From Parapedobacter pyrenivorans (GTDB taxonomy: Bacteria; Bacteroidota; Bacteroidia; Sphingobacteriales; Sphingobacteriaceae), in assembly GCF_014636865.1 (NCBI RefSeq), contig NZ_BMER01000005.1, forward strand, positions 124,001-188,000: a stretch of DNA of 64,000 bases. Direction: 5' to 3'. Below are positions 1 through 64,000 of this stretch, in pieces; position 1 is the stretch's first letter; every line of letters starts with the position of its first letter. A program made the position numbers and the translations under genes. The notes under the pieces are model-generated. The model was not told where the DNA came from and did no database searches. It saw only the letters and a program-made list of their open reading frames with translations.

Positions 1-105
1 TAAGGTATTTGGCTCTTGGGCGAGCATGCAAAAAATGGAGGACGTGAATATGAAAAATAAGCTGGTCAATGTTTTCATCGTTTATCTATTGGATTTGATT
101 AATTG

Positions 106-139
106 GCTGCAAGAAGAACATCGGTGTTCTTCTTGCAGC
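106..139. terminator. Perfect 15-bp hairpin after the locus 1 operon
   Basis: Arms at 106-120 and 125-139 are perfectly complementary (GCTGCAAGAAGAACA and its reverse complement) around a TCGG tetraloop. It lies 8 nt beyond the stop codon of the minus-strand oxidoreductase gene. It probably ends that transcript or protects its 3' end. Neither side has a strong uninterrupted T-run, so intrinsic termination is likely but not certain. No gene can be assigned to the first 105 bases. Confidence 0.7.
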
Positions 140-147
140 GCTTCTAT

Positions 148-1512
148 TTATATTTTGGGCTCCCAGCCGGGTTCATATGTACGGCTCCAGAGCTTTTCGG
201 CTTCGGGATCGCCGATGATATGGCCGTTTTTGGGATCTAACCTGAGGTCGCGCCCCACGCGCCAGGCGATATTACTAAGCAGCATCGCTACGGTACTTTT
301 GTAACCAAGCTCGATGTCGCAATTGGGGCGACGGTCGTTGCGGATCGCATCCAGAAAATCAGCCGCATGCATGCTGTCCATTCCGAGGCTGGGGCTAGCA
401 AGATTCCGTCCCTGCATGGCATTTCCATCGGCAGCCGCTTTTTCTTCTTTGATCAGTTTTCCTTTCAGGTCGTATATTTGGTAAGCATCTTCCCCGGTGT
501 CCAGGCTTCCATTTTCACCGTAGAAGATGATGCCCCGGTCCTTGCCTTCCACGTTTCGCCCATTGCAGCTCCTGCTTTCCCAAAGGAGAGTGGCCCCTGG
601 ATATTCGAGGGTGACGACCTGTGTGTCCGGTGTTTCCCAGTCGTCCTGAAACTGATAGCGGCCACCGATGGAACTGACCCGCGTGGGGAAGTCGACCCCA
701 AGTCCCCACCGTGCTACGTCCACTTCGTGGGTACCGTTGTTGAGCGCTTCACCGGTGCCCCAGTGCCAAAACCAATGCCAATCGTAGTGAATCAATCCAT
801 CCTGGTAAGCCACGCGTGGTGCCGGCCCCTGCCATAAATCATAATCCAGCCAAGAAGGGACGCTGCCCGGTTTGAGGAACGTTTCCTTCCGTGTATTCGT
901 ATACCAGGTTTTAGCCATGTACACCTTGCCGATGATGCCGTCGTGCAGCAGCTCGATGCCTTTGGTGAGGATGGGCGCTGAACGGCGCTGGGCACCCATT
1001 TGCACGACGCGATTGTACTTTCGGGCGGCAGCAACGGCCATTTCGCCCTCGGCGGGGTTATGTGCCATGGGTTTTTCTACGTAGACGTGCTTCCCTGCCT
1101 GGCAGGCCATGATGGTGAGGGGGGCATGCCAGTGGTCGGGCGTCGCCGTGTAAATCGCATCGATGTCTTTGTTCTCTAAAACATTACGGAGGTCTTTTTC
1201 CGATTTCGGTGTTTTGGTTTGACCGGCTTCTGCCACCCGTTTGATGGCTTTCGGAATGGCCCGTTCATCCACATCGCATACACAAGAAACTTCTGCATTC
1301 TTCTGGCGGGCGAAGGTTCCGCTCATGCTGGCTCCTCTGCTGTTTACACCAATCATTGCCATGCGGATCCGGTCATTTGCGCCGATGATGTTACGGTAAC
1401 TTTTGGCCGAAGCGGCCATGGCGGAATTGGTGAACAGACTATTGCCCAAGGAAATAGCGGCCGTGCCGATACCGACTTTTTTGATGAAATCTCTTCTGGA
1501 ATTTGAGGTCAT
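148..1512 (-). CDS. Gfo/Idh/MocA-family NAD(P)-dependent oxidoreductase, Tat-exported
   Basis: This 454-residue protein probably oxidises or reduces a sugar or glycoside in the periplasm. The N-terminus has a twin-arginine signal (SRRDFIKK, residues 4-12) and a hydrophobic stretch. The Rossmann motif GVNSRG (55-60) and the family motif EKPMA (146-150, with Lys147) are present. A C-terminal half with NNGTHEVDVARW fits the substrate-binding domain. It is the last gene of locus 1 and follows a DUF1080 gene by 10 nt. Some Gfo/Idh/MocA enzymes form 3-keto-glycosides that DUF1080 proteins cleave, so this pair may work together. That role is inferred; the family call is firm. Confidence 0.9.
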   Translation of the reverse strand: MTSNSRRDFIKKVGIGTAAISLGNSLFTNSAMAASAKSYRNIIGANDRIRMAMIGVNSRGASMSGTFARQKNAEVSCVCDVDERAIPKAIKRVAEAGQTKTPKSEKDLRNVLENKDIDAIYTATPDHWHAPLTIMACQAGKHVYVEKPMAHNPAEGEMAVAAARKYNRVVQMGAQRRSAPILTKGIELLHDGIIGKVYMAKTWYTNTRKETFLKPGSVPSWLDYDLWQGPAPRVAYQDGLIHYDWHWFWHWGTGEALNNGTHEVDVARWGLGVDFPTRVSSIGGRYQFQDDWETPDTQVVTLEYPGATLLWESRSCNGRNVEGKDRGIIFYGENGSLDTGEDAYQIYDLKGKLIKEEKAAADGNAMQGRNLASPSLGMDSMHAADFLDAIRNDRRPNCDIELGYKSTVAMLLSNIAWRVGRDLRLDPKNGHIIGDPEAEKLWSRTYEPGWEPKI

Positions 1513-1522
1513 GATTTTTGAT

Positions 1523-2230
1523 TTATAAGGATTTGATTTTTATATTTTTAAAGAACACCACATCGCCATGATCCTGAAGTAGGACGTGGCCGGTATTGAT
1601 GGTTCCAAAGCTCGGTTTGACGTCTTTGAATTTGCTTAACTCCCGGGCCTGTTTAAATTCAGGGCTTTTCCGGTCGTACGTCAATACTTCCTGACCGTTT
1701 ACGTAATGAGTCACTTTGGAGCCCTGGGCCACAATCCGAGCCTGGTTCCATTCGCCGACCTTGATTGCTACCTTATTGGTTACGGGGAGCAGGTCATACA
1801 GTGTGCTGAGTTGGCGATTTCCGTGTAAGCCCAGTTTGGCATCGGGATGGTTTTGGTTGTCGATAATCTGGTATTCGGGCCCCAGCCAGCCGCCTTCCTC
1901 GTAATTGGTAAAGAAATACTTGATGCCGCTATTAGCGCCTTCGGTAATCTTGAAATCAATCCGCAAATCAAAGTCGCTGTACTGCTCGTCAGAAATGATA
2001 TCCCGGTGATCTTTGGTTTCGGGACGGACAGACAGCACGCCGTCCGTTATCTGCCAGTCTTCATCGGGGGAAATGCCCCGGGTTGTTTTCCATCCCGTCA
2101 GGTCTTTTCCGTTGAAGAGCAGTTGCCAGCCATCGGCTTGCTCTTGGGTGGTCAGCATGTTATCGCGGGTTTGGCCATGTACCCCAACTGCCAGCAGGAG
2201 TACGGATACAGATAAAATGAGTTTGTTCAT
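1523..2230 (-). CDS. DUF1080 (3-keto-disaccharide hydrolase family) secreted protein
   Basis: This 235-residue protein has a signal peptide (MNKLILSVSVLLLAVGVHGQ) and one DUF1080/PF06439 domain, a concanavalin-like jelly roll, over about residues 33-235. Family hallmarks are GWQLLFNGKDLTGW near the start, NSGIKYFF and GPEYQIIDNQNHPDA in the middle, and GHVLLQDHGDVVFFKNIKIK at the end. Characterised family members hydrolyse 3-keto-glycosides, and others may simply bind glycans. It sits between susD and the Gfo/Idh/MocA gene, which supports a 3-keto route. It closely resembles the second DUF1080 domain of the GH92 fusion encoded at 25715-29419, so the two are probably paralogues. Confidence 0.9.
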   Translation of the reverse strand: MNKLILSVSVLLLAVGVHGQTRDNMLTTQEQADGWQLLFNGKDLTGWKTTRGISPDEDWQITDGVLSVRPETKDHRDIISDEQYSDFDLRIDFKITEGANSGIKYFFTNYEEGGWLGPEYQIIDNQNHPDAKLGLHGNRQLSTLYDLLPVTNKVAIKVGEWNQARIVAQGSKVTHYVNGQEVLTYDRKSPEFKQARELSKFKDVKPSFGTINTGHVLLQDHGDVVFFKNIKIKSL

Positions 2231-2261
2231 CAGAAATTGTTTGTTTTTAATGGTCTGATGG

Positions 2262-2309
2262 AACCTGCATTTTCAGCGCCTGTTGTAAAAGACGCTGACA
2301 TGGCAGGTT
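2262..2309 (-). promoter_or_regulatory. Intercistronic hairpin after susD (locus 1)
   Basis: Two nested inverted repeats lie between susD and the DUF1080 gene: AACCTGC (2262-2268) with GCAGGTT (2303-2309), and TCAGCG (2273-2278) with CGCTGA (2293-2298). No U-run follows on the minus strand. It is therefore more likely an mRNA-stabilising or partial-termination structure that sets susCD apart from the downstream enzyme genes. Confidence 0.55.
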
Positions 2310-2329
2310 TCATTCCTATAAAGTTAACA

Positions 2330-3904
2330 TTACATTTGTGTATATCCATTGTTTTGAATGATTTGTTGGGGATTGGACTGCATGACGGTCATCGGGATCG
2401 GATAAGCCAGCATGTCGTCACTCCAGGTGAAGGGGTTAAAGCCATCGGCCTGTTGTTCGGCAACCATTACTTCCTCGGCACGTCCGGTGCGTACGAGGTC
2501 AAACCAGCGGTGGTTTTCGAATGCCAGCTCCACGCGGCGTTCCTTTTCAATGGCAAGGAGAAACGCCTCGTCATTACTGAAATCGGTCAGCTCGTAGTCT
2601 GCAAGCAGATCGGCCGGTTTTTCGATAGCCGGGTCGCCCGGCGTATTCCGTGCACGCTCCCGGATCTTATTGACGTACAGCAAAGCGGTCGTTTTATCCC
2701 CGCCTGTCCGTACCAGTGCTTCGGCATACAGCAGATAGATATCGGCTAACCGCAGTTCGATCCAATTATTTCCATTGTCGGATCCGCTGGTCGCCACATC
2801 GTAATATTTCTGTACGTATTTGTCGCGTTCAAACGCACCGGTCTGTGCATTGGTCCATCCGTCGCGCATGGACAGGTATTTCCGGGGGTCGCCTGTTTCG
2901 TAGGCGTTCGACATGTCCTGCGTAGGGGCGTTTTCGCCACCTTTGTTGCCGACGAGCACCACTTCTTTGTCGGAAAACCGAGGAGCAAAATTGTTGTTCC
3001 ACGGACTACCTGTTTGGCCGTCTGGCGAACCTTTCATGTATTGGATTTCAAACAGGGATTCCGCGTTGTTTTTGTTATCCACGTCAAACAAATTGCCATA
3101 ACCCGCAACGAGCGAATAGGCGCTATTCCCAACGGTTTCCTGAAATTTTTCGATGGCTAGGTTGTAATATTCGTTGCCTTTATTCAGCGGATATCCGGCC
3201 ATGGTCATGTACACTTTTCCCAGTAATGCGGTGGCCGCACCTTTGGTTGCCCGCCCGATATCACTCCCCGAATACGAGGGTGGCAGGTTGGCTTCCGCAA
3301 ACTGGAGGTCGGCGATAATAAGCGCATAGATCTCCTCTAAGGGGGCGCGACGCAGTTCATAGGCTTCATCAGGCGTGATTTCTTTGTCAACCTTGATGAC
3401 ACCCAGCAACTCGCCATTCTGTGCGGCACCGCCGAATATCCGGTTTAACCAGAAATAGGTCAGCGCCCGGATGAAGCTGGCTTCCGCCTTGTACTGGTTA
3501 CGAAGCGGTTCGGAATCGCTTGTGAAGGTGGCGGCATCGCTGCGGCCAAGGACAAGGTTGCACCGTAAAATGGTGATATAGCCATCATCCCAACAGTCTT
3601 TGAGAAAGTTGTTTTCGGGGAGTAAAGGGGCGGCAAATTCATCGACCCCTTTTTCGTTGGCGGGATTTCCCGCCAGCCATGAATAGGTAGTATTATCCGA
3701 ACGGATTTCACCCAAGCGATAGAACGATCCGTTGTAAAGCGTACGAAGACTTGCATATGCAGACAACATAGCCTGATTGATGTCCTGTTGGGTTTTGTAA
3801 AACGTACTGGAATTCAAATTGGAAGTGGGTGCCAAATTGATAAAATCGTTGGAACAGGACCCCAGTATAAGTGTGATGACGAGTGATAAGATGATCTTTT
3901 TCAT
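2330..3904 (-). CDS. SusD/RagB-family glycan-binding outer-membrane lipoprotein
   Basis: The protein is a surface lipoprotein that captures glycan and lids the partner SusC transporter. It has 524 residues from the chosen ATG, which gives a compact lipoprotein signal (MKKIILSLVITLILGSC). Upstream in-frame ATGs at 3913 and 3931 are possible. The 3931 start overlaps the susC stop codon as TAATG. SusD features include an N-terminal TPR-like SusD domain (INQAMLSAYASLRTLY, and RALTYFWLNRIFG with the usual 'RA..YF.L...FG' pattern) and a C-terminal segment with EKERRVELAFENHRWFDLVRTG. It directly follows susC. Confidence 0.95.
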   Translation of the reverse strand: MKKIILSLVITLILGSCSNDFINLAPTSNLNSSTFYKTQQDINQAMLSAYASLRTLYNGSFYRLGEIRSDNTTYSWLAGNPANEKGVDEFAAPLLPENNFLKDCWDDGYITILRCNLVLGRSDAATFTSDSEPLRNQYKAEASFIRALTYFWLNRIFGGAAQNGELLGVIKVDKEITPDEAYELRRAPLEEIYALIIADLQFAEANLPPSYSGSDIGRATKGAATALLGKVYMTMAGYPLNKGNEYYNLAIEKFQETVGNSAYSLVAGYGNLFDVDNKNNAESLFEIQYMKGSPDGQTGSPWNNNFAPRFSDKEVVLVGNKGGENAPTQDMSNAYETGDPRKYLSMRDGWTNAQTGAFERDKYVQKYYDVATSGSDNGNNWIELRLADIYLLYAEALVRTGGDKTTALLYVNKIRERARNTPGDPAIEKPADLLADYELTDFSNDEAFLLAIEKERRVELAFENHRWFDLVRTGRAEEVMVAEQQADGFNPFTWSDDMLAYPIPMTVMQSNPQQIIQNNGYTQM

Positions 3905-3930
3905 AATCCACATGTTTGATTGAGTAAACA

Positions 3931-6900
3931 TTACAGCGTGAGGTTTATACCGAAAATAAAGGACCGGGCGGTCGGGTATCCCAGGTAATCTCCTCCTTTG
4001 GTCAGGCCCGCCCCTTGTTCGCTTCCCGTTCCCTCACTGCTTGTTTCGGGATCGTAGCCCGTGTAATTGGTGATCGTAAACAGGTTGGTGCCTGTCAGGT
4101 ATAACCGAAGTTCACTTATATGCAGTCGATCCAACAAGTTTTGACCCACGTTGTAGGCAAGATTGACGTTTCGTAGGCGTAGGTAGGAAGCATCCTGTAC
4201 CCAAGCCGAAGAGGGGTCCCGTTGCCAGCCCGTCGGATTGCGGGTGGCCCGGAAGTGGATACCATCACCGGGATCTTCCGATGAACGCCAGCGATTGACC
4301 TGTTCAATCATGCCATTACGGTCTCCATGGTAGATCCCTACCATACGTTTGAAAAAGCTGAACACTTCGGCTCCATATGAGGCCGTAAACTGTACGCCTA
4401 GGGAGAAGTTTTTGTAGGAAAAGTTGTTCGTCATGCCCGCAATGAAATCAGGTTGATTGTTTCCCAAGAAGGTTTTATCATTTTGATCTAATATGCCGTC
4501 GCCATTAATATCGGCATATCTGCCATCTCCTATTTGGTCTGCAGCAAGGTGCGGATACCGGTCCAGTTCTTCCTGCGACATGAAAACGCCTTCGTATTGA
4601 TACCCAAAGAACGTGGCAATTGGGTGTCCGATCGTCGTGATAAAGGCATTATTGGCATTTGGGGCGCTTCCGAAGATGGGCCGCTGATCGGGGCCTACTT
4701 CCAACACTTTGTTCCGGTTGACAGAGATGTTGAAATTGGTGTTCCATTTGAAATCATGAATCAAATTACGGGATGTAACTGCAAGTTCTACCCCTCTGTT
4801 CTGTACCTTTCCGATGTTTTGCAGTTGACTGTCATAACCGGTAATGGTGGGTACCTGCACATCGAGCAATAGATCGATCGATTGGCTGTTATAGAAATCG
4901 GTTTCCACCCGGATGCGATCGTTAAACAGCCCCAGCTCTAAGCCAAGATTGATCTGTTGGGTTTTTTCCCATCCGAGGTCTTCATTGGGTATCGATTCGG
5001 GGTCGACCGTATTTTGCAGTGTACCGCCACCGGGATAATACCCAGGGCTTAGGAGTCCAATGGCGGAATAATTGCCGATGCGATTGTTTCCCGAAATCCC
5101 AAAACCGGCTCTGATTTTCAGGTCGCTGATGGCGCCTACACTTTGCATGAATTCCTCCTGGGATATCCGCCAGCCTATCGAAGCTGACGGAAATGTTCCC
5201 CATTTGCGGCGTAGACCAAACCGGGAAGACCCGTCACTGCGCAGCGCAGCTGTAAAGAGGTAGCGATCATCGTAGATGTAATTTACCCGGCTCAGGTACG
5301 AGATCATTGAGTATTCGGAGGCGGAGCCGGTCAAGTTATACATATTGCCGGCATTTAGCGTTTCGATCTCGTCGTTTGCAAATCCCCGGGCCTCACCCTC
5401 TATCTGACTATCCGTGTGTTTTTGTGCGGTATATCCTACTAACGCAGTCAGCTGATGTTTATCCGCGAACGTCTTCGTGTAGTTGAGGGTATTTTCGATG
5501 ACCCAGTCGTAATCTGTTTCCCGTTCTTCCCTTGATAGGGCCGGCCGGGGTGCCCGGGATGCATCCAGATCCACCGTTGAGGGCTCAAACCGATTGTCTT
5601 GGCTGTTTTCAATGCCGCCGTTAATGCTCACGCGGTACTTGAGGCCTTCGATAATTTCCCAATCGGCCGAGAGGGTACCCAGCCAGCCATATCTTTTGTT
5701 ATAGAGTTTTACCAAATCGGCGACACCCATGGGGCTGGCCACATCTCCGCCCAGTATATCCGGATTCCTGACCATGGAGCCGTAACTGCCATCTGCGTTC
5801 CGGATCGGATAGATGGGCGGCAGCTGGAGCGCATACATCACGGCGGAGTACTTGCCTTGATCCTGTTCGCGCCCGTTTGCGGAATAGGCCATGAGGTTCA
5901 TCCCCAGCTCAATGGTTTTAGTTACTTTTGAAGTGACGGAAGACCGGAAGTTGAACCGTTGGTAGTCCGTGTTGATGACGATACCATCCTGCTTCGTATA
6001 ACTGCCCGAAAAATTATATTGCGTATTTTCGGATCCGCCGTTTACCGACAGTTCGTTTTGCTGGGTAAGTGCATTCCGGTACAGGAGGTCCTGCCAGTTG
6101 TTGTCGGGCATCTGGGCGACCGAGGTAGGGTCCAGGAAGTTATAAAGATAACCACCCGTGCCATCGGGGATGATGTATTGGCCCGTGGCACTTGGATAAA
6201 GGCTCCGGCGGGAGTTTGGATCGTTGATGGTGTGTGGGCCTTGGTTGGGGTCACCGGGAATAACCGCTGCGTTCAACCACGCCTCGTTTCTGCCATCGAT
6301 CAGCCACTGGACGAATTCGTCCCGGTTCATCATGTCGACCTCTTTACCACGCTGCTGGAACCCGACAAATGAATTTACCGAGACTTGTGGGGGGCCTACG
6401 TGTCCTTTTTTGGTGGTGATAACGACAACGCCATTGGCACCACGTGACCCGTAAATGGCCGTGGATGAGGCGTCTTTCAGGACCTGGATACTTTCGATGT
6501 CGGAGGGGTTGATGAGCCGGAAGGCGTTTCCTTCCATGGGGTATCCATCAACTACATACAAGGGATCGCTGGATTGTGTGATCGAACCGGTACCCCTGAC
6601 ACGGATGGATAAGCTCTCGCCGCCCGGTGCACCGCTGGTTTGCTGCACCTGAACACCAGCCATCTGGCCGGCTATCGCCTCACCAAAATTCTGAACGGGA
6701 CGATTTTGGATGTTCTCTGCCGATACCGATGCGACGGCAGTGGTGACGTCGGCCCTTCGCTGGGTACCATAACCCACGACCACCACTTCATCCAGGTCGC
6801 TGACGGACTCTGTCATCATCGTGTTGATAACGGAAGAGCTGCCAATGGAAACTTCCCGGTCCTCGTAACCAATGATGGTAAATACGAGTGCTTTTTCTTC

Positions 6901-7458
6901 GGGCGACAATGAAATGCGGTAATTCCCATTCGCATCGGTTGTTGTGATCGCGGAAGTGTTTTTAGCCGATACCGTGACTCCCTCCAAGGGTTCGCCCTTG
7001 CCATTGGTGATTCGGCCGGTAATCTCGCGTTGCTGTATGGAGGCACGCACCGCTATCTTTTCTTCCCTTACTTTTTTCATCGATGGACTGACGAGTATGG
7101 TTTTTTCGTTGATCGTGTATTTGAGGGACTGCTGCTCCAATATCGCATCAAGGAAATCGGTCAGCGGCATTTTTGTGGCCCTGAAAGTAACCGGGGTAGC
7201 GGATCGTACAACCCGGGCATTGTATAGGATATAGTATCCGGTTTGTGATTCTACTTCTTTGAATACATTCGCCAGTGATTGCTTCTTTACATCCAAACTG
7301 ACCGTTTGGGAGAGCGAGGTGGCGCTGAGGTGCATACAGCTCAATAGTACTAACAATGTCGTAATGTTTATGTGCATGATCCAGCGCTTAACACCGCATA
7401 ATGGGTTTCTTCGCATGGGAGTTTGAACATCCCATGGACGTACTAAGTTATTTTTCAT
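3931..7458 (-). CDS. SusC/RagA TonB-dependent transporter with STN signalling domain
   Basis: This 1,175-residue outer-membrane transporter imports glycan fragments with TonB energy. Domains in order are an N-terminal signal (about 25-50), an STN domain (about 53-123), a carboxypeptidase-D-like beta-sandwich (about 146-215), a SusC box DLDEVVVVGYGTQRRADVT (221 onward), a plug (about 236-350) and a C-terminal beta-barrel ending in FGINLTL. The STN domain is the part that touches a FecR anti-sigma factor, and a fecR gene lies immediately upstream. It is therefore a transducing transporter that reports substrate to the ECF sigma factor encoded at 8944. A possible antisense RNA overlaps its leader. 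Confidence 0.96.
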   Translation of the reverse strand: MKNNLVRPWDVQTPMRRNPLCGVKRWIMHINITTLLVLLSCMHLSATSLSQTVSLDVKKQSLANVFKEVESQTGYYILYNARVVRSATPVTFRATKMPLTDFLDAILEQQSLKYTINEKTILVSPSMKKVREEKIAVRASIQQREITGRITNGKGEPLEGVTVSAKNTSAITTTDANGNYRISLSPEEKALVFTIIGYEDREVSIGSSSVINTMMTESVSDLDEVVVVGYGTQRRADVTTAVASVSAENIQNRPVQNFGEAIAGQMAGVQVQQTSGAPGGESLSIRVRGTGSITQSSDPLYVVDGYPMEGNAFRLINPSDIESIQVLKDASSTAIYGSRGANGVVVITTKKGHVGPPQVSVNSFVGFQQRGKEVDMMNRDEFVQWLIDGRNEAWLNAAVIPGDPNQGPHTINDPNSRRSLYPSATGQYIIPDGTGGYLYNFLDPTSVAQMPDNNWQDLLYRNALTQQNELSVNGGSENTQYNFSGSYTKQDGIVINTDYQRFNFRSSVTSKVTKTIELGMNLMAYSANGREQDQGKYSAVMYALQLPPIYPIRNADGSYGSMVRNPDILGGDVASPMGVADLVKLYNKRYGWLGTLSADWEIIEGLKYRVSINGGIENSQDNRFEPSTVDLDASRAPRPALSREERETDYDWVIENTLNYTKTFADKHQLTALVGYTAQKHTDSQIEGEARGFANDEIETLNAGNMYNLTGSASEYSMISYLSRVNYIYDDRYLFTAALRSDGSSRFGLRRKWGTFPSASIGWRISQEEFMQSVGAISDLKIRAGFGISGNNRIGNYSAIGLLSPGYYPGGGTLQNTVDPESIPNEDLGWEKTQQINLGLELGLFNDRIRVETDFYNSQSIDLLLDVQVPTITGYDSQLQNIGKVQNRGVELAVTSRNLIHDFKWNTNFNISVNRNKVLEVGPDQRPIFGSAPNANNAFITTIGHPIATFFGYQYEGVFMSQEELDRYPHLAADQIGDGRYADINGDGILDQNDKTFLGNNQPDFIAGMTNNFSYKNFSLGVQFTASYGAEVFSFFKRMVGIYHGDRNGMIEQVNRWRSSEDPGDGIHFRATRNPTGWQRDPSSAWVQDASYLRLRNVNLAYNVGQNLLDRLHISELRLYLTGTNLFTITNYTGYDPETSSEGTGSEQGAGLTKGGDYLGYPTARSFIFGINLTL

Positions 7459-7472
7459 TAACTTTGATTGTT

Positions 7473-7574
7473 TTGGATAGTTTATAACGTCGTTTTATAA
7501 AATTGGCCATCAATTGGCACATCCGAACAGGTGCAGGGGAGTGCTGGAACCACTTCCCTGTTTTGTTTTTTTTT
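7473..7574 (+). ncRNA. Candidate antisense RNA to the susC leader (locus 1)
   Basis: On the + strand a TAnnTTTG box (TAACTTTG, 7459-7466) abuts the susC start codon. A strong intrinsic terminator ends about 100 nt further on. A transcript between them would be fully complementary to the untranslated leader of the minus-strand susC mRNA. This matches the layout of DonS-type cis-antisense RNAs described at Bacteroides polysaccharide loci. No good TTTG is seen 19-21 nt upstream of the box, so promoter strength is uncertain. The same arrangement recurs at the second susC. Confidence 0.5.
7534..7574 (+). terminator. Intrinsic terminator on the strand opposite susC
   Basis: CAGGGGAGTG (7534-7543) pairs with CACTTCCCTG (7551-7560), ten pairs including one G-U, around a 7-nt loop. 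The T-rich tract 7561-7574 follows on the + strand. On the minus strand the same hairpin has no T-run after it, so it does not block fecR-susC transcription. No + strand protein gene precedes it. Confidence 0.75.
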
Positions 7575-7617
7575 GATTTATATGGGTTTCATGGGCATAC
7601 GTTTAAAGGGTTCTTAA

Positions 7618-8790
7618 CTACATTGATTGACTGCTCCCAACAATTAATTGCCGCCCCTTGATGCGGGAATGGACACCTGAGTCTTTCAGGAAATCGACAA
7701 AGATCTGCAAGTTGACATTTTTGCTCATTTTGCCTGAAAAAAGTTCTTTAGGGACTGCACCTTGATAGTGAACGTCGATATCGTACCAACGGTCTATTTG
7801 CTTCATCATCTGTTCAAAAGGTGTTTCTTCAAAATAAAAGATTCCATTTTTCCATGCAATTACCGTTTCTGTATTCACATTACAGATTTCGGTTTCGGCA
7901 TTTCGGATGATGCTTTGTTCACCGGGCTTCAGTTGATTAGCCCGATTGGTTTTTAAATTGAGGACCTTAACCGCGCCTTCCACAAGGGTTGTCTTGGTTT
8001 CGGGCTCGTCGACATAGGCGGTGATGTTGAACTCAGTTCCTAAAACTTCGATCACCTGACCTGCGGTCAGGACTTTGAAGGGTATGTGGGGCGAAGTTAC
8101 TCCTTTGCGAGGGTGCGAATCCGCGACTTTCCGGCTTCGCGTCACTTCGAAATACGCTTCGCCTTCCAGTTCAACAATGCGTGCGGAATTATCAAACCGT
8201 GAGGGATATCGTAATGTACTGGCGGAATTGAGCCATACCTTGGTCCCGTCGGGCAACGTAATTTGGTACGTACCCCCTCTGGGAGTAGAAAGGGAAAGTG
8301 GTTTTGACGTGTCCAACGATTGCTGCCGTTCGTTCAACACAGAACTTCCATCTGCGTAGGTAATTTCATTACCGATGATTACCCCGGTTTGTTCGGTACT
8401 TAAGTTGATTGTCTGTCCATCTGCCAATGTGAGGGTGGCCTTGTTGCCTCCCGGTTCGACATCCTGCGCAATTGCTGTAGCCGGTTGGGGCGGTTTGCGA
8501 GGCGATGATAAATAATAATACGTGGTACCCAAAGCCGATAAAAGCAGCGCTGCGGCAACATAAGGCAACCACTGGCGAAAAAGTCGAGGCGGAGTCCTTG
8601 TGGTTGGGGATTCGTTTTGCAGCCGATCGATAATGCGGCTGCCCAATGCTTCCAGTTGATCGGGGCTCCAGTGCGAAGGTTCCGTATCGCCGATTGCGTC
8701 AAACCATTGATCCAGCAAGGCCCGCTGTTCGCCGGTAAGCTCGCCGCTTTGGTATTTCTCAATGAGCCGTTTGAATTTTTCTGTGTTCAT
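7618..8790 (-). CDS. FecR-family anti-sigma factor
   Basis: This inner-membrane regulator holds or activates the ECF sigma factor in response to the SusC STN domain. It has 390 residues from the ATG at 8790; a longer frame reaches 8838 but lacks a natural start context. It contains a cytoplasmic N-terminal region, one membrane span (about 74-93, WLPYVAAALLLSALG), a FecR domain (about 165-265, with GGTYQITLPDGTKVWLNSAS and GEAYFEV) and a C-terminal DUF4974 (about 320-388, with FEETPFEQMMKQIDRWYDIDV). It lies directly upstream of susC and is divergent from the sigma gene, whereas in locus 2 the order is co-linear. Confidence 0.95.
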   Translation of the reverse strand: MNTEKFKRLIEKYQSGELTGEQRALLDQWFDAIGDTEPSHWSPDQLEALGSRIIDRLQNESPTTRTPPRLFRQWLPYVAAALLLSALGTTYYYLSSPRKPPQPATAIAQDVEPGGNKATLTLADGQTINLSTEQTGVIIGNEITYADGSSVLNERQQSLDTSKPLSLSTPRGGTYQITLPDGTKVWLNSASTLRYPSRFDNSARIVELEGEAYFEVTRSRKVADSHPRKGVTSPHIPFKVLTAGQVIEVLGTEFNITAYVDEPETKTTLVEGAVKVLNLKTNRANQLKPGEQSIIRNAETEICNVNTETVIAWKNGIFYFEETPFEQMMKQIDRWYDIDVHYQGAVPKELFSGKMSKNVNLQIFVDFLKDSGVHSRIKGRQLIVGSSQSM

Positions 8791-8891
8791 ATGGTCAGCG
8801 CGCAGCTTGTGGGGCCGCTTTATTAGGAAGTCGCTCAACCCTCGTCCTACACACAGCCCGATTTGATTTTTTAAAAAAATTAGTAGAAAAA

Positions 8892-8922
8892 GTTGCGATC
8901 ACATCAAAAACACCTAAGTTTG
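8892..8922 (+). promoter_or_regulatory. Bacteroidota-type promoter for the locus 1 ECF sigma gene
   Basis: GTTG (8892-8895) and TAAGTTTG (8915-8922) are separated by 19 nt. This fits the TTTG-N19/21-TAnnTTTG consensus with one mismatch. The sigma gene ATG follows 21 nt after the -7 box. Confidence 0.65.
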
Positions 8923-8943
8923 ATCCGGTAGTAACCAATTGCC

Positions 8944-9534
8944 ATGACCCCAGATACCGATAATACGCAGTTGTTGGAGGCCTTACGAAGTGGGGAGGTG
9001 AGCGCTTTTGAACAGATTTATTCGCGGATGGGTGGGCAATTGCTTCACTATGTGCACAGTAGAATTCAAAATCGGGCGGTCAGTGAAGAAATCATTCAGG
9101 AAATATTTATTTCCTTATGGACGCGCAGGCGCGACCTTAGCATCCGGACAGCGTTGGAACCTTATTTATTCAGTGCAGCGAAGCACAAAATTTTGAGCCA
9201 TATCCGATCGGAGAAGGTACGCCGGCGGTATGCCGAGCATTTTGCCTTGTTCGTTGCCCAGCATCACGCGAATATGACCGCGGATTTACTGGACGCGGCA
9301 GATTTGGAAGCCGTGATCGAAGAGCGGATTTCCACATTGCCTCCCAAATGCCAGCAGGCTTTTCGCATGAGCCGGTTTGCACACAAGTCGATTGCAGAAA
9401 TTGCCGAAGAAATGGGTATCTCTGCGCGGACGGTCGAAAATTACATTACAAAGGCACTGAAATATTTACGGGAGGCCTTATCCAGGGGACAGTGGACGTT
9501 CGTGTTAATCGGGCTGTTTTTATCCTGTTTTTAG
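8944..9534 (+). CDS. RNA polymerase ECF sigma factor (RpoE-like, SusC/FecR-linked)
   Basis: This 196-residue sigma-70 family protein has region 2 at about residues 20-90 (SEEIIQEIFISLWTRR) and region 4 at about 125-180 (LPPKCQQAFRMSRFAHKSIAEI and a helix-turn-helix ISARTVENYITKALKYLR). A hydrophobic tail (WTFVLIGLFLSCF) is typical of Bacteroidota sigma factors of this group. It is expected to activate the neighbouring fecR-susCD locus. The gene is divergent from fecR. Its stop codon lies only 8 nt from the convergent stop of the sulfatase gene that ends locus 2. Confidence 0.95.
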   Translation: MTPDTDNTQLLEALRSGEVSAFEQIYSRMGGQLLHYVHSRIQNRAVSEEIIQEIFISLWTRRRDLSIRTALEPYLFSAAKHKILSHIRSEKVRRRYAEHFALFVAQHHANMTADLLDAADLEAVIEERISTLPPKCQQAFRMSRFAHKSIAEIAEEMGISARTVENYITKALKYLREALSRGQWTFVLIGLFLSCF

Positions 9535-9542
9535 TTAATCCG

Positions 9543-11102
9543 TCAACGGGCTATTGGTTTGATCTTTCGATCCAACGTGTCCTTCAGCGCATGCATTTTT
9601 TGTGGGTAAGTAGCACTCAGATCCTCGGACTCCGTAGGATCGTTGGCCAGGTTATACAAAGCCCAAGCAGGATCTTCCTTGTCTTTCACGAGTTTCCAGT
9701 CGCCAACCCGGATAGCCCTATTCCCTTCGTGTTCCCAATAGAGGCTGCGCACTTCCGGGGAATCGCTGATGCGGTTTTGTCTCAGCAACGGTAACAGGCT
9801 GATGCCGGGCAAGTGGCTGTCGGCGGTCGCTCCGGATAACTCCCGTAGGGTGGGCATCAAATCGATGATGTGACCCACACCGTCGGTGAATTCTCCGGGT
9901 TGTTTGATTCCCTGCGGCCAGTACCAGATAGACGGCGTCGCAATGCCGCCTTCGTGCATGTATTTCTTGTATTTTTTGAAAGGCGTATTCGATGCGTACG
10001 CCCAGGGAGCTTCATAAGCGGTGTAGGAGCCGCGTTCTCCGATGCGCTTGGTAGCATCGTTAAGACCCCTCCGTTCCACGCTTTCGGCACAGGCACCGTT
10101 GTCCGAAAGGAACACGATGAGCGTATTCTCCAACACCCCTTTTTCTTCGAGTTGATGGACCAATCTTCCGATGTTCTTATCCATAACTTCGATCATCGCT
10201 GCGTAAACAGCCATTTTTCTGGCCCATTGCTTTTTGTCAGGAATCGAGTCCCACGCCGGGATGTCTTCGGGCCGGACACCGGGTATGTAACGGTCGTCTA
10301 TCACTCCGCTTGCCTTCATCTGCTCAAATCGCGATGCGCGTATCGCATCCCAGCCGCGTAAGTAACGCGTTTCATACTTCGCCACGATGGAATCGGGCGC
10401 ATGCAGCGGCCAGTGTGGAGCTGTGTAGGCAAGGTAAAGCAGAAAGGGCCGCTTTGCGGTGTGGCTGTCGGCATAATGCTCGTTAACGAACGTGAGCGCA
10501 GTATCAGTAAACGCATCGGTCATGTAAAACCCTGCTGCTGGGGGATTCCAAATGGCGTCGTCCCGTACCATCACCCGCTTGCGCTTTTCGTCTACTAATT
10601 CATAGTAGCTACTCGCGCCCGAGATGAGCCCGAAATACCGGTCGAAGCCCCGTTTCCGGGGCCAGTGTTCTGGTCGCTCGCCCACATGCCATTTTCCGGC
10701 CATGTAGGTGCTGTATCCCGCTTCACGCAGCACCTCGGCAATTGTCGGCCGGTCGGTGCGGAGAAATCCCTGGTACGGTCCGGGGGTGATGGGTTCATCG
10801 GCGTAGCTGACCATATGACCCATGCCGGCATCGTGCGGATACTGGCCCGTCAGTAACGAGGCGCGCGTGGGGCAGCATCTTCCGGCATTGTAAAAGCTCC
10901 GGAACCGCATTCCTCCTTCCGCAAGCTTATCGATGTTCGGCGTATGTATTTCGCCGCCGTAACAGCCGATATCCGAATAGCCCATGTCGTCAGCGAGGAT
11001 AATTACGATGTTGGGGCGATCTGCTGTGCCCCGTTGGGCGAAACTTGGGTTGCAGCAACCGGCAAGTAGCAGCATCAAAATTGGGAAAATGGTCGTCTTC
11101 AT
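9543..11102 (-). CDS. Sulfatase (arylsulfatase-like lipoprotein), C76-x-P-x-R
   Basis: This protein is a formylglycine-dependent sulfate ester hydrolase of 519 residues. The lipobox LAGC (Cys16) suggests a membrane-anchored enzyme. Metal-binding residues start at IILADDMGYSDIG, and the maturation motif is Cys76-Cys-Pro78-Thr-Arg80 followed by ASLLTG. AGKWHVG and FLSDNGA are further active-site signatures. The ATG at 11102 is preferred over a TTG at 11111 because it gives a normal lipoprotein signal and a 5-nt gap after the upstream stop codon. It is the last gene of the long minus-strand run. The substrate position cannot be read from sequence. Confidence 0.93.
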   Translation of the reverse strand: MKTTIFPILMLLLAGCCNPSFAQRGTADRPNIVIILADDMGYSDIGCYGGEIHTPNIDKLAEGGMRFRSFYNAGRCCPTRASLLTGQYPHDAGMGHMVSYADEPITPGPYQGFLRTDRPTIAEVLREAGYSTYMAGKWHVGERPEHWPRKRGFDRYFGLISGASSYYELVDEKRKRVMVRDDAIWNPPAAGFYMTDAFTDTALTFVNEHYADSHTAKRPFLLYLAYTAPHWPLHAPDSIVAKYETRYLRGWDAIRASRFEQMKASGVIDDRYIPGVRPEDIPAWDSIPDKKQWARKMAVYAAMIEVMDKNIGRLVHQLEEKGVLENTLIVFLSDNGACAESVERRGLNDATKRIGERGSYTAYEAPWAYASNTPFKKYKKYMHEGGIATPSIWYWPQGIKQPGEFTDGVGHIIDLMPTLRELSGATADSHLPGISLLPLLRQNRISDSPEVRSLYWEHEGNRAIRVGDWKLVKDKEDPAWALYNLANDPTESEDLSATYPQKMHALKDTLDRKIKPIAR

Positions 11103-11107
11103 CGGTT

Positions 11108-12643
11108 TCAATCGGTTTGGTGCATTCCTTTTATTTCGGCGAGCAGCGCCTGCAATTCCGTTACTTTAGCTGGAAATTGCTGGTATAGATTGGTGGTTTC
11201 CTGCGGATCCTTTTCAAGGTTGTACAGCTGCCCGACGGGCCCGCCGGGCACAGCTTCTTCACGTTGAGGTTCGGAAAAGCCGCCGGATCCCAGTCCGTCT
11301 ATCAATTTCCACGGACCTTTGCGGATGGCAAGATAACCGTTTGAAGCCTGATGGATCACGGCGCGCTGATCGGGAATGTCGGCTGTCTCCCCCTTCAATA
11401 CGGGCAAGATACTGTAACTGTCGGGAGCAGCATCTGCCGGTATTCCGGTTTGCAGGATGGCAGCACAGGTAGCCGAAAGGTTGGTCAACGTCGTCAACGC
11501 ATCACTCGTTGTACCCGGCTTCACCGCAGCGGGCCAGCGCACGATAAAGGGGATGCGGTGGCCGCCTTCCCAGGCATCGCCCTTCATTCCGCGATAGGGA
11601 CCGGTTGCGCGGTGGTGAAAACGTTCGGCAAATTGCGGACGCCAGTAGGGACCGTTGTCGCTGGTGAAGACGACCAGTGTATGCTGTGCGATGCCAAGGC
11701 TGTCGATTGCCCGTAATACGCGACCTACGGCATCGTCTACCATTTGTACATAATCACCATAATCCCCGGCGTTGGAGGCTCCGCGCTGGTCACCGGTAGG
11801 TAACCACGGTGTATGGGGTGCGGGAAGGGGAAGGTACAGAAAAAACGGCTGCGGCTGCTTTGCTTGCCGTTCGACGTATTGCACGGCCTTGTCGGTAAAC
11901 GTCGGCAATACGCGGTCAAATTCAAACGAAGAAGCCATTTTCCCCGCGCGCCAAAAGGCACCAGTATACCCCGTATTCAGGTCGTTGCCCGGTGTGTGGG
12001 CGGTGGGAAGCTCAATCAGCGTATCCCGCTCAAGGTAACAGTAAGGCTCCATGTCGAGCGAGGCCGGGAGTATAAAGGAATAATCGAATCCAAGGCTCAA
12101 CGGCCCTCCCGTTGGCGGTTTGGTAAAGTCGATGTATTCGGGATTCATGTCTTTCAATAGCCCAAACTCGTTCATTTGCGGATTGCTGGGATCAAGCACG
12201 TCGCGATGCGCTTCCTTGACCGCCCAATCCAACCCCAGATGCCATTTGCCGATGACGGCGGTGTGATAGCCTTGTTGTTGGAGTAAAGTGCCTACCGTAA
12301 AATTACCTGGTGGGATGAGGGCGCGGCCATATCCCCGGAGTACGCCGACAGGTAAACGGCTTCTCCAGGCGTACGTACCCGTCATAATCCCGTATCGGGT
12401 GGGTGTACAAACTGAGGTGGGAGCATGGGCATCCGTAAACCGCATCCCTTGCCTGGCCAGACCGTCGATGTGGGGTGTATTAATCCGACCGTTGGGATTA
12501 TAGATGCTCACGTCGCCGTAACCCAGGTCGTCGGCAAGAATGTACACGATGTTGGGTTGGACTTGCTGTGCCTTGATCGGTTGGACGCCGGGTCCAAGCC
12601 CAATTAGGCATAGCAGGATATTCTTAAAAAGGGAGTTATTCAT
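11108..12643 (-). CDS. Sulfatase (arylsulfatase A-like), C79-x-P-x-R
   Basis: This 511-residue secreted sulfatase has a signal peptide ending near AQQ (residues 25-27). The core begins with NIVYILADDLGYGDVSIY, the formylglycine site is Cys79-Thr-Pro81-Thr-Arg83 followed by YGIMTG, and IGKWHLG and FTSDNGPY supply further metal and sulfate contacts. The C-terminus carries the usual LYNLEKDPQETTNL segment. It lies in a row of four consecutive sulfatase genes. Sequence divergence from its neighbours suggests a different target sulfate rather than recent duplication. Confidence 0.93.
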   Translation of the reverse strand: MNNSLFKNILLCLIGLGPGVQPIKAQQVQPNIVYILADDLGYGDVSIYNPNGRINTPHIDGLARQGMRFTDAHAPTSVCTPTRYGIMTGTYAWRSRLPVGVLRGYGRALIPPGNFTVGTLLQQQGYHTAVIGKWHLGLDWAVKEAHRDVLDPSNPQMNEFGLLKDMNPEYIDFTKPPTGGPLSLGFDYSFILPASLDMEPYCYLERDTLIELPTAHTPGNDLNTGYTGAFWRAGKMASSFEFDRVLPTFTDKAVQYVERQAKQPQPFFLYLPLPAPHTPWLPTGDQRGASNAGDYGDYVQMVDDAVGRVLRAIDSLGIAQHTLVVFTSDNGPYWRPQFAERFHHRATGPYRGMKGDAWEGGHRIPFIVRWPAAVKPGTTSDALTTLTNLSATCAAILQTGIPADAAPDSYSILPVLKGETADIPDQRAVIHQASNGYLAIRKGPWKLIDGLGSGGFSEPQREEAVPGGPVGQLYNLEKDPQETTNLYQQFPAKVTELQALLAEIKGMHQTD

Positions 12644-12658
12644 GAGAGCTATTCATCA

Positions 12659-14182
12659 TTAGTTCAAACGGTTGTAATGGCTTGTAAATTGTACGTACAC
12701 ATTTTCCGGAATGGAGAGGTGATCGTCCGTCTGTTCCATATGTGCCCGGAGGCAAGTCAACAGTTCGCGCACCCGGCGTTCGTTTTCCCGTTGGAAAGCG
12801 AGGTTCATTTTTTCCTGCGGATCTTCGGTTACCTGGTATAATTCGAGGAATACCTCGTCACCAAATAGATCGACGATCAATTTATACCCATCCTTTACGA
12901 CTGCCCGCTGGAAGTTTCCCAGGGAACCGTTGCCGTCGTATTGCAGGAATATCGGTCGTGCCTTGTTTGGCTGCTCGTTACGCACCAACGGGAGTAACGA
13001 CTGGCCATCAAGGTCCTCCGGAACGGGCACACCCGTATAGTCCAATAAGGTAGGCAATACGTCTACCAGGCTCACCGGCTCAACAATGGCTGTACGGTCA
13101 ACCGGAAAACCAACCGGAAACCGGATATACAACGGTACGCGGACGGACTCTTCATACATGCAGTTTTTCTGCCAGAGCGAATGGCTGCCGAGCATTTCGC
13201 CATGGTCGGCGGTGAAAATAACGATGGCTTGCTCGTAAAGGCCTTCTTCTTTCAGTGTTTGGACGATCCGGCCGACCTCGTCGTCCAGCAGCTTGACCAG
13301 ACCAAGGTATTTTGCCCAGGTGTCCCGCCATTCGTCGCGGGTGTATCGGGTACCCAAAAATCCGGTAATGTTGTACAATTGCAGGGGAGATTGCCCGGGG
13401 TACCACTGGCCGACATTGTCCGGCAAATCCACCTGTTGGCTGGGGATTACTGAAAAATAAGGTTCGGGGATATGGAAGGGTGGATGCGGAGCCAGAAACA
13501 TGCAGTTGAGCAGCAACGGCTTGGTTTTGTCGCGCTGTCGGATGGCCCGCTGTGCCTCGTTGCTGAAATACCGGTCTGTAAAGTAGTCGACGCCCGGGGC
13601 GTAGGGTGCGGCAAAAGGCGTTGAATAATACCGGGCGCCGGTATGGCGTCCGGATACCTGTTCAGGAACCAATGCCTTGAAAGCACGTCCTCCGGGCTTG
13701 TCCACACCTTCTGATTTCATCCACTGCGCATACGTCTGCTGGGTAATCCAGTGCGTCTTACTTTCCGGATCCTTTTCAAGCGGGTCTTCGGTAAAAAGGT
13801 GTTGCTTGCCCACATGCCAGCTGTCCCAACTATCCTCCATCAGGGTATATAGGTTGGGAATGCCCGCACTTACATACCCATAATGGGCATCCTGTGGCGC
13901 CCACGGGTTAATCAGCGAATGCGTGCGATTGGGATAAAGCCCGGTGAAGAAAGAGGCCCTCGAAGGCGCACAAAGCGGTGAGGCCGCATACGCGGAAGTA
14001 AACGAGACGCCGGCCTCCGCAAGTGCCGAAATATTCGGTGTCATTTCGCCGATGACATCGGCCCGCAACTGGTCGGCCATGATGATGATAATCGGCGGGG
14101 AAGCTTTCTGCTGTCCGGATGACCGGGCAGCGAAAAGCAGCAGGTACCCTACGAGCAGAAAGGATAAAGAACCGTACTTCAT
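12659..14182 (-). CDS. Sulfatase (choline-sulfatase / uronate-2-O-sulfatase-like), C71-x-P-x-R
   Basis: This 507-residue secreted sulfatase has a signal peptide (MKYGSLSFLLVGYLLLFAAR). The metal motif is IIIIMADQLRADVIG, of the ADQLR type seen in choline-sulfatase-like and glycosaminoglycan 2-O-sulfatase groups. The formylglycine site is Cys71-Ala-Pro73-Ser-Arg75 followed by ASFFTG. WHVGKQH and FTADHGEMLGSHSLWQK are also present, the latter typical of this branch. An unsaturated-uronate 2-O-sulfatase would suit the GH105 and lyase-like enzymes of the operon, but that specificity is inferred from resemblance only. Confidence 0.92.
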   Translation of the reverse strand: MKYGSLSFLLVGYLLLFAARSSGQQKASPPIIIIMADQLRADVIGEMTPNISALAEAGVSFTSAYAASPLCAPSRASFFTGLYPNRTHSLINPWAPQDAHYGYVSAGIPNLYTLMEDSWDSWHVGKQHLFTEDPLEKDPESKTHWITQQTYAQWMKSEGVDKPGGRAFKALVPEQVSGRHTGARYYSTPFAAPYAPGVDYFTDRYFSNEAQRAIRQRDKTKPLLLNCMFLAPHPPFHIPEPYFSVIPSQQVDLPDNVGQWYPGQSPLQLYNITGFLGTRYTRDEWRDTWAKYLGLVKLLDDEVGRIVQTLKEEGLYEQAIVIFTADHGEMLGSHSLWQKNCMYEESVRVPLYIRFPVGFPVDRTAIVEPVSLVDVLPTLLDYTGVPVPEDLDGQSLLPLVRNEQPNKARPIFLQYDGNGSLGNFQRAVVKDGYKLIVDLFGDEVFLELYQVTEDPQEKMNLAFQRENERRVRELLTCLRAHMEQTDDHLSIPENVYVQFTSHYNRLN

Positions 14183-14189
14183 GGTTTTG

Positions 14190-15584
14190 CTATTGATAAC
14201 GCGTTAATAATTCGGGATTCACCTTCTGGAAATAGGCAGTCATTTCGGCTTCTAATTCCTTGACTTTTCCGGGATTTTTATCGGCAATGTTATGCGTTTC
14301 ACCCCGGTCTTCCTTGAGGTTGTACAATTCCACCTTGCCGGATTTCCAGAATTTCAACAGTTTGTAGTCGCCACTGATCACCGCTGAATGGGGATACCCG
14401 TCGTTGTAGCGGTGGAAAATGAGTGCGTTGTTTGTGCGCGCAACGGGTTTGCCCGTTTCGCCCCGGAGCAGGCTCACGAAGCTGCCGCCATCGGTGTCCA
14501 GGTTACTGGAAGCGGGGTTTCCACCGGCCAGCTCGGCAAACGTAGCCAGCAGGTCCCAACCGACAATTGGGGCGTCACATTGGCTACCGGCCTCAATACC
14601 GGGACCCATGACCAGGAACGGCACCCGTATGCCCCCTTCGTAAAGTGTCCATTTTCCGCCGCGAAGGGGATAATTCCGCATCGGCTTGGGAAACTTCGAC
14701 GGGTGATCCAGCCGGTTCCGCACGGCAGGCATGAATTCGGTGGCGCCATTGTCGGCCATGAAAAAGACATAGGTGTTTTGGTCAATGCCCAGCCGTTCGA
14801 GGGTATCCAACACGGCTCCGATACTGTGATCGAGGTCTTCCAGCATACCTGCGAACGCAGGATCGTCATGCTTTTTTCCCCTAGGCTTTTTCTGGTATTT
14901 TTTATACGATTCGGCAGTCGTCTGCTTCTCTATATGCGTGGCATAGTGCGAGATTTGCAGGAAAAAGGGGACCCCGGCTTTCGCCTGGCGCGTCATGAAG
15001 TTGGCGGCCCGTGCCGCGAGTGTATTCGCCCGTTTCGGATCGCCCGTGATGAAATAATCGGTCCACTTGTCCGTTCCCTCGATGGCAAAATTGCCGTTTT
15101 TGTTTCCGGTATCGCCGTCGCTTTCATCATAGCCCGCATCTTCGGGGGAAAATCCGGCACGCATATCCCACTTGCCGAAATGAGCCGTCTGATAGCGGCT
15201 GTCGATGCCTTTGAGTACTTGGGGCAAGGTTGGGTAGTTCCCTGTCGTTGGCTGGTAATTTGCTCCAAACGACTCATCTCCCTGCCGGACGGGGGTATGG
15301 CCGAAGAGGATGCTTCGCCTGGAAGGCGAACAGATGGACGCGGAGGCATAAGTCCGGGAAAAACGCATGCCTGCGGCAGCCAACCGATCCAGGTTGGCGG
15401 TTTCGTGGTAATCACTGGCCGACTGCGGGTCGGCTTTGTCCATCGGTATGGAGAGCGATGACCAACCGAGGTCGTCGGCCAAAATGAATACGATATTAGG
15501 CAACGTAGGTTGTTGTGCGCATAGTTCTGTTGGAACTCCGGTTAGTAACGTGGACACCACTAAAAGAAGGGCTGTCCGGATCAT
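14190..15584 (-). CDS. Sulfatase, C85-x-P-x-R
   Basis: This 464-residue secreted sulfatase starts at the ATG at 15584, which gives the signal peptide MIRTALLLVVSTLLTGVPTE. An open frame runs on upstream to 15863 but overlaps the phosphatase gene and is not protein-like. Motifs are NIVFILADDLGW, Cys85-Ser-Pro87-Ser-Arg89 followed by RSILFG, HFGKWDM and FMADNGA. The sequence after the core arginine is SILFGH rather than the commoner LLTG. The gene lies 10 nt after the phosphatase stop codon and 7 nt before the next sulfatase gene. Confidence 0.93.
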   Translation of the reverse strand: MIRTALLLVVSTLLTGVPTELCAQQPTLPNIVFILADDLGWSSLSIPMDKADPQSASDYHETANLDRLAAAGMRFSRTYASASICSPSRRSILFGHTPVRQGDESFGANYQPTTGNYPTLPQVLKGIDSRYQTAHFGKWDMRAGFSPEDAGYDESDGDTGNKNGNFAIEGTDKWTDYFITGDPKRANTLAARAANFMTRQAKAGVPFFLQISHYATHIEKQTTAESYKKYQKKPRGKKHDDPAFAGMLEDLDHSIGAVLDTLERLGIDQNTYVFFMADNGATEFMPAVRNRLDHPSKFPKPMRNYPLRGGKWTLYEGGIRVPFLVMGPGIEAGSQCDAPIVGWDLLATFAELAGGNPASSNLDTDGGSFVSLLRGETGKPVARTNNALIFHRYNDGYPHSAVISGDYKLLKFWKSGKVELYNLKEDRGETHNIADKNPGKVKELEAEMTAYFQKVNPELLTRYQ

Positions 15585-15594
15585 GATTGATGAT

Positions 15595-17052
15595 TTATGA
15601 GTAAGCATAGTGTGTATGGGTATTAACGATGTTGCCATCCACATCGTAGTGATTGAATTGAATGCAGGGATTTTCTTCTTCTCGGAATATCCGGACCTGC
15701 AGAAATCCGCCTTTGACACGCAGGAAACGGTGTTCCGGCCGCACATCGCCCGGTTTCCACCCCTGTGCATGGAAGTCGCTGACCGGGCCGGATCCGAACT
15801 CCAGCAGGCCTGTTTCAAGGTCTTCGGAGAAGTACTGCCAATGCCGGTCGCCGCTGACGACAAATAGCTGGTCTACCGTCGATAGGTACTGCCGCAACCA
15901 AGCTCCCTCTGTGTGGAAGTTTTTATTGGCGTGGTTATCTTTTTTGGTGTCCCGGTCGGGGCCCACAATCGGTGTGGGTGAAATGAGCAGTTTGAATGTT
16001 GCTGTGGAAGTAGCGAGGGTTTCCTTGAACCACGTTAGCTGCTCATCGCCCCAGATGGTTTTACCCGGGCCGTCGGGTAGGTCGTTGTTGGACCGGTATT
16101 CACGCGCCTCGATGAGCCAGATTTGTAGGTCTTTACCCCATTGATACGTCCGGTAGGGTTTTCCACGGAGCGCCACTTGTTCCGTCCATATCTTCATGCC
16201 GTCGGCATAGGAAAGCTCGCCGTAGGGTTGTGCAGTCGGGTCGACATCATTTTTCAGGAGGTCGTGATCGTCTTTGAGCATGTAGATGGGTACCTCACGG
16301 CAGAAATCACGGATAGCTGGCCTTGAATTCATGGCGTGCCATTTGTGCCGTGCCTTTTCCTGCGTCGTAGCCAGCGGCCCGGGTTTATCATAGTAGACAT
16401 AGTCACCCGTGTGGACATAACAATCCGGCCGCAGCCGGCGCATGCTGTCGTACACCTTAAATCCCCGTTCCTTGTCGTCGTAACTCCAGAAGTACTGGCA
16501 GGTGCAGGCCACCAAATTCACTGCGGCGGGTGTTCGCGGGTCCGGTGCCGTCCGGAACGAACCGCCGATATAGGCGGAGGCGCCCTTCATTGACGCACGC
16601 GCTTCGACTTCAACGCGGTAATTTGTGCCGCTTTTCAGGTTGTCTATCGGGATTTTAACGGTATAATCGTCGTCAGCTGCGGCTGTGTACCAATCCGAAC
16701 GGAACGTTTGTATACGACCGTTAAAGAGCGTAATCCGCACAAATCCCGAGGCACCGGCAACGGCACCGTCCATGTTGCCCACCGGCTGGTTTTCATCGAA
16801 ATCGATAGGATGCCTGAATACCTCTTCCCGCCGGCTGTGCCGGATGGGAACGGGTGCTTCCTGGCGGCATAATCGGGTCCAGAAGATGGCCGACCGGTCG
16901 GTCACTTCGGAGATTTTAAATCCCGTTGTAAAATAAACCGGGAGCGAAATCGCGGCGGCGATTTCCTCGAAAGCAGGGAGCGCCATCATGCCAAGCCCCG
17001 TTTTCTTCAGGAAGTTCCTTCGGCTCTGTGTGTGCATGTTATTCTCCATCAT
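15595..17052 (-). CDS. PhoD-family alkaline phosphatase/phosphodiesterase, Tat-exported
   Basis: This 485-residue metallophosphatase of the PhoD type is predicted in the periplasm. A twin-arginine signal (QSRRNFLKKTGLG) is near the N-terminus. An N-terminal beta-sandwich (TTGFKISEVTDRSAIFWTRL) and a catalytic domain with HTGDYVYYDKPG, MLKDDHDLLKND, FVVSGDRHWQYFS and GSGPVSDF follow. The chosen ATG at 17052 has AAGGAG five bases upstream and overlaps the previous gene by 14 nt. ATGs at 17049 and 17037 are alternatives. A phosphoesterase among sulfatases hints that the target also carries phosphate, or that the enzyme has taken on another ester. Confidence 0.9.
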   Translation of the reverse strand: MMENNMHTQSRRNFLKKTGLGMMALPAFEEIAAAISLPVYFTTGFKISEVTDRSAIFWTRLCRQEAPVPIRHSRREEVFRHPIDFDENQPVGNMDGAVAGASGFVRITLFNGRIQTFRSDWYTAAADDDYTVKIPIDNLKSGTNYRVEVEARASMKGASAYIGGSFRTAPDPRTPAAVNLVACTCQYFWSYDDKERGFKVYDSMRRLRPDCYVHTGDYVYYDKPGPLATTQEKARHKWHAMNSRPAIRDFCREVPIYMLKDDHDLLKNDVDPTAQPYGELSYADGMKIWTEQVALRGKPYRTYQWGKDLQIWLIEAREYRSNNDLPDGPGKTIWGDEQLTWFKETLATSTATFKLLISPTPIVGPDRDTKKDNHANKNFHTEGAWLRQYLSTVDQLFVVSGDRHWQYFSEDLETGLLEFGSGPVSDFHAQGWKPGDVRPEHRFLRVKGGFLQVRIFREEENPCIQFNHYDVDGNIVNTHTHYAYS

Positions 17053-18628
17053 GTTGCTCCTTATTTTGATAGGCGGGATTATACGCTCCCTGCTCGCGGA
17101 AGCCGGGGAATGGGCGCATTCTGCCAAACCGCGGATAGCTGTCAAATACATCGCTTCCCGAAATCATCCGCGGATCTCCCTGCTCGATCAGGAGTTGTTC
17201 GAGTTGGGTACGGAGCCTAGCCAGCACGTCGGTGTAGTGGCTATCGGCTGCCAAGTTTGCTACGCAGGCGGGGTCTTCGCGGATCGCGTACAATTCTTCG
17301 GCCGCCTGCTTGGCGGTAGCTAAGCCGTATTGCACCGGCCAACGGTACCGATTGGCGAGCAGGAGTTCTTTCGTGGGCGAATCGTCGATATCCTCAAAGC
17401 CCAACACGATCGGTTTCATACCGGTACCGACGGCACCACTGTCCGGGTTATCCGGCGGCGGATCGCCCATGGGCCACCGGTCGGGTTTAAGGTTGCGTAT
17501 GTACAGGTACTCGGCGGTACGGATGGCTCGGGCGGGATAACCGAGGTTGTCCGGCCGGGCATGCGTATGCCGCTCCCTTCCGGTCAGCACAAACCGGTTG
17601 GCCGTATCAGCTAGGTTGCCGTTTAATAAAGGGATAAGGCTTTTCCCGGCGATTGCAGACAGGGGCTCCGCAGCGGCCCAATCGAGGATGGTAGGTGCCA
17701 GGTCAATGAGACTCACCGGCGCATCGACCAAGCGTTGCCCGGTGACTCCGGGACCGCAAATGGCCAGGGGCACGTGGATGCCATACTCATGCAGGCTGGC
17801 CTTGGCATGGGGGAAGGCCATGCCGTTGTCGGCTGTTACGACGATGATCGTATTTTCCAGTTCGCCCCTGCGCGCCAGCAGGTCGAGCATTTTCTTAAGG
17901 TGTTGGTCAAACCAGCTGATTTCCAATGCATAGTCCAATAAGTCGGTCCGTATCGTATCGTGGTCGGGCAGGAACGGGAGAACGTCCATTCCCGCCGAGT
18001 CCAATCCTTGGCGAAGGCCCGATCCGTATTCATATACCCGGTGTGGCTCATGGCAGCCAAACCAAAAGAAAAAAGGCTGTCCATCGGGCTTTTCCTCCAG
18101 GAAGCGTTCGAAATTAGCTGCGTAGTTTGTGGGATTGATCCCGCTGGTGGGTAGGCTGGTATATTTTTCGTTGTTATATTCGGGGCCTACGGGATTCTGC
18201 TTCCACCCGGCATCGCGCCAGTTGCCAGGCCCCCAAGCCTTGCCGGTATAGCCGGTAACATAGCCGGCCGATGCCAGTGCATCGGTGAACACTGGGAATT
18301 TCTTGGGGAAATAGCTGCTGTGTGTGCCCGCCTCTTCCAATTGCCAGATGTTGCGGCCGGTAAGGATGGCTGCTCTGGAAGGGCTGCATTGGGGGGCGGC
18401 GACAAATGCATTGCTGAACAAGACGCCATGTGCGGCCACGCTGTCAAACGCCGGGGTTTTAAACAGGGGCATGCCGTAGGCCGAAGCATGCGGAAAAGAC
18501 TGGTCGTCGGCGATGGCAAACAGGATGTTTGGGGGCCGCTGAGACTTCGGTTTATGGGGTTGCTGGACACAGCCACCCCAAGCGACCAAGGATCCAATCA
18601 GTACGTTATAGATCAAGAACTTGTTCAT
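17039..18628 (-). CDS. Sulfatase (heparan N-sulfatase-like), C81-x-P-x-R
   Basis: This 529-residue sulfatase resembles N-sulfoglucosamine sulfohydrolase. Motifs are NILFAIADDQSFPHASAYG, the site Cys81-Ser-Pro83-Ser-Arg85 followed by AAILTG, then RNIWQLEEAGTH and GYTGKAWGPGNW, and VVTADNGMAFPHAK. The AFPHAK pattern and GRNIWQLEE are characteristic of that branch. Cys20 in AWGGC may be a lipid site, though the lipobox is imperfect. Start and stop overlap the heparinase-like gene as ATGA. With the lyase-like gene next door this supports a glucosaminoglycan-type substrate, without proving it. Confidence 0.92.
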   Translation of the reverse strand: MNKFLIYNVLIGSLVAWGGCVQQPHKPKSQRPPNILFAIADDQSFPHASAYGMPLFKTPAFDSVAAHGVLFSNAFVAAPQCSPSRAAILTGRNIWQLEEAGTHSSYFPKKFPVFTDALASAGYVTGYTGKAWGPGNWRDAGWKQNPVGPEYNNEKYTSLPTSGINPTNYAANFERFLEEKPDGQPFFFWFGCHEPHRVYEYGSGLRQGLDSAGMDVLPFLPDHDTIRTDLLDYALEISWFDQHLKKMLDLLARRGELENTIIVVTADNGMAFPHAKASLHEYGIHVPLAICGPGVTGQRLVDAPVSLIDLAPTILDWAAAEPLSAIAGKSLIPLLNGNLADTANRFVLTGRERHTHARPDNLGYPARAIRTAEYLYIRNLKPDRWPMGDPPPDNPDSGAVGTGMKPIVLGFEDIDDSPTKELLLANRYRWPVQYGLATAKQAAEELYAIREDPACVANLAADSHYTDVLARLRTQLEQLLIEQGDPRMISGSDVFDSYPRFGRMRPFPGFREQGAYNPAYQNKEQHDGE

Positions 18629-21192
18629 TTTTTCTTGTTTTTGGTGTCGATTAGTAAACGTTGCTGCATGGCGTAGGGCAATTCATCCGAAGCCTCCACA
18701 TAGCGGATATGACTACTGAGCATTTCGGCAAGTTTTGCACTGCCTTCTTGTTGACCGAAGGTTTTCCCGGCCAGCGAGAGCTGAGCGGCGTGCGTGGAAA
18801 AGGCGGTTGTGCCCGAGCGGTTCGTGACGGATAAGCCCGGTGAACGTGCGGTGTCCAATTGCGCACGGATATCCCAATCACCCAAAGAGACGGTCAGCAC
18901 ACCATCGCGGTAGGTCTCTTCAGCCGCTTCGATGTTGACGGTGGGGCCAATCTGAAAGACGGCGAGGAAACGTGTGGAGCGGATCTTGGCAACGTTGATC
19001 GCTTTGAGGTGCCATTGTTCATCGTCATAACGCTTCAGCTCCCCAAACTGATTGAGGCTTCCGCGCCAATTTTCTGCCCGTACTTCAAACGTATCGGCCA
19101 AACTCCAGGAAACTGCCGAGGGCGCCCACAGCTTACCTGCGCCGGAGAATCCCTCGAAGCGGGAAGAAAAGCGATTGGTTGCCGTATCGATGTGGATTTT
19201 GGCCATGCTATGGAGCAGCCACGACCAGCTTGCGGGATGGTCAGCCTCCAGTTCATCATACACCACGATAATATCGGGTTTAAGCAAGAGCAGGTGTCGG
19301 TGGAACTTTTTCAGCCCGTAGTCTTCGCCGGTTTCGGCACTGCTGTACGCGGCAGACGCATCCCCCATCACATAGGCCATTTCTTCCCCTTGCAGGAACC
19401 GGGGCATCCAGCCATATGCTTCCACACTATAGGGCTGGCCGGCACCATCGATCAACAGGCTGTTGTTGCTTTTGGTGTGCTGATACCAGCCCGTGCGGTG
19501 CGGGTCCTTCATCGTTACCTTATAGCCCGTGCGAAAGAAAGCACGTTTGCCGCCGTATAAGATGTTGAACGCATTTTGATCCGAAAGGAAGTGTCCGTAC
19601 GAACCGAAGGGGCTCGACCGCATCGCTACCATGAGATTTTCAGGCGTATTGCCCGGATTGGAATGCAGTGCTGCCAGGCCGATTTCCCGGAAGATCTTTC
19701 CGGTTTCCAATTGCGCGGCGGCAGCCGAGCTGGCGATGGCCGCGTCTTCCGTCCGGGCCAGCCGGATCCACCGCAGGGACCGATCGGTAGCGATGTCCGG
19801 ATTTTCGTATTGCCGGCACAGTTCCACATACCGCGCGGCTTTGGGATTTCCGGTCACTCTGGCGAGCATGTCTGCATAAGCAATATACGCCACGCCCGGC
19901 GAAAAGACCTCTTCGGTATTGTCTCCAAACCCGTCTGCCGCCGACCCGGGGGGGACATGGTATAGCAGCCAGTCGATGGTATGCGTATACCAGGGGTGTG
20001 TGTTGATAAAATCAAAACCGGTATACTGCTTGATGGTCAGGGGAATATCGATGAGTGTCGCCATATTCATCCGGAAATACGATGCCCCCTCAATCCATCC
20101 ACCATCCACGCCACCCAATATGGGTGCGCGGGCAAGGAATAGTTCATACGCATATTCCAGCCATTGGGCAGCTTCAGGAACTTCCCCATATACGGCGATG
20201 CTGGTCTGAAAAAAATAATGCAGGATGTGCTGCCATACGTGGCCGCTCAATATTTTTGCCTCGACATCGTTCCGCCAGCTGGTGTAAAAGCTGGTGGCAC
20301 GTTCGGCGATTGATCGAAGTATGTGGGCGCGGTCCGCGCTGGTCAGCGACCCGTGAAAGGTATCGAATACGAGCGCGAGGGCCAGCATGCAGCGTGCATC
20401 GCTGAAGTCGCTGATCCGGGATACCCCTTTGGGGTCCCACGTGGCAATTTCCCGGGCAATGCGTATCGCATGGAGACGGTACCGGCTGTCGCCGGTGAGG
20501 AGGTACGCCTGGCACAGCGGCAGCGTGGTGCCATAGGCGAAATCACCCAATCGCTTGCTGGCATCCTGCTCCTGTTTGCGATTCCGCTCGGCGTCGTCGT
20601 GCCGCCTTTTCGGCAGGCCGTCGCGCTCCGTCAAGATGGGCTGTTTCAGGGCCATTTCCGCTTCCCGGATAATCGCCTGCACATCACCGTCAGCAGCGAG
20701 GGACCGGATGCGGGTCGTATCTGCCCCATCTGCGAGTAAACGTGGATGAACTGCCGGTATTCCATCGAGGAACCGGTTTGCGGGTGGAGACACCAAGGAG
20801 ATGGCGGAGGGTGTGATTTGAAAAGTCTGCAATGCAGACCAGGTTCCGCCGGATATCCGGTACTGCCAGTACCACGTTCCCTCTGAAAGGCGCTGGTGCG
20901 GATTGAACAGTGCCCAGGGAATGCCTTCGCGATGCAGTGTCTGTCCGTTTGCAAACAGCGAATCGGGTGAGAGACGGACGTCGTAACGCGCCGTCTTTTC
21001 CTTTTCTGCGGGCCAACGGAGGACAGGCGCATTGAATTGTGCCGCAATACCGGCCGTCGGTTCAGGGACGGAAAGGTACCGCGAGTAGACCGCATCGGGA
21101 TACGACGTCGGCTGCGTACGTGGGCCTCCGCATTGAATGAGGATTGATGCGGCCCCGACCGCAAACAAGCGCATCAGTTGCTTACGAATCAT
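18625..21192 (-). CDS. Heparinase II/III-like polysaccharide lyase family protein (DUF4962)
   Basis: This 855-residue lipoprotein (LIQC near residue 20) resembles polysaccharide lyases of the heparinase II / PL15 / PL21 type. It has an N-terminal beta domain (about 45-130, WPAEKEKTARYDVRL, GTWYWQYRISGG), a helical toroid with HPRLL and GHVWQHILHYFFQ, and a C-terminal Heparinase_II_III beta-sandwich (SPFGSYGHFLSDQNAFNI, HTKSNNSLLIDGAGQPY). The start at 21192 is the ATG that yields the lipoprotein signal. It overlaps the GH105 gene by 11 nt. By memory-based comparison with heparinase II, one catalytic His is kept but metal-ligand positions differ (Leu, Arg, Asn), so activity or substrate may be changed. 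Confidence 0.85.
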   Translation of the reverse strand: MIRKQLMRLFAVGAASILIQCGGPRTQPTSYPDAVYSRYLSVPEPTAGIAAQFNAPVLRWPAEKEKTARYDVRLSPDSLFANGQTLHREGIPWALFNPHQRLSEGTWYWQYRISGGTWSALQTFQITPSAISLVSPPANRFLDGIPAVHPRLLADGADTTRIRSLAADGDVQAIIREAEMALKQPILTERDGLPKRRHDDAERNRKQEQDASKRLGDFAYGTTLPLCQAYLLTGDSRYRLHAIRIAREIATWDPKGVSRISDFSDARCMLALALVFDTFHGSLTSADRAHILRSIAERATSFYTSWRNDVEAKILSGHVWQHILHYFFQTSIAVYGEVPEAAQWLEYAYELFLARAPILGGVDGGWIEGASYFRMNMATLIDIPLTIKQYTGFDFINTHPWYTHTIDWLLYHVPPGSAADGFGDNTEEVFSPGVAYIAYADMLARVTGNPKAARYVELCRQYENPDIATDRSLRWIRLARTEDAAIASSAAAAQLETGKIFREIGLAALHSNPGNTPENLMVAMRSSPFGSYGHFLSDQNAFNILYGGKRAFFRTGYKVTMKDPHRTGWYQHTKSNNSLLIDGAGQPYSVEAYGWMPRFLQGEEMAYVMGDASAAYSSAETGEDYGLKKFHRHLLLLKPDIIVVYDELEADHPASWSWLLHSMAKIHIDTATNRFSSRFEGFSGAGKLWAPSAVSWSLADTFEVRAENWRGSLNQFGELKRYDDEQWHLKAINVAKIRSTRFLAVFQIGPTVNIEAAEETYRDGVLTVSLGDWDIRAQLDTARSPGLSVTNRSGTTAFSTHAAQLSLAGKTFGQQEGSAKLAEMLSSHIRYVEASDELPYAMQQRLLIDTKNKKK

Positions 21193-22963
21193 GGCTTGTA
21201 CGGTTTTGATGGGTGAGGTGCCAAACCCGGAAGTTCCGGTAGCGGAAGTGTGACCATTGCATTTGGCGGAAACCGATCTTACCTGCACCTAGGACAGGAC
21301 CTTGTGTATTCCCATCGTCTGTCCAGTCAATGATTTTACGGCCATCGATAAAAAAGCAGATACGGCTTTGGTCTTTGACCAGCTTGATGTGGTGAACGGC
21401 AGGCGATGTCTTTGGGATGCCCTCTGGGCCGGTTTGTACCAGCGCGAAGCCACTATTCTTGCGTAAGTGGGCGAACTCGCGTGTCGGATTCTTGGGATTA
21501 TTGGCGTAATAGGAGATGTGGTAGCTGTTGATCTGATCTTTTGTATAATACTTGAATGTGCCCTCGCGCGGAGGAAGCGCGGGGTCGAAGAGGTCTTCGC
21601 CGTTTTTTCCGGCCGCTGCAAAGAAGGTAATCAACAGGCCGGCCTCGGTGTGGAGGTTTTGCACTTCCCATTCGGCGACGAAACTGCCTGGAAAGGTTTC
21701 GGGGCACCAGAGCACGTGATGCCATTGCTGCTGTTCGGCCGATAGTTCCATCCAGCCGTTCTTAAATTCCATCTTGCCGGGTCCTTCCATCACCCATCCG
21801 CGGACAGCGGCCGGGTCTGACAACTTGTTTTCGTAAAGCAGTTCCCCCTTTTCATAGGTCACGGCAGGACCGGATTCTTCAAGCAGCCGAATAATTTCAC
21901 ATCCCGCTAGCAAGAACGCCCCCGTTCCATACGATTCCCAGTTTTCTTCGGAAAATGCCTTGGGTTCAATACCCGGCGGCTGCACAAAGCCCAGCCGTCC
22001 TTCCGCGTTGATGTGGCTACTCAACCCGGCCCAAGCCTTCTTGACGACAGGTAGGTAGGTGTCGGCGTCGAGTAAGCCGGTACGGATCCCCCAGGCAAAC
22101 GCATAGCAAAAGAGCGCCGTGCTACTGCATTCCGGCTCTGGGAATGCGTCGTAGTCCAACAGGTTTGCCCGCCAAAGGCCGTCGGTTCCCTGGCGCGCGC
22201 GGATGGATGCGGCCATCTCCACAAATTGCTTTTCGAATCGGGGGCGGCCTTTAAAATCGACCGGTAGTTCACTTCCTATGCGCGCGATCGCTGCCAACAC
22301 CCAGCCGTTGCCGCGGCTCCAAAAGACTTTCGCACCATTGGGACTTTTGGCGTCGAAGAACCGGTCGTCGCGGTAAAAGAGGTTTTCCGGTTGGGCATAG
22401 AGGTATTCCGATGTTTTCCACCAATGTTCGGTCAGGTAGTTGAGGTATTTTTCATCCCCTGTCAACCGGTAGTACTTTGCAAAGGCAGGTGGAGCCATGA
22501 AAAGCGCGTCGCACCATGACCACCATTCCCTGCGATAGGGGTTGTCTGTAAACTGTACGTCGGCTTTGGGTCGTCGGGCCAAATGGGCATCCAGCATCCA
22601 TTTGCTGTGCTGGATACGTTGGCTGTCGGGTTGGTGCCGGAAGAGGTCCAGGTAAGTCTGTACCACCATTAAGCGGTCGGCATCATACACATCGGACATC
22701 CCCTGCCAATGATGGCTGGACGCGATATTGCAAAGGTAATCGTCGTAAATGGAGTCGCGTGTGGTTTCGTAAAGTGCCATTAAGCCTGCATACCACGTCC
22801 CTTCGTGCCAGTCGAGCTTCGGGTATTTGGCCGGCTGCTGCATCTGCCACCGTGCCGTTTTGTTCATCAGGTTGAGTATGTTGTCTTTTTGCCAGCCATC
22901 CTGTGCACTGACGGTTTGTATGGCGGTACTAAAAAGTAATAGCGTAAAAATCAATCTAATCAT
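21182..22963 (-). CDS. GH105 unsaturated uronyl hydrolase fused to DUF1961
   Basis: This 593-residue secreted enzyme has a signal peptide ending in VSAQ. The N-terminal two thirds (about 25-355) is an (alpha/alpha)6 GH105/YteR-type domain with DWHEGTWYAGLM, SDVYDADRLMVVQ (likely catalytic Asp) and FWSRGNGWVLAAIARI. It hydrates and removes unsaturated uronic acids left by polysaccharide lyases. The C-terminal third (about 365-590) matches DUF1961, a beta-jelly-roll thought to bind carbohydrate (WHHVLWCPETFPG, SYHISYYANN, GKIGFRQM). It follows the beta-propeller gene with an ATGA overlap. The link to an upstream lyase supports a uronate-containing substrate. Confidence 0.9.
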   Translation of the reverse strand: MIRLIFTLLLFSTAIQTVSAQDGWQKDNILNLMNKTARWQMQQPAKYPKLDWHEGTWYAGLMALYETTRDSIYDDYLCNIASSHHWQGMSDVYDADRLMVVQTYLDLFRHQPDSQRIQHSKWMLDAHLARRPKADVQFTDNPYRREWWSWCDALFMAPPAFAKYYRLTGDEKYLNYLTEHWWKTSEYLYAQPENLFYRDDRFFDAKSPNGAKVFWSRGNGWVLAAIARIGSELPVDFKGRPRFEKQFVEMAASIRARQGTDGLWRANLLDYDAFPEPECSSTALFCYAFAWGIRTGLLDADTYLPVVKKAWAGLSSHINAEGRLGFVQPPGIEPKAFSEENWESYGTGAFLLAGCEIIRLLEESGPAVTYEKGELLYENKLSDPAAVRGWVMEGPGKMEFKNGWMELSAEQQQWHHVLWCPETFPGSFVAEWEVQNLHTEAGLLITFFAAAGKNGEDLFDPALPPREGTFKYYTKDQINSYHISYYANNPKNPTREFAHLRKNSGFALVQTGPEGIPKTSPAVHHIKLVKDQSRICFFIDGRKIIDWTDDGNTQGPVLGAGKIGFRQMQWSHFRYRNFRVWHLTHQNRTSHDS

Positions 22964-24357
22964 GGTAATAACGTATGAATATCAGCAATAAACACTTGCC
23001 TGTTTCCTTCGGGTGCTCCATTGAAGCAAATCTGGGTATAGTCCCTGTTCCAGGCAGGGTGAGGGTCCAGTTTATGATGGCTTCCGCCGGTTATGCGATC
23101 GGGAGGTAAATATTGGTTGCTGCCGCCGCCCACATCGGTCGGTAGGGTGCAGATAATCGTTTCGGTGTCGTATTTCAGATCAATGAGCCGAAGGGGGATT
23201 TCCCCGCTTTCAGGCACCACATAGGTTTGTTTGGGATAGGCATCCGCGAGCAGGTACCGCGAACCGGGGTGCATGGTGGGGTGGCCGCTGCCGAGGTGTT
23301 TTTCGGAGAGAACCGTAAACTGACCTCCCCTATAATCAAAGGAGCAAAACAGCATGTCTTTATACCCCAGCCAGGTCGGGATACAATTCATAATCACCCG
23401 TTCCCCATCGGGATGCCAGTTCGGGTGATTGCCGGAGCCACCCAATCGGGCACGCTGGTTCCACTTTTCGGCCGACAAACACTGGGTCAGCTCTTTTCCG
23501 TTGGTGTCCATCGAGAACAAGGAAGCATTGCGGCCCTCGCCGTCGACCTGCGCACGGAAGACCTGCAAAATACGGGTATTCTGCCGGTTGAATTTGGAAT
23601 GGAAGAGGTAGCCGATGCTGCCGATGTATCGCTGGCGATCATTTTCGGCCACGGCGTCGAAAAATTGATCGATGGTGGCGAGCAGTGTCGTCTCGTTTCG
23701 CTCAAGCTCGGTTTTCCACAGCCCTTCGCGCGACATGTCTTCCGGTCGGAAGGGCTGGGGTTTGCCGGGAGGAGGATCGGGCACCGCATAGCCATATTGA
23801 TGGATGTTCATGTTCAGGAGGTTCGGGCTGATTACCGATTTATCATCTGGCGCGATGTCGTATTTGGCCCCGGAGAAGGCCTTAATGTCTCCGGCTATCA
23901 GATCGATGCGTACACAGACGGGAATACCGTTGATGAGATCGTTGGTATACAGGTATCGGTCGGTAGCATGGCCCCACTGCACGTTTGCACCTACCTGGAA
24001 AGACCAAGCCTTGGTCTGGTAAACCGTGCGTATGGCTTGTTTTTCCAGATCGACCACACAAACAGCTGCGGTATCCCCCCAAACCGGTTTTTTGCGTTGG
24101 TACGGTAGCTTGGTTACGGCGAGGTACCGTCCGGATGGGCTCCAGGGGCATACATCATAAAAGGTATGCAGGTAAAACCCATCATCCGGTGTTACCTGCA
24201 TAACCGGCGCAGCGGTGTTTCCACTCCGGAATGGGCGGAAATCAAACGGCGTCCAATTTTCTTCGCCTTTCGGGTTGTGAAAAGCCCAGACGCCCGGTAG
24301 CGTCAATACGGCGGTAAATCCCGCCGTTGTTTGGTATATAAATTCCTTTCGGGTCAT
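22960..24357 (-). CDS. Beta-propeller protein resembling oligogalacturonate lyase (PL22-like)
   Basis: This 465-residue exported protein has a Tat-like leader (MTRKEFIYQTTAG, with RK instead of RR). Repeats of the TolB/WD40 type include WSPSGRYLAVTK, VQWGHATDRYLYTN, NHPNWHPDGERVIMN, GHPTMHPGSRYLLADA and LDPHPAWNRDYTQICFN. Histidines in the conserved SGNHPNW, GSGHPT and GGSHHKLDPHP segments resemble the metal site of PL22 oligogalacturonide lyases. It might therefore cleave or bind uronic oligosaccharides. It overlaps both neighbours by 4 nt (ATGA), so translation is probably coupled. The family placement is moderate and activity unproven. Confidence 0.7.
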   Translation of the reverse strand: MTRKEFIYQTTAGFTAVLTLPGVWAFHNPKGEENWTPFDFRPFRSGNTAAPVMQVTPDDGFYLHTFYDVCPWSPSGRYLAVTKLPYQRKKPVWGDTAAVCVVDLEKQAIRTVYQTKAWSFQVGANVQWGHATDRYLYTNDLINGIPVCVRIDLIAGDIKAFSGAKYDIAPDDKSVISPNLLNMNIHQYGYAVPDPPPGKPQPFRPEDMSREGLWKTELERNETTLLATIDQFFDAVAENDRQRYIGSIGYLFHSKFNRQNTRILQVFRAQVDGEGRNASLFSMDTNGKELTQCLSAEKWNQRARLGGSGNHPNWHPDGERVIMNCIPTWLGYKDMLFCSFDYRGGQFTVLSEKHLGSGHPTMHPGSRYLLADAYPKQTYVVPESGEIPLRLIDLKYDTETIICTLPTDVGGGSNQYLPPDRITGGSHHKLDPHPAWNRDYTQICFNGAPEGNRQVFIADIHTLLP

Positions 24358-25700
24358 TTATTGCGTAGTTTTGTCCGGTTCATTTCCATTTCGTTCAGCA
24401 AGGGATCATTTTGTGATTTCATCCAGTCTTCCAACAGCTGATACATTTCCCTTACGGTGCCGTTCAGCGCTTCGTCATGCGCACGGTTATTCAATTCATA
24501 CGGATCTTGGAAGAGGTCGTACAGCTCAATAGGCGGCCGGCTCCGGTAATAACGGGCACGTTGGATAGCATTGGCATCGCCACTCGACAGCCACGAATCA
24601 AGCACCTGCTTGGCATCGATAACCGCCCGTTCGTCCGGTTCGTCCATCGCTTTCAACGAAAAGTGATTGCCTGAACGTAGGTTCACGATCAGTTTATAGC
24701 GGTCGCTTACCACCGTCCGTATGGAGTATTCATTGGCGCCCTGCACACCCAGATTGGTATAGCTGCCGTATACAGCGTGGTGCAGGGCCGTTGCCTGGCC
24801 CTGCAGGACGGGGGTAAGAGACTTGCCGTCCAGCGGTTGGGGAGCAACGCCTGCCATATCGAGTAACGTGGGGAGGATATCGACCATGCTCACGAGAGCA
24901 TCGGAAACGGTACCCGGTTGCACCACGCCGGGCCACTTGACAATGAGTGGGATGCGTATGCCTTGTTCATAAAGCGTCCACTTGGCGAATGGGAAGGCAG
25001 GGCCGTGATCGCTGAGGTACAGCTGGATACTGTTTTCATTGAGACCAAGCCGCTCCAGCCAATACAGTACCGATCCGATTTCCTGATCGGCCAATGTCAC
25101 GTGATCGTAGTAAGCCGCGGTATATTGCACGGTCTCCGGTGTATGGGGTAGCCATCGCTTGGGGGTGACCCGACCATGCCCCCCTTTCAGGTTAAAGTAG
25201 GGCTGATGCGGTGCGTTCAATGAAACGATCAGGCAAAACGGGCGTTCTTTCCGGCGGCTCAGGTACTCGGGTATCTGATACCGTTCCATATAGGTGAACG
25301 GAAACACTTCTTTTGGCTTGATGTGTTCTTTCCCGGCCAGTATGACTTCGTATCCGGCCGCGGCGAGGTAATGGGGCAGTGACTTGATACCCTCGAATAC
25401 CGATCCGTGGTTGCGGGAGCACCCGTTACGGTGGGGGTATAAGCCCGTAAACAATGCCGAACGGGAGGGGGCACACACGGAAACCGGTGTATAGGCCCGG
25501 GTAAATACCATGCCTTCCCGCGCAAGCTGATCAATGACAGGTGTCAACACGTCCGTGTTTCCATAGCATCCTGCATCTTCCTGCCCATGGTCGTCCGAAA
25601 GGAAAACCACAATGTTTGGTTGAGGCTGAGCGTAGGTATCCAAGGAAGTGGTCAGTACCCACACCGCGAAGAAGAGAACCGGATAGCCAATCTTTCGCAT
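24354..25700 (-). CDS. Sulfatase (heparan N-sulfatase-like), C76-x-P-x-R
   Basis: This 448-residue secreted sulfatase starts at ATG 25700, chosen over a GTG at 25706. Motifs are NIVVFLSDDHGQEDAGCYG, the formylglycine site Cys76-Ala-Pro78-Ser-Arg80 followed by SALFTGLYPHRNG, LAGKEHI and LSDHGPAFPFAKWTLYEQG. The PAFPFAK segment groups it with N-sulfatase-like enzymes such as the product of 17039-18628. It overlaps the beta-propeller gene as ATGA and starts 14 nt after the GH92 fusion gene. Two enzymes of this branch in one operon suggest related but distinct sulfate positions. Confidence 0.92.
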   Translation of the reverse strand: MRKIGYPVLFFAVWVLTTSLDTYAQPQPNIVVFLSDDHGQEDAGCYGNTDVLTPVIDQLAREGMVFTRAYTPVSVCAPSRSALFTGLYPHRNGCSRNHGSVFEGIKSLPHYLAAAGYEVILAGKEHIKPKEVFPFTYMERYQIPEYLSRRKERPFCLIVSLNAPHQPYFNLKGGHGRVTPKRWLPHTPETVQYTAAYYDHVTLADQEIGSVLYWLERLGLNENSIQLYLSDHGPAFPFAKWTLYEQGIRIPLIVKWPGVVQPGTVSDALVSMVDILPTLLDMAGVAPQPLDGKSLTPVLQGQATALHHAVYGSYTNLGVQGANEYSIRTVVSDRYKLIVNLRSGNHFSLKAMDEPDERAVIDAKQVLDSWLSSGDANAIQRARYYRSRPPIELYDLFQDPYELNNRAHDEALNGTVREMYQLLEDWMKSQNDPLLNEMEMNRTKLRNK

Positions 25701-25714
25701 CGTCACTCCTGTTT

Positions 25715-28700
25715 TTATTCGTTGGTCTTACCGGTAGACATGGACGGCGGAGCCAGTTTGGGCGACGCCCCCCAATGCTTGTTGGGTTCATTCCCCATGT
25801 CCAGCCGGAGCGTCCCACCTTTTATCATCGTATCGTGGGGTATCCAAACCCGATCCAACGGGTTTCCATTTAACGTGGCGGACTGGATATAATAGTTTTC
25901 GGGGCTATTATGACGGGTTTCGATGACGAATTTCTTGCCGGGATAATAGTCCGGATTGAGGCGGAGCGTAATTTTATCAAATATGGGACTGCCGATCTCG
26001 TATACAGGCGTAGTCGACACACCGCCGTCGGTAGTAAAAAGCCCGATCTTGAAAAGTACGGCCAACGCGCCCATCAGTCCTTGGTCTTCATCACCGCTGT
26101 ACCCATAGTCGGGGGATATACCGCTGTAAACGTCCTTGATAACCTGCCTTGACCAGTATTGGGTAAGGTAGGGCGCACCGGCATAATTGAACAGGAAGGC
26201 GGTGTGTATGCTGGGCTGGTTGCCATAGTTAAGGTAGACCTCCCTGTTTTGGGCGTGTGTTTCCACGGAGTGTGATTTGCCCGATGTGAAATGATGGGAC
26301 TGGGCCACTTGGAATACGCTGTCGAGTTTTCCGCGGAATCTATTAGCACCTCCCATCAGATCGATCAGTCCGGCAACGTCATGGGGAACAAACCAGGTGT
26401 ATTGCGCGGCATTGCCTTCTACCCATCCGTTTTCATACGTCAGGACATTGGCGGGCGACCGCCATTGGCCGGTGCTATCCTTTACCCACATCCAGCCCAA
26501 TTGGTTGTTCCAAAGGTTTTTGTAATTTCCGGCGCGTCGGCGGAATGACTGCTCGTCGTCCGCCTTGCCCAGCGCATGCGCCAATTGCGACAGGGCGAAA
26601 TCCTGGTAGGCATATTCCAGCGTTTGTGCCGCGCCGTTTTGGTGATAGCCGTACCGGGTGTCACTGAGTGGATAAGGCACGTAGCCTTTCTCGATGTATG
26701 GTTCGATGCCACCGCCTTTAAACGTATGGTGTTCATATCCCGCTTTGCTCATCAATCCGCCCGGTAAGTGATTTTTACGCAGGCCTTCGTACGCTTTTTC
26801 CACGTCGAAATCGCGGATACCTTTCATGTATGCGCTTACGATAAATGGAGTGGATGAGGCACCGGTCATCACGAACGTATAATTACCTCCGGCGGGTCCG
26901 CGAGGAATCAATCCGCCATCGTCATACATCAGCAGCATGGAGTTGACAAACGAATGGGTGACCTCGGGATAGACCAGATGCCACAGCGTGTTGATCGTCC
27001 ATTGGGCACCCCAGAAGGAATCGGAATTGTGGTGGTTGAATTTGGGTTTGCCATTTTCATCAAGCGGTATCTGGCCGATCAGTGGGTTTGCTCCGGTCAT
27101 ATCGCAGTATTTTCCGTTCACATCGCTGATGATTCGTCTTCCCTGCAAGGCATGCCACAGGTCGGTGTAAAACCGCTGGCGCTCTTCGAGGGTGCCTCCT
27201 TCCACAGTGATCCGGCTAAGCCATTGGTTCCATTCTTCCCTCGACTCACGGACCACCCGATCAAAATTCCAGTGGGGCAGCTCGGCATCCAGGTTGAGAC
27301 GTGCTTGTTCCACGCTGACGTAGGAGATGGCGACTTTTAGCTGTATCTCCTCGTCCTGCGTGGTCGGAAAGCTGATAAAAATGCCGGTATGCTCGCCATC
27401 CACTTCATCGATTCCGTTTACCAGTTCCCCGTTCTGCCAGCCCGCAAATTGCTGGAAAGGTTTATCCACCTGAGCCGCAAAGTATACCGTTATGGGTTTA
27501 GGGCGGCGTACGGTTGCTCCCATGACGGCATAGCCTTCGATTTCCCGATCATTGATCTTTCGGGCATAGCCCCTATCGGTCTTTGAGGGCCCTAATGCCG
27601 TCGTGAAGTCAAAGAGAATGTGGCTTTCGCGGGATTTGGGAAAGGTATAGCGGTGGAATCCGACCCGTGTGGTGGACGTCAGTTCTGCCGTGATCCCATA
27701 ATCATCCAGTACGATTTTGTGATAACCCGGCCTGACAATTTCCTTTTGATGTGTGTAAGCTGATCCATACGCATGCGGGCCTAAATGCCCCCGGAATGGC
27801 CCCGTTGTGGGCAACACCGGAATACCTGATAATTGCCAGCCGTGTACATGGCTGAAACAGCGGATCGTATCCTGGTGATACCGATAGCCGGTTCCCCAGT
27901 CGCCATCTACCTCCATATCGGGACTTAGGTTGACCATCCCAAAAGGCCGTGTTGCCGAGTTGAAAAAGAACCACCGGGAATTGGCTGCATCGACCAGTGG
28001 TTGTACGAGGTCAACGGGAGCTGGGAGTTCCTTGATTTTAATGTTTCTGAAATACGCTAAATCACCGTGGTCCTGCAGGAGGATATGGCCCGATGGAGCC
28101 TGTCCGAAATCCGCCACTTCGTGAAACTTGCTTCTCGCGACCAAAGCCTTGAAGGCGGCTGACCCGCGATCATACTCCACCACTTTGATGTGATTGAGCC
28201 AATGCTCCACATGGTTACCGTTTACGACAATCTTCGCCCGGTTCCATCTTCCCGGCTTGTTGGCCCGCTTGTTTTTTCCGGGTTCGCTTAGGTTTCCTGC
28301 TGTGATCAGGTCATAGAGCGATCCCGCCGTGCGGTTTCCATCGATGCCGTTTTTGGCATCGGGATGCCGTTCGTCGTCGAGGATTTGATATTCAGGACCG
28401 AGGCCCGTTCCCGGCCGTTGTTTTCGGAGTTCTTCCACCACCAGGTATTTGATTCCGCTGTTGCCCCCTTCGGTAATCAGAAAATCCAATTCAAGCTCGA
28501 AATTTGCAAACTCACGATCGGTAATGATGTCGCCACCTTTGTTAGGGTCTCCTTTTTCCGATGGCAGTACCTTCAGCAAGCCATTTTCAATTTGCCATCC
28601 CGTGGGGGGAAAATCCTTGGCACTTGCCCGTCGCCATCCTTCCGTGGTTTTACCGTCCCAAAGCAATTGCCACCCTTCGTCGACTTGGCGCTCGGTCAGC

Positions 28701-29419
28701 TGATTGGCTAAGTAGCTTACTTCTTCTACGTCGTTATCCGGCTTCCAGCGATCGGCGGCGAGGTCTTCGGTCTTGATCCGGATGTTGCGCCATTTGACCG
28801 TGAGCCCCTCTTGGTTTTTCTGTTTGATGCCATGCACTTGCAGGGCAATAAACCCTTCGGACGTTAGATCGATGATCAGGTTGGCACACTGCACACCGTT
28901 GACCCAAGTCCGGATGGTGTTGCCCACGGCCTCGATGTGGTAGCGGTTCCATTCACCGTTTTTAAACGCTTTTCTGCCTTTCTCGTTGATAGACAGCGGA
29001 TACAACCACCCTTGGCGGGCTTCGTCGTAGATGCCTCCGCTCCATGCGCGTTCAGCAGGGTCGATTTCCACTTGGTAGCCGTGCACGCGGCCGTTGTCCA
29101 CTTCGGGGAGACTCAGGCTCCGGATCTGTATACCGGAGTTGAGGCCGGCGTCAATCTGTACATCCATTTCCAGGATGAAGTCCGCATACGTTTCTTTCGT
29201 GCAGAGAAACGTATTAGGGGTATTCAGCTGCGAAATACCAACAATGGCACCGTCACGTATTTCGTAATTTGCCGTTCCGTTTTTCTTTTCCCATCCATCC
29301 AGATTCTGACCATTGAATAGCGCTTGCCACCCTTTTTGGGCAAACGTAGGTTGACAGCAGCATACAAAGATTACACTTACTAAACCAGCCAGAAATCCAT
29401 CCATTTTTAATCGCATCAT
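25715..29419 (-). CDS. DUF1080-DUF1080-GH92 fusion protein
   Basis: This 1,234-residue secreted or lipid-anchored protein (Cys-rich signal, VCCCQ near residues 19-23) has three parts. Residues about 29-217 are a first DUF1080 domain (GWQALFNGQNLDGWE, NSGIQIRS, WVNGVQCAN). Residues about 248-464 are a second one (GWQLLWDGK, NSGIKYLV, GPEYQILDDERHPDA, GHILLQDHGD). Residues about 468-1200 form a GH92 glycosidase with YSGDEDQGLMGALAVL as the likely general-base region. Most known GH92 enzymes are calcium-dependent exo-alpha-mannosidases. Here the usual WDTFR-like motif reads DSFWGAQWTINTL, so the donor sugar is open. It is the first enzyme gene after the second susCD. Confidence 0.88.
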   Translation of the reverse strand: MMRLKMDGFLAGLVSVIFVCCCQPTFAQKGWQALFNGQNLDGWEKKNGTANYEIRDGAIVGISQLNTPNTFLCTKETYADFILEMDVQIDAGLNSGIQIRSLSLPEVDNGRVHGYQVEIDPAERAWSGGIYDEARQGWLYPLSINEKGRKAFKNGEWNRYHIEAVGNTIRTWVNGVQCANLIIDLTSEGFIALQVHGIKQKNQEGLTVKWRNIRIKTEDLAADRWKPDNDVEEVSYLANQLTERQVDEGWQLLWDGKTTEGWRRASAKDFPPTGWQIENGLLKVLPSEKGDPNKGGDIITDREFANFELELDFLITEGGNSGIKYLVVEELRKQRPGTGLGPEYQILDDERHPDAKNGIDGNRTAGSLYDLITAGNLSEPGKNKRANKPGRWNRAKIVVNGNHVEHWLNHIKVVEYDRGSAAFKALVARSKFHEVADFGQAPSGHILLQDHGDLAYFRNIKIKELPAPVDLVQPLVDAANSRWFFFNSATRPFGMVNLSPDMEVDGDWGTGYRYHQDTIRCFSHVHGWQLSGIPVLPTTGPFRGHLGPHAYGSAYTHQKEIVRPGYHKIVLDDYGITAELTSTTRVGFHRYTFPKSRESHILFDFTTALGPSKTDRGYARKINDREIEGYAVMGATVRRPKPITVYFAAQVDKPFQQFAGWQNGELVNGIDEVDGEHTGIFISFPTTQDEEIQLKVAISYVSVEQARLNLDAELPHWNFDRVVRESREEWNQWLSRITVEGGTLEERQRFYTDLWHALQGRRIISDVNGKYCDMTGANPLIGQIPLDENGKPKFNHHNSDSFWGAQWTINTLWHLVYPEVTHSFVNSMLLMYDDGGLIPRGPAGGNYTFVMTGASSTPFIVSAYMKGIRDFDVEKAYEGLRKNHLPGGLMSKAGYEHHTFKGGGIEPYIEKGYVPYPLSDTRYGYHQNGAAQTLEYAYQDFALSQLAHALGKADDEQSFRRRAGNYKNLWNNQLGWMWVKDSTGQWRSPANVLTYENGWVEGNAAQYTWFVPHDVAGLIDLMGGANRFRGKLDSVFQVAQSHHFTSGKSHSVETHAQNREVYLNYGNQPSIHTAFLFNYAGAPYLTQYWSRQVIKDVYSGISPDYGYSGDEDQGLMGALAVLFKIGLFTTDGGVSTTPVYEIGSPIFDKITLRLNPDYYPGKKFVIETRHNSPENYYIQSATLNGNPLDRVWIPHDTMIKGGTLRLDMGNEPNKHWGASPKLAPPSMSTGKTNE

Positions 29420-29458
29420 TCATCAATTTTAGTCTGCCGGCTTGCCGGACGGTAAGCA

Positions 29459-29510
29459 CGGCTTCGCCTGCTGGCGGAATCCGTCGGACTGCCACCAACC
29501 GGCGAAGCCG
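29459..29510 (-). promoter_or_regulatory. Intercistronic hairpin after susD (locus 2)
   Basis: CGGCTTCGCC (29459-29468) and GGCGAAGCCG (29501-29510) are perfectly complementary, with further short pairing inside. The structure lies between susD and the GH92 fusion, the same place as the hairpin in locus 1. No U-run follows on the minus strand. A role in setting susCD versus enzyme transcript levels is inferred. Confidence 0.6.
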
Positions 29511-29532
29511 CGTGTATGTGGTTATCTATCGG

Positions 29533-31173
29533 TTAATAGCCTATATTTTGCGGAACGGTGTTCGATGAGCGCTCGATCTGTGACAGTGGTATCGGCCGTA
29601 GCAAGTGAAAATCCTTGATGGTATTAGCTTCCGAAGCCCGCTCGTTGTACAGTTTCACGCGCTCGATGAGCTTCCCTGTCCGTTTCAACTCTGTCCACCG
29701 GGGTTCCTCACCGCAGAGCTCGCGGGCCCGCTCGTCGAGAATGTCGTCTAGCGTTACCGAGGAAAGTTCCATTTCGTCTTTCATCCCCGGAGTACCGGCC
29801 CGCCGGCGCACCGCGTTGATGTGTTCGAGGGCCTTGGGTTCATTCCCGGCCTTGAGATACGCCTCTGCGGCAATGAGATGGGTCTCTGCCAAACGGAACA
29901 CAAATAGGTCGCGGGTCCCTTTGTCATCGCCGTAGGGTAAGCCGGCTTCGAAGAATTTCCACAGTGGCGGAAACTGATTTTGCTTGGCTACATTCATGTA
30001 GTATTCATCGTAGTTGACGACGAGGTAGTCTGCGGCGGCCATCCGTTCGGCGGCCCAAGGCTCGTCCCATTGTGGAAAGTAGAGTACGGTATCCCCTACT
30101 TTTACATCGCCTTTGTCTACGGTAGCGTAGAAAATCCGTAAAAACGTAACGTCGTAACGTGAATCCATATCCGTATCATAGAGGCTTGATAGGTATCTCG
30201 TGGGAACGTAGGTTGCTTGCTGCCGGTTATACGTACTCGACCGATCCATGCCGATCAGTCCGTCCACTCCCTGACCAAAGAGCGAATGGGCGTCGTTGCC
30301 ATCGCCTTCATTGCCGTCGCCATTTAATACGGTATTGGCACTGTACTGGACGGCAAACAGAATTTCATTGTTTTCTTCATTGCCCTGCCGGAAGACCTCA
30401 CCGAAGGTGTCAAGCAATTGATACTCGCCAGAACCGATAACCTCAGTAGCTAGGCTCGCGGCTTTTGCGAAATCATCGAATCCCGCAAAATCGCGGTATC
30501 CGCGGGTCAGGTATACCTTGGCGAGCAAGTGTTGGGCTGCACCTTTTGTAACCCGCCCATATTCTTCCTGCGCGGGTGGAAGAACAGGAATAGCCTTCTC
30601 CAGATCTTTGATAATCTGATCGTAAACCTGTGCTTCAGGTATCCGTTCGGCGGTAGTCACCACTTCGGTAATTTCGTTGAGTGGCAACGGGATATCACCA
30701 AATTGCTGCACCAGGTAAAAATAATAAAGGGCCCTTAGGAATTTGATTTCAGAAATCCGTATTGTTTTGGTTGCTTCATCCATGGATACCTCCGGAGCAC
30801 GATCTACAGCGGTGTTGGCGCGAGCGATTGCCCGGTACAAAAATGCCCAATAAACAGCCACATTCCCATCTTGGGGGTTGATAGCCTGTCCCGAGTATTC
30901 ATTAAACTCGTTCAGCCCACCCAAGGCCGGGTCACCTGGCCGCGTAAAGATGTCGGTACCCAGTAGTGTCAAGCCCCGTAGCTTGTGAATCTCTCGCAAC
31001 GGGCTGTAGGCTGATTTTACGAGGTCTTCATACCCCTGCTCGTCTACATAATAGTTGTCGGTCGTGCGGTCTGAGATGAGTTCCTCATCCAAAAAGCCGT
31101 TGCAGGAAACCGCGGTTAAGATTACCCAGGCCACGATTGCAATGCCCCATATGTTTTTTATAATCGATTTCAT
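29533..31173 (-). CDS. SusD/RagB-family glycan-binding outer-membrane lipoprotein
   Basis: This 546-residue lipoprotein (MKSIIKNIWGIAIVAWVILTAVSC-N) starts at ATG 31173. A longer frame to 31236 overlaps the susC stop region and lacks signal character. SusD-type features are TEIKFLRALYYFYLVQQFGD-like helices near residue 150, GAAQHLLAKVYLTRGY, LAETHLIAAEAYLKAG and the C-terminal DERARELCGEEPRWTELKRTG. It pairs with the upstream SusC, 69 nt away. It should bind the glycan processed by the downstream enzymes on the cell surface. Confidence 0.95.
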   Translation of the reverse strand: MKSIIKNIWGIAIVAWVILTAVSCNGFLDEELISDRTTDNYYVDEQGYEDLVKSAYSPLREIHKLRGLTLLGTDIFTRPGDPALGGLNEFNEYSGQAINPQDGNVAVYWAFLYRAIARANTAVDRAPEVSMDEATKTIRISEIKFLRALYYFYLVQQFGDIPLPLNEITEVVTTAERIPEAQVYDQIIKDLEKAIPVLPPAQEEYGRVTKGAAQHLLAKVYLTRGYRDFAGFDDFAKAASLATEVIGSGEYQLLDTFGEVFRQGNEENNEILFAVQYSANTVLNGDGNEGDGNDAHSLFGQGVDGLIGMDRSSTYNRQQATYVPTRYLSSLYDTDMDSRYDVTFLRIFYATVDKGDVKVGDTVLYFPQWDEPWAAERMAAADYLVVNYDEYYMNVAKQNQFPPLWKFFEAGLPYGDDKGTRDLFVFRLAETHLIAAEAYLKAGNEPKALEHINAVRRRAGTPGMKDEMELSSVTLDDILDERARELCGEEPRWTELKRTGKLIERVKLYNERASEANTIKDFHLLRPIPLSQIERSSNTVPQNIGY

Positions 31174-31242
31174 ATCATTTTTCTTTGACGGCTCCATCGT
31201 TACATGTAACGAGTCCGTAGTTAGTATTTCCGTCACTGGTTA

Positions 31243-34200
31243 TCAAAAAGATATATTTGCGCCAAACAAGTAAGTAGCTGAGCTTACGCCCATATTAAAT
31301 GTGTTTTGTCCGCTCCACTCCGGATCAAACCCTGCATAATCCGTAAATATCAGTGGGTTATTTGCCGTCAAGTATAGTCTTAGCCCCGACATCTTCAGAC
31401 GTGATAGGATGTTTGGCGAGAACGAATATCCCAATGTAATATTCTGCACACGCACAAAAGAAGCATCCACATAGGCTTTCAGCTCTTCGCGGGCCCTGCC
31501 GCCGGTGTTGTTGGGCGCAGGCCACTCATTGGAAGGGTTGGTCTCCGTCCAATAATTCACATAGAGTTTGTTATATCGACCGTTCCATTCCCGCGCAAAA
31601 TTAGAGTGATGAAATGGACTGAAAACCATGGATCCCTGTCGAGCGTACAGCATGAAGGAGAAATCAATTCCTTTATAGGCGAAGGTGTTGGTCATGCCAC
31701 CGATCCACTTCGGGAGCGGGCTCCCGATGATTTGTCGGTCCAATTCCGTAATCTGACCGTCGCTATTGAGATCTTTTACTTTTACATGGCCCGGCTCTGC
31801 ACCGTATTTAGTGGCTTCTTCGGCCTCGTCGAGCTGCCATATCCCATCAAAGACTTCGGCATAATGTACTTGTATGGGCTGTCCGATAAACCATTTATTT
31901 CCGATATCATCCTTCTTGTCTCCGTAGAGTTCTACGATCTCGTTGTGATTTTTGGCGAAAGTAAGGGTCGTTTTCCATGAGAAATTGCTGGTGTGGATGT
32001 TTACGGTATTGAGCGCGGCTTCTACCCCCTTGTTGGCCGTCGAGCCGACGTTGGCCGTGATGGCGCCAAAGCCTGTATGCTGGGGGAGTGCCCGGCTCAG
32101 GATCAGGTCTTCCGTTTTTCTGTTGTAGATATCGACCGACCCGGAAATCCGATTCTTGAGAAACCCGAAATCGATACCGAGGTTGATTTCCTTGCTTTTT
32201 TCCCAGCCAAGGGATCTGTTGGCAATGGCACCGGGCGCAAAGCCCAGCGCGGCATTGCCTCCCCAATCGTACATCGTTTGCAAGATGGATGCCTGGGTCG
32301 AATACGGAGCAACGGCATCGTTGCCCACTACACCGTAGCTCAGGCGAAGCTTGAGGTTGGAAAGCGGTTTTACATCGCGAAGGAAATCCTCTTCGCTTAC
32401 CCGCCAAGCGATCGCCGCTGAAGGGAAGAAAGCCCACTTATGCCCCGCTGCCAGCTTTGATGAGCCGTCGGCTCGCCCGGTAAGTGTCAACTGGTATTTG
32501 TCATTGAAAGAGTAATTGAATCTTCCCATATAGGAGAGGAGTGCCCATTCAGTCAGGTAGCTCGATACCCCTTCGATGTTGCCCGCGGATCCGGTGTTGT
32601 ACCAAAAGGAATCGTACGGTAGGTCCAATACATTTTGGGCAGCGCCCTCATTTCGGTTGACAACCACACTATTGGCGAGTATACCGCCGAAGGAATGGGA
32701 TTTGATGGTTTTGTTGTAAGACAACATGTTGTCTAACGTGTAGGAGAAATTAAGTTGGCTACTGTATCCGCTTCTTCCATTTCGGGTTCCTGTGTTTGCT
32801 TTTGAATATTTTCCAGCAAAAGTTCCATTGCGCACACTTTCCAAATACGGAGAAATGGTCGATCGGAACGACAGCCCCTCTATGAGGTTCAATTCTACGA
32901 AAAGATTACCGAATACCCGGAAGTTCCGGAATTCATTTTTGACGTTTAGTGGATCAAAAAGTGCGTTCGGGGTTTGGCTGTCGCTGGTAGTCGGCCAAAA
33001 AAGCAGCTCGCCGGCCTCGTCATAGGCATCGCCAGTTGGCCGCAGTCGATAGGCGCTCCGGAGGGCCTCATTAGACCCTTGGTCTTGTATACTATAAGAA
33101 ACATAAGTGGATGTACCAGCATTGATCCAGTTGTTTATTTTGCCGTCGATATTAGCTTTTAACGTCAATCGGCTGAACTCTTCTGCGGGGACATTCCCCT
33201 CTTCCTTTAGGTAACCTGCAGAAAAGAAATGCTTGGAATTTTCACCCCCTCCCGAAAGGGATACATTGTGGCTTGATTGCATGCCATTCTGCAGCAGCAG
33301 GTCGACCCAGTCGGTATACTTTCCATTGGCAATGTTTTGTTGTTCCTTTTCGTCGAAAAAACGAGTGCCGCCATTTTTTAAGATTTCATTGAAATTTGCG
33401 ACAAATTGGGGGCCGTCCATTAGGTCAGGGAGGTTCGTTGGGGTCTTCATCCCGACATAGCCATCGTATGCGATCCGGTTTTTTCCGGGTGCCCCTTGCC
33501 GGGTGGTTACGATAATTACACCATTCGATCCCCTAGATCCGTAAATCGCCGTAGCTGAAGCATCTTTTAGTACATCGATTTTTTCGATATCAGCCGGATT
33601 CAGTGAGTTCAGCGACCCGCCCATTACACCATCGATGACTACGAGGGGTGCATTCCCCTTTCCAATGGAGTTCAATCCCCGTATTTCGATGCCGTAATCG
33701 TCTCCGGGTTTTCCGTTGACTTTGAGTATATTAACGCCGGCCACTTGTCCCTGTATGGCTCCGGCAGCCTGTATGTTGGCCGTACGCACGATGGCATCGC
33801 GATCGACGGATCCGATAGCGCCGGTTACGTCGCTCTTTTTTACGCTTCCGTAACCGATGACCACGACCTCATCGAGGTCGCTGAGCGAGGGCGACAAGGC
33901 CACATTTATCTCGTTGGAACCGTCAATGGAGCGTTCACTTGATTCGAATCCCATCAATGAGAAGACCAGCGTAGCTGCCTGACGCGGAATTTGTAGGGAA
34001 AACCGACCTGACGTATTCGTGGTGGTTACAAGGGGCGAACCCTTTACGGTAACCGTTACACCCTCGAGGGGCTTTCCTTCGTTGTCCGTAACCCGTCCTG
34101 AGATTTCTGTTTGCTGAACTTCTACATCGACTGGCGTTGCATTTTCCTTTTTGCGGCGCACGAGTACCGTTGTGTTTTCTATTTGGTAAGTAAGGGGTTG

Positions 34201-34503
34201 ACCTGAGAAACAGGCTTCGAGAACCTCGTTCAACGGGGCATCCTTGAAATTCAGGTCAACCACGCTCGTTCCCTTCAAATGGGCACTGTTGTACAGAAAA
34301 TCATAACCCGTTTGCTGTTGGATTTGTTCCAATATAGCGGCGATGGATGCTTTTTTTACCTGTATGGTTACCTTCTGTGCATAGCCCATGGCCCCGGCTT
34401 GTAGGAATGTAACGGTCAACATTAGGGTAACAAGTTTCATGGTCAGCAACAATTTGAACAGATATCGCCTGGGGAGGCGAAATACAATAGAATTTTTATA
34501 CAT
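31243..34503 (-). CDS. SusC/RagA TonB-dependent transporter with STN domain
   Basis: This 1,086-residue outer-membrane transporter has a signal peptide (about 15-43), an STN domain (about 45-116), a carboxypeptidase-D-like domain (about 132-205), a SusC box DLDEVVVIGYGSVKKSDVTG, a plug and a beta-barrel ending in YLFGANISF. The STN domain and upstream fecR and sigma genes make it a signalling transporter. Its start codon overlaps a + strand TAnnTTTG box that may drive an antisense RNA. Its sequence differs well from the locus 1 SusC, so the two probably recognise different ligands. Confidence 0.96.
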   Translation of the reverse strand: MYKNSIVFRLPRRYLFKLLLTMKLVTLMLTVTFLQAGAMGYAQKVTIQVKKASIAAILEQIQQQTGYDFLYNSAHLKGTSVVDLNFKDAPLNEVLEACFSGQPLTYQIENTTVLVRRKKENATPVDVEVQQTEISGRVTDNEGKPLEGVTVTVKGSPLVTTTNTSGRFSLQIPRQAATLVFSLMGFESSERSIDGSNEINVALSPSLSDLDEVVVIGYGSVKKSDVTGAIGSVDRDAIVRTANIQAAGAIQGQVAGVNILKVNGKPGDDYGIEIRGLNSIGKGNAPLVVIDGVMGGSLNSLNPADIEKIDVLKDASATAIYGSRGSNGVIIVTTRQGAPGKNRIAYDGYVGMKTPTNLPDLMDGPQFVANFNEILKNGGTRFFDEKEQQNIANGKYTDWVDLLLQNGMQSSHNVSLSGGGENSKHFFSAGYLKEEGNVPAEEFSRLTLKANIDGKINNWINAGTSTYVSYSIQDQGSNEALRSAYRLRPTGDAYDEAGELLFWPTTSDSQTPNALFDPLNVKNEFRNFRVFGNLFVELNLIEGLSFRSTISPYLESVRNGTFAGKYSKANTGTRNGRSGYSSQLNFSYTLDNMLSYNKTIKSHSFGGILANSVVVNRNEGAAQNVLDLPYDSFWYNTGSAGNIEGVSSYLTEWALLSYMGRFNYSFNDKYQLTLTGRADGSSKLAAGHKWAFFPSAAIAWRVSEEDFLRDVKPLSNLKLRLSYGVVGNDAVAPYSTQASILQTMYDWGGNAALGFAPGAIANRSLGWEKSKEINLGIDFGFLKNRISGSVDIYNRKTEDLILSRALPQHTGFGAITANVGSTANKGVEAALNTVNIHTSNFSWKTTLTFAKNHNEIVELYGDKKDDIGNKWFIGQPIQVHYAEVFDGIWQLDEAEEATKYGAEPGHVKVKDLNSDGQITELDRQIIGSPLPKWIGGMTNTFAYKGIDFSFMLYARQGSMVFSPFHHSNFAREWNGRYNKLYVNYWTETNPSNEWPAPNNTGGRAREELKAYVDASFVRVQNITLGYSFSPNILSRLKMSGLRLYLTANNPLIFTDYAGFDPEWSGQNTFNMGVSSATYLFGANISF

Positions 34504-34511
34504 TTGACAAA

Positions 34512-34601
34512 ATGTTTGGTTAACAATTGGTTACTTTTTTAAGCGAATGGAGTCAATGCCAGCATTGTGCCGGGTGCGCCGCGAACGCCTCCGGCTTTTT
34601 T
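34512..34601 (+). ncRNA. Candidate antisense RNA to the susC leader (locus 2)
   Basis: TACATTTG (34499-34506, + strand) overlaps the susC start codon and matches the TAnnTTTG -7 element. A + strand terminator ends at 34601. A roughly 90-nt transcript would cover most of the fecR-susC intergenic leader in antisense. No clear TTTG lies 19-21 nt upstream. The independent repetition of this geometry at both loci, in unrelated sequence, raises the likelihood. Confidence 0.45.
34569..34601 (+). terminator. Intrinsic terminator on the strand opposite susC (locus 2)
   Basis: GCCGG (34569-34573) pairs with CCGGC (34591-34595), extended by G-U and GCG/CGC (34576-34578 with 34586-34588). Six T residues follow at 34596-34601. 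On the minus strand no T-run follows the hairpin. Confidence 0.7.
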
Positions 34602-34626
34602 GTGGTCATTGCCGATACAAGTATAG

Positions 34627-35832
34627 CTACTTCATGATGACCACCCTCCTTTCTTTGATTTCAAAGCGGATAGGCGCGAGCTTTTCCAAGTAGCTGAAAA
34701 GCTGCGCGATATTTTTTGAGCGCTGGAAGGTTCCGGTAAATCGTTCGTTGAATTCACCCTCATACTCCACAGCGTCGATGTCGTACCAGCGTGATATTTT
34801 GTTGATGATACCTTCGATAGACTCGTCGTCAAACCGGAAATAACCGTTTTTCCAAGCCATGACCGAGCGGACATCTGCATCAGACTGACGGATTGCTCCT
34901 GTTAGCTCATCAACCACGGCTTGTTGATTGGGCTTTAACAAAACTGTCTTTCCATTTTTAGATACATTTACCGACCCCTCCACCAACGTTGTCGTTGTCC
35001 GATTTTCATCCGCATAGGCGGATACGTTGAAATGTGTGCCCAACACCTGTATCGTGCTGCCATTTACTTCTACTGAGAATGGTTTCGAGGCATTATGGGT
35101 GACTTCGAAATATGCTTCCCCCCTTAATAGCGATACATGGCGCTCTTCCTCAGTGAAGGCCACGGGGAAGCGGATGGAAGTGGCTGTGTTTAGCCATACC
35201 TTGGTTCCATCCGGAAGCAAGATCTGATAAGAGCTTCCTTTCGGGGTGCTGAACGTATTGTAGTTGATTGTCCCATCGGCGACGCTAGCCTGCTTGGCCT
35301 CATAAAAGATGCTGCCGTCTTCCGCCTTTCTGATTTCAACACCCGATTCGTGAGCCAGAATACCATTCAGTGAATCGTTCAATAAGATCGTACTACCGTC
35401 TGCCAGGGTGAGTATTGCTTGGTTATGTTCAGGCAACGTGATACTGTTTTCACTTTCGGATGCAATGGATGAAGTATCGGCGCCAGACTGTTGGTTTTCG
35501 TACAATAAAATACCAACAATAAGGGCTGCCATAAAAAGCGCGGCTATTTTCATCCAAGGAAAGGTATACAGCTTATGAGGGGTAGCCTGTTGGGTTGGTG
35601 TTGTTTGAAGAGCATGAATTTCGGAAACAACCCGGCTATATACGTTTTTTTTTCTGTCAGGATTAAACGATGAACCTGCTGCTTTATTGGTCTCCAACGC
35701 TTGGTCAATAGCCATAGCTACGATTGAAGGGCTTCCCTCATCCAAATAGTTCAACAAATCCTCGCAATCCGCTCTCGCGATGGTGTTGTCGAAATATTGC
35801 GTCAGTAACTGTTGTAAGCGAGTATCGTCCAT
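34627..35832 (-). CDS. FecR-family anti-sigma factor
   Basis: This 401-residue inner-membrane protein starts at ATG 35832. It has an N-terminal cytoplasmic region, a single membrane span (KIAALFMAALIVGILLY), a FecR domain (GSSYQILLPDGTKVWLNTAT, RGEAYFEVTHN, VLGTHFNVSAY) and a C-terminal DUF4974 (FDDESIEGIINKISRWYDID). It should relay the SusC STN signal to the sigma factor encoded just upstream. The order sigma-fecR-susC-susD on one strand is the standard Bacteroidota arrangement. Identity with the locus 1 FecR is clear but moderate. Confidence 0.95.
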   Translation of the reverse strand: MDDTRLQQLLTQYFDNTIARADCEDLLNYLDEGSPSIVAMAIDQALETNKAAGSSFNPDRKKNVYSRVVSEIHALQTTPTQQATPHKLYTFPWMKIAALFMAALIVGILLYENQQSGADTSSIASESENSITLPEHNQAILTLADGSTILLNDSLNGILAHESGVEIRKAEDGSIFYEAKQASVADGTINYNTFSTPKGSSYQILLPDGTKVWLNTATSIRFPVAFTEEERHVSLLRGEAYFEVTHNASKPFSVEVNGSTIQVLGTHFNVSAYADENRTTTTLVEGSVNVSKNGKTVLLKPNQQAVVDELTGAIRQSDADVRSVMAWKNGYFRFDDESIEGIINKISRWYDIDAVEYEGEFNERFTGTFQRSKNIAQLFSYLEKLAPIRFEIKERRVVIMK

Positions 35833-35922
35833 GTCTTGTTCATAATTGGCCTCCCGTGTAGGGGGCTTACCTAGATAGAACACCAAAGTTTGGGGGGTAG
35901 GACTAGTTTACTGTTTTTTTTC

Positions 35923-36510
35923 TTAGTGTGCCATCAGGCTAGAGGAGACTATGGCCACCAAATAGGTATAACCGGATTGTCCGAGGGAGCTTTTCAACGT
36001 CTTTAATGCTTGTACCATGTGATTTTTCACTGTGTTGGGCGAAAGCCCAAGCTTTTGTGCAATCTCGTTGTGGGTGAGCCCGTCCTCCCTACTGAGCTTG
36101 AATATCAGCTGTTGTTGCTTGGGAAGACGAGCAATCAACTGTTGGGCATGACGTTCCAGTTCTTCGGCCATGAGCTGTTCGTCCGAGCGTTTACTTTCAG
36201 CTTCTATATTCCGTACGAGTTGTTCAAACAGTGCCGTGGATTTACGGATTTCTCTTAATTTGTTCAGACATAGCCGCTTGGTTATCACGTAGAGGTAAAG
36301 CCACATATTCCCTTGGTCGTCCAACCCCTGGCGATTCAGCCATAATTTCAAAAATACGTCCTGTACAATTTCCTCACTCCAAGCCGTATCCTTTAAAAAT
36401 CGGAAAGCCAACTGATACACCTGCTCACTATGTACATCATAGATAAAGCTAAGAGCTGTCTCATCGCCAGCCATCAGATGCTGGATAGTCGAGGAATCAA
36501 TACGAGACAT
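35923..36510 (-). CDS. RNA polymerase ECF sigma factor (SusC/FecR-linked)
   Basis: This 195-residue sigma factor has region 2 (AWSEEIVQDVFLKLWLNRQ, about 40-60) and region 4 with LPKQQQLIFKLSREDGLTHN and the helix-turn-helix KLGLSPNTVKNHMVQALKTLK. A hydrophobic tail (YTYLVAIVSSSLM) ends the protein. It begins the long minus-strand run that continues to 9543 and is expected to activate it, directly or through fecR-susC. The promoter at 36543-36573 lies just upstream. Confidence 0.95.
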   Translation of the reverse strand: MSRIDSSTIQHLMAGDETALSFIYDVHSEQVYQLAFRFLKDTAWSEEIVQDVFLKLWLNRQGLDDQGNMWLYLYVITKRLCLNKLREIRKSTALFEQLVRNIEAESKRSDEQLMAEELERHAQQLIARLPKQQQLIFKLSREDGLTHNEIAQKLGLSPNTVKNHMVQALKTLKSSLGQSGYTYLVAIVSSSLMAH

Positions 36511-36542
36511 CGGTGTAAGTTTATAATTGTGTTAATCAGTTA

Positions 36543-36573
36543 CAAACCTACTATAAAATTGTAACAAAAGAAA
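36543..36573 (-). promoter_or_regulatory. Bacteroidota-type promoter for the locus 2 sigma gene
   Basis: On the minus strand TTTC (36570-36573) and TAGGTTTG (36543-36550) are 19 nt apart, matching TTTG-N19-TAnnTTTG with one mismatch. The sigma gene ATG is 32 nt downstream of the -7 box. Confidence 0.6.
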
Positions 36574-36592
36574 GGAACTTTTTCGCTGGCGT

Positions 36593-38530
36593 TTACCATC
36601 CTATCCCATAGTCTTCTCCATTGTTGCTACTTCCTCCCCAAAGGGAGCCATGTTCATGATCGATAAAGATCGCATTGATCGGACCGCTTGTGCGGTTACC
36701 TAATTTTACCGCATACCCCATTGCTTTCAATTGTTCCACGACATCTTGCGAGGTATCATGGCCTAGCAGAATACTTCCCGGTCTTGGCATGCGGTCCTTA
36801 AATTGGGTACCACCGAGCGACAGCCACAATTGGTTGCTATTGATATTTGCCGCTTCGGTGGCGCGCTGCACCGTCATATCAAATTCGACTGCATTGAGGA
36901 AAAATTGTAGCAGGTTTTGGTCTTGCGTATCGCCGCCCTGCACGGCGAACGAAAGATAAGGCTTACCCGCTTTCATGGCCAGTGACGGTGTCAGTGTCAC
37001 CCGTGGCCGTTTGCCCGGAGCTACCACATTGAATGGGTTGATAAGGGAATCGAGCACGAAACTCTGCATGCGTTGGCTCATACCGATGCCCGTACGTCCC
37101 GCTATACAGGCTGGAAGCCAACCTCCGCTCGGCGTAATGGATACCACCCAACCCTCGGCATCAGCGGCTTCAACGGTGGTGGTGCCTCGTAATAGGCGAT
37201 CGTTGTACAGGCTTTCAGCCGTTTCGGATGTGGCTAGGTCGAATTCCAAAGTGCCTAACTGTCCTCCGGCGGCATCATGTTTGGGTACAAAATTATCGAG
37301 CTCCTGTAAGCCTGCGGTATCGGCAAGAAGACGATCACGTTGGCTCAACAGCGTCTTGAAAGGGTTCGACTTCCCCTCAAACGGATAGGGATCGCCCGGT
37401 TGTGGACGGGGTTCGTTTTGCTGCGGGTTGATCAGCTTAATGCGCTCTTTCGCATACGCCTTGCTTAGCAATCCCTTGATGGGCGACTGCGGATTGAAAT
37501 ACGGATCGCCATAATAGAAGTCGCGGTCGGCAAAGGCCAGATTCATCGTTTGGTAAATCGTGTGGATGTATTCCGGGGAGTTGTATCCCATTTTTTTAAG
37601 GTCAAAATTTTCAAGCATGTTCAATGCCTGTAGGAGCACGGGGCCTTGGGTCCACTCCCGTAATTTATAGACGTCAATCCCTTTATAGTTCGTCTTCAAT
37701 GGTTCCTCTTGGATGGGTTTCCAATTGGCTAGATCTTCCATCGTGAATAGCCCCCCTTGCTCACGATTCCCTCTCACGATTTCTGCTGCAATATCGCCGG
37801 TATAAAACCGGTCATATGCAGCCATAATGGCTTGCTTGCGTGTTTTTCCCGCTTTGAGTGCTGTTTGCTCGGCGTCCACCATTTTCTGGAGTGTAGCCAA
37901 TAGGTCTTCTTGCACGAAAATTTCACCGGCTTCTGGGGCTTCGCGCTCCTCGCCCAAATGTGGTAGAAATACAGCTTTGCTGTATGGCCATTGCTTGATA
38001 CGCTCCTTGCCCCGCTCTATACTGTTGGCGGTCTGAGCATCTATGGGATACCCTGCCGCCATTTCCATGGCGGGAGCTAGGACTTCCTTCAAACTCAGTT
38101 TGCCGTATTCGGCCAACATGTAGCAGATTCCGCCTGGCGTACCTGGCGTAACAGCAGCTAATGGACCATATTCTGGTGGGAAATTGTATCCTTTTTCTTT
38201 AAAAAATTCAGGAGTGGCGCCGGTGGGGGCGATGCCCAGCGCGTTTATGGCAATTACTCTTCCCGTCTTCGGGTTGTGGATAAGCGCTTGGGTTTCACCA
38301 CCCCAACTTAATACATCCCACATCGTGCAGGTAGCGGCCAGCATCGCACACGCGGCATCTACGGCATTTCCTCCACGATCAAAAATCATTGCCCCCGCCG
38401 TCGCGGCCAGTGGCTTGCCCGTGATGGCCATCCAATGTTTGCCATGCAAGGGTGGTTTTTGGGTGGGCTGGGCTATAACTGCGCCAGCTAGCGAGGCGCA
38501 TAGTATAACTAAAGACAGCTGACGTTTCAT
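36593..38530 (-). CDS. ggt: Gamma-glutamyltransferase, secreted
   Basis: This 645-residue Ntn-hydrolase precursor has a signal peptide (LVILCASLAGAVIAQ). It cleaves gamma-glutamyl bonds of glutathione-like thiols in the periplasm. The N-terminal part has GKPLAATAGAMIFDRGGNAVDAA, and the autoprocessing site is likely within RGTTTVEAADAEGWVVS, where the Thr after the GT bond becomes the nucleophile. SGGWLPA and PRVTLTPSLAMK follow. At 645 residues it is longer than the E. coli enzyme (about 580). It is a single-gene unit between the sigma gene and uvrA, with no clear tie to the glycan locus. Confidence 0.88.
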   Translation of the reverse strand: MKRQLSLVILCASLAGAVIAQPTQKPPLHGKHWMAITGKPLAATAGAMIFDRGGNAVDAACAMLAATCTMWDVLSWGGETQALIHNPKTGRVIAINALGIAPTGATPEFFKEKGYNFPPEYGPLAAVTPGTPGGICYMLAEYGKLSLKEVLAPAMEMAAGYPIDAQTANSIERGKERIKQWPYSKAVFLPHLGEEREAPEAGEIFVQEDLLATLQKMVDAEQTALKAGKTRKQAIMAAYDRFYTGDIAAEIVRGNREQGGLFTMEDLANWKPIQEEPLKTNYKGIDVYKLREWTQGPVLLQALNMLENFDLKKMGYNSPEYIHTIYQTMNLAFADRDFYYGDPYFNPQSPIKGLLSKAYAKERIKLINPQQNEPRPQPGDPYPFEGKSNPFKTLLSQRDRLLADTAGLQELDNFVPKHDAAGGQLGTLEFDLATSETAESLYNDRLLRGTTTVEAADAEGWVVSITPSGGWLPACIAGRTGIGMSQRMQSFVLDSLINPFNVVAPGKRPRVTLTPSLAMKAGKPYLSFAVQGGDTQDQNLLQFFLNAVEFDMTVQRATEAANINSNQLWLSLGGTQFKDRMPRPGSILLGHDTSQDVVEQLKAMGYAVKLGNRTSGPINAIFIDHEHGSLWGGSSNNGEDYGIGW

Positions 38531-38649
38531 TTTGTAAAGGCTTTATATCTGATAAAAATAAGATTAATCCTTTATATGCCGCAACAACAGACTGTAACGA
38601 GTTGGTTAGGTAGCGAGACTTGACCAAATGCCAACGGCTTGGTTGCCAT

Positions 38650-41463
38650 CTACGGTTGTAGATAAGCCTTCAGAAACCGGGCCGTATGTGTATCTACGTT
38701 CTTTACCATTTCTTCCGGTGTTCCTTCGAAAACCAGCTCACCGCCATTTTCACCCCCCTCTGGCCCAATGTCGATAACCCAATCAGCACTTTTGATCATA
38801 TCCATGTTGTGCTCGATTACCAGGATGCTGTTGCCCTGGGCGATAAGCGCATCGAATGATTTCAGGAGTTTTTTGATGTCATGGAAATGCAGCCCGGTCG
38901 TTGGCTCATCGAAGATAAACAGTGTGTTTTTGCTATTATTGCCCTTGATGAGAAATGATGCCAGTTTGATGCGCTGGGCTTCGCCGCCGGAAAGGGTGCT
39001 TGATGATTGGCCGAGTTTCACATAGCCGAGGCCTACGTCAGCAAGCGGTTGCAATTTGGCCATGATTTTGGGTTGGTCAGCAAAAAAAACCAATGCTTCG
39101 TCCACACTTAGGTCTAGGATGTCGGATACATTTTTTTCCTTCCAAGTGACGTCCAAGACATGTTGCTTAAAGCGTTTGCCTCCACAGGCTTCACAAGGAA
39201 GTACGATGTCGGCCATAAACTGCATTTCGATTTTGACTTCGCCCTCGCCTTGGCATACGTCGCAACGGCCACCCTCGACGTTGAACGAAAATGCAGCCGG
39301 TTTAAGTCCCGCGGCCTTAGCAATAGACTGTGAACTGTACAGTGCACGGATTTCGTCCCAAGCTTTAACATAGGTAACGGGATTCGAACGCGAGGAGCGG
39401 CCAATGGGGTTTTGATCGACTAACTCCACTTGTTCCACACGTTGGATATCACCATCAATACCATCATAGCGGCCGGTTTGCTCACCGGAATAATTGCCTA
39501 GGGCTTTCTGCAAAGCGGGATAGAGGATTCGCTTTACCAAGGAGGTCTTGCCCGAACCAGACACCCCGGTCACCACGGCAAAAATGTTTAGCGGGAAGCG
39601 GACATCGATGCCCTTCAGGTTGTTTTCGCGCGCACCTTTCACCACGATCGCATCATGCCATTTGCGCCGGCTGGTTGGTACTGGAATACGGTCTTTGCCG
39701 CTTAAATACCGACCTGTAAGACTTTGTTCATCCTGTAAGATTTCGGCGTAGGTGCCGTCAAAGACCAATCTACCCCCATTTACGCCCGCTTCCGGCCCGA
39801 TGTCAATTAAGTAATCGGCGGCCTGCATCATCTCCTGCTCGTGCTCTACGACCAGTACGGTATTCCCTACATTTCGCAGGGATTGCAATACCCCAATCAG
39901 GCGCTGGGTATCCCGGGGATGCAGGCCTATACTCGGTTCATCCAACACGTAGATGGATCCAACCAGCGAACTTCCGAGCGATGTAGCCAGGTTGATGCGC
40001 TGGGATTCGCCCCCTGAGAGTGTATTTGACAAACGATTCAGGGTAAGGTAACTTAGCCCTACATCGGTGAGAAACTGCAAACGGTTGCAGATTTCGGTAA
40101 GGAGCCGATTGGCGATCTTTGCTTCGCTTGTTGACAATTCGAGATGCCTGAAAAAGGCCAAAGCCATATCCAAGGGCATCAACACAGCGTCTGAAATGGA
40201 TTTACCGTTTATTTTCACATAAGTTGCATCCTTACGAAGGCGTGTTCCTTTGCATTCGGGACAATCGGTCTTCCCCCGATAACGGGAAAGCATTACCCGG
40301 TATTGGATTTTATAGGTTTGTTCTTCCAGTTCTTCAAAAAACCGGTTTAATCCCTTGAAATAGCTGTTCCCTGTCCAAAGCAAGTCTTTTTGGGCGGCCG
40401 TCAGATCGGTATAGGCGCGATGAATGGGAAAATCGAATTTGGAAGAATTGCGTATCAATAACTGCAACCATTCACCCATTTTCTCTCCCCGCCAAGGGGC
40501 AATGGCACCATCGTATACGGAGCGACTTTTATCGGGAACAACCAAATCGGGGTCGATGCCTATGACTCGACCGTAGCCTTCACAGCGTTTACACGCTCCA
40601 TAGGGATTATTGAAACTGAAGAAATTAGGAATGGGTTCCTCAAATACGATTCCATCCAACTCAAAGCGATCGGAGAACGTATGCACGACACCGCGCTCCT
40701 CTACGTAGCAATCGCCCTTACCTTCAAAAAAAGCGGTTTGCACGGAATCTGCGACACGATTTGCCGTATCCTCCTCGCCATCTACTGCGATGCGGTCAAT
40801 CACAATGTGCAAATCCCCAGTCTTGGCCACCCGGTTTTCTAACGTGGTATCGTCCAATAAGGATTCGATTTTTTGCAGGTTATCTTGGTAGATCACCCGT
40901 ACAAATCCCTTTTGTAACAGGATGGCCAGCTCTTCCTTAAGTTTCCGGTTGTTACTCGGATGCAGGGGAGCGCTGATGGTAGCTACCGTGTCTTGCGGGA
41001 GTGCCATCACGAAGTTGGCCACCGTGGTGACGGTGTCTTTTTTTACTTCGTCCCCGGATATCGGAGAATACGTTCTGCCAATACGTGCGTAAAGCAGTTT
41101 CAGGTAATCGTAAATTTCTGTTGAGGTGCCCACCGTAGAACGGGGATTACTGGTAATGACCCGTTGTTCGATGGCTATGGCTGGAGCGATTCCTTTGATG
41201 TAATCTACCTCTGGTTTGCTCATGCGGCCCATAAACTGGCGGGCATAGGACGAGAGGCTTTCGACGTAACGGCGCTGGCCTTCGGCGTAGAGGGTGTCAA
41301 AAGCCAAAGATGATTTTCCAGACCCCGACATGCCCGTTATGACTACGAGCTTACTTTTGGGAATGGCCACATCTATATTCTTGAGGTTGTGTACCCGTGC
41401 GCCTTTGATGATGATATGGGTTTTGGGATCGAGCGTTGCTATTGCTGTATTCATATATGGCAT
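38650..41463 (-). CDS. uvrA: Excinuclease ABC subunit A
   Basis: UvrA is the ATP-driven DNA damage sensor of nucleotide excision repair. The 937-residue protein has two ABC ATPase modules with Walker A GMSGSGKSSLAF and GVSGSGKTSLV, and signatures LSGGESQRI and LSGGEAQRI. Zinc-module cysteines lie in CKRCEGYG, CPECKGTR, CDVCQGEG and CEACGGKR. Length and motif order match full UvrA. An in-frame ATG at 41454 is an alternative start. It stands alone on the minus strand with a 119-nt gap before ggt. Confidence 0.97.
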   Translation of the reverse strand: MPYMNTAIATLDPKTHIIIKGARVHNLKNIDVAIPKSKLVVITGMSGSGKSSLAFDTLYAEGQRRYVESLSSYARQFMGRMSKPEVDYIKGIAPAIAIEQRVITSNPRSTVGTSTEIYDYLKLLYARIGRTYSPISGDEVKKDTVTTVANFVMALPQDTVATISAPLHPSNNRKLKEELAILLQKGFVRVIYQDNLQKIESLLDDTTLENRVAKTGDLHIVIDRIAVDGEEDTANRVADSVQTAFFEGKGDCYVEERGVVHTFSDRFELDGIVFEEPIPNFFSFNNPYGACKRCEGYGRVIGIDPDLVVPDKSRSVYDGAIAPWRGEKMGEWLQLLIRNSSKFDFPIHRAYTDLTAAQKDLLWTGNSYFKGLNRFFEELEEQTYKIQYRVMLSRYRGKTDCPECKGTRLRKDATYVKINGKSISDAVLMPLDMALAFFRHLELSTSEAKIANRLLTEICNRLQFLTDVGLSYLTLNRLSNTLSGGESQRINLATSLGSSLVGSIYVLDEPSIGLHPRDTQRLIGVLQSLRNVGNTVLVVEHEQEMMQAADYLIDIGPEAGVNGGRLVFDGTYAEILQDEQSLTGRYLSGKDRIPVPTSRRKWHDAIVVKGARENNLKGIDVRFPLNIFAVVTGVSGSGKTSLVKRILYPALQKALGNYSGEQTGRYDGIDGDIQRVEQVELVDQNPIGRSSRSNPVTYVKAWDEIRALYSSQSIAKAAGLKPAAFSFNVEGGRCDVCQGEGEVKIEMQFMADIVLPCEACGGKRFKQHVLDVTWKEKNVSDILDLSVDEALVFFADQPKIMAKLQPLADVGLGYVKLGQSSSTLSGGEAQRIKLASFLIKGNNSKNTLFIFDEPTTGLHFHDIKKLLKSFDALIAQGNSILVIEHNMDMIKSADWVIDIGPEGGENGGELVFEGTPEEMVKNVDTHTARFLKAYLQP

Positions 41464-41570
41464 AAACCAATCCGCGGAGTAATTAAGCGGAAGAATACAA
41501 AAGTACGGATAATTTTTTTAGTATCAACCTCGCATTTCAAAACCAAATCCAGCTAACATTTCCATGCGGG

Positions 41571-43220
41571 CTAGTTGCCCAGGAGTTCTGCAACGGGCTT
41601 ACCAATGTTGCCATTTGGCTCCTCGATATGGAGCAGCGCGGCTAGGGTAGGCGCGATGTCGGTCATATGCGTCTCGCGGTTGGTGGTACCGTGTTTAATG
41701 CCCCAACCCATCATTACGAACGGAATATGCGCATCGTAAGAAGCCCATGTGCCGTGGGTTGTTCCCCTGGAGCGTGGCGATCCACTGTACCATTGGGGTT
41801 CAAGAATGATTTGGATACATCCACTACGTTTGGGGTTATAGCCGTTGACGATGCGTTCGCGGATACGGGCTGGGATGCTGGAAGCTCCGGCCTTTTCCAT
41901 ATCGGTCACAAATGCAACACCTTCCAATGTCCGCAGGAATTTGATGGATGCTTCTTTAATAGCTTCTTCATCCAGGTCGTTAGCGCGAATGGTCTCGTAA
42001 TCGAGGTGCACTTGGTAGTTCATTAGGCTCCGCACGATTTTTTCCTGCCCAAATTCGTTCTGGAGCAGGGCATTGAGCCCGGAGAGGGCATTGCGTTCGT
42101 CAAAGTAACCCGCATTGCCTCGCTTGTCCATGAAAAACAGCGGGTTGTGTGACGCCCCGTGGTCTGCAGTGATAAAAAGTGTATAGTCGCCTTTGCCGAC
42201 CTGATTATCCAAATAGGTAAAAAATGCCTCCAACTCCTTATCCAGTCGTAAATAAGTATCTTCTATCTCAATAGCGTTGACCGAAAACTGATGGCCAACA
42301 TAATCGGTAGAGGAAAGGCTTACACAAAGAAAATCTGTGAAACCTCCTGGATTATTTCCTAGTTGTTCATTACTGATTGCGGCTTTGGCTAAATCGAGTG
42401 TAAGCGTATTGCCAAACGGAGTAGTGCGGATGAGCCCCAATCCATTATCGTTAACCAAAGCACTTAGATTTTTAGGGAATACAGCCGATTCTTCCCCTCG
42501 GAAAGTTGCTTCGTAAGGATTGTCATCATCAATACTTTGCGTGTACGTTTCGATGGGATATAATGTATTCCATTCTTGCTGGAGGTATTTGGCCGCTAAT
42601 TTTTTGGCGTTGAATTGATCGACCCACTCGGGCAAGCGCTGCATGTAGAATGTGCTTGAAATCCAATTGCCTGACTTGCTTTCAAACCAATAGGCGGCGT
42701 CGGCGAAGTGACCCGCCGGTAGGATACCACCCCGATCTTTTATGGCTATTCCAATGACCTTCGAGCGGAAATTGGTAGCCAGCTTGAGCTGATCAGTGAT
42801 GGTTGATGCCAGTAGGTTGCGGGGGGATTGCTTACCTTCACTTTCAACTGTGCCTACACCACTTACATGATCATCTTGGGTACAGTACATCCGTTGTCCG
42901 GTCTGTTGGATGATGAAATCGTTGCCAGCGATACCGTGTATAGCCGGTACACTGCCCGTATAGACCGTGCTGTGTCCGATTGCAGTATACGTGGGCACAT
43001 AAGGAATGTACGTGTTTTCACAGGAAAAGCCATCATGTAATAATCGTTTAAACCCTCCCTCGCCATAACGATCATAGAAGCGGTACAGATAATCCCAACG
43101 CATTTGATCAACCATAAGTCCAACGACCAGCTTGGGTCGTGGAATCGGCTCCTGCCCTTTTAAGTGGCCGAAAAATAGACTTAACACGAAAATAGCTAAG
43201 AGTGATTTTTTCAATTTCAT
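41571..43220 (-). CDS. PafA-like alkaline phosphatase / phosphodiesterase superfamily protein
   Basis: This 549-residue secreted enzyme (signal MKLKKSLLAIFVLSLFFGHLKG) is of the alkaline phosphatase superfamily. It has VVGLMVDQMRWDYL for the first metal site, a catalytic Thr in PTYTAIGHSTVYTGSVPAIHG, YVGHQFS, and FITADHGASHNP for the other metals. It strongly resembles the calcium- or zinc-independent PafA phosphatases of Bacteroidota. It should release phosphate from monoesters in the periplasm. It is transcribed alone. Confidence 0.9.
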   Translation of the reverse strand: MKLKKSLLAIFVLSLFFGHLKGQEPIPRPKLVVGLMVDQMRWDYLYRFYDRYGEGGFKRLLHDGFSCENTYIPYVPTYTAIGHSTVYTGSVPAIHGIAGNDFIIQQTGQRMYCTQDDHVSGVGTVESEGKQSPRNLLASTITDQLKLATNFRSKVIGIAIKDRGGILPAGHFADAAYWFESKSGNWISSTFYMQRLPEWVDQFNAKKLAAKYLQQEWNTLYPIETYTQSIDDDNPYEATFRGEESAVFPKNLSALVNDNGLGLIRTTPFGNTLTLDLAKAAISNEQLGNNPGGFTDFLCVSLSSTDYVGHQFSVNAIEIEDTYLRLDKELEAFFTYLDNQVGKGDYTLFITADHGASHNPLFFMDKRGNAGYFDERNALSGLNALLQNEFGQEKIVRSLMNYQVHLDYETIRANDLDEEAIKEASIKFLRTLEGVAFVTDMEKAGASSIPARIRERIVNGYNPKRSGCIQIILEPQWYSGSPRSRGTTHGTWASYDAHIPFVMMGWGIKHGTTNRETHMTDIAPTLAALLHIEEPNGNIGKPVAELLGN

Positions 43221-43333
43221 GATATATCGTTGAGAATGGATGTCAATTATCCAGTATGGTATTGGAAGGCTAAGTTAGTAATTCCTGATACGAAATGAAA
43301 AGCAGAATGTAACAAGCGCGTTGCAGAGAAACA

Positions 43334-44476
43334 TTAAATCCGCAGAATCAAACCCCAATTGGTGTAGTCGGCTTGTACACCATGCAGGTTGAGGGTGGAT
43401 TGTATGCCAATGTTTGGTGTGAAGAAATAACGCACTCCATATATCCAATACCACTTGACGTTATGGTAATTCCGATAGTGTAAATATTTGCCATACATGG
43501 CATTGACGACAAACCGGCCCATAGTGAGATCCGCGCCCGCGGCAATCCCCCATCGTATGGGATCTAATGAAGATCCGTAGTATTGGAAGGTTTCATCAAA
43601 TCGGTTGGGATCGAATACCGTGTGGTAATATACCAAATGTGACCCGGCTTTGAGGCTGATTGCCCGGTTGATGTAGAAATTGTATCCGGCATAGGCGCCG
43701 GATCGGAAGAACTTTTCATGCCTTTCGCGATACCGGCCGCGTAGCCCAGTCCCAAACCATATCTCGGCACTATTGCCTTGGATGTGGGGATAGATTTCCG
43801 GTCCTTCGGGGGCATCGACAGGTTTGTTGAGTGCCGTTTTTACACCTACCGAGCCCGTTATCATATTCCAACCACCGTTCGGCACAATGATACCGGCATT
43901 GGAGTAATGGAGGATATTGCCGGCCGCGGTGAGGCTGGTATTTCGGCCCACCGGAATGTCCAAGCTCAACTCTCCAGTGAGCATGAGATTGATATGACTG
44001 CCCACCGTGGAAGTGGCGGGTTGAGTAAAGATATTTTCAGTGATGTATGCGAGCCCCATGCCCGGAGTAAACAATAATTTAGCGCCTCCCAGTTTGAGCA
44101 ACTGTAAATCAACCTCAGCCAACGCGCCGAAGGCCTGCCCCCCCGGGTAGGCCACATCTCCCACCGTCTCTTTCATTGGATCGAGGTTATGCCATGTTAA
44201 ACCGAATGAGAGGTTCTTGGCATTGACAATCTTTACCCATTCGTTGTTGGAGAATGAAATATTTTTGTCATAGCTGAAGTGTAGGCCATACAGGTAGTTG
44301 CTTTTCCTGTTGGGATTGTCGGTGTTGACATCCACGCCATATTGTGCTTTTACGGAAATCGCGTTTGCCGCCCTATCCAGTTGGGCCGTTGTCGTGGCGG
44401 GGAATGTAGTGACAAAAAACAAAAAGCCCACGAATAACTTGAGCCTCAATCGGGTTGCAGTAAAACGAATAATCAT
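43334..44476 (-). CDS. PagL-like acyloxyacyl hydrolase (lipid A 3-O-deacylase family)
   Basis: This 380-residue outer-membrane beta-barrel protein has a signal peptide ending near TTAQ. The family signature is HYSNAGIIVPNGGWNMI, in which the His and Ser match the PagL catalytic dyad (H-x-S-N-x-G). Preceding strands (LLFTPGMGLAYITENIF) also fit. It would remove acyl chains from lipid A. At about 380 residues it is longer than Pseudomonas PagL (about 170), with an extra C-terminal barrel-like half (ISLKAGSHLVYYH, YHNVKWYWIYGVRYFF). A TATGTTTG box lies 56 nt upstream. Confidence 0.8.
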   Translation of the reverse strand: MIIRFTATRLRLKLFVGFLFFVTTFPATTTAQLDRAANAISVKAQYGVDVNTDNPNRKSNYLYGLHFSYDKNISFSNNEWVKIVNAKNLSFGLTWHNLDPMKETVGDVAYPGGQAFGALAEVDLQLLKLGGAKLLFTPGMGLAYITENIFTQPATSTVGSHINLMLTGELSLDIPVGRNTSLTAAGNILHYSNAGIIVPNGGWNMITGSVGVKTALNKPVDAPEGPEIYPHIQGNSAEIWFGTGLRGRYRERHEKFFRSGAYAGYNFYINRAISLKAGSHLVYYHTVFDPNRFDETFQYYGSSLDPIRWGIAAGADLTMGRFVVNAMYGKYLHYRNYHNVKWYWIYGVRYFFTPNIGIQSTLNLHGVQADYTNWGLILRI

Positions 44477-44531
44477 TATTTGGGAAAATAGCTAGCCAGA
44501 TCCTAACGGATATACGTATTAATCGTAGGTG

Positions 44532-44539
44532 CAAACATA
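44532..44539 (-). promoter_or_regulatory. Probable -7 box for the PagL-like gene
   Basis: The minus strand reads TATGTTTG, a full match to TAnnTTTG, between the dxs stop codon and the gene start. No clear TTTG is present 19-21 nt upstream. Confidence 0.4.
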
Positions 44540-44559
44540 CACATTTGTTGGCTATTTTT

Positions 44560-46488
44560 CTAGCCTGCTAGGCTATCGGTTTTGCGGCTTACCGCCATTT
44601 TCCGAACCGTATCCACGATCGCCGAGCTGTCATAGCCGCATTGCGTCCAAAGCTCGTGCTGTTCGCCATGTTCAACCACTTCGTCAGGTATGCCCAGGCG
44701 TACTACGGTTGCTTGATAACCATGGTCTGCCATAAACTCCAATACTGCGCTTCCCATACCCCCTTGTATGCAACCATCCTCAACAGTTATAATTTTTTTG
44801 AACTTCCCAAAGGCTTCGTGCAGGAGAGGTTTGTCGAGCGGCTTTACAAATCGTAGGTCGTAATGAGCTGGAAATATGCCTTCCTGGTTGAGGGCAATGC
44901 GGGCATTGGTCACCTCATTGCCGATGTGGCCAATACTTAGCAATGCAACTTCTTCGCCGTCGCATAGCTTACGACCTTTGCCCACTTCTAAGGTGGTAAA
45001 AGGCCGCCGCCAGTCTGGCATTACACCCTGCCCTCTTGGATATCGTATAACGAAAGACCCCTTACCTTCTTGTTGCGCGGTATACATGAGGTTGCGCAGT
45101 TCTTCTTCGTTCATGGGTGCTGCAACGGTAAGGTTGGGAATGCAGCGCATGAAGGCCAGGTCATAGGCACCGTGGTGTGTTGGGCCATCTGCCCCCGCGA
45201 TACCCGCGCGATCAAGGCAAAAGACCACGTGTAGATTCTGGATCGCTACATCGTGGATCACCTGGTCATATGCGCGTTGCATAAAGCTGGAATAGATATT
45301 GCAAAATGGTACCATGCCCTGCGTAGCAAGTCCAGCGGAAAAGGTAACAGCATGTTGCTCAGCGATACCCACATCAAACGCTCGGTTTGGCATAGCCTTC
45401 ATCATGATATTCATGGAAGAACCTGAAGGCATGGCCGGTGTGACGCCGATGATTTTGTCGTTCTTTTCCGCAAGCTCTACCAGCGTGTGCCCAAATACGT
45501 CTTGGTATTTTGGCGCAACAGGTTTATCGTTTTTGGACTTCTTGATTTCGCCGGTTATTTTATCAAACAGGCCCGGTGCGTGCCAAGTGGTTTGGTCCTT
45601 TTCGGCCAAGGCATAGCCTTTGCCTTTCACGGTGATGCAATGGAGGAGTTTAGGGCCGGGTATACCGCGCAGATCATCTAACGTATTGATAAGGCGTTTT
45701 ACATCGTGGCCGTCCACAGGGCCAAAATAGCGGAAATTGAGGGATTCGAAGAGGTTACTGTTTTTTAGCAGTGTGCCTTTGATGCTTTTCTCTATTTTCT
45801 TGGCGATGCCCAGTGCATCGGGACCCAGTTCTGAGATTTTGGTCAGTACAGCAGCAATATCATCCCTAAATCGATTCCATGATCGCGACGTGGTGATGCT
45901 TGTAAGGTATTCCTTAAGTGCACCTACGTTTGGATCGATAGACATGCAATTGTCATTGAGGATGACCAGCAGATTAGACTTTTCGATGCCTGCATGATTG
46001 AGCGCTTCGAAGGCCATGCCGGCCGTCATCGCGCCGTCGCCTATGACGGCCACATGCTGGCGATCAGTTTCTCCTTTGTAATGTGAGGCAACAGCCATGC
46101 CCAATGTGGCTGAGATGGATGTGGACGAGTGACCCACGCCAAAAGCGTCGTATTCGCTTTCACTCCTATTGGGAAATCCGCTGATTCCGCCTAATATGCG
46201 GTTTGTATGGAATACTTCACGCCTGCCTGTGAGGATTTTATGACCATAGGCCTGATGACCCACATCCCACACCAATTGGTCGTAAGGGGTGTTAAGTACA
46301 TAATGCAATGCTACCGTCAGCTCCACTACGCCGAGACTGGCCGCAAAATGCCCACCATGGATCGACACCGTATCGATGATGTATTGGCGTAGCTCACCAC
46401 ACAGCTTCACCAAATCAGCATGGTCCAGCCGCTTTAAGTCTACAGGTGTATTTATTTTTTTCAGCAGTTCTCCGGCGTCAATCTCCAT
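44560..46488 (-). CDS. dxs: 1-deoxy-D-xylulose-5-phosphate synthase
   Basis: DXS makes 1-deoxy-D-xylulose 5-phosphate from pyruvate and glyceraldehyde 3-phosphate, the first step of the MEP isoprenoid pathway. The 642-residue protein from ATG 46488 has HGGHFAASLGVVELTVALHY and WDVGHQAYGHKIL (catalytic His), the thiamine-diphosphate motif GDGAMTAGMAFEALNHAG with LNDNCMSID, and DVGIAEQHAVTFSAGLA (catalytic Glu). A longer frame to 46533 is not needed. It is divergent from scpA. Confidence 0.97.
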   Translation of the reverse strand: MEIDAGELLKKINTPVDLKRLDHADLVKLCGELRQYIIDTVSIHGGHFAASLGVVELTVALHYVLNTPYDQLVWDVGHQAYGHKILTGRREVFHTNRILGGISGFPNRSESEYDAFGVGHSSTSISATLGMAVASHYKGETDRQHVAVIGDGAMTAGMAFEALNHAGIEKSNLLVILNDNCMSIDPNVGALKEYLTSITTSRSWNRFRDDIAAVLTKISELGPDALGIAKKIEKSIKGTLLKNSNLFESLNFRYFGPVDGHDVKRLINTLDDLRGIPGPKLLHCITVKGKGYALAEKDQTTWHAPGLFDKITGEIKKSKNDKPVAPKYQDVFGHTLVELAEKNDKIIGVTPAMPSGSSMNIMMKAMPNRAFDVGIAEQHAVTFSAGLATQGMVPFCNIYSSFMQRAYDQVIHDVAIQNLHVVFCLDRAGIAGADGPTHHGAYDLAFMRCIPNLTVAAPMNEEELRNLMYTAQQEGKGSFVIRYPRGQGVMPDWRRPFTTLEVGKGRKLCDGEEVALLSIGHIGNEVTNARIALNQEGIFPAHYDLRFVKPLDKPLLHEAFGKFKKIITVEDGCIQGGMGSAVLEFMADHGYQATVVRLGIPDEVVEHGEQHELWTQCGYDSSAIVDTVRKMAVSRKTDSLAG

Positions 46489-46688
46489 AGTGTCCGGTTT
46501 GAAAAATCGATACAAAATAACTAATCGAGGCAAAGTAACTAATAATTATTGATACCACGTGTCGTAAATTTTTTACATCCCTTGGATTTCCAATCCTTAT
46601 TGGATGAACAACCTATCCGGTAGATTGTTTAACGGTGTTGACGTCTGGAAAAGGGAATATCGCGGTCAAATGTTTACCTTTGGACCAT

Positions 46689-47435
46689 ATGCAGTCCAGC
46701 GGATATGAAATAAAGCTGCCTCAATTTGAAGGCCCCTTTGATTTGTTGCTGTTTTTTATTGAGCGTGACGAACTGAACATCCATGACATTCCCATTGCAA
46801 GGATTACCAATGACTTTCTTGATTACCTGGTGCATATGCAGGCGCTCAATATCGAGCTGGCCAGTGAATTTATCTTCGTAGCCGCTACATTGATGCGTAT
46901 CAAAGCCAAAATGTTGCTGCCAAGACCCGAGCTGGATGAGGAGGGCAACGAAATCGACCCCAAGCAGGATCTCGTACAGAAGTTGGTCCTCTATAAGCAA
47001 TTTAAGGATGTATCCGAGCGGTTGCGTGCATTGGAAGAACATCGGCTGCTGCAGGCCAAAAGGGGTAATATCGCCATGGACTTGCGTGTGGCTGGAGACC
47101 ATTCCGGTCAAGGCGAGGAGTTGACCACGTTCGACCTGTACAAGTTGATGTTGGTGTACGAAAAACTCATGGACCTTTATGCGGCGCGCAGTACAGACAT
47201 ACGACATACCGTAGTCAAATATCCGTATACCATTGAGCAGCAAAAGAGCGCTATCGCTTCATTGGTGGCTATCAATGAGAAGTTGGATTTCAGCACAATT
47301 GTTAAGCATTCCGAAAACAGAGTGCAGTTCGTTTACAATTTTCTTGCCATCCTCGAGCTGCTCCAGCAGCAGCTACTGGATTTGCAGAGCGGCTTGGGCT
47401 TCAATAATTTTTACGTAATGGCGCGGAAAAATTAG
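46689..47435 (+). CDS. scpA: Segregation and condensation protein A
   Basis: ScpA is the kleisin of the SMC-ScpAB chromosome condensation complex. The 248-residue protein from ATG 46689 has the N-terminal SMC-binding pattern FEGPFDLLLFFIERDELNIHDI, followed by ASEFIFVAATLMRIKAKMLLP, and a C-terminal winged helix with NFLAILELLQQQLLDLQ. An upstream GTG at 46635 would add 18 unlikely residues. A TACCTTTG box lies 6 nt before the ATG, so the mRNA may be leaderless or nearly so. Confidence 0.93.
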   Translation: MQSSGYEIKLPQFEGPFDLLLFFIERDELNIHDIPIARITNDFLDYLVHMQALNIELASEFIFVAATLMRIKAKMLLPRPELDEEGNEIDPKQDLVQKLVLYKQFKDVSERLRALEEHRLLQAKRGNIAMDLRVAGDHSGQGEELTTFDLYKLMLVYEKLMDLYAARSTDIRHTVVKYPYTIEQQKSAIASLVAINEKLDFSTIVKHSENRVQFVYNFLAILELLQQQLLDLQSGLGFNNFYVMARKN

Positions 47436-47482
47436 CCGAAGTTTATGTAACTTTAGATCATTGTTTGACCAATGACAAACCA

Positions 47483-48775
47483 ATGCCCTATATTAATGCA
47501 TTGCAACGGCAGAAAGCGATTTTTCTGGCAGGTATGTCGGGCAAGCGGCCCGCAGTTCCGTTTCAGGCTGTCGAACTTCGGAGAGCTGCTCAACAACGAT
47601 TATCGGCACGGGCGTGGGCTTATATCGATGGTGGCGCAAGTGACGAAGTAAGCATCACAGCCAATGTAAACGCGTTTTCGAAAGTTTCAATTCTGCCGCG
47701 TATGATGCGGGGCGATGCTTCTTCAGATTTTTCCACCCGGTTATTTGGACAGGATTTGGCTTTTCCCCTCTTATTGGCTCCCATCGGTGCGCTCGACCTG
47801 ATTTGCCCCGGGGCGGATCGTGTGGTAGCCCGTGCATGCCGGAATGTCGGCATTCCGATGATATTCTCCAACCAGGCAGGTACGCCCATGGAAACCTGCG
47901 CACAAGATCTCGGCAATACCTCACGTTGGTTTCAACTTTATTGGAGCAAGTCGGATGATTTGGTGCTGTCGTTCGTCCGTCGGGCCGAAACCTGCGGTTG
48001 CAGTGCTATTGTGCTTACGGTAGACACCACGTTGTTAGGTTGGCGAAGTCGTGATCTAGCGTTAGGTTACTTGCCTTTTTTAAGGGGGCTGGGTATTGCA
48101 CAATATACTTCGGACCCTATATTTAATGCATTGATCGAACATGGCGAAGGAACAGCCGTCAGCGGCGCGCCGAAACCAAAGGTGACGCTAGCCACCATCC
48201 GTAATCTGCTGCAGCTAAAAGCAAACTACCCCGGTGGTTTCGCCCAGAATCTTTTCCGCAAAGCGCCGTTGGAGGCGGTGCGGTTGTTTACCAATATTTA
48301 CTCCAATCCAGCACTAAGTTGGGAGCAGGTTATTTGGCTTCGCCGGCAGACCAAGCTGCCTATTCTCATCAAGGGTATTTTACGTCCAGACGATGCGCTT
48401 AAAGCGATGGATGCAGGAGCCGACGGCATTGTCGTGTCCAACCATGGTGGCCGACAGGTAGACGGGGCGATTTCCAGTTTGTCTGCCCTGAAGGCCATCC
48501 GGAAAACGCTTCCAAAGCCTTTTCCGATACTACTTGACAGTGGCATACGCAGCGGCAGCGACATATTTAAGGTGCTTGCCTTGGGTGCTGATGCGGTGCT
48601 GCTCGGACGGCCGTATGCCTATGGGCTGGCCGTGGGCGGGCAGCTCGGTGTGGAAGAGGTAATACTCAACATGCTCAACGATTTTGAGCTTACCGCTCGG
48701 TTGGCTGGTTGCCGCAATGTGCAGGAGATTGATGAAAGTATGATCGACGACCAAAGTCTGACAGGCCCTGTTTGA
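47483..48775 (+). CDS. FMN-dependent alpha-hydroxy-acid dehydrogenase (LldD-like)
   Basis: This 430-residue TIM-barrel flavoprotein oxidises a 2-hydroxy acid, perhaps L-lactate. Motifs are AWAYIDGGASDEVSI near the N-terminus, PLLLAPIGALDLICP, FQLYWSKSDD, IVLTVDTTLLGWRSRDLALGY, ILIKGILRPDDALKAMDAGADGIVVSNHGGRQVDG (catalytic His, FMN-binding Lys and Arg) and LDSGIRSGSDIFKVLALGADAVLLGRPY. The ATG at 47483 is chosen over a TTG at 47465. It follows scpA by 47 nt. The exact substrate cannot be assigned. Confidence 0.9.
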   Translation: MPYINALQRQKAIFLAGMSGKRPAVPFQAVELRRAAQQRLSARAWAYIDGGASDEVSITANVNAFSKVSILPRMMRGDASSDFSTRLFGQDLAFPLLLAPIGALDLICPGADRVVARACRNVGIPMIFSNQAGTPMETCAQDLGNTSRWFQLYWSKSDDLVLSFVRRAETCGCSAIVLTVDTTLLGWRSRDLALGYLPFLRGLGIAQYTSDPIFNALIEHGEGTAVSGAPKPKVTLATIRNLLQLKANYPGGFAQNLFRKAPLEAVRLFTNIYSNPALSWEQVIWLRRQTKLPILIKGILRPDDALKAMDAGADGIVVSNHGGRQVDGAISSLSALKAIRKTLPKPFPILLDSGIRSGSDIFKVLALGADAVLLGRPYAYGLAVGGQLGVEEVILNMLNDFELTARLAGCRNVQEIDESMIDDQSLTGPV

Positions 48776-48826
48776 TTGGTCGGTACACAACGGATAATTC
48801 CATGCGTGAAATCACGGAAGGGGCAT

Positions 48827-49468
48827 TTAATGTGAGCTTTTAGTCACATATTCCATGTATTGCCAGCGCGGTATCATTCGAGCTCCCAGTGAAGCAAGGT
48901 GATCCGTGTATACTTGGCAATCAATTAGCTTATGGCTGCCTGTTTGGCACAGCGAAGCCAATGCCATTTTCGAAGCATTGGCTTCGCTGCTGAACATGCT
49001 CTCCCCGCAGAAGACGTGCCCAATGGCAACGCCGTAGAGCCCACCCACTAATTTGGTTCCAGACCAGACTTCCACAGCATGTGCATAACCCAGTGCATGC
49101 AGGCTGATATAGGCTTCTTGCATATCCTTGGTTATCCAGGTTCCGTCTTGTCCCGTCCGGGGTTGGCTGGCACATGCAGCAACCACTTCGGTAAAAGCGC
49201 GGTCATAGCTAACATCGAAGTGAGCTGATCGGATAATTCGTCGCAAGCTTTTGCTGATTTTCAATTCATCCGGAAAAAGCACAAAGCGTTCGTGGGGCGA
49301 ATACCATAGGATGGGCGTATCATCGTTGTACCAAGGGAAGATACCCTGCTTATAAGCCTCCAAGAGCCGAGCGGCCGTTAAGTCACCACCAACGGCCAAC
49401 AGTCCATCCGGCTCAGCCAAGGCCGGATCGGGAAAACGAATATCGTGCGGGTCCAATTGGAAAATCAT
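48827..49468 (-). CDS. aat: Leucyl/phenylalanyl-tRNA-protein transferase
   Basis: Aat adds Leu or Phe to the N-terminus of proteins that begin with Arg or Lys, marking them for ClpAP degradation. The 213-residue protein has FPDPALAEPDGLLAVGGDLTAARLLEAYKQGIFPWYNDDTPILWYSPHERFVLFP at the front, DGTWITKDMQEAY, AHAVEVWSGTKLVGGLYGVAIGHVFCGESMFS and a C-terminal DCQVYTDHLASLGARMIPR. Length matches the family. It starts 5 nt downstream of the rbfA stop codon, so the two are co-transcribed. Confidence 0.96.
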   Translation of the reverse strand: MIFQLDPHDIRFPDPALAEPDGLLAVGGDLTAARLLEAYKQGIFPWYNDDTPILWYSPHERFVLFPDELKISKSLRRIIRSAHFDVSYDRAFTEVVAACASQPRTGQDGTWITKDMQEAYISLHALGYAHAVEVWSGTKLVGGLYGVAIGHVFCGESMFSSEANASKMALASLCQTGSHKLIDCQVYTDHLASLGARMIPRWQYMEYVTKSSH

Positions 49469-49473
49469 CCGGG

Positions 49474-49845
49474 TTATTCCGGTTGGCGGGGCTCCTTGGA
49501 GATTTCATCAAACAGTTTGTCCATGTGCTCCACATATTCATTGGTGTCATCCAAGAAAAACTCAAGGTGGGGGACGATCCGCGCTTGGTTTTTTATGCGC
49601 GCGCCCAATTTATAGCGGATTTCGTTCGCATGCGATTTGATGTTGGCCAGATCGTCCTTAGCCTGCTTGGTATTAAGGAAACTTAGGTATACCCTCGCAA
49701 TCGCCAGATCGGGCGTCATCCGCACACGGGTTATCGTTATAAATGCTCCCGGAGCCCATGCACCGCCCTCACGTTGGAAGAGCTCACCCAAATCCTGTTG
49801 TATAACTCCTGCAAATCGTTGCTGTCTTTTGCTTTCTGTATTCAT
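49474..49845 (-). CDS. rbfA: Ribosome-binding factor A
   Basis: RbfA is a KH-fold protein that binds the 30S subunit late in 16S rRNA maturation. The 123-residue protein has RQQRFAGVIQQDLGELFQRE, ITITRVRMTPDLAIARVYLSFL, NEIRYKLGARIKNQARIVPHLEFFLDDTNEYVEHMDKL, a typical RbfA pattern. It is the first gene of a pair with aat. A TACCTTTG box lies about 50 nt upstream on the minus strand. Confidence 0.95.
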   Translation of the reverse strand: MNTESKRQQRFAGVIQQDLGELFQREGGAWAPGAFITITRVRMTPDLAIARVYLSFLNTKQAKDDLANIKSHANEIRYKLGARIKNQARIVPHLEFFLDDTNEYVEHMDKLFDEISKEPRQPE

Positions 49846-49895
49846 GGTGTGCAGTGCTTATGATCTTAAACGAAACGCCAATACTTGCTTACTTG

Positions 49896-49903
49896 CAAAG
49901 GTA
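49896..49903 (-). promoter_or_regulatory. Probable -7 box for rbfA-aat
   Basis: The minus strand reads TACCTTTG, matching TAnnTTTG. No convincing TTTG lies 19-21 nt further upstream. Confidence 0.4.
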
Positions 49904-49981
49904 GCAATTTTTTGCCTAACCTTAGTCACCAGAGGCCATGGATGATCGTAATGTAAAATAACTGTTAAACCTCGTAATTCT

Positions 49982-50013
49982 TTTGAAACGTACTATCGAA
50001 AGCCTTATCTTTG
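49982..50013 (+). promoter_or_regulatory. Promoter of small-RNA cassette copy 1
   Basis: TTTG (49982-49985), a 20-nt spacer and TATCTTTG (50006-50013) match the Bacteroidota consensus exactly. The spacer differs completely from copies 2 and 3, while the boxes and the downstream 77 nt are kept. Confidence 0.8.
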
Positions 50014-50086
50014 TTGCATCATAATTTAGGTTTATAATTGGTTAGTAAAGGTTTCCATTCTCCCCGTTTGGAAACCTTTCGTTTTT
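50014..50086 (+). ncRNA. Small-RNA cassette, copy 1
   Basis: The sequence from 50010 to 50086 is identical to copy 2 (50661-50737) and to copy 3 (60033-60109, minus strand). It starts just after a consensus promoter and ends in a perfect 11-bp hairpin (AAAGGTTTCCA at 50047-50057 with TGGAAACCTTT at 50069-50079, loop TTCTCCCCGTT), then CGTTTTT. The transcript would be about 65-70 nt. No open frame of useful length is present. It lies 68 nt before the GreA-like gene and could alternatively be an attenuated leader for it. It is not recognised as a known RNA family. Confidence 0.7.
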
Positions 50087-50153
50087 AGAAGGCACGGAAG
50101 TCGTGGCCGTGCTGAAAGGTGTATATTTGAAGTGTGATTTTCATCCCGACCAT

Positions 50154-50609
50154 ATGCTCAATGAAATCAAAGAATCCATATTAGTTGCTTGCCGGCAATA
50201 CGTAGACCAGCGGATAGTCAATGCACGGCAAGCAATCGCCTCCGCAAATGAGGCGGCGATAGGCGACGGCAAAAGTAGTGCTGGTGACAAGTTCGAAACT
50301 ACTCGCGAAATGATGCAGCAAGAGATCGCTAGAAACCAGCAACTGTGGATGGATGCATTACGGATGGAGCAGGTACTGGCTGCGTTAGATGCGCGGTCAC
50401 ATAAGGGAACCGCTAAGCTGGGTAGCCTTGTTGCGACCAATCACGGCACCTTTTTCCTAGCAATCAGCATAGGGCAGTTGATTGTAGGCGATGCGAATTA
50501 TTGGGTAGTATCTACTGCCTCCCCCATTGGGCAACAGCTTGTAGGCCGGGAAGCCGGACAGGAGTTTACATTTAATGGTGTGACCTATGCAATAGGCCAT
50601 GTGACCTAA
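50154..50609 (+). CDS. Small GreA/GreB C-terminal-domain-like protein
   Basis: This 151-residue protein has an N-terminal helical part rich in Gln, Glu and Arg (about 1-80, with DKFETTREMMQQEIARNQQL) and a C-terminal half resembling the GreA/GreB C-terminal FKBP-like domain (GSLVATNHGTFFLAISIGQL, VVSTASPIGQQLVGREAGQEFTFNG). Bacteroidota homologues are often annotated '3-oxoacyl-ACP synthase', which the sequence does not support. A role as an RNA polymerase secondary-channel factor is an inference. The ATG at 50154 is chosen over a GTG at 50103. It lies between two direct copies of the small-RNA cassette. Confidence 0.8.
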   Translation: MLNEIKESILVACRQYVDQRIVNARQAIASANEAAIGDGKSSAGDKFETTREMMQQEIARNQQLWMDALRMEQVLAALDARSHKGTAKLGSLVATNHGTFFLAISIGQLIVGDANYWVVSTASPIGQQLVGREAGQEFTFNGVTYAIGHVT

Positions 50610-50633
50610 CCGCCATAAAAAAATGAAATAAAA

Positions 50634-50664
50634 TTTGCATAGTGTAAAAAATACACTATCTTTG
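50634..50664 (+). promoter_or_regulatory. Promoter of small-RNA cassette copy 2, with palindromic operator-like site
   Basis: TTTG (50634-50637), a 19-nt spacer and TATCTTTG (50657-50664) match the consensus exactly. The spacer contains TAGTGTA-AAAAA-TACACTA, a perfect 7-bp inverted repeat overlapping the start of the -7 box. It is shared with copy 3 and absent from copy 1. Confidence 0.75.
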
Positions 50665-50738
50665 TTGCATCATAATTTAGGTTTATAATTGGTTAGTAAA
50701 GGTTTCCATTCTCCCCGTTTGGAAACCTTTCGTTTTTT
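50665..50738 (+). ncRNA. Small-RNA cassette, copy 2
   Basis: This copy is identical to copy 1 over 77 nt and fills the gap between the GreA-like gene and the convergent VCBS gene. The terminator hairpin is AAAGGTTTCCA (50698-50708) with TGGAAACCTTT (50720-50730), followed by CG and six T residues. It may also end the GreA-like transcript. Confidence 0.7.
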
Positions 50739-50751
50739 ATCCGTTTTTCAG

Positions 50752-51972
50752 CTATTTTTTAGTTTTCCCCAGCAATAATCGCCCTTGTGAAGCCCAGCCG
50801 CCGATAAATGCATCGGCGATGCCATCGCCATCGAGGTCACCGATCGTGATGTTCCAATTACGGCCCACAACGGACTGGGGAAGAACTTCCTCCGTCACAT
50901 CGTTGAAATACCCCTTTCCATCATTGCGGAAGGCGCGCAACCGTTCCTCGTTAAACCCGGGGACTGCGACAGCACTCAACAGCAAATCGATATGTCCATC
51001 ATGATCAAAATCCAGCTCCCGTGCCGAATAGGTGGAAAATTTATAGGTAGGCATACGTTGAGCGGTTTCGTCTGTAAAGCGTGCTTGCCCGTCGTTGATC
51101 AACACGCGTGCCTGCGGATTTTTGTCCCAAGTACCTGCATTACTCGTGATGTTGGCAAATACGATATCCAGATCGCCATCACCATCTACATCGAATACCA
51201 GCACCTCACGCGTTTCGAGCGGTTCAGGCAAGTCGAGCTGCTCAGCGTACTCGGTAAATAGGCCTTTCCCATCATTCAGCAGCAGCCGATTGGGGGGAAC
51301 TTCGTTGCCCACGACCATATCCACATGTCCATCCCCGTTGAGGTCGGCCAGCTTGATGCTTTGGGTGGCGTCATTTATTTGGGGCAGACTTTCTATGGAG
51401 CAGTCCATAAAGAAACCTGGTCGGGCCGGATCATTTATCCAGAGGAAGTTCTGCCCCGCTGTTCCGGAGTTCCCAACCACGATATCGGGCAGGCCATCGC
51501 CATCCACATCGCCCACGTCCAGCCCGTTGCCTTCGCTCATTCCAAGAAGACGGTCGCTCACATCACGGAAGGTACCGTCACCATTACCGAGGTAATATTC
51601 ATGGGTTTGATCGTCTTCCGCCACGAACACGACATCCAGGTGGCCGTCACGGTCGAAGTCGACTACACGAACGTGCTCGGTATCATGTTTGGCTGCTTTG
51701 AATACACGCTTTTTCCAGGTAAGCTTGCCACTGCCGTCATTGAGGTAAAGCCTGTTTTCGTCGGCCTCCAACGCTGCGATAACATCCAAATCACCATCGC
51801 CGTCTACATCGGCAAGGGCGACTTCCAATATATGGGCTTCGGGGTCATGGGGTACATGGGTAGCTGTGACATCATGGAAATAGTCGGTTTCTACATGCTG
51901 TGGTGGTTCGCACGACCAGGAGGCGGCACCCATGGCGATCCACGCAAACGTCTTGCTGTTCTTCAGATTCAT
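50752..51972 (-). CDS. FG-GAP/VCBS repeat-containing exported protein
   Basis: This 406-residue exported protein is a beta-propeller built of about seven FG-GAP/VCBS repeats, each with a calcium loop of the DxDxDG type: DVDGDGDLDVIAAL, DFDRDGHLDVVF, DVDGDGLPDIVV, DLNGDGHVDMVV, DVDGDGDLDIVF, DFDHDGHIDLLL, DLDGDGIADAFI. Cys21 in a loose SWSC site may be lipidated. It starts 4 nt after the sulfatase stop codon, so the two are co-expressed. A glycan-binding or protein-docking partner role is plausible but not shown. Confidence 0.85.
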   Translation of the reverse strand: MNLKNSKTFAWIAMGAASWSCEPPQHVETDYFHDVTATHVPHDPEAHILEVALADVDGDGDLDVIAALEADENRLYLNDGSGKLTWKKRVFKAAKHDTEHVRVVDFDRDGHLDVVFVAEDDQTHEYYLGNGDGTFRDVSDRLLGMSEGNGLDVGDVDGDGLPDIVVGNSGTAGQNFLWINDPARPGFFMDCSIESLPQINDATQSIKLADLNGDGHVDMVVGNEVPPNRLLLNDGKGLFTEYAEQLDLPEPLETREVLVFDVDGDGDLDIVFANITSNAGTWDKNPQARVLINDGQARFTDETAQRMPTYKFSTYSARELDFDHDGHIDLLLSAVAVPGFNEERLRAFRNDGKGYFNDVTEEVLPQSVVGRNWNITIGDLDGDGIADAFIGGWASQGRLLLGKTKK

Positions 51973-51976
51973 CGCA

Positions 51977-53413
51977 TCACTCGTCTAACCTGCCCGGTTG
52001 CCGTAGATTCTTTCCGGGTACTCCCGTTAAAGCGTCACCTAGGTCTTCCCGGGCTTGTTGTGCCAACCCGAGTATCTTGGCCACCACTTCAGGATGATCC
52101 CCTGCCACATCGGTAGTCTCGCTGATGTCCGTTGCAAGGTGATACAGTTCCGGTGTTTCTACTTTGGTCATCTCATATTTGATGGGTGTGCCATCATCGC
52201 GGTAACCCTGCCCGGCCTTGATGGTCCGATAGGTATGCGGCAGGTAGAGCTTCCAATCGCCCATCAATACGGCCTGTAATTCGTTTCTGTTGTAATAGAT
52301 ATAAAACGCTTCGTGTGGGGATGTCGCACCTTCCGCCATGCGGATGAGTGGCCAGATATCCAGGCCATCTATCGGATGTTCGGGTAGTTTCCCGCCAGTC
52401 AGACGGGCAATAGTAGGAAGCAGGTCGATGGTCATTGCCGGCTCGGTTTGTGTTTTGCCCGCCGGGATGTGTTCCGGCCAACGCATGATGCAGGGTACCC
52501 GTATACCTCCTTCCCACGATGTGCCCTTCCCTTCGCGTAATGGTAGCGCCTCTCCCGAATGCCCGCTATAGGAAAGCCAGGGACCGTTGTCTGAGGCAAA
52601 AATGACCAGTGTGCGGTCGTCCAATCCGTATTTTCTAAGGGCATTCAAGATTTCACCTACGGACCAATCGATTTCCATGATGACGTCACCGTATAATCCC
52701 CTTTCGGATTTGCCGCTGAATTTGTCCGAAACGAACAGCGGCACATGGGGCATGCTATGCGCTACGTAGAGGAAGAATGGATGGTCCTGATTCCGTTCGA
52801 TAAAATCCAGTGCCCGCTCGGTGTACCACGTGGTCAACATGTGCTGTTCTTCCAGCGTGTCGATGACCCGTTCATTTTCATACAGGGGCAATGGCGGATA
52901 ATAATTTTTGTTTTCGGGGTGATGGGGCCACATATCATTGGAGTAGGGAAGGCCAAAGAACTCATCAAACCCCTGTCTTGTCGGAAGGAACTGCGGGTGG
53001 TGGCCCAGGTGCCACTTCCCGATAGCGGCGGTACGGTAGCCGAGTGGCTTGACTACCTCGGCAATGGTAATCTCGTTGGGGTTAAGCCCATGCTTTGCGG
53101 TGTGATCCAACGCACCATGGATTCCAACCCGGTTGGGATAGCTCCCCGTCAGCAACGCAGCGCGCGAAGCAGAGCAAACCGCTTGCGCAACATGGAAATT
53201 AGTGAATCTGACGCCTTCCGCAGCCATCCGATCCAAGTGAGGGGTCTGGATATCGGGCGATCCGAACGCACCTACGTCTTGGTAGCCCTGATCATCGGTG
53301 AAGATGATAATGATATTGGGACGCTCTTCACGTGGTTGTTCGCGTGCTTGAGAAACTACGGGGAGCAAGCACCATATGGATAACAAGTGGGAAAGGATGG
53401 GTCGTATAGCCAT
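51977..53413 (-). CDS. Sulfatase, C80-x-A-x-R
   Basis: This 478-residue secreted sulfatase has NIIIIFTDDQGYQDVGAFGSPD for metals, the formylglycine site Cys80-Ser-Ala82-Ser-Arg84 followed by AALLTGSYPNRVG, AIGKWHLGHHPQFLP and FASDNGPWLSYSGHSG. The second conserved residue of the maturation motif is Ala, not Pro. That variant is accepted in known sulfatases. The gene lies more than 40 kb from the sulfatases of the first region and is paired with a VCBS gene. Substrate is unknown. Confidence 0.92.
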   Translation of the reverse strand: MAIRPILSHLLSIWCLLPVVSQAREQPREERPNIIIIFTDDQGYQDVGAFGSPDIQTPHLDRMAAEGVRFTNFHVAQAVCSASRAALLTGSYPNRVGIHGALDHTAKHGLNPNEITIAEVVKPLGYRTAAIGKWHLGHHPQFLPTRQGFDEFFGLPYSNDMWPHHPENKNYYPPLPLYENERVIDTLEEQHMLTTWYTERALDFIERNQDHPFFLYVAHSMPHVPLFVSDKFSGKSERGLYGDVIMEIDWSVGEILNALRKYGLDDRTLVIFASDNGPWLSYSGHSGEALPLREGKGTSWEGGIRVPCIMRWPEHIPAGKTQTEPAMTIDLLPTIARLTGGKLPEHPIDGLDIWPLIRMAEGATSPHEAFYIYYNRNELQAVLMGDWKLYLPHTYRTIKAGQGYRDDGTPIKYEMTKVETPELYHLATDISETTDVAGDHPEVVAKILGLAQQAREDLGDALTGVPGKNLRQPGRLDE

Positions 53414-53566
53414 ATAATAGTTAATTAATAGCGTAAGATGGGATACATCCGCTAATGTAGGAAATATTTTCTGATCAGTACACGTTAAGGTCGTAAGAAG
53501 CTGGCCAACTGACTTTAAAACCTGGTATGGAAAAATTCGTTATCTTTGAAAAAAGGAGGGCGTTTT

Positions 53567-54136
53567 ATGCATTGTGGTATGCTTAAGGGCAGTATGGGTG
53601 TTGTGCTTTTCTTGTCGGGTTTCGGCCTTGCCGCCCAGGAAACAACTTTTGACAAGAAGGTAACAGTAGGTGACCTCCCCATTCCCAACGAAAAGAGGCA
53701 GCTGTTCTATCTCCAGCGGGATCCGGATGCAAACACGGTAATTTACCAGCTGAATGTGATAGATGGGGTGGTGGATGCGGATGAGCCGGTGAATGTGTAT
53801 TGGATTCGCTATGCGGAGGGTGGTACACGTAAAAGCCTGAGCTTCGTGCAGCGTACTATGGCCTATGGTGTTAGCCACAAATTGCTCGATAATGGCGATT
53901 TCGAATTGCGTCTTGCCGCTTATAAAAGCAGGCCTCTGCGCCTTTCCTATTGTGAAAAGAGTAAAGAATATAAGGTATATGCCTCAATCAACAACCGGGA
54001 GGCCAAGCTCGACCGTATTTTCGTGCGCATTGACGGAGGCAGTATGTTTAGCCCGGATATTGCGTATTTTGAACTAAGTGGCCGCGATACGGCTACTTTG
54101 GCGGGCGTAGCGGAACGGATCGTTCCCGATCAGTAG
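53567..54136 (+). CDS. DUF4833-domain exported protein
   Basis: This 189-residue protein has a signal peptide (LKGSMGVVLFLSGFGLAAQ) and a DUF4833-type domain (about 40-170, with RQLFYLQRDPDANTVIYQLN, DEPVNVYWIRYAEGG, VYASINNREAKLDRIFVRIDGG, VAYFELSGRD-like end). The function of the family is not known. AAAGGAGGG sits 6 nt before the ATG at 53567, an unusually strong Shine-Dalgarno for this phylum. The 3' end overlaps the convergent bshC gene by 7 nt. Confidence 0.75.
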   Translation: MHCGMLKGSMGVVLFLSGFGLAAQETTFDKKVTVGDLPIPNEKRQLFYLQRDPDANTVIYQLNVIDGVVDADEPVNVYWIRYAEGGTRKSLSFVQRTMAYGVSHKLLDNGDFELRLAAYKSRPLRLSYCEKSKEYKVYASINNREAKLDRIFVRIDGGSMFSPDIAYFELSGRDTATLAGVAERIVPDQ

Positions 54137-55719
54137 ATAATCGTAAACTTGAAAGCTAACGGGTCGAAATGTTGGATGAGCTCGTTGATCAGCTTGTCAC
54201 CATATTTAACATACAGCAACCCAAAATTTTCCGATCGTTCTTGCAGAACGCCGCCCGGAAAAAGCTTTTCCTTGATCCGGTCTATCTGTATCAATGCATC
54301 CTCGTGATTACGCTTATCAGCTTTGAGTAGTTTTTTTTCCAAGTTGTTGACGGCCTTTTTAAGCCTAGCCTTCACGGCATCGGTGCTTGGCCCCAAGCTT
54401 GGATCTATTTTATGAGCCCGTAATCGCAGCTTGCTGAAGATGGCATTCAGCTCCATCCATTCGTCGTTGAGCGTTAGTCGGTGCTTGGTATGCCTGCGCA
54501 CATACTCCTTTTTCAGATCGTCGGTGTCCTTGAAAATGCTTTTAAAGGTAAGATTGAGCCTAAGCACTTTTACGGCCATGCTGTCATCGGTGATCATTGC
54601 CGAGTTACGGGGTACCAGTATAGGGAAATCCACACCGTAATGTTGAAAGCTTCCTTTCAATTGCAGCCAATAGACCATTTCGGCGCCCCCACCGATATAC
54701 GCTAAATTTGGCAAAATCACCTCTTGGTATAGCGGTCGCATCACGACATTAGGGCTAAATCGCTCTGGGTGATGGGCTATCTCCGCTCTCAATTCGTCTT
54801 CGGTGAAAAAAATTCCGCGGTGAAGTACCTCATACCGCCCGTCGCCGAGCTTTACAATACGTTCCCGGAATTTATCGGTGAGGTAGAAGAAATTAATCTC
54901 GCGGGCATGTACCTGGGTGGAGAAGCCGACCTCCTTAAGAGCGGCCGATGTTTCCTCGATCGCTTTGTGGCTGTATTCACCTAGGATGTCCTGCTCGATA
55001 AAAGGGGCAAAACATTGCTTTAGCGAGGCGTCATCCGCATCGATGACCACCAATCCATGTGAGCCAAATAGGCTATTGGCCAAGTGTCTGGTGGCGGCGG
55101 CAAGATTGTCGTGTCCGAGATAAGCTTCTTCAATCAGCTTGGACAATTTTGACGAATTGTCCGAGAGACCGAGAAAACTCTGATATTGACGCACGGTGTC
55201 CTCCATTCCTGCGGTCTTCATCCTACCGGTAGCCCCCTGTGCAGTAGTTTCCCATACGATTTTCTTGCCATGAAGCCGGGTGTGATTGATTTCGGCAAAG
55301 TCGTGGTCTTCGGTCGCCATCCAATATACGGGTACAAAGGTGTATTCGGGAAAGGCATCTTTGAGGTCGTGGGCTAGGCGTATGGTACTGGCAATCTTAA
55401 AAATGAAATATAGCGGCCCGGTAAAGATATTCAGTTGGTGTCCCGTTGTGACTGTAAACGTGCGCGTATCCAGCAAGGCATCCACATGGGAGGCAACTTC
55501 GGTTTGACGTTGCAGCAAATCGCCGTATTGACCCCGCAGGCTTCTCACCAATCGTTCCCGGTCTGTCTTTCCGGCCTTGGCTTGCAATTGCCGGGCAAAA
55601 CCGGCTAGATCCGGCCTATTGCCCGCGAAAGGGGCAATAGCAGGTGTGTTATCCAGATAAGCCAGCAGTGTCTTGGAAAAGCTGTTGGTATCTTTATAAT
55701 CTATATAGGTTGCCTTCAT
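54130..55719 (-). CDS. bshC: Bacillithiol biosynthesis cysteine-adding enzyme
   Basis: BshC joins cysteine to GlcN-malate in the last step of bacillithiol synthesis. The 529-residue protein has the family motifs TVTTGHQLNIFTGPLYFIFKIAS, FVPVYWMATEDHDFAEINH, HRGIFFTEDELRAEI, PNVVMRPLYQEVILPNLAYIGGGAEMVYWLQL and a C-terminal coiled-coil (KARLKKAVNNLEKKLLKADK). Length matches the family (about 530). A TATCTTTG box lies 7 nt upstream of the ATG. It indicates that this organism uses bacillithiol as a low-molecular-weight thiol. Confidence 0.95.
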   Translation of the reverse strand: MKATYIDYKDTNSFSKTLLAYLDNTPAIAPFAGNRPDLAGFARQLQAKAGKTDRERLVRSLRGQYGDLLQRQTEVASHVDALLDTRTFTVTTGHQLNIFTGPLYFIFKIASTIRLAHDLKDAFPEYTFVPVYWMATEDHDFAEINHTRLHGKKIVWETTAQGATGRMKTAGMEDTVRQYQSFLGLSDNSSKLSKLIEEAYLGHDNLAAATRHLANSLFGSHGLVVIDADDASLKQCFAPFIEQDILGEYSHKAIEETSAALKEVGFSTQVHAREINFFYLTDKFRERIVKLGDGRYEVLHRGIFFTEDELRAEIAHHPERFSPNVVMRPLYQEVILPNLAYIGGGAEMVYWLQLKGSFQHYGVDFPILVPRNSAMITDDSMAVKVLRLNLTFKSIFKDTDDLKKEYVRRHTKHRLTLNDEWMELNAIFSKLRLRAHKIDPSLGPSTDAVKARLKKAVNNLEKKLLKADKRNHEDALIQIDRIKEKLFPGGVLQERSENFGLLYVKYGDKLINELIQHFDPLAFKFTIIY

Positions 55720-55726
55720 TGATAAG

Positions 55727-55734
55727 CAAAGATA
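55727..55734 (-). promoter_or_regulatory. Probable -7 box for bshC
   Basis: The minus strand reads TATCTTTG, a match to TAnnTTTG, 7 nt before the bshC ATG. Transcription would begin close to the start codon. No clear -33 TTTG is seen. Confidence 0.4.
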
Positions 55735-55767
55735 GGGGTTGCCAGCAATAACGGAGATTGATAACGA

Positions 55768-57102
55768 TTATTTGACAATCGTTCCATACAGGTCGAAGTC
55801 TTCCGCACGGTCTATGCGTACGTTAGCAAAGCGGCCGAGGGTAAGGTAATTCCCTGAGGTAGGTATGAGCACCTCGTTGTCTACTTCGGGCGAATCATAT
55901 TCTGTACGGCCAATGAAATGCTGCCCTTCTACCTTATCTATCAACACGTTATAGGTACGTCCTACTTTAGTTTGGTTGATGTCATATGAAATCTCTTGTT
56001 GGATGGCCATAATCTGCTCTACGCGGCCGGCTTTCACGTCTTCAGCTATGTCGTCTATCAAGCTGAAAGCGTGCGTCTTCTCCTCGTGTGAATAGGTGAA
56101 GCATCCCAGGCGGTCGAAACGTGTTTCGGCTACCCATTGCTGAAGCTCCTGGAAATCCCGTTCGGTTTCGCCTGGGTAGCCACAGATCAACGTGGTACGT
56201 AGGGCAATGTCTGGCACGCGGTCGCGGATGGCCTTGATTAAGTCTATGGTCTTTTGCTTGGAAATCCCTCGCCGCATCGATTTAAGCATCTCATCACTGA
56301 TGTGTTGCAGGGGCATATCAAGGTAGTTACAGATGTTGCTGCGTTCATGCATGGCATCGAGAATCTCCATCGGAAATCCGGAGGGATAGGCGTATTGTAG
56401 GCGTATCCATTCAATACCCTCTACATCCGATAGGCGGCGGAGCAAATCGGCAAGGTTGCGCTTTCCGTATAAGTCGAGACCGTAATAGGTAAGGTCTTGC
56501 GCAATGAGGATGAGTTCCTTGGTTCCATTTTTAGCCAAGTACTGAGCTTCCTTTACCAGGCTCTCCATGGGTTTGGACACATGCTTGCCCCGCATAATCG
56601 GGATGGCGCAAAACGAGCAGGGGCGGTTGCATCCCTCTGCAATCTTGAAATAGGCGAAGTGCGAAGGTGTGGTCAGCATCCGTTCGCCAAGCAGCTCATG
56701 TTTGTAGTCGGCACCGATGGTGCCCAGCAGGTCCTGTAGGTCATTGGTGCCGAAGTAAGCGTCTACACCGGGGATTTCGGCTTGCAGCTCGGGCTTGTAT
56801 CGTTCGGATAGGCAGCCGGTCACGATTACTTTGTCTACCTTTCCTTGGTCCTTAAGGGCGCTATATTGCAGGATCGCGTCGATCGACTCCTGTTTGGCAT
56901 TGTCTATAAAACCGCAAGTATTGATGACTACGATGTCGTCGGCTTGCACATTAGCCGCTTCGTGTACTACCAGCATGTCGTTGCCGCGCAATTGGCCCAT
57001 CAACACTTCACTGTCGTGTATATTTTTTGAGCAACCCAGTGTCACTACGTTTATGCGGGGCTTATGCGACGCCGCGACCGGTTTAACTTGTTTCGTTTTC
57101 AT
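55768..57102 (-). CDS. rimO: Ribosomal protein S12 methylthiotransferase RimO
   Basis: RimO adds a methylthio group to an aspartate of ribosomal protein S12, using two iron-sulfur clusters. The 444-residue protein has an N-terminal MTTase domain (VTLGCSKNIHDSEVLMGQL, INTCGFIDNAKQESIDAI, VTGCLSERY), a radical SAM motif CNRPCSFC (C-x3-C-x2-C) and a C-terminal TRAM domain (YNVLIDKVEGQHFIGRTEYDSPEVD). The ATG at 57102 starts 13 nt after the ftsY stop codon. A longer frame upstream overlaps ftsY and is unlikely. Confidence 0.96.
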   Translation of the reverse strand: MKTKQVKPVAASHKPRINVVTLGCSKNIHDSEVLMGQLRGNDMLVVHEAANVQADDIVVINTCGFIDNAKQESIDAILQYSALKDQGKVDKVIVTGCLSERYKPELQAEIPGVDAYFGTNDLQDLLGTIGADYKHELLGERMLTTPSHFAYFKIAEGCNRPCSFCAIPIMRGKHVSKPMESLVKEAQYLAKNGTKELILIAQDLTYYGLDLYGKRNLADLLRRLSDVEGIEWIRLQYAYPSGFPMEILDAMHERSNICNYLDMPLQHISDEMLKSMRRGISKQKTIDLIKAIRDRVPDIALRTTLICGYPGETERDFQELQQWVAETRFDRLGCFTYSHEEKTHAFSLIDDIAEDVKAGRVEQIMAIQQEISYDINQTKVGRTYNVLIDKVEGQHFIGRTEYDSPEVDNEVLIPTSGNYLTLGRFANVRIDRAEDFDLYGTIVK

Positions 57103-57115
57103 CCTATCCCTATCA

Positions 57116-58078
57116 TCACTTAAACAGTGAATCCACAAATTCCTTTTTATTGAACAATTGGAGGTCGTTTGTTTTTTCTCCTACGCCGATGTACTTCACC
57201 GGGATTTTAAACTGATCAGATATGCCGATAACCACCCCCCCTTTGGCAGTGCCATCGAGCTTGGTAAGGGCCAGCGCATTCACGTCCGTAGCTTGGATGA
57301 ATTGCTTGCACTGTTCGATGGCATTCTGCCCAGTGGAAGCATCAAGCACCAACAGGATTTCATGCGGCGCACCGGGTACGATCTTCTGCATCACCTGTTT
57401 GATTTTGGTCAACTCATTCATCAACGCTACCTTGTTGTGTAGTCTTCCGGCTGTGTCGATGATGGCCACGTCATCCCCATTGGCCACGGCAGATTTGACC
57501 GTGTCGAATGCCACGGAGGCGGGATCTGAGCCCATGGCTTGTGCAACCACGCGCACGCCTACCCGCTCGCCCCAAAGCTTTATCTGGTCTACAGCCGCCG
57601 CCCTAAAAGTATCGGCTGCTCCCAGCACCACGTTATTTCCGGCTTCCTTAAGCTGATGGGCAAGCTTGCCGATGGTGGTGGTTTTACCCACACCATTGAC
57701 ACCTACCACCATGATGACGTAGGGTTTGTGATCACCATATTCGAAGCGGTCAAAATCCGCACTGTTGTTTTCGGCGAGCAACGCTTGGATTTCGTCTCTC
57801 AGAATGGTGTTGAGTTCGGAGGTGTTCAGGTATTTGTCGCGAGCTACACGTGCCTCGATACGTTCGATAATCTTGAGCGTGGTGGTCACGCCAACGTCAG
57901 AGGTGACAAGCACCTCTTCCAACTCATCCAGCACTTCATCATCAACGGTAGATTTGCCTACGACAGCCTTGGTGATCTTGGAAAAGAAACCTTCTTTTGT
58001 TTTCTCCAATCCCTTATCCAGTGCTTCTTGGGCCTCGGGTGTCTCCTGCTTCTTCTTGAAAAAATCAAATAGTCCCAT
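57116..58078 (-). CDS. ftsY: Signal recognition particle receptor FtsY
   Basis: FtsY is the membrane-associated GTPase that docks SRP-ribosome complexes to the translocon. The 320-residue protein has an N domain (about 20-110) and a G domain with GVNGVGKTTTIGKLA (G1), DTFRAAAVDQ, DTAGRL and TKLDGTAKGG. The N-terminal acidic A region is almost absent, which is usual in this phylum. It is upstream of rimO and downstream of a terminator that separates it from the ribosomal protein genes. Confidence 0.97.
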   Translation of the reverse strand: MGLFDFFKKKQETPEAQEALDKGLEKTKEGFFSKITKAVVGKSTVDDEVLDELEEVLVTSDVGVTTTLKIIERIEARVARDKYLNTSELNTILRDEIQALLAENNSADFDRFEYGDHKPYVIMVVGVNGVGKTTTIGKLAHQLKEAGNNVVLGAADTFRAAAVDQIKLWGERVGVRVVAQAMGSDPASVAFDTVKSAVANGDDVAIIDTAGRLHNKVALMNELTKIKQVMQKIVPGAPHEILLVLDASTGQNAIEQCKQFIQATDVNALALTKLDGTAKGGVVIGISDQFKIPVKYIGVGEKTNDLQLFNKKEFVDSLFK

Positions 58079-58098
58079 AGCTTATTTCTGCTCAGTTG

Positions 58099-58106
58099 CA
58101 AACATA
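58099..58106 (-). promoter_or_regulatory. Probable -7 box for ftsY-rimO
   Basis: The minus strand reads TATGTTTG, matching TAnnTTTG, 20 nt before the ftsY ATG and directly after the terminator. Confidence 0.4.
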
Positions 58107-58108
58107 GC

Positions 58109-58146
58109 AAAAAAGCCCTTCCGGTAGACCCCCGAAACGGCTTTTT
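58109..58146 (-). terminator. Terminator after rpmB-rpmG-DUF4295
   Basis: A run of A with GCC pairs with GGC and a run of T: AAAAAGC near 58140-58146 (minus strand) pairs with GCTTTTT near 58109-58116. An inner stem, TTTCGG with CCGGAA, is also present. A T-run follows on the minus strand. It separates the ribosomal protein genes from ftsY. Confidence 0.75.
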
Positions 58147-58167
58147 GAAATATCATATGCACAAAAA

Positions 58168-58353
58168 TTACTGTGCTGCCGACTCTGTAACGGCTTCTTT
58201 TGCCGCCTCAACGGCGTCCTTGATGTGATCGTTGTGTGCAATCAGTTCCTTAAAGGTATACGCACCGGTCTTTGGGGATTTAACAGCAGTGATTACCTTG
58301 GTGTAATCTTTGCCTTTTCCCGTCTTGAGTGATGCTACTGCTTTCTTTGCCAT
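58168..58353 (-). CDS. DUF4295 small basic protein
   Basis: This 61-residue Lys-rich protein (MAKKAVASLKTGKGKDYTKV) is of the DUF4295 family, found in Bacteroidota beside L33 and L28. It is probably ribosome-associated, which is inferred from position and basic charge. It is the third gene of rpmB-rpmG-DUF4295, with 46 nt before it and a terminator after it. Confidence 0.9.
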   Translation of the reverse strand: MAKKAVASLKTGKGKDYTKVITAVKSPKTGAYTFKELIAHNDHIKDAVEAAKEAVTESAAQ

Positions 58354-58399
58354 GTCTCTCTATTAATTTTGCAAATTGCTGCTTGAAAGCAACTGCGGA

Positions 58400-58582
58400 T
58401 TATTTAATCTCTTTGTGAACGGTCACTCGCCTCAATACAGGATTGAATTTCTTCAATTCCAGCCGCTCGGTAGTGTTCTTCTTGTTTTTCGTGGTGATGT
58501 AACGTGACATCCCCGGAAGACCGCTTTCTTTGTGCTCGGTGCATTCCAAAATCACCTGCACCCTATTTCCTTTTTTTGCCAT
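58400..58582 (-). CDS. rpmG: 50S ribosomal protein L33
   Basis: This 60-residue protein matches L33 ([41 protein letters not shown]). The paired CxxC zinc motifs of the zinc-binding form are missing; only one Cys remains. It is the zinc-independent form. It lies between rpmB and the DUF4295 gene. Confidence 0.96.
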
Positions 58583-58631
58583 TTGCTTATTGTATTATGA
58601 TCCGTCGAAGTGGCACGGATAGCCTTCCTGA

Positions 58632-58865
58632 TTAAACGTATCCCTTTTTGATAAACTTGTTGATCACGGCCGTGATGCCATTCTTATTGATGGTCTTTAT
58701 CGCCGAGGTGGATACTTTCAAGGTAATCCAGCGGTTTTCTTCGGGAATGAAGAAACGCTTGGTCTGCAAGTTGGGATAAAACTTACGCTTCGTTTTCGCA
58801 TTCGAATTGGAAACGTTATACCCGTTCATCGCCCCTTTTCCTGTTAAATCACAAACTCTTGACAT
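58632..58865 (-). CDS. rpmB: 50S ribosomal protein L28
   Basis: This 77-residue protein matches L28 (MSRVCDLTGKGAMNGYNVSNSNAKTK and LKVSTSAIKTINKNG, shown in parts). It lacks the second CxxC pair, so it is of the zinc-free form. It is the first gene of the rpmB-rpmG-DUF4295 unit. Confidence 0.96.
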   Translation of the reverse strand: MSRVCDLTGKGAMNGYNVSNSNAKTKRKFYPNLQTKRFFIPEENRWITLKVSTSAIKTINKNGITAVINKFIKKGYV

Positions 58866-58990
58866 GATTGTATGCTGTTATATCTATTTTAATATGCCTT
58901 TTCGCAAAGAGCTTGCAAATATCAGCATTTGTTTTTTATTATACAATTATTTTTTTGTTTTGGTTTTTTGCCACCGACTGCCCGTACCTT

Positions 58991-59021
58991 ATTGAATTAC
59001 TGAGCATTTTTAGTAGGTTTG
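58991..59021 (+). promoter_or_regulatory. Promoter for the TIM-barrel isomerase gene
   Basis: ATTG (58991-58994), a 19-nt spacer and TAGGTTTG (59014-59021) match the Bacteroidota promoter with one mismatch. Confidence 0.6.
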
Positions 59022-59064
59022 GCAGATCAACGATGTACGTTACATGATTTCAATAGCGATGCCC

Positions 59065-59961
59065 ATGAAACCCACACCACAAGTTTTTTCCAGAAGAAGC
59101 GTATTAAAGGCGGTAGCCGCCACGACTACCGCCATGCTGGGAACGGATTTATTTCGTCACGTATCTGCCGCCGAAAAGGCGTTGCCCAATCCGTTGAAGG
59201 GCAAGATCAACCATTCGGTATGTCGCTGGTGCTACCCTTCCATTCCCTTAGATGACTTGTGCAAAGCGGCAAAAGACATCGGGATCGCAGGTATTGACCT
59301 CGTTGGCCCAGACGAGTGGCCTGTGTTGCAAAAATATGGACTTACCGCCGCACTTACTCACGGGGCAGGGCGTGGCATTACTGAAGGGTTTAATGATCCC
59401 AGATACCATGACGAGCTGGTAGCGAGTTACGAACAACTGATTCCGCAGGTCGCAGCCGCAGGTTACAATCAGTTAATCTGCTTTTCGGGCAATCGAAATG
59501 GGCTGGCCGACGAGCAAGGTATCCAGAACTGTGCAATCGGCCTCAGGAGACTCTTAGAAACCGCCGAAAAATATGGTGTAACACTGGTGATGGAGCTGCT
59601 CAACAGCAAGGTGGACCATGCTGACTATCAATGTGACCATACCGAATGGGGTGTGGCCCTGTGCAACGAGGTGGGGTCAGATCGGTTTAAACTGCTTTAT
59701 GACATCTACCACATGCAAATCATGGAAGGGGATGTAATTGCAACGATCCGGAAACACCACAAATATATTGCACACTACCATACTGGGGGTGTGCCGGGGC
59801 GGAATGAAATCGACGAAATGCAGGAACTAAACTATCCGGCCATCATGCGGGCAATCGTCGAAACCGGCTTCAAAGGTTATGTTGCTCAGGAATTCATTCC
59901 CAGCCGACCAGAACCGCTGGCTTCGCTGGAACAGGCCATCCAAATCTGTGACGTTGCGTAG
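59065..59961 (+). CDS. Tat-exported sugar-phosphate isomerase/epimerase-like (hydroxypyruvate isomerase family)
   Basis: This 298-residue TIM-barrel protein starts at ATG 59065, just before a twin-arginine signal (FSRRSVLKAVAATTTAMLG). The barrel has INHSVCRWCYPSIPLDDLCKAAKD, VTLVMELLNSKVDH (metal Glu), YDIYHMQIMEGD, HYHTGGVPGRNEID and GYVAQEFIP (metal Glu). Such proteins isomerise or epimerise small keto-sugars, and exported ones often accompany Gfo/Idh/MocA oxidoreductases. Earlier in-frame ATGs at 59044 and 59059 add a few residues. The substrate is not known. Confidence 0.88.
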   Translation: MKPTPQVFSRRSVLKAVAATTTAMLGTDLFRHVSAAEKALPNPLKGKINHSVCRWCYPSIPLDDLCKAAKDIGIAGIDLVGPDEWPVLQKYGLTAALTHGAGRGITEGFNDPRYHDELVASYEQLIPQVAAAGYNQLICFSGNRNGLADEQGIQNCAIGLRRLLETAEKYGVTLVMELLNSKVDHADYQCDHTEWGVALCNEVGSDRFKLLYDIYHMQIMEGDVIATIRKHHKYIAHYHTGGVPGRNEIDEMQELNYPAIMRAIVETGFKGYVAQEFIPSRPEPLASLEQAIQICDVA

Positions 59962-60031
59962 GTGTCGCGTTCCAATGTGAGATACAGTAGTGTTCTTGAG
60001 TCTTCGTGCATACCGGCGAGGGAATTACCTG

Positions 60032-60105
60032 AAAAAACGAAAGGTTTCCAAACGGGGAGAATGGAAACCTTTACTAACCAATTATAAACCTAAATTATGA
60101 TGCAA
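60032..60105 (-). ncRNA. Small-RNA cassette, copy 3
   Basis: On the minus strand, 60109 down to 60033 is identical to copies 1 and 2 over 77 nt. The hairpin is AAAGGTTTCCA (60040-60050, + strand) with TGGAAACCTTT (60062-60072), then CG and six T residues. It sits between the isomerase gene and the SelW-like gene and points at the isomerase stop codon. Confidence 0.7.
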
Positions 60106-60136
60106 CAAAGGTAGTGTATTTTTTACACTATGCAAA
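60106..60136 (-). promoter_or_regulatory. Promoter of small-RNA cassette copy 3, with palindromic site
   Basis: On the minus strand TTTG (60133-60136) and TACCTTTG (60106-60113) are 19 nt apart. The single difference from copy 2 falls at a free position of TAnnTTTG. The TAGTGTA/TACACTA palindrome is kept. Confidence 0.75.
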
Positions 60137-60142
60137 TTATTT

Positions 60143-60442
60143 TTAACTTTTTTGTATTTTTCCATCGCCCTTCTCGGAGTGCCCCAGTGATTTATTTGGC
60201 GCTACGTGATCTCGAACCAAGCGCTTCAAAGCGGTTATCTCTGGGAATCCGCCATTTATTTTGCGGTCCACCATCAGTTTCCCGTCGAGCAGAATACAGA
60301 ATTTTCCCGCAGTATCCGAAGGGTGCAACAGCACGCCGTTGAGCTCTTCAGCGAAAGTGGTAAGCAATTCCGATGCAAAGTATACCGATCGCAGCATCCA
60401 GCCGCATTTGGGGCAATATTCAATAGTAATTGTTGGTTTCAT
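60143..60442 (-). CDS. SelT/SelW/SelH (Rdx)-family small redox protein
   Basis: This 99-residue thioredoxin-like protein has the motif EYCPKCGWM (CxxC at residues about 10-13), then AEELNGVLLHPSDTAGKFCILLDG and INGGFPEITALKRLVRDH. The family uses a selenocysteine or cysteine in a CxxU/C redox site; here both are Cys. The ATG at 60442 gives the usual short N-terminus. Frames running further upstream are not family-like. Its role in the cell is unproven. Confidence 0.85.
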   Translation of the reverse strand: MKPTITIEYCPKCGWMLRSVYFASELLTTFAEELNGVLLHPSDTAGKFCILLDGKLMVDRKINGGFPEITALKRLVRDHVAPNKSLGHSEKGDGKIQKS

Positions 60443-60822
60443 TGTCTGTCGTGTTACAAAGATGACACAAAGTACGCAAAATACTGTCACGGGCACAAGG
60501 CGCAACGGACATAGTACCTCATTAAACGCGGATAGATGACAGCTGCATCGGTAATATACAATGCTTAAAACGGGGTGCTACACACGGGAGCGGGGCCGGA
60601 TTTCCCCTACCTCAGCGCGCTGGATGAAGAACGGAAGGAAAGCAAGCGGCAGAACCTGACCACTGACCGGGATGGGTTCGAAATTGGCTATTCCCTGGTT
60701 CGGATTTTCCCCGTGTGTCCTTCGGCCAGGCTTCGGTTTGTTGCCGAAGGCCTGCCGAACACGGGTCGAAGGATTGTCGAAGCCGTGTCGAACAAGTCTC
60801 GAACAGCACTCGAACAATGTCT
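60443..60822. other. 380-nt intergenic stretch without a convincing gene
   Basis: Open frames of 60-90 codons exist on both strands between 60575 and 60835, but none has a family pattern or a promoter. The right part holds a CGAA-rich repeat. The stretch lies between the SelW-like gene and the IS3 element and may be debris from earlier insertions. Confidence 0.5.
60719..60818. repeat. CGAA-rich extragenic repeat with short hairpin
   Basis: CCTTCGGC (60719-60726) and GCCGAAGG (60743-60750) form an 8-bp hairpin. From about 60755 to 60815 a CGAA tetramer recurs about every 9-12 nt, including GTCGAAGG, GTCGAAGC, GTCGAACA, CTCGAACA and CTCGAACA. It resembles dispersed extragenic palindromic elements, but only one copy is in the window. 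Confidence 0.45.
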
Positions 60823-60899
60823 TGTCCTGAAATAGCTATACAGGTTAGCTAATAAATTCTGATTTGGTTATACACTGCAATTTGTAAATTCTGCATGAG

Positions 60900-61799
60900 C
60901 TATACAACAGCATTGACCTGTTTTTTTATATTTTTATTTTTCCACCGTTTAGCCAGATCCCCTGTTCTGAGGTGTGCCTGTTCGGGCGTGAGGTAATCGC
61001 AGCTGGCATGGGGCCTGATTTCATTGTAGGCGCGGATGCTTTCAGCGATTTTTTTGCGGGTATCGTCAAAGCCCGTCCCGGAATGGTGCAGGCTGAACTC
61101 TTCTTTGATGATACCGTTGACCCGTTCGGCCAGGGCGTTCTCATAGGGGTCCCCGTTTTCGGTCATGCTGATTGCAATTCCGCTGGCCAGCAGCGTTTCC
61201 ACGTATTCCCTGCTGCAATACTGGGACCCGCGGTCGGAATGATGGATCAGTCCCTGATTGTACATCCGGTTTTCCAGTGCTATTTCCAGGGCCCGCAGGC
61301 ATCCCCGGGCGGAAAGGTCCTTATGGAAGCAATGCCCCATTATCTTCCTGGAATACGCATCGGTGATCAGGCTGAGGTATCCCCATCCGTTGTTGATGCG
61401 GATATAGGTGATATCGCTCACCCAGATCTGCTCCGGCCGGTCCGCCGGTACCCCTTTGATGAGATTGGCGTATTTATGCATCCAGTTCCGGGAATCGGTG
61501 GTCACCACGCGTCTCTTCCTGCGCCGGACAAGCAACCCGTGTTCGCGCATAAGGTCAAACAGGTAATCGCGGCCCAGGCTGATGCCATGCTGTGCCAGCA
61601 TGGGGCTGATCATGTGGTGTAATTTCAGGGTGCCCGTCCGGGGCAGTGACCTGCGGATATCCATCACATGCTGTATGACGATGTCTTCCTTTACGCCCAT
61701 ATCCCGGGAGCGCCATTGGTAATCGTACCAGGCGTGGCGCGTCTTGCCAAACAGTCTGCACAGTGTTTTTATCCCCAATGAGGGGTAGTCCTGTTTCAT
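60900..61799 (-). CDS. IS3-family transposase OrfB (DDE catalytic subunit)
   Basis: This 299-residue protein has an N-terminal HTH_21 region (GIKTLCRLFGKTRHAWYDY) and an rve integrase core with the DDE triad in WVSDITYIRI, LIHHSDRGSQYCS and NALAERVNGIIKEEF. It joins with OrfA to cut and join the element ends. Start and OrfA stop overlap as ATGA, so it looks translationally coupled rather than made by a frameshift. Length and motifs match IS150-type OrfB. Confidence 0.94.
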   Translation of the reverse strand: MKQDYPSLGIKTLCRLFGKTRHAWYDYQWRSRDMGVKEDIVIQHVMDIRRSLPRTGTLKLHHMISPMLAQHGISLGRDYLFDLMREHGLLVRRRKRRVVTTDSRNWMHKYANLIKGVPADRPEQIWVSDITYIRINNGWGYLSLITDAYSRKIMGHCFHKDLSARGCLRALEIALENRMYNQGLIHHSDRGSQYCSREYVETLLASGIAISMTENGDPYENALAERVNGIIKEEFSLHHSGTGFDDTRKKIAESIRAYNEIRPHASCDYLTPEQAHLRTGDLAKRWKNKNIKKQVNAVV

Positions 61800-62347
61800 T
61801 TGGGTGACTGTTTGGCACCAGACTTTTTTCGGATATCGATTTTAAGCTGCTCCTGGGCGATATCGATCATCGTTTCCAGTGCCCGGATTTTCAGCTGCGC
61901 CCCGGCCAGCTGCTGTTCCAGGGCTTTGCGCTCATCAGTCCCGTATTCTTCCTTTGGCTGCATAACCGGTGTTTGGGGGCTAAGTTCGGCATTATTCCCC
62001 GGACTCGCGCTCTTCTCCAGCCGCAGCCAGCGGTCCACGGTAGACCTGCTTCTCACACCGAAGGCCACGCATGCCTGCCGGACGCCCATGCCCGATTCCA
62101 CCGCCCGCAGGATGGAGCGTCTCTCCGATGGACTGTAGCAACGGGGTCTCTCACCCCGGTAAGCAGGCGATCCGTGACGGTTCATCCAATAGGTCAGGGT
62201 GGAATGATGCATCCCATACTGGCTTAAGATCTCCCTGCGGGGGACCCCCGACTCGATCATCCCTACTATCTTCATGATTTCCCGCTTGTCGAATGGGATA
62301 TGTTTGTCCGCTCTCGACGACTTCCCCTTACTTCTTTTGTCTTCCAT
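61796..62347 (-). CDS. IS3-family transposase OrfA (helix-turn-helix subunit)
   Basis: This 183-residue protein has two helix-turn-helix motifs (GVPRREILSQYGMHHSTLTYW and GMGVRQACVAFGVRSRSTVDRW, shown as parts) and a C-terminal leucine-zipper-like coiled coil (EQQLAGAQLKIRALETMID). It binds the element ends and cooperates with OrfB. The two HTH units are typical of IS150-group OrfA. Confidence 0.92.
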   Translation of the reverse strand: MEDKRSKGKSSRADKHIPFDKREIMKIVGMIESGVPRREILSQYGMHHSTLTYWMNRHGSPAYRGERPRCYSPSERRSILRAVESGMGVRQACVAFGVRSRSTVDRWLRLEKSASPGNNAELSPQTPVMQPKEEYGTDERKALEQQLAGAQLKIRALETMIDIAQEQLKIDIRKKSGAKQSPK

Positions 62348-62515
62348 ACACAGTTAAATTGTGTATAGCTTTTTTAGGAATCGACAATTTGTGCCAGTTT
62401 GTGCCAATCGCTGCCATAAGTTGAACAGGACGGCTCACCTGCCTACGTTTGTGCAAAGAAGCGAGCTATGGGCAACGCTTAGTATTGGAATAAAATAAAT
62501 TCTTAACTTTAAACC

Positions 62516-63778
62516 ATGATGAAAACCTTCTATATCGCCGCAACGGTGTTGATCCTATTCAGTACAGTTAGGGCACAGCCCGGCAGCGTCAACTATGACG
62601 AATCGAAGGTGCCCGTATATACGCTGCCGGCATTATTGGAAACGGCGGATGGGCTGCAGGTAACCAACACAGTGCAATGGGAGCAACAGCGGCGCCCGGA
62701 AATCCTGGAGTTATTTGCCAGACAGGTCTACGGCCGTACACCGAAAGATCCGATAGCCGTTCGCTATGAGGTACTCACCGAAAACCCGCATGCATTGGGG
62801 GGCAAAGCAACGAGTAAACAGATTAAGTTTGTCTTCCATAACGGAAAGAAGGAAATTGAGGCTATACTACTGCTTTTCCTGCCCAATAACGTACAGGGTA
62901 AATTCCCACTATTTGTAGCTTATAATTTCAAAGGTAACCACAGTACCACATTGGATACCACCATCCTGTACACGAAAAACTTCGCGTTGGTGAAGGAACC
63001 GAACCATCCGGATTGGGAGCGCGGCTGCCAGGCCAGCCGGTGGGCTTATGATGATGTTATCGCGCGCGGCTATGGCATCGCTACGATGTGCTATCACGAT
63101 ATCTTTCCAGACAAGCCAGATTTGAAAGATCATAGCGTAGTATCCCTTTTCCCTGGTTATGGCAAGGGTGAAGACGCCGCCGATGAGTGGCAGGCCATCG
63201 GTGCGTGGGCTTGGGGTTCTAGCCGTATACTGGACTACCTAACTACCGAACCCAGCGTAGATATGGACCGCATTGCCATTATGGGTCACTCCCGGCAGGG
63301 CAAAGCCGCCCTATGGGCCGGCGCGCAGGATATGCGATTCAAAATTGTCATCTCCAATGATTCCGGTGCTGGAGGCGCAGCCCTATCCAGGCGCAAGTAT
63401 GGCGAAACCATCGCCATTGTGAGCAACATCAAGCCCGCATGGTTCTGTCGTGCCCTAGATCGATATCATGGAAGAGAAGAGGATATGCCTGTCGACCAGC
63501 ATCAGCTGCTCGCATTGATGGCGCCTCGGCCGGTGTATGTCGCGAGTGCCGAAGAAGACCGCTGGGCAGATCCCAAAGGCGAGTATCTGGCAGCATACCA
63601 CGCCAGTCCAGCATATGCATTATACAACCTGAAGGGGCTTCCGTCCGCGACTCCACCACCCATTCACCAACCCATCATGAACGACGTGGGTTATCACATC
63701 CGTGCTGGTAAGCATGATGTAACGCGGTATGATTGGCTGGCATTCCTGGACTTCGCCGATAAACATTTTAGAAAATAA
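62516..63778 (+). CDS. CE15-like glucuronoyl esterase (alpha/beta hydrolase), secreted
   Basis: This 420-residue secreted protein has a signal peptide (TFYIAATVLILFSTVRAQ). It resembles CE15 4-O-methylglucuronoyl esterases, which cut ester links between glucuronic acid and alcohols in lignin-carbohydrate or other glycans. The nucleophile is in GHSRQGKAALWAGA, the CE15 pattern G-x-S-R-x-G-K. VISNDSGAGGAALSRR, an acidic residue in ASAEEDRWADP, and a His in YHIRAGKHDVTRYDW complete the site. Similar proteins are often named acetylxylan esterases. It lies between the IS3 element and the GH43-like gene. Confidence 0.85.
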   Translation: MMKTFYIAATVLILFSTVRAQPGSVNYDESKVPVYTLPALLETADGLQVTNTVQWEQQRRPEILELFARQVYGRTPKDPIAVRYEVLTENPHALGGKATSKQIKFVFHNGKKEIEAILLLFLPNNVQGKFPLFVAYNFKGNHSTTLDTTILYTKNFALVKEPNHPDWERGCQASRWAYDDVIARGYGIATMCYHDIFPDKPDLKDHSVVSLFPGYGKGEDAADEWQAIGAWAWGSSRILDYLTTEPSVDMDRIAIMGHSRQGKAALWAGAQDMRFKIVISNDSGAGGAALSRRKYGETIAIVSNIKPAWFCRALDRYHGREEDMPVDQHQLLALMAPRPVYVASAEEDRWADPKGEYLAAYHASPAYALYNLKGLPSATPPPIHQPIMNDVGYHIRAGKHDVTRYDWLAFLDFADKHFRK

Positions 63779-63805
63779 GGACTTTCTTGTTTTAACGGCA
63801 AAGAG

Positions 63806-63837
63806 ACACCGGATGAAAGTGATCTTCCATCCGGTGT
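63806..63837. terminator. Bidirectional terminator between convergent genes
   Basis: ACACCGGATG and CATCCGGTGT form a perfect 10-bp stem, with an inner AAG/CTT stem and a TGAT loop. It lies between the esterase stop (63778) and the GH43-like stop (63863), which converge. T residues follow on the + strand. Confidence 0.7.
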
Positions 63838-63862
63838 TTGCATACCGCCACAAAGGCTTTCG

Positions 63863-64000
63863 CTATTTCATGATAGTCAGTTTACCATCGTTTTCCACCA
63901 CTTCGTACAACACAGGATAGGACGGTGCATCGTTAGGCGCGTGGTAGGAGATCATCAACCTGCCCGATGCGCGAAAAAGCATGGCATGGCCGCCATGGTC
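63863..64000 (-). CDS. Partial GH43-like glycosidase (C-terminal 45 residues)
   Basis: Only the last 45 codons lie in the window and the gene continues past its right edge. The segment begins DHGGHAMLFRASGRLMISYH, which matches the end of GH43 arabinanase or xylosidase-like proteins (typical DGGHGMLFR.F.G.LML..H.PN), and finishes with YEVVENDGKLTIMK. It suggests that a second carbohydrate locus starts here, beside the CE15 esterase. Confidence 0.75.
   Translation of the reverse strand, partial: DHGGHAMLFRASGRLMISYHAPNDAPSYPVLYEVVENDGKLTIMK

Follow-up and report, generated by a model that had tools for sequence, protein, structure and literature searches.

A 64,000-nt stretch of Parapedobacter pyrenivorans DNA (the window) contains one segment of 77 nucleotides three times over. 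What does so exactly repeated a cassette encode, and on what would its product act? The first-pass annotation had proposed a small RNA gene with its own promoter and terminator, and had asked for a search for homologues beyond the window. We considered the anatomy of the cassette, its copies in other genomes and in phages, and the mRNAs with which its RNA could pair.

Three predicted small RNA cassettes in the window

The identity is exact over 77 nt in all three copies, at 50010-50086 and 50661-50737 on the forward strand and in the reverse complement of 60033-60109; upstream, copies 1 and 2 agree over another 4 nt, and either of them agrees with copy 3 over 1 nt. The boxes of a TTTG-N19/20-TAnnTTTG promoter can be read before each copy (Table 1), and this putative promoter resembles the sigma-ABfr type described for Bacteroides in the accessible text of PMC7366714. 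As had been noticed earlier, the copy 1 spacer is unrelated to the other two while the boxes stay exact; copies 2 and 3 also have their promoter region in common, and the single change between them there sits in the -7 box. In the predicted fold the cassette ends, as annotated, in a perfect 11-bp hairpin plus CGTTTTT, and the stretch before the stem of copy 1 is mostly unpaired (mean 0.79, nt 1-27). The sequence thus supports the proposed small RNA gene of about 65-70 nt, with a predicted sigma-ABfr-type promoter on every window copy and an intrinsic terminator.

Table 1. Predicted sRNA features and target sites in the window (window coordinates)
Feature	Position	Strand	Elements	Basis or remark
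Copy 1 promoter	49982..50013	+	-33 TTTG 49982-49985; 20-nt spacer; -7 TATCTTTG 50006-50013	sequence
Copy 1 predicted sRNA	50017..50086	+	~70 nt	5' end placed from the -7 box
Copy 1 core	50029..50045	+	GGTTTATAATTGGTTAG, proposed seed	genome searches
Copy 1 terminator	50047..50086	+	11-bp stem 50047-50057/50069-50079; loop TTCTCCCCGTT; then CGTTTTT	fold
Copy 2 promoter	50634..50664	+	TTTG 50634-50637; 19-nt spacer; TATCTTTG 50657-50664	sequence
Copy 2 predicted sRNA	50668..50737	+		predicted start
Copy 2 core	50680..50696	+		genome searches
Copy 2 terminator	50698..50737	+		fold
Copy 3 promoter	60106..60136	-	TTTG 60136-60133; 19-nt spacer; TACCTTTG 60113-60106	sequence
Copy 3 predicted sRNA	60033..60102	-		predicted start
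Copy 3 core	60074..60090	-		genome searches
Copy 3 terminator	60033..60072	-		fold
Target site, SusC leader	34518..34533	-	UAACCAAUUGUUAACC	predicted, 15-30 nt before ATG
Predicted target gene	31243..34503	-	SusC/RagA TonB-linked outer membrane protein with STN domain	
Predicted target gene	34627..35832	-	FecR-type anti-sigma factor	leader duplex -16.9 kcal/mol
Target site, ECF sigma leader	36519..36529	-	CAAUUAUAAAC	predicted, 9-19 nt before ATG
Predicted target gene	35923..36510	-	ECF sigma factor (TIGR02985)	

The genes around the window copies look ordinary. Upstream of copy 1 lie rbfA and a Leu/Phe-tRNA-protein transferase gene, the ORF between copies 1 and 2 has a GreA/GreB match below cut-off, an FG-GAP protein is encoded downstream of copy 2, and copy 3 is adjoined by genes for a TIM-barrel protein and an Rdx protein. 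ARAGORN found no tRNA in the window. The first-pass annotation did not recognise the RNA as a named family, and neither does Rfam at its curated cut-offs: the whole window gave 0 matches at the gathering cut-offs, and copy 1 searched at E up to 10 gave only CRISPR-DR21, at 14.6 bits against a cut-off of 48.

A nearly fixed core and a covarying terminator

A search of the 5.93-Mb genome with a 78-mer returned 18 sites, 15 of them additional to the window copies, and all have the fixed 5' part and a hairpin. Five copies (the three in the window, L004 and L005) hardly differ along their whole length, whereas the remaining 13 have the core region in common with them but other stems, and mostly show the loop ATTCTCCCCGTTT. 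The strict terminator rule is passed by 17 of the 18, L015 being the one that fails. An 18-mer containing the core occurs 17 times exactly, twice with one mismatch, once with two and five times with three, compared with four sites in total for the same 18-mer read backward over that mismatch range; one of the one-mismatch sites (L096) shows no terminator by eye. As a separate observation, about 350 nt separate the copy at C1:1064189-1064266 (L004) from a susC match that follows it with the same orientation (C1:1064616, L280).

Across genomes we collected 216 unique sites, defined as the core with up to two mismatches, of which 204 have the exact 17-mer. Their shared layout is a near-invariant, mostly unpaired 5' core, GGUUUAUAAUUGGUUAG, followed by a terminator hairpin that covaries and carries a C-rich loop. 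Invariance of the core in our alignment (A1) results from how the sites were chosen, because they were collected by the core, and the mismatch-tolerant searches are a fairer measure of its conservation. A terminator-like hairpin with a T-run follows the exact core at 190 of 204 sites, whereas the same rule is satisfied at 115 of 3000 random positions and, where GGTTAG occurs outside the core, at 10 of the 134 sites that follow it. CCC is present in 180 of these 190 terminator loops; that such a C-rich loop might bind purine-rich ribosome binding sites was offered as speculation in the first-pass annotation. Stem covariation was measured in the 44 hairpins of the CCCAU-loop class, which is a sister class and not the loop class of the window copies: there 94.0% of stem cells are paired, and covariation is 0.773, against 0.247 when shuffled and at most 0.292 when slid. 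These comparisons show many copies of a predicted sRNA with a nearly fixed 17-nt 5' core, a covarying terminator stem and a mostly C-rich loop. The first-pass annotation had seen selection for a promoter and an RNA; the sRNA gene stands, but the strongest constraint falls on the mostly unpaired 5' core.

The core is present in 47 of 61 Sphingobacteriaceae genomes, including that of the window, and in 19 of 25 genera. A search of 41 genomes yielded 20 with the core, and 0 of 16 among genomes from other families. In a class-wide search 7 of 295 genomes matched, all seven Sphingobacteriaceae and none outside the family; the query was a covariance model (R1) for which RNAalifold had given 4 base pairs other than those of the terminator, so that this search ran mainly on sequence. 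At least 117 core stretches came from a scan of named genomes, and the matches listed include Sphingobacterium, Mucilaginibacter, Parapedobacter, Olivibacter, Pedobacter, Arcticibacter, Daejeonella, Paradesertivirga, Rhinopithecimicrobium and other Bacteroidota. Among the matches listed, 106 of 117 loci have the core and a terminator by the strict rule, and four records from elsewhere (L117, L127, L142, L157) have a bare core and no terminator. A literature search that covered few subscription journals found no earlier description of this sRNA family.

Three family genomes had yielded no copy, and we searched them for diverged ones. With a relaxed pattern the sites numbered 33, 13 and 11, and with its backward-read control 26, 1 and 14, so that one genome, G014, has an excess. 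Thirty loci taken from the 57 sites gave 32 site views, of which 2 (L435, L458) satisfy the terminator rule; this is about the rate at random positions, and both are unlike family members by eye. These candidates were rejected. Two side observations concern other RNAs: a possible sister sRNA with the core GGTTAATAATTGGTTTG and its own hairpin occurs in Sphingobacterium (L133, L193, L197), and a Flavo-1 RNA (59.2 bits, L216:3361-3446) in Pedobacter psychrophilus is unrelated to the sRNA copy at the same locus.

Promoters, tRNA-like carriers and phage copies

The core is fixed, and what precedes it varies. Upstream of the 216 sites we distinguish TAnnTTTG (45, with a -33 TTG in 42), a GTCTTTTCATAATTTA box (56), a T-arm-like sequence (56), a CCTCA box (16) and other sequences (43); for the 18 own-genome copies the counts are 10 for GTCTTTT, 5 for TAnnTTTG, 1 for CCTCA and 2 for others. 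The first-pass annotation had accepted that copies elsewhere without the promoter boxes would count against it, and in part such copies exist. The window copies do keep the boxes, but only those 45 of 216 sites, and 5 of 18 in the own genome, have TAnnTTTG directly upstream.

Two upstream arrangements may be noted. A second conserved box, approximately GTTATATAGTCAGTTAGTAA (up to four mismatches), precedes 7 of the 18 own copies, which lack the usual promoter (L006, L007, L008, L009, L010, L012 and L015); it may be a different kind of promoter or a site of processing. Loci of the CCTCA class (L018, L105, L164 and others) have a longer upstream region, in which the core is immediately preceded by a conserved CCCTCA...ATA box and, at a distance of some 70-90 nt, by a TATATTTG-like box.

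Since 56 of the 216 sites stand behind a T-arm-like sequence, a second way of producing the putative sRNA is suggested. One tRNA-like pattern accommodates 38 of these 56 members, with an acceptor of 7-8 pairs, a 5-pair T-stem, a Leu-like D-arm, GUC in a 7-nt loop, a long variable arm and paired changes (for example, G-C in 19 and A-U in 17 at one acceptor position). The core starts 15-19 nt past the tRNA-like acceptor, at 16 nt in 27 of the 38. ARAGORN, run on 37 loci that included tRNA-like and other ones, reported no tRNA in 36, its sole call being a tRNA-Cys upstream of the core at L043, and Rfam gave no tRNA match in the five loci tried. Such tRNA-like RNAs, sometimes in tandem, lie directly 5' of sRNA copies at L175 (about 970-1090), L251, L216 and other loci of Pedobacter, Mucilaginibacter, Daejeonella and Arcticibacter. 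If they are processed as tRNAs are, 3' processing after the acceptor would free a trailer sRNA close in size to the one made from a promoter.

Phages carry the core as well. The exact 18-mer occurs in 37 IMG/VR viral contigs (L460-L496), 27 of which have a terminator by the strict rule, and all four contigs tested (L469, L472, L482, L485) have terminase, portal, head or integrase genes; the copy in L472 adjoins an integrase gene. In three contigs the core lies 16-18 nt behind a phage tRNA call, tRNA-Asp in L469 and calls of undefined anticodon in L483 and L484. By eye, the phage terminators mostly differ from those of the hosts. BLAST with window copy 1 gave one weak match (E 0.2) in the phage collection and none in the plasmid collection.

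Complementarity to susC, ECF sigma and FecR leaders

We tested susC first because the FopS sRNAs of Bacteroides repress susC mRNAs at the start region, as the accessible text of PMC11697453 describes. The own genome holds at least 56 susC genes. Leaders were taken from -40 to +15, with start codons picked by rule and not from annotation, and the 56 best-scoring of 174 first-look candidates were scored. Their mean duplex energy with the 5' part of the sRNA is -11.47 kcal/mol, whereas 300 dinucleotide-shuffled sRNAs on the same leaders average -8.41 (sd 0.60) and none of the 300 is as low. Control regions stay near the shuffled level, at -8.70 kcal/mol for 230 other genes, -8.57 for positions far upstream and -8.06 for the coding part, and a comparison of 54 susC with 94 AT-rich control leaders gives p = 7e-9. 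The reversed sRNA likewise reaches lower energies with susC leaders (-9.6) than with control leaders (-8.3). Complementary hexamers peak in susC leaders at -30 to -10 from the start codon.

Leaders of the two regulators also pair better with the sRNA than with shuffled ones. For 26 ECF sigma leaders the mean is -10.51 against -8.50 kcal/mol for shuffled sRNAs (0/300 as low; p = 0.002 vs control genes), in a sample drawn from the best 30 of 69 sigma matches, with 2 of 30 dropped for want of an ATG (L504, L525) and the two window genes that had suggested the class left out. For 25 FecR leaders it is -10.44 against -8.70 (0/300; p = 0.005), from the best 30 of 35 FecR_C matches, with 2 of 29 skipped (L532, L550) and both L555, a SusC-length frame, and the window genes left out. 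In the best duplexes with susC and sigma leaders, the GUUU and UUGGU of the core are used in 0.76-0.91. Statistically, then, the core shows more complementarity to the start regions of all three gene classes, susC, ECF sigma and FecR, than shuffled sRNAs or other genes give, and for susC this also exceeds other parts of the same genes.

When ORF starts in the window and in fourteen 20-kb stretches were compared, the top three sites were those of an ECF sigma, a SusC and a FecR gene clustered at 31243-36510 of the window. In the SusC leader, 15 of 16 positions of UAACCAAUUGUUAACC can pair with the core (14 Watson-Crick, 1 G-U), and at -17.7 kcal/mol this leader is the best of the 56; CAAUUAUAAAC in the sigma leader offers 11 contiguous Watson-Crick pairs, with a leader duplex of -18.6 kcal/mol. 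Some leaders are poor targets, such as that of another window susC gene (L235, -6.8 kcal/mol). A near-perfect single target, for example in rRNA, was considered and rejected: with up to three mismatches, and core-like sites set aside, the antisense of the core has only 6 sites in the genome, all different, scattered and at 2-3 mismatches.

We then compared genomes with and without the sRNA. The susC leaders of four other carriers, each from another genus (50 leaders, 12-13 per genome), were matched as well by 0 of 100 shuffles in every case. For family genomes without a copy found, shuffles as low number 0/100 in G011, 3/100 in G014 and 28/100 in G017, the last represented by one leader because only 25 of 30 further loci entered the test (one of 40 other-genome leaders, L391, had been dropped for lack of a start); two other families gave 7/100 and 21/100. 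The own genome shows a mean excess of -3.08 kcal/mol and the other carriers one of -3.19, compared with -1.48 in non-carriers (32 leaders) and -1.10 in other families, and carriers exceed non-carriers at p = 0.001. A Watson-Crick run of at least 8 pairs is found in 0.30 of leaders in other carriers, 0.23 in the own genome, 0.19 in non-carriers and 0.07 in control genes. About half the excess is thus seen in non-carriers, and the match is therefore partly a general trait of susC leaders. It would seem, then, that the sRNA seed makes use of a feature that susC leaders commonly have already.

Discussion

We think it probable, though well short of certain, that the cassette belongs to a multicopy family of trans-acting sRNAs of the Sphingobacteriaceae whose core would pair with susC, ECF sigma and FecR leaders and hold these cassettes down. 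In such a model the sRNA would be made as a 65-70-nt transcript, and its unpaired core would pair with leaders some 10-30 nt upstream of the start codon. Pairing there would block ribosome entry, so that nutrient-uptake cassettes of sigma factor, anti-sigma factor and SusC are kept low. The many copies could supply both dose and several inputs, from their own promoters, from tRNA-like transcripts and from phages.

Other explanations have to be weighed against the same data. The core might be the binding site of a protein such as a chaperone, termination factor or processing factor, the RNA serving as a protein sponge or a stable 3' end and its susC complementarity being incidental or secondary. 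The rigidity of the core is indeed high for a seed with many targets (17 exact copies in the genome), and it is retained behind tRNA-like RNAs and in phage contigs; against it stand pairing coverage that peaks on the core, complementarity that peaks just ahead of susC start codons, and three linked gene classes that each beat all 300 shuffles. We regard this explanation as unlikely. We give somewhat less credence still to general composition, that is, to a chance match of the sRNA with Bacteroidota susC leaders that are AT-rich and contain AACC/TAAAC words. The share of the excess seen in genomes without a copy and the partial success of the reversed sRNA speak for it, but dinucleotide-shuffled sRNAs and AT-matched control leaders both fail, carriers exceed non-carriers, and ECF sigma leaders match despite their ordinary composition (GC 0.38 vs 0.36 in controls).

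The element might also act as DNA: as a promoter-terminator insulator in dispersed copies, as an attachment site for phages, or as a mobile element of the non-autonomous kind. This appears very improbable to us. The dispersal of the copies, the 37 phage contigs, the copy beside an integrase gene and the promoter region that window copies 2 and 3 share besides the 77 nt could be read in this way, but stems, loops and upstream parts vary while the core and hairpin pairing persist, and most phage terminators, judged by eye, are unlike those of the hosts. The family of repressing sRNAs that we favor could also be part of something larger, a host-phage RNA regulon in which one seed, issued from free-standing genes, from tRNA or tRNA-like 3' trailers and from phages, would repress uptake cassettes throughout the bacterial family, with phages resetting receptors and the tRNA-like RNA acting as a processing platform. 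This extension is speculative and we consider it doubtful, if conceivable.

Comparison with known systems

Bacteroidota have large sets of SusC cassettes, the silencing of which is understood chiefly at the level of transcription (general knowledge, and the framing in the accessible text of PMC11697453). The closest known system is FopS, which that text presents as an experimentally supported family of paralogous sRNAs in Bacteroides thetaiotaomicron, and the Sphingobacteriaceae sRNA may work like it; the likeness lies in architecture and predicted targets. As far as the accessible text of PMC11697453 goes, both are multicopy (14 FopS, 18 copies here) and of similar size (about 65 nt there, a predicted 70 nt here), with the same layout of a single-stranded 5' part leading directly into an intrinsic terminator. 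Both are complementary to susC-type start regions, and both have phage copies, that of FopS being reported in a Caudovirales phage. Only some copies have a counterpart to the canonical sigma-ABfr promoters of FopS: the window copies do, and a TAnnTTTG box stands before 5 of the 18 own copies and 45 of the 216 sites, the rest lacking it. Set against what that text describes, the Sphingobacteriaceae sRNA resides in another bacterial family, additionally fits ECF sigma and FecR leaders, and has copies behind tRNA-like RNAs. In Bacteroides the RRM protein RbpB binds and antagonises FopS, whereas the own genome yielded no small RbpB-like RRM protein at E up to 0.001, the only RRM_1 match being the C-terminus of a SLFN_AlbA_2/HATPase_c_4 protein (L299:91-1752). 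Our Rfam scans gave no FopS match, although it is uncertain whether Rfam holds a FopS model.

GibS of B. thetaiotaomicron likewise has a conserved unstructured 5' seed that acts on translation initiation regions, but it is 145 nt long, with two seeds, a non-canonical promoter and other targets, according to the accessible text of PMC7366714 and PMC11697453. GibS and FopS have an R1/R1' seed sequence in common. Flavo-1 RNA (RF01705) is also a small Bacteroidota RNA; it differs in sequence and structure, and the two do not overlap. sRNAs released from tRNA 3' trailers exist, as in the case of E. coli leuZ 3' ETS. Some copies here resemble these in lying 15-19 nt 3' of a tRNA-like RNA, or close behind phage tRNA calls, and in ending with a terminator; in contrast, the same core is also found here in free-standing genes, and the tRNA-like loci scanned drew no tRNA call from ARAGORN.

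If our reading is correct, a single RNA seed would act on three layers, sigma factor, anti-sigma factor and transporter, outside the gut Bacteroides, and FopS-like control would be a wider principle, with a target rule that is easy to test. Likewise, the tRNA-like carrier and the copies in phages would be a new way for an sRNA to be produced and spread. Relative to the systems described above, what is new here are the predicted sigma and anti-sigma targets, the copies placed 15-19 nt behind tRNA-like RNAs, and the copies on phage contigs.
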